From the NCBI GenBank assembly GCA_002440045.1, contig DJRI01000004.1:304-11206 (forward strand): a DNA stretch of 10,903 bases, in the 5' to 3' direction. Source of the DNA: Ruminococcaceae bacterium UBA6364. Its GTDB lineage: Bacteria; Bacillota; Clostridia; Oscillospirales; Acutalibacteraceae. Position numbers and translations under genes: made by a program. Position 1 is the stretch's first letter, and each line of letters begins with the position of its first letter. This document shows, piece by piece, positions 1 through 10,903 of this stretch. Below the pieces are notes generated by a model. The model was not told the DNA's origin, searched no databases, and was given only the letters and a program-made list of their open reading frames with translations.

Positions 1-850
1 GCAGTTTGCCATGATCCCGATGAACCTTATGAAGAACAGAGTTGCTGATTACATCGTGACAGGACAGTGGGCAAAAAAAGCTTATCAGGAAGCTCAGAAA
101 TACGGAAAAGCAAACAAGATCGCATCTTCTGAGGACAAAACCTTCAGCTATATCCCGGACTGCAGTGACCTGCCGATCAGCCCGGATGCAGACTATGTAT
201 ACATCTGTGAGAACAACACCATTTACGGCACCAAATTCAAAAAGCTTCCAAACACAAAGGGCAAGACTCTGGTAGCAGATGTATCCTCCTGCTTCCTGTC
301 TGAGCCGGTTGATGTAAGTAAATATGGTATCATCTACGGCGGCGTTCAGAAGAATATCGGACCTGCAGGTATGGTTATCGTTATCATCCGTGAGGATCTG
401 ATCACAGAGGATGTTCTTCCGGGAACACCAACCATGCTTACATATAAGACACATGCTGATGCAGGATCTCTTTACAATACACCGAATGCTTACTGCATCT
501 ATGTATGCGGAAAAGTATTCAAATGGCTGAAGAAGATGGGCGGTCTGGAAGTGATGAAACAGCGCAATGAGGAGAAAGCAAAGATCCTTTATGATTACCT
601 GGATTCCAGCAGGCTGTTCAAAGGAACGGTAGTTCCAAAAGACAGATCCCTGATGAACGTTCCGTTTGTAACAGGCAGTGAGGAACTGGACGCTAAGTTT
701 GTAGCCGAGGCTAAAAAGGCGGGCTTTGTAAACATTAAGGGTCACAGAACCGTGGGCGGTATGCGCGCCTCCATTTATAATGCAATGCCGGTAGAGGGCG
801 TTGAAAAGCTGGTTGAGTTTATGAAGAAGTTTGAGGAGGAAAACGCGTAA
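1..850 (+). CDS. serC: Phosphoserine aminotransferase, 5'-truncated by window edge
   Basis: SerC transfers the amino group of glutamate to 3-phosphohydroxypyruvate to give O-phosphoserine, using pyridoxal phosphate (PLP) in the cytosol. The frame is already open at base 2 (residues QFA before the first Met at 11), so the gene starts outside the window. The visible 282 codons compare with about 360 in the family, so roughly 80 N-terminal residues are missing. Visible family marks are TGQWAKKA, whose Trp should stack on PLP; VADVSS, whose Asp (278-280) should pair with the PLP ring nitrogen; GGVQKNIGPAG, whose Lys (350-352) forms the Schiff base; and HRTVGGMRASIYNAMP near the C-terminus. The stop (848-850) shares one base with the serA start, so the two are coupled. 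Codon use up to about base 700 (CTG for Leu, ATC for Ile, GCA for Ala) is unlike every gene downstream. Identity is very secure. Confidence 0.95.
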   Translation, partial: QFAMIPMNLMKNRVADYIVTGQWAKKAYQEAQKYGKANKIASSEDKTFSYIPDCSDLPISPDADYVYICENNTIYGTKFKKLPNTKGKTLVADVSSCFLSEPVDVSKYGIIYGGVQKNIGPAGMVIVIIREDLITEDVLPGTPTMLTYKTHADAGSLYNTPNAYCIYVCGKVFKWLKKMGGLEVMKQRNEEKAKILYDYLDSSRLFKGTVVPKDRSLMNVPFVTGSEELDAKFVAEAKKAGFVNIKGHRTVGGMRASIYNAMPVEGVEKLVEFMKKFEEENA

Positions 851-2007
851 TGTATAAAATTAAAACCTACAATAAAATTTCCAAAACAGGTCTTGAAGCC
901 TTTGACGATAAATATACAGTAGGCGACGAGGTAGAAAATGCCGACGGCGCTATTGTGCGCTCGGCAGCGCTGCACGATGTGGAGTTTCCCGCAAGCCTGA
1001 AAGCCATAGCGCGTGCGGGCGCGGGAACAAACAATATACCGATTGACCGCTGCTCAGAGCAGGGAATAGTTGTATTCAACACCCCCGGCGCTAACGCAAA
1101 CGCTGTTAAGGAGCTCGTTATCGCTGCTCTCCTTCTTTCATCAAGAAAGATTGTTCAAGGTATTGAATGGGCAAAAACTCTTGTCGGCGAGGGTGACGCG
1201 GTAAGTTCTCTTATCGAAAAAGGAAAGTCTAACTTTGCCGGGCCCGAAATTCAAGGTAAGACCCTCGGCGTTGTCGGTCTCGGCGCTATAGGCAGACTTG
1301 TTGCGAACGCCGCTTTTGACCTCGGAATGAAGATTGTCGGCTACGACCCGTTTTTAAACGACGGCATTAAAGCCATGCTCCCCGAAAGCACAGAGTATGT
1401 AAGTAAGCTCAGCGAGCTTTACGCCGCTTCCGATTACATCACGCTTCACCTTCCGTGCGTTGCCGACACAAAAAATATGATTAACGCTTCGTCAATCGCA
1501 GAAATGAAAGACGGCGTCAGAATACTTAACTTTGCAAGAGGCGAGCTTGTTAATTCCGCAGACCTTAAAGCGGCGCTTTCAAGCGGAAAAGTCGCGGCGT
1601 ATATTACGGATTTCCCGAGTGACGAGCTAATAGGCACCGAAAATGTAACGGCACTGCCGCATCTCGGCGCTTCAACGCCCGAATCGGAAGAGAACTGTGC
1701 GTTTATGGCGGCAACGGAGCTTAGAGAATACCTTGAAAAGGGCAACATCAAAAATTCCGTCAACCTCCCGAATGCAGAGCTTGAAAAAAACGGCGACAGA
1801 CTTTGCGTTATTCACCGCAACACGCTCGGCGCGGTAAACGATATTCTTGCGGCGTTCTCGTCGGCAAATATTGAAACAAACGGCTTCGTTTCAAAATCAA
1901 AAGGCGATGTTTCTTATACTATAGTTTCGGCTGAGAGTATTCCCGAATCCGTAAAAACCGCCGTTGAGTCAAGCGACGAAGTTATAAAAGTAAGACTGAT
2001 TAAGTAA
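850..2007 (+). CDS. serA: D-3-phosphoglycerate dehydrogenase (short, single ACT-type tail)
   Basis: SerA oxidises 3-phosphoglycerate to 3-phosphohydroxypyruvate with NAD+, the first step of serine synthesis; its product is the substrate of SerC just upstream. The 385 residues show an N-terminal substrate-binding part (about 1-100, with RAGAGTNNI at 55-63), and a Rossmann NAD domain with GLGAIG at 143-148 and Asp166 expected to bind the adenosine ribose. The catalytic set is Arg230 (NFARGELV), Glu259 (FPSDELIG) and His271 (LPHLGAST). Residues from about 317 look like a small ACT domain. The extra domain of the long (about 530-residue) enzymes is absent, so this is the short form common in Clostridia. 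The start is the ATG within TAATG, giving translational coupling to serC. Codon use (CTT/CTC Leu, ATT/ATA Ile, GGC/GCG) agrees with the genes downstream and differs from most of serC. An intrinsic terminator follows at once. Confidence 0.95.
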   Translation: MYKIKTYNKISKTGLEAFDDKYTVGDEVENADGAIVRSAALHDVEFPASLKAIARAGAGTNNIPIDRCSEQGIVVFNTPGANANAVKELVIAALLLSSRKIVQGIEWAKTLVGEGDAVSSLIEKGKSNFAGPEIQGKTLGVVGLGAIGRLVANAAFDLGMKIVGYDPFLNDGIKAMLPESTEYVSKLSELYAASDYITLHLPCVADTKNMINASSIAEMKDGVRILNFARGELVNSADLKAALSSGKVAAYITDFPSDELIGTENVTALPHLGASTPESEENCAFMAATELREYLEKGNIKNSVNLPNAELEKNGDRLCVIHRNTLGAVNDILAAFSSANIETNGFVSKSKGDVSYTIVSAESIPESVKTAVESSDEVIKVRLIK

Positions 2008-2025
2008 TAATCTGTAATTAAATGA

Positions 2026-2062
2026 AAAAAGCGCCTGCCGACGTCAAAAGCGGGCGCTTTTT
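2026..2062 (+). terminator. Intrinsic terminator of serC-serA
   Basis: Arms AAAAAGCGCCTGC (2026-2038) and GCGGGCGCTTTTT (2050-2062) pair fully with one G-U wobble. The loop is 11 nt and the 3' arm ends in a T run. It lies 19 bases after the serA stop and should end the serine operon. Confidence 0.9.
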
Positions 2063-2107
2063 GTGTTAGGCAAACAAAAACTTCGGCTAAAATAGGACGG
2101 TTTCTGA

Positions 2108-2212
2108 TTTCAGCCGAGATTTTTGCAGGTGCTTGAAGCTGAATTTGCCGAAACGGCGGTTGAAAATGTTCGGAAGGCGACCGCATATTTTTTTGAAAAA
2201 ATCTTAGAATAA
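2108..2212 (+). pseudogene. Possible 3' tail of a lost gene (34 codons, no start)
   Basis: After an in-frame TGA at 2105-2107, a frame stays open to the TAA at 2210-2212 and reads like a charged helical protein end (VLEAEFAETAVENVRK, then ATAYFFEKILE). Its codons (GAA, GCC, GCG, GTT) match the resident genes rather than the AT-rich gene that follows. There is no start codon with a ribosome site. It may be the remnant of a gene cut when the AT-rich accessory block arrived, or chance. The rest of the gap 2063-2342 holds only the repeats and promoter listed separately. Confidence 0.25.
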
Positions 2213-2221
2213 TGTATGTTT

Positions 2222-2323
2222 TAAAGTATACTTAGAATGTTTCCCACAAAATATCATAAGTATACTTTAAATGTTTGCTGATAAATATTATAAGTATACT
2301 TTAAATCTTGCTTGACAGCTTTG
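2222..2323. repeat. Three tandem 34-bp repeats carrying the palindrome AAGTATACTT
   Basis: Units start at 2222, 2256 and 2290. Each carries the perfect palindrome AAGTATACTT, at 2224-2233, 2258-2267 and 2292-2301, so the period is exactly 34 bp. Units 2 and 3 share ATAAGTATACTTTAAAT, and units 1 and 2 share AATGTTT after the palindrome. A fourth, degenerate core (GGGTATACTA, 2332-2341) lies over the -10 box of the next gene. The array looks like a multi-site operator or an assembly site for a DNA-binding protein. That role is inferred from its form and position. Confidence 0.75.
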
Positions 2324-2340
2324 AAAATTAAGGGTATACT
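2312..2340 (+). promoter_or_regulatory. Near-consensus sigma-A promoter of the AAA ATPase gene
   Basis: TTGACA (2312-2317), a 17-nt spacer and TATACT (2335-2340) match the housekeeping promoter at 11 of 12 hexamer bases. The -10 box lies inside the fourth TATAC core, so a protein bound to the palindromes could block it. Transcription should begin near 2347, downstream of the ATG at 2343. Confidence 0.75.
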
Positions 2341-2360
2341 AAATGCGAAGAGGTGGTATT

Positions 2361-3809
2361 GTGCCTATTATAAGTAAAGAACAGATACTAAAAGTTTTAA
2401 GTGCATATAACCCTTGGTGGAAAGTCGGGGCAGTTAATCCGAATCTTACCAAAAAATATAAACGGTTTGCATTTTATGAAGCTATGAAGCGCCTGGAAAA
2501 TACAGAGATTAAAAGAACTGTTGTTTTAACGGGAACGAGAAGAGTTGGAAAAACCACAATTCAATATCAGATGATAGAATCCTTGCTGAAAAAAGGTGTT
2601 AACCCACAACAGATAGTTTTTATTTCTTTGGACCACCCAATGCTGAAATTAAGCGCTTTCAACGAAATACTTGAATGCTATCATGAAAATATTTATCCAA
2701 ATCAAGATGTATATTACTTTTTTGATGAGATTCAATATGCTCAGGATTGGGACAAATGGCTGAAAACAATATATGATATTCAGCCTGAAACGCAAATTGT
2801 TGCAACAGGTTCTGCGAGTCCGGCATTGATAAAGGGCAGCACTGAAAGCGGCGCAGGGCGGTGGTCTGTAATCAGCGTGCCGACTTTGTCTTTTTATGAA
2901 TATTGCGAATTGATTGGGATTCCTGCACCGAATTTTGAAAAAAACTTGAAAATCAGCTCTTTTTTGAGCCTTAGCAGGGTAGAGCAAACGGAAATAATTT
3001 TAAAGCTTTCGGATATTCAAAAACATTTTACAAGATATTTGCAAGTCGGCGGATTCCCCGAGTTGGCTCTTTCAAATGATGATATAATGGCGCAACAAAT
3101 TATGAGGGAAGATGTTGTTGATAAGGTACTGAAAAGAGATTTACCGTCTTTGTATAAAATTCGCAACTCTACAGAGCTTGAAAGAATATTTTTATATTTG
3201 TGTAATGTGTCTTCGGAAATTGTATCATTGGAAGCTCTGGCGAAAGAGCTGCAGGGTGTTTCAAGACCTACGGTAGAAAACTATATTAAATATTTAGAAA
3301 GTGCAAATTTGATTTATCAAAGCTGGCCTGTTGATATGGACGGCAAAAAGCCCTTGAAAGCAAGTCCCAAAATATATATAGCAGACGCAGCAATAAGAAA
3401 TGCGGTTTTAATGAACAGCGATGTTTTGAGCGATGCAACCGAAATGGGTAAAATTGTTGAAACCGCAGTATATAAACATGTGGCAGCTTTTTATTATCAA
3501 AAGGCGACTTCAGTAGGCTATTATCGCGGAGGAAAAAAGGATAAGGAAATAGATGTTGTTGTCGAATATCCTAAGGCAAAGAATATTTTAATAGAGGTTA
3601 AATACAGAGAAAAAGCACCCGTGTCTGATGACAGTGCTATTTGTCAACTTGCCAAGGATGCTTCGGCAGCGATAATTGTTACAAAGACTTCAGATGATTT
3701 TGGAATACACAGTGCGCCCGACGGAACAAAGCTCATCAGAATGCCGGCTTATGCCTTTTTGTACCTTTTGGGACACGCTGAGAAAAATGGTTATAAAGGC
3801 GTTGAATGA
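2361..3809 (+). CDS. AAA-type ATPase with DUF4143 / PD-(D/E)XK-like C-terminus
   Basis: This belongs to the large AAA_14-DUF4143 family of accessory ATPases, often on mobile or variable DNA, whose cellular job is not established. I take the GTG at 2361 as start (482 aa): GAGGTG at 2350-2355 is a well-placed ribosome site, and the in-frame ATG at 2343 lies before the predicted transcript start. Residues from that start: Walker A GTRRVGKT at 58-65; Walker B YYFFDEIQ with Asp122 and Glu123; a sensor-like ATGSASP near 148-154; Arg167 in GAGRW as a possible finger. A winged-helix-like stretch spans about 283-320. The end carries a PD-(D/E)XK-type signature: Glu367, Asp398 (EIDVVVEY), Glu412 and Lys414 (LIEVKY). 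All key residues are present, so it looks intact. The gene is clearly more AT-rich than its neighbours and sits alone between serA and spoIIID, which suggests acquisition. Whether the C-terminal fold cuts DNA is unknown. Confidence 0.85.
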   Translation: MPIISKEQILKVLSAYNPWWKVGAVNPNLTKKYKRFAFYEAMKRLENTEIKRTVVLTGTRRVGKTTIQYQMIESLLKKGVNPQQIVFISLDHPMLKLSAFNEILECYHENIYPNQDVYYFFDEIQYAQDWDKWLKTIYDIQPETQIVATGSASPALIKGSTESGAGRWSVISVPTLSFYEYCELIGIPAPNFEKNLKISSFLSLSRVEQTEIILKLSDIQKHFTRYLQVGGFPELALSNDDIMAQQIMREDVVDKVLKRDLPSLYKIRNSTELERIFLYLCNVSSEIVSLEALAKELQGVSRPTVENYIKYLESANLIYQSWPVDMDGKKPLKASPKIYIADAAIRNAVLMNSDVLSDATEMGKIVETAVYKHVAAFYYQKATSVGYYRGGKKDKEIDVVVEYPKAKNILIEVKYREKAPVSDDSAICQLAKDASAAIIVTKTSDDFGIHSAPDGTKLIRMPAYAFLYLLGHAEKNGYKGVE

Positions 3810-3862
3810 AGAGTTATTATCCACCTTACTTCTTTAAATACAGAAAGTACTAAACATACCGC

Positions 3863-3901
3863 ACCCTCTCATATAATCTAACAAGGATTATTTGGGAGGG
3901 T
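3863..3901 (+). promoter_or_regulatory. Long hairpin covering the spoIIID ribosome site, with an embedded -10 box
   Basis: The arms pair over 16 positions with one T/T mismatch and one G-U wobble: ACCCTCTCAT (3863-3872) with TTGGGAGGGT (3892-3901), and ATAATC (3873-3878) with GATTAT (3886-3891) around a 7-nt loop. The 3' arm contains GGGAGGG, the ribosome site of spoIIID. The 5' arm contains TATAAT (3872-3877), also readable as CATATAAT, one base off the sigma-E -10 consensus CATACAnT. I see no convincing -35. No T run follows, so this is not a normal terminator. It may silence translation of read-through RNA. Confidence 0.6.
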
Positions 3902-3906
3902 CTCAT

Positions 3907-4176
3907 TTGCTATATGATTATGAAGAGCGTGCAACGCTTCTCGGCGGATATATAATTGAAACCGGCGCAACGGTGCGCGAAGCGGCAAAAAAATTCGGCG
4001 TAAGTAAATCCACTGTACACAGCGACGTTACGGTTCGTCTTAAAAAAATCAATCCCGTGCTTTTTAAAGAGGTGCGAAAGGTGCTCGACATCAACAAAGA
4101 AGAGCGCCACATAAGAGGCGGAATTGCAACGCGTGAAAAGTACAGGCACAAAAACGGCGAAACGGCTAATGTGTAA
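3907..4176 (+). CDS. spoIIID: Stage III sporulation transcriptional regulator SpoIIID
   Basis: SpoIIID is a small DNA-binding protein that acts in the mother cell during sporulation, turning early sigma-E genes down and sigK-stage genes up. The start is the TTG at 3907, six bases after GGGAGGG; a TTG at 3892 would lie within that ribosome site. The resulting 89 residues match the usual length of about 85-95. The helix-turn-helix is at about 22-45 (TVREAAKKFGVSKSTVHSDV), and the basic C-terminal region RHIRGGIATREKYRHK at 67-82 is the second DNA contact area of the family. The similarity to Bacillus SpoIIID as I remember it is strong along the whole length. In B. subtilis the gene is transcribed with sigma-E; here only a -10-like CATATAAT is visible. 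The gene shows that the organism is, or descends from, a spore former. Confidence 0.95.
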   Translation: MLYDYEERATLLGGYIIETGATVREAAKKFGVSKSTVHSDVTVRLKKINPVLFKEVRKVLDINKEERHIRGGIATREKYRHKNGETANV

Positions 4177-4202
4177 GTATTATAAATGTTATATGTAAAT
4201 TT

Positions 4203-4257
4203 AAAGAGCGAAGCTGCGGTTGAAGGCCTAAGCCTTTGAGCGTTGCTTTGCTTTTTT
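4203..4257 (+). terminator. Imperfect intrinsic terminator after spoIIID
   Basis: A long stem starts with AAAGAGCGAAGC (4203-4214) against GCTTTGC and its T run (4245-4257). It continues with a CG/CG pair and an internal loop, and closes with AAGGC (4223-4227)/GCCTT (4232-4236) around CTAA. Six T residues (4252-4257) form the 3' end. The same 5' arm could also pair with GCTCTTT near 4320-4326, which is followed by a longer T run. Confidence 0.65.
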
Positions 4258-4270
4258 GCGGTTAGGCGTT

Positions 4271-4310
4271 AAGAGCGTAAGGCGCGGTACGGTTTTAAAA
4301 CATTCTCTTT
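4271..4310. repeat. Dispersed 40-bp intergenic repeat, copy 1
   Basis: The element has the plan AAGAG-N9-CGGTACGGTTTTAAAACA-NN-CTCTTT. It shares 32 of 40 positions, without gaps, with 10830-10869. The ends AAGAG/CTCTT can pair, and the 18-nt core is identical in both copies. I cannot assign it to a known repeat family. Confidence 0.7.
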
Positions 4311-4346
4311 TCTTCGCTGTGCTCTTTTTTTTACTATACAGGATTT

Positions 4347-4503
4347 TATGCATTCAAAAGTGAAAATATGCATAAAATATGCAGTGTGTGACGACGCACC
4401 CGAAAATGAAAATATGCAAAAATTTGTGCATAAAATGGGCGAATATGCATATTTTGTGAAAATTATATGAAAATATCGGCGTATTTCGCGCGATGTTTGC
4501 ATA
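4347..4503. promoter_or_regulatory. Cluster of TATGCA/TGCATA half-sites upstream of the importer
   Basis: Seven TATGCA or TGCATA cores lie at 4347, 4367, 4378, 4413, 4427, 4444 and 4498; those at 4367-4374 and 4444-4451 are the full palindrome TATGCATA. TGAAAATATGCA also repeats exactly at 4361-4372 and 4407-4418. All lie just upstream of the promoter at 4523-4551. Paired cores such as TGCAT-AAAAT-ATGCA resemble an arginine-repressor type box, but with one extra base in the spacer and C in place of A. This could be an operator array for the transporter, or simply AT-rich sequence. Apart from this cluster, the terminator, the repeat and the promoter, I see no gene in 4177-4614. Confidence 0.45.
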
Positions 4504-4522
4504 TATTTTTTGCAAAAAACTA

Positions 4523-4551
4523 TTGCAATTTTCAAAATGCGGTTGTATAAT
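4523..4551 (+). promoter_or_regulatory. Sigma-A promoter of lipoprotein 1
   Basis: TTGCAA (4523-4528), a 17-nt spacer and a consensus TATAAT (4546-4551). Transcription should start near 4558, giving a leader of about 57 nt with a small CGAAC/GTTCG stem (4562-4588) and the ribosome site AGAGAGG (4600-4606). Confidence 0.75.
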
Positions 4552-4614
4552 TATGCCATACCGAACGGAAGATTATACATTTTGTTCGAGACGTAAACAA
4601 GAGAGGTTTTAGAA

Positions 4615-5478
4615 ATGAAAAAATTATTTAAGGTTAGCGCGATACTTCTTGTTATCGCAATGCTCGCGGCGTTTGCTTCATGCGGCGGCAATAACGATTC
4701 AAAAGGCGACGTTGTAAAGGTTGTAGACATAGCCCTTACCGATGAAAATTACGCTTTCGGCGTAGCAAAAGATGACGCGGCGCTTCAGGAATCCGTCAAC
4801 TCGTTCATTAAAGAAATCAAAGAGAACGGCGAGCTTGACAAGATTGTTGAAAAATACTTCGGCAAAGGCACTCCCGAGGCGGTTGTTTCCGCTAAAGAGG
4901 ATTCTTCAAAAGACCAGCTTGTAGTTGTTACAAACGCGGCTTTCCCGCCGTTTGAGTATGTAGAAGGCGACTCTTTCTACGGCATTGATATGGAAATGGC
5001 AAAGCTTCTTGCAGACAAGCTCGGCAAAGAGCTCGTAATTAAGAATGTTGATTTTGACGCAGTTTGCACAACGGTTGACAGCGGCTATGCAGATGTTGCC
5101 GCGGCAGGTCTTACGGTTAACGAGGACAGAAAAGAGTTTGTTACCTTCTCGGAGCCTTATTACAAAGCGTCTCAGATGGTAATTGCAAAAGCGGACGATA
5201 CAACTTTTGACGGCTGCAAAACAGTTGAAGATGTTGAAAAAATTCTTAGCGGACTTGATTCTTCAAAGAAAATCGGTTATCAGACGGGCACAACCGGTGA
5301 GTATTATGTTACAGGTGACGAAAGCTGGGGCTTTGCAGGCTTTGACGCTCTCGGCGTAGGCTATTCAACAGGCGCACTTGCAGTGCAGGACCTTATCAAC
5401 GGCAACCTTGATTATGTTGTAATTGACGAAGCTCCCGCAAAAATGATAGTTTCCTCTTACAATGCACAAAATGCATAA
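4615..5478 (+). CDS. Amino-acid ABC transporter solute-binding lipoprotein 1, circularly permuted (lobe I then lobe II)
   Basis: This is a membrane-anchored receptor that should capture a polar amino acid outside the cell and deliver it to the permease encoded next. The 287 residues begin with a lipoprotein signal, with Cys23 as the lipid site (AFASC). The order of the rest is unusual. Residues about 35-86 (IALTDENYAFGVAK ... GELDKIVEKYFG) match what is normally the C-terminal end of the domain. A linker follows (87-100). Then the usual N-terminal start appears (LVVVTNAAFPPFEY, 102-115), and the protein ends at about 287, just after YVVIDEAPA, where the moved segment would normally follow. 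Total mature length equals one normal domain, so nothing seems lost. Arg172 (EDRKEFVTFSEPYY) and Asp271 should bind the amino acid's carboxylate and amino group. AGAGAGG precedes the ATG by eight bases. No missing C-terminus is visible in any + frame downstream. Confidence 0.88.
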   Translation: MKKLFKVSAILLVIAMLAAFASCGGNNDSKGDVVKVVDIALTDENYAFGVAKDDAALQESVNSFIKEIKENGELDKIVEKYFGKGTPEAVVSAKEDSSKDQLVVVTNAAFPPFEYVEGDSFYGIDMEMAKLLADKLGKELVIKNVDFDAVCTTVDSGYADVAAAGLTVNEDRKEFVTFSEPYYKASQMVIAKADDTTFDGCKTVEDVEKILSGLDSSKKIGYQTGTTGEYYVTGDESWGFAGFDALGVGYSTGALAVQDLINGNLDYVVIDEAPAKMIVSSYNAQNA

Positions 5479-5502
5479 ATAAGATAAATTGCACACCGAT
5501 GT

Positions 5503-5530
5503 GGGGCTGTAAAAATATTTTTACAGCCCC
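5503..5530. other. Perfect 28-bp palindrome after lipoprotein 1
   Basis: GGGGCTGTAAAAAT (5503-5516) is followed directly by its exact complement. In RNA this makes a strong hairpin without a following T run, so it is more likely a transcript-end protector or attenuator than a classic terminator. The CCCC arm (5527-5530) can instead pair with GGGG at 5535-5538. Confidence 0.6.
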
Positions 5531-5546
5531 ATTTGGGGAATTTAGC

Positions 5547-5583
5547 GCAAAATAAAGACTTCGGTGGTTTTTATTTGCTTTTT
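5547..5583 (+). terminator. Intrinsic terminator between lipoprotein 1 and permease
   Basis: GCAAAATAAAGAC (5547-5559) pairs with GTTTTTATTTGC (5567-5578), with one bulged A and one G-U pair around a 7-nt loop, followed by five T (5579-5583). It separates the lipoprotein 1 message from the permease operon. Confidence 0.7.
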
Positions 5584-5593
5584 CGGCAGGACT

Positions 5594-5622
5594 TTTTTGT
5601 GTTATTAAAAAGCTTGTATAAT
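5594..5622 (+). promoter_or_regulatory. Candidate promoter of permease-ATPase-lipoprotein 2
   Basis: A consensus TATAAT at 5617-5622 in the context CTTGTATAAT, with a weak -35 (TTTTTG, 5594-5599) at a 17-nt spacer. The start near 5629 favours the ATG at 5673 for the permease. Confidence 0.5.
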
Positions 5623-5672
5623 GCGGCAAATTGTTGTATTATGTAATCAATTTCGCAACGGACGGTAAATTT

Positions 5673-6380
5673 ATGAGTAATTTTTCGACAAAATGGGACT
5701 TTTTTGTTAAGGTTCTTATTGAAAAGGGCGCTTACAAACAGGTGCTCGACGGACTTAAATGCACGCTTATCATAGCGGTTTGCGGCCTTCTTATAGGTGT
5801 TGCGATAGGCACCTTGATAGCGGTGGTGAAAATACTGCCCGAAAAAATAAAGGTTGCCGCGGTGTTAAAAAAAGCGGCTGATATTTATGTCGCTTTTTTC
5901 AGAGGAACACCGATGGTTGTTCAGCTTCTTCTCGGCTATTATGTTCTCTTGCCGCTTCTTGAAATAAGAACAACACCGCTTGTCGCATGCGTAGTTATAT
6001 TCGGCCTTAACAGCGGCGCATATGTTTCGGAAATAATGCGCTCGGGGCTTTTGTCGGTAGATTACGGTCAGACCGAGGCGGGCAGGGCGCTCGGGCTTTC
6101 GTATCCGTTAACTCTTATGCGCATTGTCGTGCCCCAGGCAATAAAAAATATTTTGCCGACCTTAGGCAACGAGTTTATAACTCTTGTAAAAGAAACGTCT
6201 ATAGTCAGCTTCGTCGGTGCGGTTGACCTTTGCACGGCGTTTAAAAACATCGGCAACAGCAACTACGAATATATGGTGCCTTATACGGTAATGGCGCTTG
6301 TTTATATAGTTTTGGTTCTTATTATTACCGTGGCAATCAGACTGATGGAAAAGAGGTTGAGAGCAAGTGACAAACGCTGA
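5673..6380 (+). CDS. Polar amino-acid ABC transporter permease (HisM/GlnP type)
   Basis: This is the membrane channel of a polar amino-acid importer (PAAT family); it forms a dimer in the cytoplasmic membrane and binds the ATPase encoded next. I start it at the ATG 5673 (235 aa) because GGACGG (5660-5665) lies seven bases before it. A TTG at 5631 in the same frame is almost at the predicted transcript start. The first membrane segment is at about 29-52 ([21 protein letters not shown]), followed by [31 protein letters not shown] and a last segment [19 protein letters not shown]. The cytoplasmic EAA loop, which touches the ATPase, is plain: [20 protein letters not shown]. Length is normal for the family (about 220-240). 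The stop overlaps the ATPase start by 14 nt. The substrate cannot be read from the sequence. Confidence 0.93.
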
Positions 6381-7314
6381 ACCCATAATTTACGCAAAAA
6401 ATATTTATAAAAACTTCGGCGACGTCAAGGTGCTCAAGGGCGTTTCGCTTGACATCGAAAAAGGCGAGCGCATAGTTATAATCGGCGCTTCGGGAAGCGG
6501 CAAAAGCACATTTTTGCGCTGTCTTAACCTGCTTGAAGAGCCGACCTTCGGTGAGGTCTGGTGCGAGGGCAAGCTTGTAACGCCCGTTGACCCCTACCTT
6601 CATAAGGACGTCATAGAGCTTTCAGATACATATAAAAAGCTTTTTAATGAGTTTAAGGCTCAAAACGCAGGGCTTTCCGATGAAGAGGTTAAAGAAAAGC
6701 TGATTCAAAAAATTAAAAAAGAGGACCTTTTAAACGAAAAACACGAGGGCAAAGCGTATAAATCGCTAATGAAGCAGATTTACCGCGAGAATTATATCAA
6801 CATAAACCTCGCAAGGCAAAAAATAGGTATGGTTTTTCAGCAGTTCAACCTGTTCAATAACCTGTCTATTATCGACAATATCACATTAGCCCCCATGAAG
6901 CTTTTGGGGCTTGACAAGACTTCCGCCGAAAAAAGGGCGATAGAGCTTTTAGAGAGAATCGGCCTTGCCGATAAAGCAAACGCATATCCCCAACAGCTTT
7001 CGGGCGGTCAGAAACAGCGCATAGCAATTGTGCGCGCGCTTGCCATGAACCCCGACGTTATGCTGTTTGACGAGCCAACCTCGGCTTTGGACCCCGAAAT
7101 GGTCGGCGAGGTTTTGGACGTTATGAAAGAGCTTGCCGAAAGCGGTATGACAATGGTTGTCGTAACGCACGAAATGGGCTTTGCAAAAGAGGTTGCCACG
7201 CGCGTTCTTTTCATCGACAACGGCATTATCGCAGAACAGGGCACGCCCGAAGAAATTTTTAAAGAGCCGAAGTGCGAACGCCTTAAAACTTTTTTGGGAA
7301 AGGTTCTTATCTGA
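6367..7314 (+). CDS. Polar amino-acid ABC transporter ATPase with an extra charged insertion
   Basis: This is the ATP-hydrolysing subunit that powers the permease just upstream, on the inner face of the membrane. It starts at GTG 6367, inside the end of the permease gene; AGAGG at 6352-6356 is the likely ribosome site. The 315 residues exceed the usual 240-250. All motifs are present: Walker [10 protein letters not shown] 40-48, Q-loop [10 protein letters not shown] with Gln158/159, signature LSGGQ 211-215, Walker B VMLFDEP with Asp235 and Glu236, D-loop SALD 239-242, and His268. The extra length is one block at about 74-148, between the early strand GEVWCEGK and the Q-loop, rich in Lys and Glu and likely helical ([31 protein letters not shown]). 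The flanks read as normal family sequence, so it is a true in-frame insertion rather than a frameshift. It may make extra contacts with the permease loop or bind a regulator; this is inference. Confidence 0.94.
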
Positions 7315-7315
7315 A

Positions 7316-8095
7316 ATGAAAAGGAGCTTTAAAAGCCGCATTTTCAAATCCGTTCTTTGCGCGGTGCTTGCCGCGTCAATACTTTGTTTTACAGCCTGCA
7401 ACGAAAAAGCCGTTGCGGGCGAAGCTGTTTTTGTTGAAAAAACTGTGGGCGCGCCTGTCAATACCGATGAATATGACGTTGCAAAAAGCTATGAAACCGC
7501 AGGCGCGAAAACTGTCGGCTTCAAGACGCTTGACGACGCGTTTTTCGCTCTCGAAAACAAAAAGGTAGACCTTGTTCTTACAGATGAAATTGAGGCTTCA
7601 AAAAGAGTTCGCGAAAATAAACGCTTTGAAATTAAAACCGAATGCAGTGCAAAAGAGAGCTTTTGCGTGTATTTTGAAAAGTCAAGCCCGCTTTTGGGCG
7701 AATTTAATGCCGCAATAAAGGCGCTTAAAAATGACGGAACGCTCGATAATATAAGAAAGGCATATGTTTCGGGTGAAGAATACAAGCCGCGCTATTTAAA
7801 GACGGACGGCAAAAAGCTTGTTATGGCAACCGAAGGCACGGTTTCGCCGTTTTCAGTCAAGAGTGCCGACGGTGTTTTTTCGGGGATAGATGTTGACAGT
7901 GCAAAAGAAATTTGCGGCTATCTCGGCTATTCGCTTGAAATACGCTCGTTTTCATTTGAAGAATTGCAGGACGCGCTTATTGAAGGCAGTGCCGATTTTT
8001 ATATGTCGGCGGCGCTCCCGACAGAAGAAAGAGCGGAGACTCTTGAATTTTCGGAGCCTTATTATACGTTGTATTATGTCGCTGTGGGCTATTAA
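7316..8095 (+). CDS. Amino-acid ABC transporter solute-binding lipoprotein 2, circularly permuted (lobe II then lobe I)
   Basis: This is the second receptor of the importer. I use the ATG at 7316, one base after the ATPase stop; starts upstream would lie inside the ATPase and miss the signal peptide. The 259 residues open with a lipoprotein signal, with Cys28 (CFTAC) as the lipid site. Residues about 36-95 (TVGFKTLDDAFFALENKKVD, then LVLTDE) resemble lobe II of a normal domain. Residues 103-160 (FEIKTECSAKESFCVYF ... KNDGTLDNIRKAYVSGEE) are the normal C-terminal end. Residues 167-259 (KLVMATEGTVSPFSV ... LEFSEPYYTLYYVAVGY) are the normal N-terminal half of lobe I, placed last. The protein stops exactly at the first hinge strand. 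Arg239 and Asp90 match the ligand-binding Arg and Asp of the family. It is more diverged than lipoprotein 1, so it may bind another amino acid. AAAGG at 7299-7303 is a distant ribosome site, so translational coupling is likely. Confidence 0.85.
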   Translation: MKRSFKSRIFKSVLCAVLAASILCFTACNEKAVAGEAVFVEKTVGAPVNTDEYDVAKSYETAGAKTVGFKTLDDAFFALENKKVDLVLTDEIEASKRVRENKRFEIKTECSAKESFCVYFEKSSPLLGEFNAAIKALKNDGTLDNIRKAYVSGEEYKPRYLKTDGKKLVMATEGTVSPFSVKSADGVFSGIDVDSAKEICGYLGYSLEIRSFSFEELQDALIEGSADFYMSAALPTEERAETLEFSEPYYTLYYVAVGY

Positions 8096-8129
8096 GTATG
8101 TTAAATTCCATAAAATATGACCCTTAAAT

Positions 8130-8158
8130 TTGACAGTTTACACAAGAATATATTTAAT
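8130..8158 (+). promoter_or_regulatory. Candidate upstream promoter of the GPH transporter
   Basis: A consensus TTGACA (8130-8135), a 17-nt spacer and TTTAAT (8153-8158). It lies in front of the stronger promoter at 8171-8199. No terminator is visible after lipoprotein 2, so read-through is also possible. Confidence 0.45.
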
Positions 8159-8170
8159 GCGGTTTAGTTA

Positions 8171-8199
8171 TTGCAAACATTTTTGCGCTGTGATATAAT
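8171..8199 (+). promoter_or_regulatory. Extended -10 promoter of the GPH transporter
   Basis: TTGCAA (8171-8176), a 17-nt spacer and TATAAT (8194-8199) with the extended -10 form TGATATAAT. The -35 context TATTGCAA and the spacing are the same as in the lipoprotein 1 promoter at 4523-4551. Confidence 0.75.
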
Positions 8200-8232
8200 C
8201 TTAAAGATTTAGTAACCGTGGAGGTGTCTTTT

Positions 8233-9807
8233 TTGGCTAACAATAAGGCAGAAGTCAAGGAAGAAATCGTTGATAACCCGGGTGAACTTGATGCCGCATC
8301 AAGAGAATACGTTTATGAAAACCGTCGCTATGTAGGTATGAAAGAGACGGTCTGGTATGTAATTTACGATATGTGCCAGAGCTTTAACATAGACAGCTTC
8401 TCATCCCGATTTGTTACGAATATTCTTCAGGTCGATCTCGACTATCAGACAATAATCAACCTGGTAAACGGTATTTGGGACGTCGTTAACGACGTGTTTA
8501 CCGCCGCCATCGTTGAAAAAACCCGTACCCGTTGGGGCAAATTCAAGCCGTATCTTGTTGCGCTCGGTATTCCCGGAACGCTCGGTACATGCTTATATTG
8601 GCTCCTCCCGATGTTCTTTAAAGGCAAAGGACCGAGGGACCTTTCAAAATTCATTACATATTTCATTCTTGCCATTGTCCGTGAGGGCGCGGGCACGTTC
8701 CGTGCCATTGCAAAGACAGGTATGCTTGCGACAATTACGCCGCACCCTGTCGACAGAACGCGTCTTATAACCCAGGCCGAGTTCTGGTCGGGCTTTTTGG
8801 GCGAGAAGCTTCCGTCGCAGATAACAACGGTTCTTCTTGACCTTATCGGCAACAAGGTTATCAATCTTACCTACACGTCAACGTTTATGTTTATGGGTAA
8901 CTTTACCGCTATCATAAGCGGTGTTGCGGCACTTGTATTCTGCGTTATGACGCGTGAGCGTGTTCTTCAGTCAATCGAAACGCCGAGCGTTATGCAGGGC
9001 GTTAAGTCAATCATCAACAACAAGCCCATTCTTTTGCTTACGCTTTCCGAAACGCTTTCAAGCTTCGGCGTAGGCGGCAGTGACAACGACTATTTCATAG
9101 ACGTTCTTAACTTTGCTTCAATGACGCTTGTTAAAGGTATTCCCGGCGCAATAATTAACCCGTTCGCCTTCTATCTCGTTCCGTGGTTCAGAAGAAAGTT
9201 CTCAACGCGCTTCCTTTATATTATGGGTCGCTATATAGGCAGCTTCCTTAACATTCCCGTTTATTTACTCGGCTCAATCGGCGGCAAGCACAACGGTGTT
9301 TACAAACGCGTTTTGCCGATGTTCTTCATTCTCGCCGCACAGGAGTCGCTGTTTATGGTATTCTACGGCGTTCGCCGCGTTATACCGAGCGAAATGTTCA
9401 ACGAAGCTATGGACTACTGCGAGTGGAAAAACGGCTACAGAACAGAGGCTATGACTTCTGTTGCAAAGGGTCTTGCTTCAAAGCTTGCAAACGTTTTCAG
9501 CGGACTTATTTCGCTTCAGCTTAAAAAGATTATCGGTTACGACATTACCTCTTACACAAGGGGAGAAGCTCAGACCGACGCCACAAAGTTCGGACTTTTC
9601 CAGATGTGCACAATCGTTCCCGCGGTTACGGGCCTTTTGGGTATCATTCCGATATTATTCTATGACCTTGTCGGCGAAAAGAGAGAGCGTATGTATGCAG
9701 AGCTTCTCAAACGCCGTGAGGACGCTTCGAGAAAAGCGGCTTCGGGCGACAAAGAGGCTATGGCGACTCTTGCAAAAGAACAGCTTGAAATCGGCTCTCA
9801 CAAATAA
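8233..9807 (+). CDS. GPH-family (MFS_2, MelB-like) cation:sugar symporter
   Basis: This is a cytoplasmic-membrane carrier of the glycoside-pentoside-hexuronide symporter family, which takes up sugars or glycosides with Na+ or H+. The start is the TTG at 8233: GGAGG (8220-8224) lies eight bases before it, whereas the GTG at 8218 overlaps that site. The 524 residues contain the family's loop signature, WDVVNDVFTAAIVEKTRTRW at 82-101 followed by GKFKPYL, with Asp83 and Asp87 at the positions of cation-linked acids in MelB. They also contain the second conserved stretch HPVDRTRLITQAEF at 171-184. Many hydrophobic segments fit a 12-helix carrier. The N-terminal 30 residues and the C-terminal 30 or so (KRREDASRKAASGDKEAM) are charged and cytoplasmic, making it slightly longer than the usual 450-500. 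The substrate cannot be told: no glycosidase or sugar regulator is adjacent. It has two promoters and its own terminator. Confidence 0.85.
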   Translation: MANNKAEVKEEIVDNPGELDAASREYVYENRRYVGMKETVWYVIYDMCQSFNIDSFSSRFVTNILQVDLDYQTIINLVNGIWDVVNDVFTAAIVEKTRTRWGKFKPYLVALGIPGTLGTCLYWLLPMFFKGKGPRDLSKFITYFILAIVREGAGTFRAIAKTGMLATITPHPVDRTRLITQAEFWSGFLGEKLPSQITTVLLDLIGNKVINLTYTSTFMFMGNFTAIISGVAALVFCVMTRERVLQSIETPSVMQGVKSIINNKPILLLTLSETLSSFGVGGSDNDYFIDVLNFASMTLVKGIPGAIINPFAFYLVPWFRRKFSTRFLYIMGRYIGSFLNIPVYLLGSIGGKHNGVYKRVLPMFFILAAQESLFMVFYGVRRVIPSEMFNEAMDYCEWKNGYRTEAMTSVAKGLASKLANVFSGLISLQLKKIIGYDITSYTRGEAQTDATKFGLFQMCTIVPAVTGLLGIIPILFYDLVGEKRERMYAELLKRREDASRKAASGDKEAMATLAKEQLEIGSHK

Positions 9808-9827
9808 AATCTCATATTTAAACATAT

Positions 9828-9868
9828 TTCGGCTTCCCGTTTTTTGCGGGGAGCCGAATTGTTTTTTT
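9828..9868 (+). terminator. Intrinsic terminator of the GPH transporter
   Basis: TTCGGCTTCCCG (9828-9839) pairs with CGGGGAGCCGAA (9847-9858) with one wobble, followed by seven T (9862-9868). An outer stem CATATTTAAA (9813-9822)/TTTAAATATG (9866-9875) extends it. It may also act for a - strand transcript. Confidence 0.9.
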
Positions 9869-9877
9869 AAATATGTA

Positions 9878-9906
9878 TTGAATAGCCGGTAAAAAAATGA
9901 TAATAT
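9878..9906 (+). promoter_or_regulatory. Weak candidate promoter of the last membrane protein gene
   Basis: TTGAAT (9878-9883), a 17-nt spacer and TAATAT (9901-9906); GATAAT or TATAAA next to it could serve as -10 with less good spacing. The leader would be about 75 nt. Confidence 0.35.
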
Positions 9907-9989
9907 AAAAATATCTATAGGTTAAAAGACGGCAAAAACGCTCTTTTAATCAAGCGGAAACAAAAATGTCTTGAATTGGAGTAACTGCA

Positions 9990-10808
9990 TTGAGATATAC
10001 ATATTATTCAAAATCGTCACAGCTGTTTTTAATAGGCTCAATAGCGCTGTTTGTGACTAAAGGTCTTTCTTTTGCAATATCGTTTTTCCCCGATGTTTCA
10101 TCTTCGGGTACAAAGTTTTTTACAAATATAACCGAAATTGCATATTACGGTTTTTTGGTACTTGCCTTTCTTGCGCTCAACGGCGAGGGCGTTTGTTACA
10201 AGCGCAAGCGCGAGTTTGTCAGCAAAAAAACTGTTTCGCGGCTTAAAAGGCTTGTTGTGTTCTGTTTTTTGGGCGCGTTTGCAAAGGCTTTGGCAAACGC
10301 AACCGTAATGAATGTTCCGAAATCCGGCTTTTTCGCTGTTGTTGTAAGAATACTTTGCGCTTTTGTTCTCGGCGCCGCTTCTTTAAGCTTTGTGTTGCTT
10401 TCGGTGAGTGCGCATTGCTTTAAAAGAGATTCGCAGTTTAAAAAACTGCGTATATTTGAAGCTGTTGCCGTAGCGGCTGCGGGTCTGTATTTTGCTTTGC
10501 GCTATATTTCGCTTCTTAAAGGCTATGGCGTATCGGTGCTTCCGTCAGAAGTTTATAAAACGGTTTGCTCTTCAAATGTGCTAAATGCATTTTGCTTAAT
10601 TCAGTATTTTGCCGACGCGCTGATGTTCGCCGCCGCCTATAAGACCTTCGGCGAAATGGCGGTCACAGAAGAAAAAGAAGTTGAAAAGAACAACGAATCG
10701 TCAAGAAAATGCGAAACGCTGTTTTTGGAAAGCGGCCGCGGAATAGATACTTTTGACGACCTCTACACACCGCACAGCGCCGCCCCCGAAGAGAATACCG
10801 AGGGTTAA
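9990..10808 (+). CDS. Six-helix membrane protein of unknown function
   Basis: I do not recognise a family. The gene starts with TTG at 9990, eight bases after GGAG (9978-9981), and encodes 272 residues. Six hydrophobic segments lie at about 11-33, 47-64, 87-108, 116-141, 155-174 and 196-218, with positively charged loops (YKRKREFVSKK at 70-80, CFKRDSQFKKLR at 143-154). The last 50 residues form a soluble, acidic, probably disordered cytoplasmic tail (VTEEKEVEKNNESS ... DTFDDLYTPH). No catalytic motif or transporter signature is visible. Codon use agrees with the resident genes. It sits alone: a terminator lies upstream and a repeat with hairpin potential follows it. It may be a lineage-specific membrane protein; any role in sporulation or transport would be a guess. 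Confidence 0.8.
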   Translation: MRYTYYSKSSQLFLIGSIALFVTKGLSFAISFFPDVSSSGTKFFTNITEIAYYGFLVLAFLALNGEGVCYKRKREFVSKKTVSRLKRLVVFCFLGAFAKALANATVMNVPKSGFFAVVVRILCAFVLGAASLSFVLLSVSAHCFKRDSQFKKLRIFEAVAVAAAGLYFALRYISLLKGYGVSVLPSEVYKTVCSSNVLNAFCLIQYFADALMFAAAYKTFGEMAVTEEKEVEKNNESSRKCETLFLESGRGIDTFDDLYTPHSAAPEENTEG

Positions 10809-10829
10809 ATCTGCATATATTTTAAGCAT

Positions 10830-10869
10830 AAGAGGGTCGAACCCGGTACGGTTTTAAAACACCCTCTTT
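10830..10869. repeat. Dispersed 40-bp intergenic repeat, copy 2
   Basis: The plan is the same as at 4271-4310: AAGAG-N9-CGGTACGGTTTTAAAACA-NN-CTCTTT. Here the arms pair over eight bases, AAGAGGGT (10830-10837) with ACCCTCTT (10861-10868), with a possible inner AACC/GGTT stem. It begins 21 bases after the stop of the membrane protein gene, so it could serve as its transcript end, though the T run is short. Confidence 0.7.
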
Positions 10870-10890
10870 CCGCCGTTACTGCGTCAAAAA

Positions 10891-10902
10891 GCCTTGCAAG
10901 GC
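10891..10902. other. 12-bp palindrome GCCTTGCAAGGC at the window edge
   Basis: A perfect inverted repeat preceded by AAAAA. It may be half of a larger terminator or of an intergenic repeat that continues outside the window; it cannot be resolved here. Confidence 0.3.
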
Positions 10903-10903
10903 G

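What the first reader, a model, noticed from the sequence alone, without database searches (positions are those of the whole stretch)
4615..8095. A four-gene importer framed by two complementary permuted receptors
The pair is not two copies of one permuted gene: the circular order is the same, but one is cut at hinge 2 and the other at hinge 1, so both have unbroken lobes and a single connection. Finding both around one permease and one enlarged ATPase suggests a distinct subtype of polar amino-acid importer rather than accident. Possible route: tandem duplication of the binding domain followed by trimming of different ends, or repeated permutation. I know of no description of such a system but could not search.
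Basis: inference. Interest (0 to 1): 0.75.

Follow-up and report, generated by a model that had tools for sequence, protein, structure and literature searches.

The report
Receptors with swapped halves, repeatedly evolved
Two nutrient-binding receptors of one gut bacterium have their halves joined in a swapped order, and relatives show that such swaps have happened again and again in this bacterial group, once at the same chromosomal spot inside a single genus.

Summary
R1 (4615-5478) has order C-N-L: hinge-2 strand and lobe-1 C-part, then lobe-1 N-part, then lobe 2. R2 (7316-8095) has order L-C-N. Both are circular permutants of amino-acid receptor family PF00497 (usual order N-L-C). The pairing is not a conserved "subtype". 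R1-permease-ATPase is a widespread three-gene importer: the 80 best R1 homologues kept from GTDB contigs are all C-N-L, and of the 67 with at least 1.2 kb beyond the ATPase none has an R2-type receptor there. R2 is a local addition from another permuted lineage; its genus relatives lie apart from amino-acid permeases. The enlarged ATPase marks a few R1 lineages only. The larger result is that permutation is recurrent. In the window's genus 29 of 69 PF00497 matches are permuted. Trees of re-ordered receptors need 6-12 order changes, and AU tests reject one origin (p 0.0125, 0.018, 0.008). At one syntenic locus sister species carry N-L-C and L-C-N versions of the same receptor between collinear flanks. 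A third permuted receptor of this genome follows a lysine riboswitch. The closest known case is the permuted glucose receptor TpMglB-2, of another fold class. Ten library searches found no account for amino-acid receptors.

The parts
4615..4683 (+). R1 signal peptide to lipobox cysteine (residue 23)
   Evidence: C23 is one of the invariant columns of 29 aligned sequences
4714..4866 (+). R1 part C: hinge-2 strand and C-terminal part of lobe 1 (residues 34-84), at the N-end
   Evidence: matches AncQR 183-233; segment profile C 81.5 bits
4867..4914 (+). R1 linker joining the old C-end to the old N-end
   Evidence: clade-specific linker, same length in nearly all listed members of this clade
4915..5190 (+). 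R1 part N: N-terminal part of lobe 1 with hinge-1 strand (residues 101-192)
   Evidence: segment profile N 144 bits; GLTVNEDR at residue 165
5200..5478 (+). R1 part L: lobe 2 (residues 196-287) and stop
   Evidence: segment profile L 123 bits; GTT at 225 and IDEAPA at 270
5631..6380 (+). permease of the polar amino acid type (probable ATG at 5673)
   Evidence: BPD_transp_1 84.6 bits; TIGR01726 77.2 bits, cut-off 42.2
6367..7314 (+). ATPase, 315 aa
   Evidence: ABC_tran 121.8 bits; best NCBIfam models EhuA, GlnQ, HisP, all below cut-off
6565..6789 (+). region holding the about 68-residue insertion between Walker A and Q-loop (ends approximate)
   Evidence: distance 107 against about 39 residues; of 80 relatives only G000, G001 and G036 match it
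7316..7399 (+). R2 signal peptide to lipobox cysteine (residue 28)
   Evidence: C28 invariant in four aligned sequences
7430..7621 (+). R2 part L: lobe 2 (residues 39-102), at the N-end
   Evidence: segment profile L 59 bits
7625..7771 (+). R2 part C: hinge-2 strand and C-terminal part of lobe 1 (residues 104-152)
   Evidence: segment profile C 64 bits; predicted strand 105-121
7772..7813 (+). R2 linker joining the old C-end to the old N-end
   Evidence: unlike the linkers of the other permuted clades
7814..8095 (+). R2 part N: N-terminal part of lobe 1 ending in the hinge-1 strand (residues 167-259), and stop
   Evidence: segment profile N 101 bits; predicted strand 250-258
8218..9807 (+). 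MFS_2 transporter next to R2; a rival partner for R2
   Evidence: MFS_2 146 bits; genus homologues 70-80% identical lie after the ABC operon or after R2-like genes

Best explanation
R1, permease and ATPase form an ordinary type I amino-acid importer whose lipid-anchored receptor is a natural circular permutant (order C-N-L). R2 is a second lipoprotein of the same receptor family with the other permutation (L-C-N). It comes from a separate permuted lineage and was added, tightly coupled, behind the ATPase. In both, the old ends are joined by a short linker and new ends are opened in lobe 2. The two-lobed fold and, in R1, the amino-acid contact motifs are kept, but the lipid anchor now hangs from lobe 2 instead of lobe 1. 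The receptor should still close on its ligand like a flytrap and dock on a homodimeric permease, which has no preferred side. The pair is one instance of a recurrent process in Clostridia: amino-acid receptors have been permuted several times independently, at about the same two places, most plausibly by tandem duplication behind a kept signal peptide followed by trimming. Shown here: the orders, the distribution, the several origins, and in-place permutation within a genus. Inferred: transport function, kept hinge geometry, anchor position, and the duplication step.
Against: No ligand, transport or expression data. Of the lobe-1 carboxylate motif R2 keeps the arginine (R239) but has leucine where R1 has threonine (AALPTEER against GLTVNEDR), so R2 may bind another ligand or none. 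R2's genus relatives carry no amino-acid permease nearby (17 of 17 fetched loci, some with short flanks), which weakens a shared-importer role. No unfused tandem intermediate was met. No riboswitch was found in the window or at 20 R1-type loci, so R1's substrate is unknown.
Confidence: 0.75

Rival explanations
1. R2 does not serve the ABC importer: it works with the MFS_2 transporter behind it, or as an orphan sensor, and its place behind the ATPase is a chance of local gene order.
For: R2-like genes lie directly before the MFS_2 homologue in G001, G002, G011, G018 and G021 (Pfam run on two of the five). 17 of 17 fetched R2-like genus loci have no amino-acid permease in the flank. R2 diverges faster than R1 (72% against 91% for P0122 and P0002, if these come from one species).
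Against: In the window one base separates R2 from the ATPase stop, as in translational coupling, while MFS_2 begins 122 bases after R2. In the other 12 R2-like loci no MFS_2 homologue was seen directly behind the R2-like gene.
Confidence: 0.35
2. R1 and R2 are a co-evolved complementary pair of a distinct four-gene importer subtype.
For: Tight linkage in the window; R1 and R2 homologues P0002 and P0122 both list a longest contig of 15,571 bases.
Against: 0 of 67 R1 loci with room have an L-C-N receptor behind the ATPase; of 12 R1-type relatives with room only the window's genome does; separate clades.
Confidence: 0.07
3. All permuted receptors descend from one permuted ancestor, and canonical forms among them are reversions.
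For: Order is strongly clustered on the trees (shuffles as low: 0 of 500 per group).
Against: AU tests reject one clade of all permuted, all L-C-N and all C-N-L (p 0.0125, 0.018, 0.008). C-N linkers differ between clades. In the genus three L-C-N rows and four N-L-C rows form one supported clade (100/96). The trees cannot tell gain from loss, so single reversions are not excluded.
Confidence: 0.1
4. The receptors are degenerate leftovers of broken tandem domains and not working proteins.
For: R2 has lost one ligand-contact threonine and is rare (3 near full-length homologues at E 1e-10 or better).
Against: R1-type: 6,962 proteins at E 1e-10 or better among 7,997 scored, which will include non-permuted relatives; the listed 120 align over 87-100% of R1; conserved motifs; conserved operon. 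R3-type: a riboswitch and many relatives. Confident models.
Confidence: 0.08

Closest known systems
TpMglB-2 (Tp0684), 'Type Ic / Cluster Bc' glucose-binding lipoprotein (PMC4990184, passages read)
   Same: A natural circular permutation in a lipid-anchored ABC receptor; relatives also in Gram-positive and gut bacteria; it binds its sugar and changes shape in vitro.
   Different: Type I / Cluster B sugar fold, one kind of permutation, cut within the N lobe. Here the family is PF00497 (Type II amino-acid receptors), with two cut sites, several origins, and canonical and permuted versions at one locus. The authors raise adaptation to anchoring as a possibility; here canonical receptors with nearly the same lipoprotein signal peptide sit at the same locus, so anchoring alone does not explain it.
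GlnPQ of Lactococcus lactis (tandem receptor domains; 6h30)
   Same: A C-end linked to an N-end between neighbouring domains, which is the joint a permutant needs; R1 and R2 both match across this joint.
   Different: Complete canonical domains in tandem; no permuted unit.
Canonical PF00497 importers (HisJ-QMP, GlnHPQ, ArtJ; names and layout recalled)
   Same: Receptor family, permease family, ATPase family, lobe folds.
   Different: Order N-L-C, with the N-end or lipid anchor on lobe 1.
Engineered circular permutants of GltI in biosensors (PMC6335823, passages read)
   Same: A permuted amino-acid receptor can keep ligand binding.
   Different: Made in the laboratory.
Ionotropic glutamate receptor ligand core (recalled; GluR0 1ii5 appears)
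   Same: The pore is inserted after the hinge-1 strand, close to the place where L-C-N receptors are opened (recalled).
   Different: An insertion, not a permutation.

Membership tests
PF00497 (SBP_bac_3) amino-acid receptors | Pfam match above the curated cut-off | tested here: met
   R1 114 bits, R2 85.5 bits, cut-off 26.4
PF00497 (SBP_bac_3) amino-acid receptors | two-lobed receptor fold | tested here: met
PF00497 (SBP_bac_3) amino-acid receptors | canonical order N-L-C | tested here: not met
   R1 C-N-L, R2 L-C-N
PF00497 (SBP_bac_3) amino-acid receptors | amino-acid contact motifs (GxTxxxxR-like, GTT, D of lobe 2; named from recall) | tested here: inconclusive
   R1 has all, invariant or nearly so in 29 sequences; R2 keeps R239 and D90 but has AALPTEER and VNTDEY
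Polar amino acid type I importer | permease of the His/Glu/Gln/Arg/opine class | tested here: met
   TIGR01726 77.2 bits, cut-off 42.2
Polar amino acid type I importer | uptake of an amino acid | not testable with these tools
   no ligand assay; no riboswitch in the window
TpMglB-2-like Type Ic / Cluster Bc receptors | Type I / Cluster B sugar-receptor core | tested here: not met
   R1 and R2 match PF00497, a Type II family (class recalled)
TpMglB-2-like Type Ic / Cluster Bc receptors | circular permutation relative to relatives | tested here: met
   works alike, not a member
   0 of 67 R1 loci with room; 1 of 12 R1-type relatives with room, the window itself; one second case only hinted by equal contig length

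The most novel reading that the evidence does not exclude
In this clostridial lineage amino-acid receptors are permuted so readily that order is an evolving trait: the same locus carries all three circular orders within one genus. Permutation moves the lipid anchor from lobe 1 to lobe 2 and so changes how the receptor hangs over a symmetric permease; lineages switch this hanging mode under selection.
Probability: 0.3. Interest if true: 0.88.

Novelty: new variant of a known kind. Interest (0 to 1): 0.7.

Why it matters
Natural circular permutation is usually seen as rare and ancient (recalled). Here it recurs in one of the best-studied receptor families, with two species of one genus that differ by an in-place permutation between collinear flanks. 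That makes the steps of permutation, its effect on flytrap closing and docking, and the reason for selection directly testable. It also warns that domain searches report these receptors as ordinary family members or as partial matches. Ten searches of the held library turned up the sugar receptor TpMglB-2 and engineered permutants but no account for amino-acid receptors; most listed papers were seen only as listings, and most subscription papers and preprints are not in that library.
Full report
WHAT IS THERE. The window lies in contig C120 of a 2.03 Mb genome assembly in 180 contigs, 81% complete. The ORFs are R1 (287 aa), a permease, a 315-aa ATPase and R2 (259 aa), all on the plus strand, followed by an MFS_2 transporter. 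One base lies between the ATPase stop and R2's start codon. I cut the receptor family into three parts: N (lobe-1 N-part with hinge-1 strand), L (lobe 2) and C (hinge-2 strand with lobe-1 C-part). Canonical receptors run N-L-C. Profiles for the three parts place R1 as C-N-L and R2 as L-C-N. This agrees with Pfam matches out of order and with residue-level matches to solved AncQR. AlphaFold2 models are confident, and R1 97-286 overlays 4zv1 up to its residue 182.

CORRECTION TO THE STRUCTURE CLAIM. The breaks do not fall in the hinge but just beyond it, in lobe 2. R1 starts with the hinge-2 strand and R2 ends with the hinge-1 strand, so both crossings should be kept and lobe 2 carries both chain ends. 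This follows from the alignments and predicted strands; I did not inspect coordinates.

R1 IS A WIDESPREAD THREE-GENE TYPE. A protein search gave 6,962 homologues at E 1e-10 or better among 7,997 scored (a capped set). The 120 listed are 48-99% identical and align over 87-100% of R1. The 6,962 will include canonical relatives. The best 80 were kept; all are C-N-L, 79 are followed by a permease and 77 by an ATPase, the other three being cut by contig ends. Of the 67 loci with at least 1.2 kb beyond the ATPase none has an L-C-N receptor there; three carry a canonical-type receptor further on (L156, L157, L186). Among 80 relatives 14 have R1-type receptors. For 12 of these I hold at least 1.2 kb past the ATPase, and only the window's genome has R2. 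In a sample of 291 genomes of the class 21 have R1-type receptors; in a phylum sample 2 of 249; the window's genome is among both. Where both ATPase motifs could be read, the long insertion (106-107 residues between them) occurs in 6 of 79 C-N-L loci (window, L072 and its duplicate L110, L159, L163, L177), one further locus having about 100, and in 0 of 9 L-C-N and 0 of 17 N-L-C loci. The isolated insertion matched 3 of 80 relatives. It marks the window's R1 subclade and is not tied to R2.

R2 IS A LOCAL ADDITION. Only P0121 (95%), P0122 (72%) and P0123 (46%) are near full-length homologues at E 1e-10 or better. Remoter L-C-N lipoproteins were fetched from 17 other genomes of the genus; none has an amino-acid permease in the fetched flank, which is short in some, and in five of them MFS_2 follows directly (Pfam on two).

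A THIRD PERMUTED RECEPTOR. The same genome holds R3 (L003:799-1725), L-C-N, followed by a permease and an ATPase of normal size. A lysine riboswitch lies at L003:494-672 (88.9 bits, gathering score 30). R3 has 6,126 homologues at E 1e-10 or better among 8,000 scored, canonical ones probably included. Of the four PF00497 receptors found in this incomplete genome three are permuted.

RECURRENCE. At least two clades of C-N-L and several of L-C-N exist in relatives, including L-C-N units fused to the permease (L045, 510 aa) and arrays of two, three and four L-C-N units before a permease in one chain (L065, L067, L066; in L067 the L part was not scored). In the 22 held genomes of the genus PF00497 matches 69 places at E 1e-10 or better. 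37 match in one in-order stretch reaching profile position 118 or more. 32 stop at 103 or before; of these the segment profiles class 24 as L-C-N and 5 as C-N-L, and 3 are large proteins with a lone N part. In 3 of the 24 (G008:C12, G002:C66, G021:C266) the L part was not scored and the class rests on C before a terminal N, one of them cut by a contig end; in others the L part is weak. A quick tree of 121 re-ordered receptors needs 12 changes of order against 47.8 for shuffled labels. A careful tree of 68 needs 8, with at least 4, 2 and 5 changes forced by well-supported branches for L-C-N, C-N-L and N-L-C. AU tests on 66 rows, whose tree needs 6, reject one clade of all permuted (p 0.0125), of all L-C-N (0.018) and of all C-N-L (0.008). 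The linkers that close the old ends differ between clades. Trees cannot tell gain from loss.

PERMUTATION IN PLACE. In 14 genomes of the genus a homologous divergent gene (38-87% identity among the pairs printed; the one copy run through Pfam is LRR_5 with dockerin) stands before a receptor-permease-ATPase operon, in G012 with one gene between: canonical in eight (G007, G008, G011, G012, G013, G014, G018, G020), L-C-N in three (G002, G006, G015), C-N-L in three (G001, G005, G017). G011 and G002 align collinearly upstream through the signal peptide (70.5% over 1,415 columns), through most of the permease and the ATPase (83.6% over 1,376) and downstream (81.7% over 2,175), yet inside the receptor the N piece (75.4%) and the L+C piece (77.6%) have changed places. 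After re-ordering the canonical G011 protein is 69-75% identical to the three L-C-N ones. This is a circular permutation behind a kept signal peptide. G001 differs: upstream DNA up to the lipobox is 85.9% identical to canonical G018 and downstream DNA 79.7%, but the receptor body and most of the permease do not align and are of R1 type, so a cassette was exchanged behind a nearly identical signal peptide (24 of 25 residues). The window's R1 is sister to G001's R1 (100/98).

HOW IT WORKS. R1 keeps the contact motifs of amino-acid receptors (named from recall), invariant or nearly so in 29 aligned sequences. With permease and ATPase it should import a polar amino acid; the substrate is unknown. 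In both permutants the anchor moves to lobe 2, and because the operon has one permease gene, the permease is presumably a homodimer on which a receptor hung either way can dock. The cause of the recurrence is open. Anchoring alone, raised as a possibility for TpMglB-2 (PMC4990184), does not explain it, since canonical lipoproteins sit at the same locus. Tandem duplication and trimming is the likely route, given permuted arrays and the kept signal peptide, but no unfused intermediate was seen.

KNOWN OR NEW. Ten library searches turned up one natural permutant, TpMglB-2, of the sugar class (passages read), and engineered ones (PMC6335823, passages). In PMC6588880 and PMC7683729 I read only the passages found, and in PMC9815098 the two passages on permutation; none of these passages describes natural amino-acid permutants. 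The other papers were seen as listings only. I therefore call this a new variant of a known kind.

Noticed in passing
L003:494-672 and L003:799-1725 (G000:C133): Lysine riboswitch directly before a third, L-C-N permuted receptor with its own permease and normal-sized ATPase.
   Followed up: yes
L065:5558-7801, L066:617-4288, L067:3433-6540: Arrays of two, four and three L-C-N receptor units fused ahead of one permease in a single chain; they can equally be read as canonical domains flanked by the two halves of one more domain.
   Followed up: partly
L241 against L058, L061, L057: Same locus in one genus with canonical and circularly permuted versions of the same receptor; the L-C-N copies keep a tail that resembles the start of lobe 2.
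   Followed up: yes
L227 against L072: The receptor body and most of the permease appear replaced by an R1-type cassette right behind a nearly identical signal peptide, between conserved flanks.
   Followed up: partly
window 8218-9807: MFS_2 (GPH-type) transporter, 70-80% identical across the genus, found either after the ABC operon or after an R2-like lipoprotein.
   Followed up: partly
window 6565-6789: About 68-residue insertion in the ATPase between Walker A and Q-loop, limited to a few R1-type lineages; function unknown.
   Followed up: partly
L243:5328-6269 (G010): A divergent C-N-L receptor in the same genus, not among the R1-profile matches at E 1e-40; its place in the tree was not tested.
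   Followed up: no
L212-L219: C-N-L receptors with linkers unlike that of R1, grouping near canonical receptors.
   Followed up: partly
window 3892-4176: SpoIIID sporulation regulator upstream of R1 in place of the LRR/dockerin-type gene seen at the genus locus.
   Followed up: no
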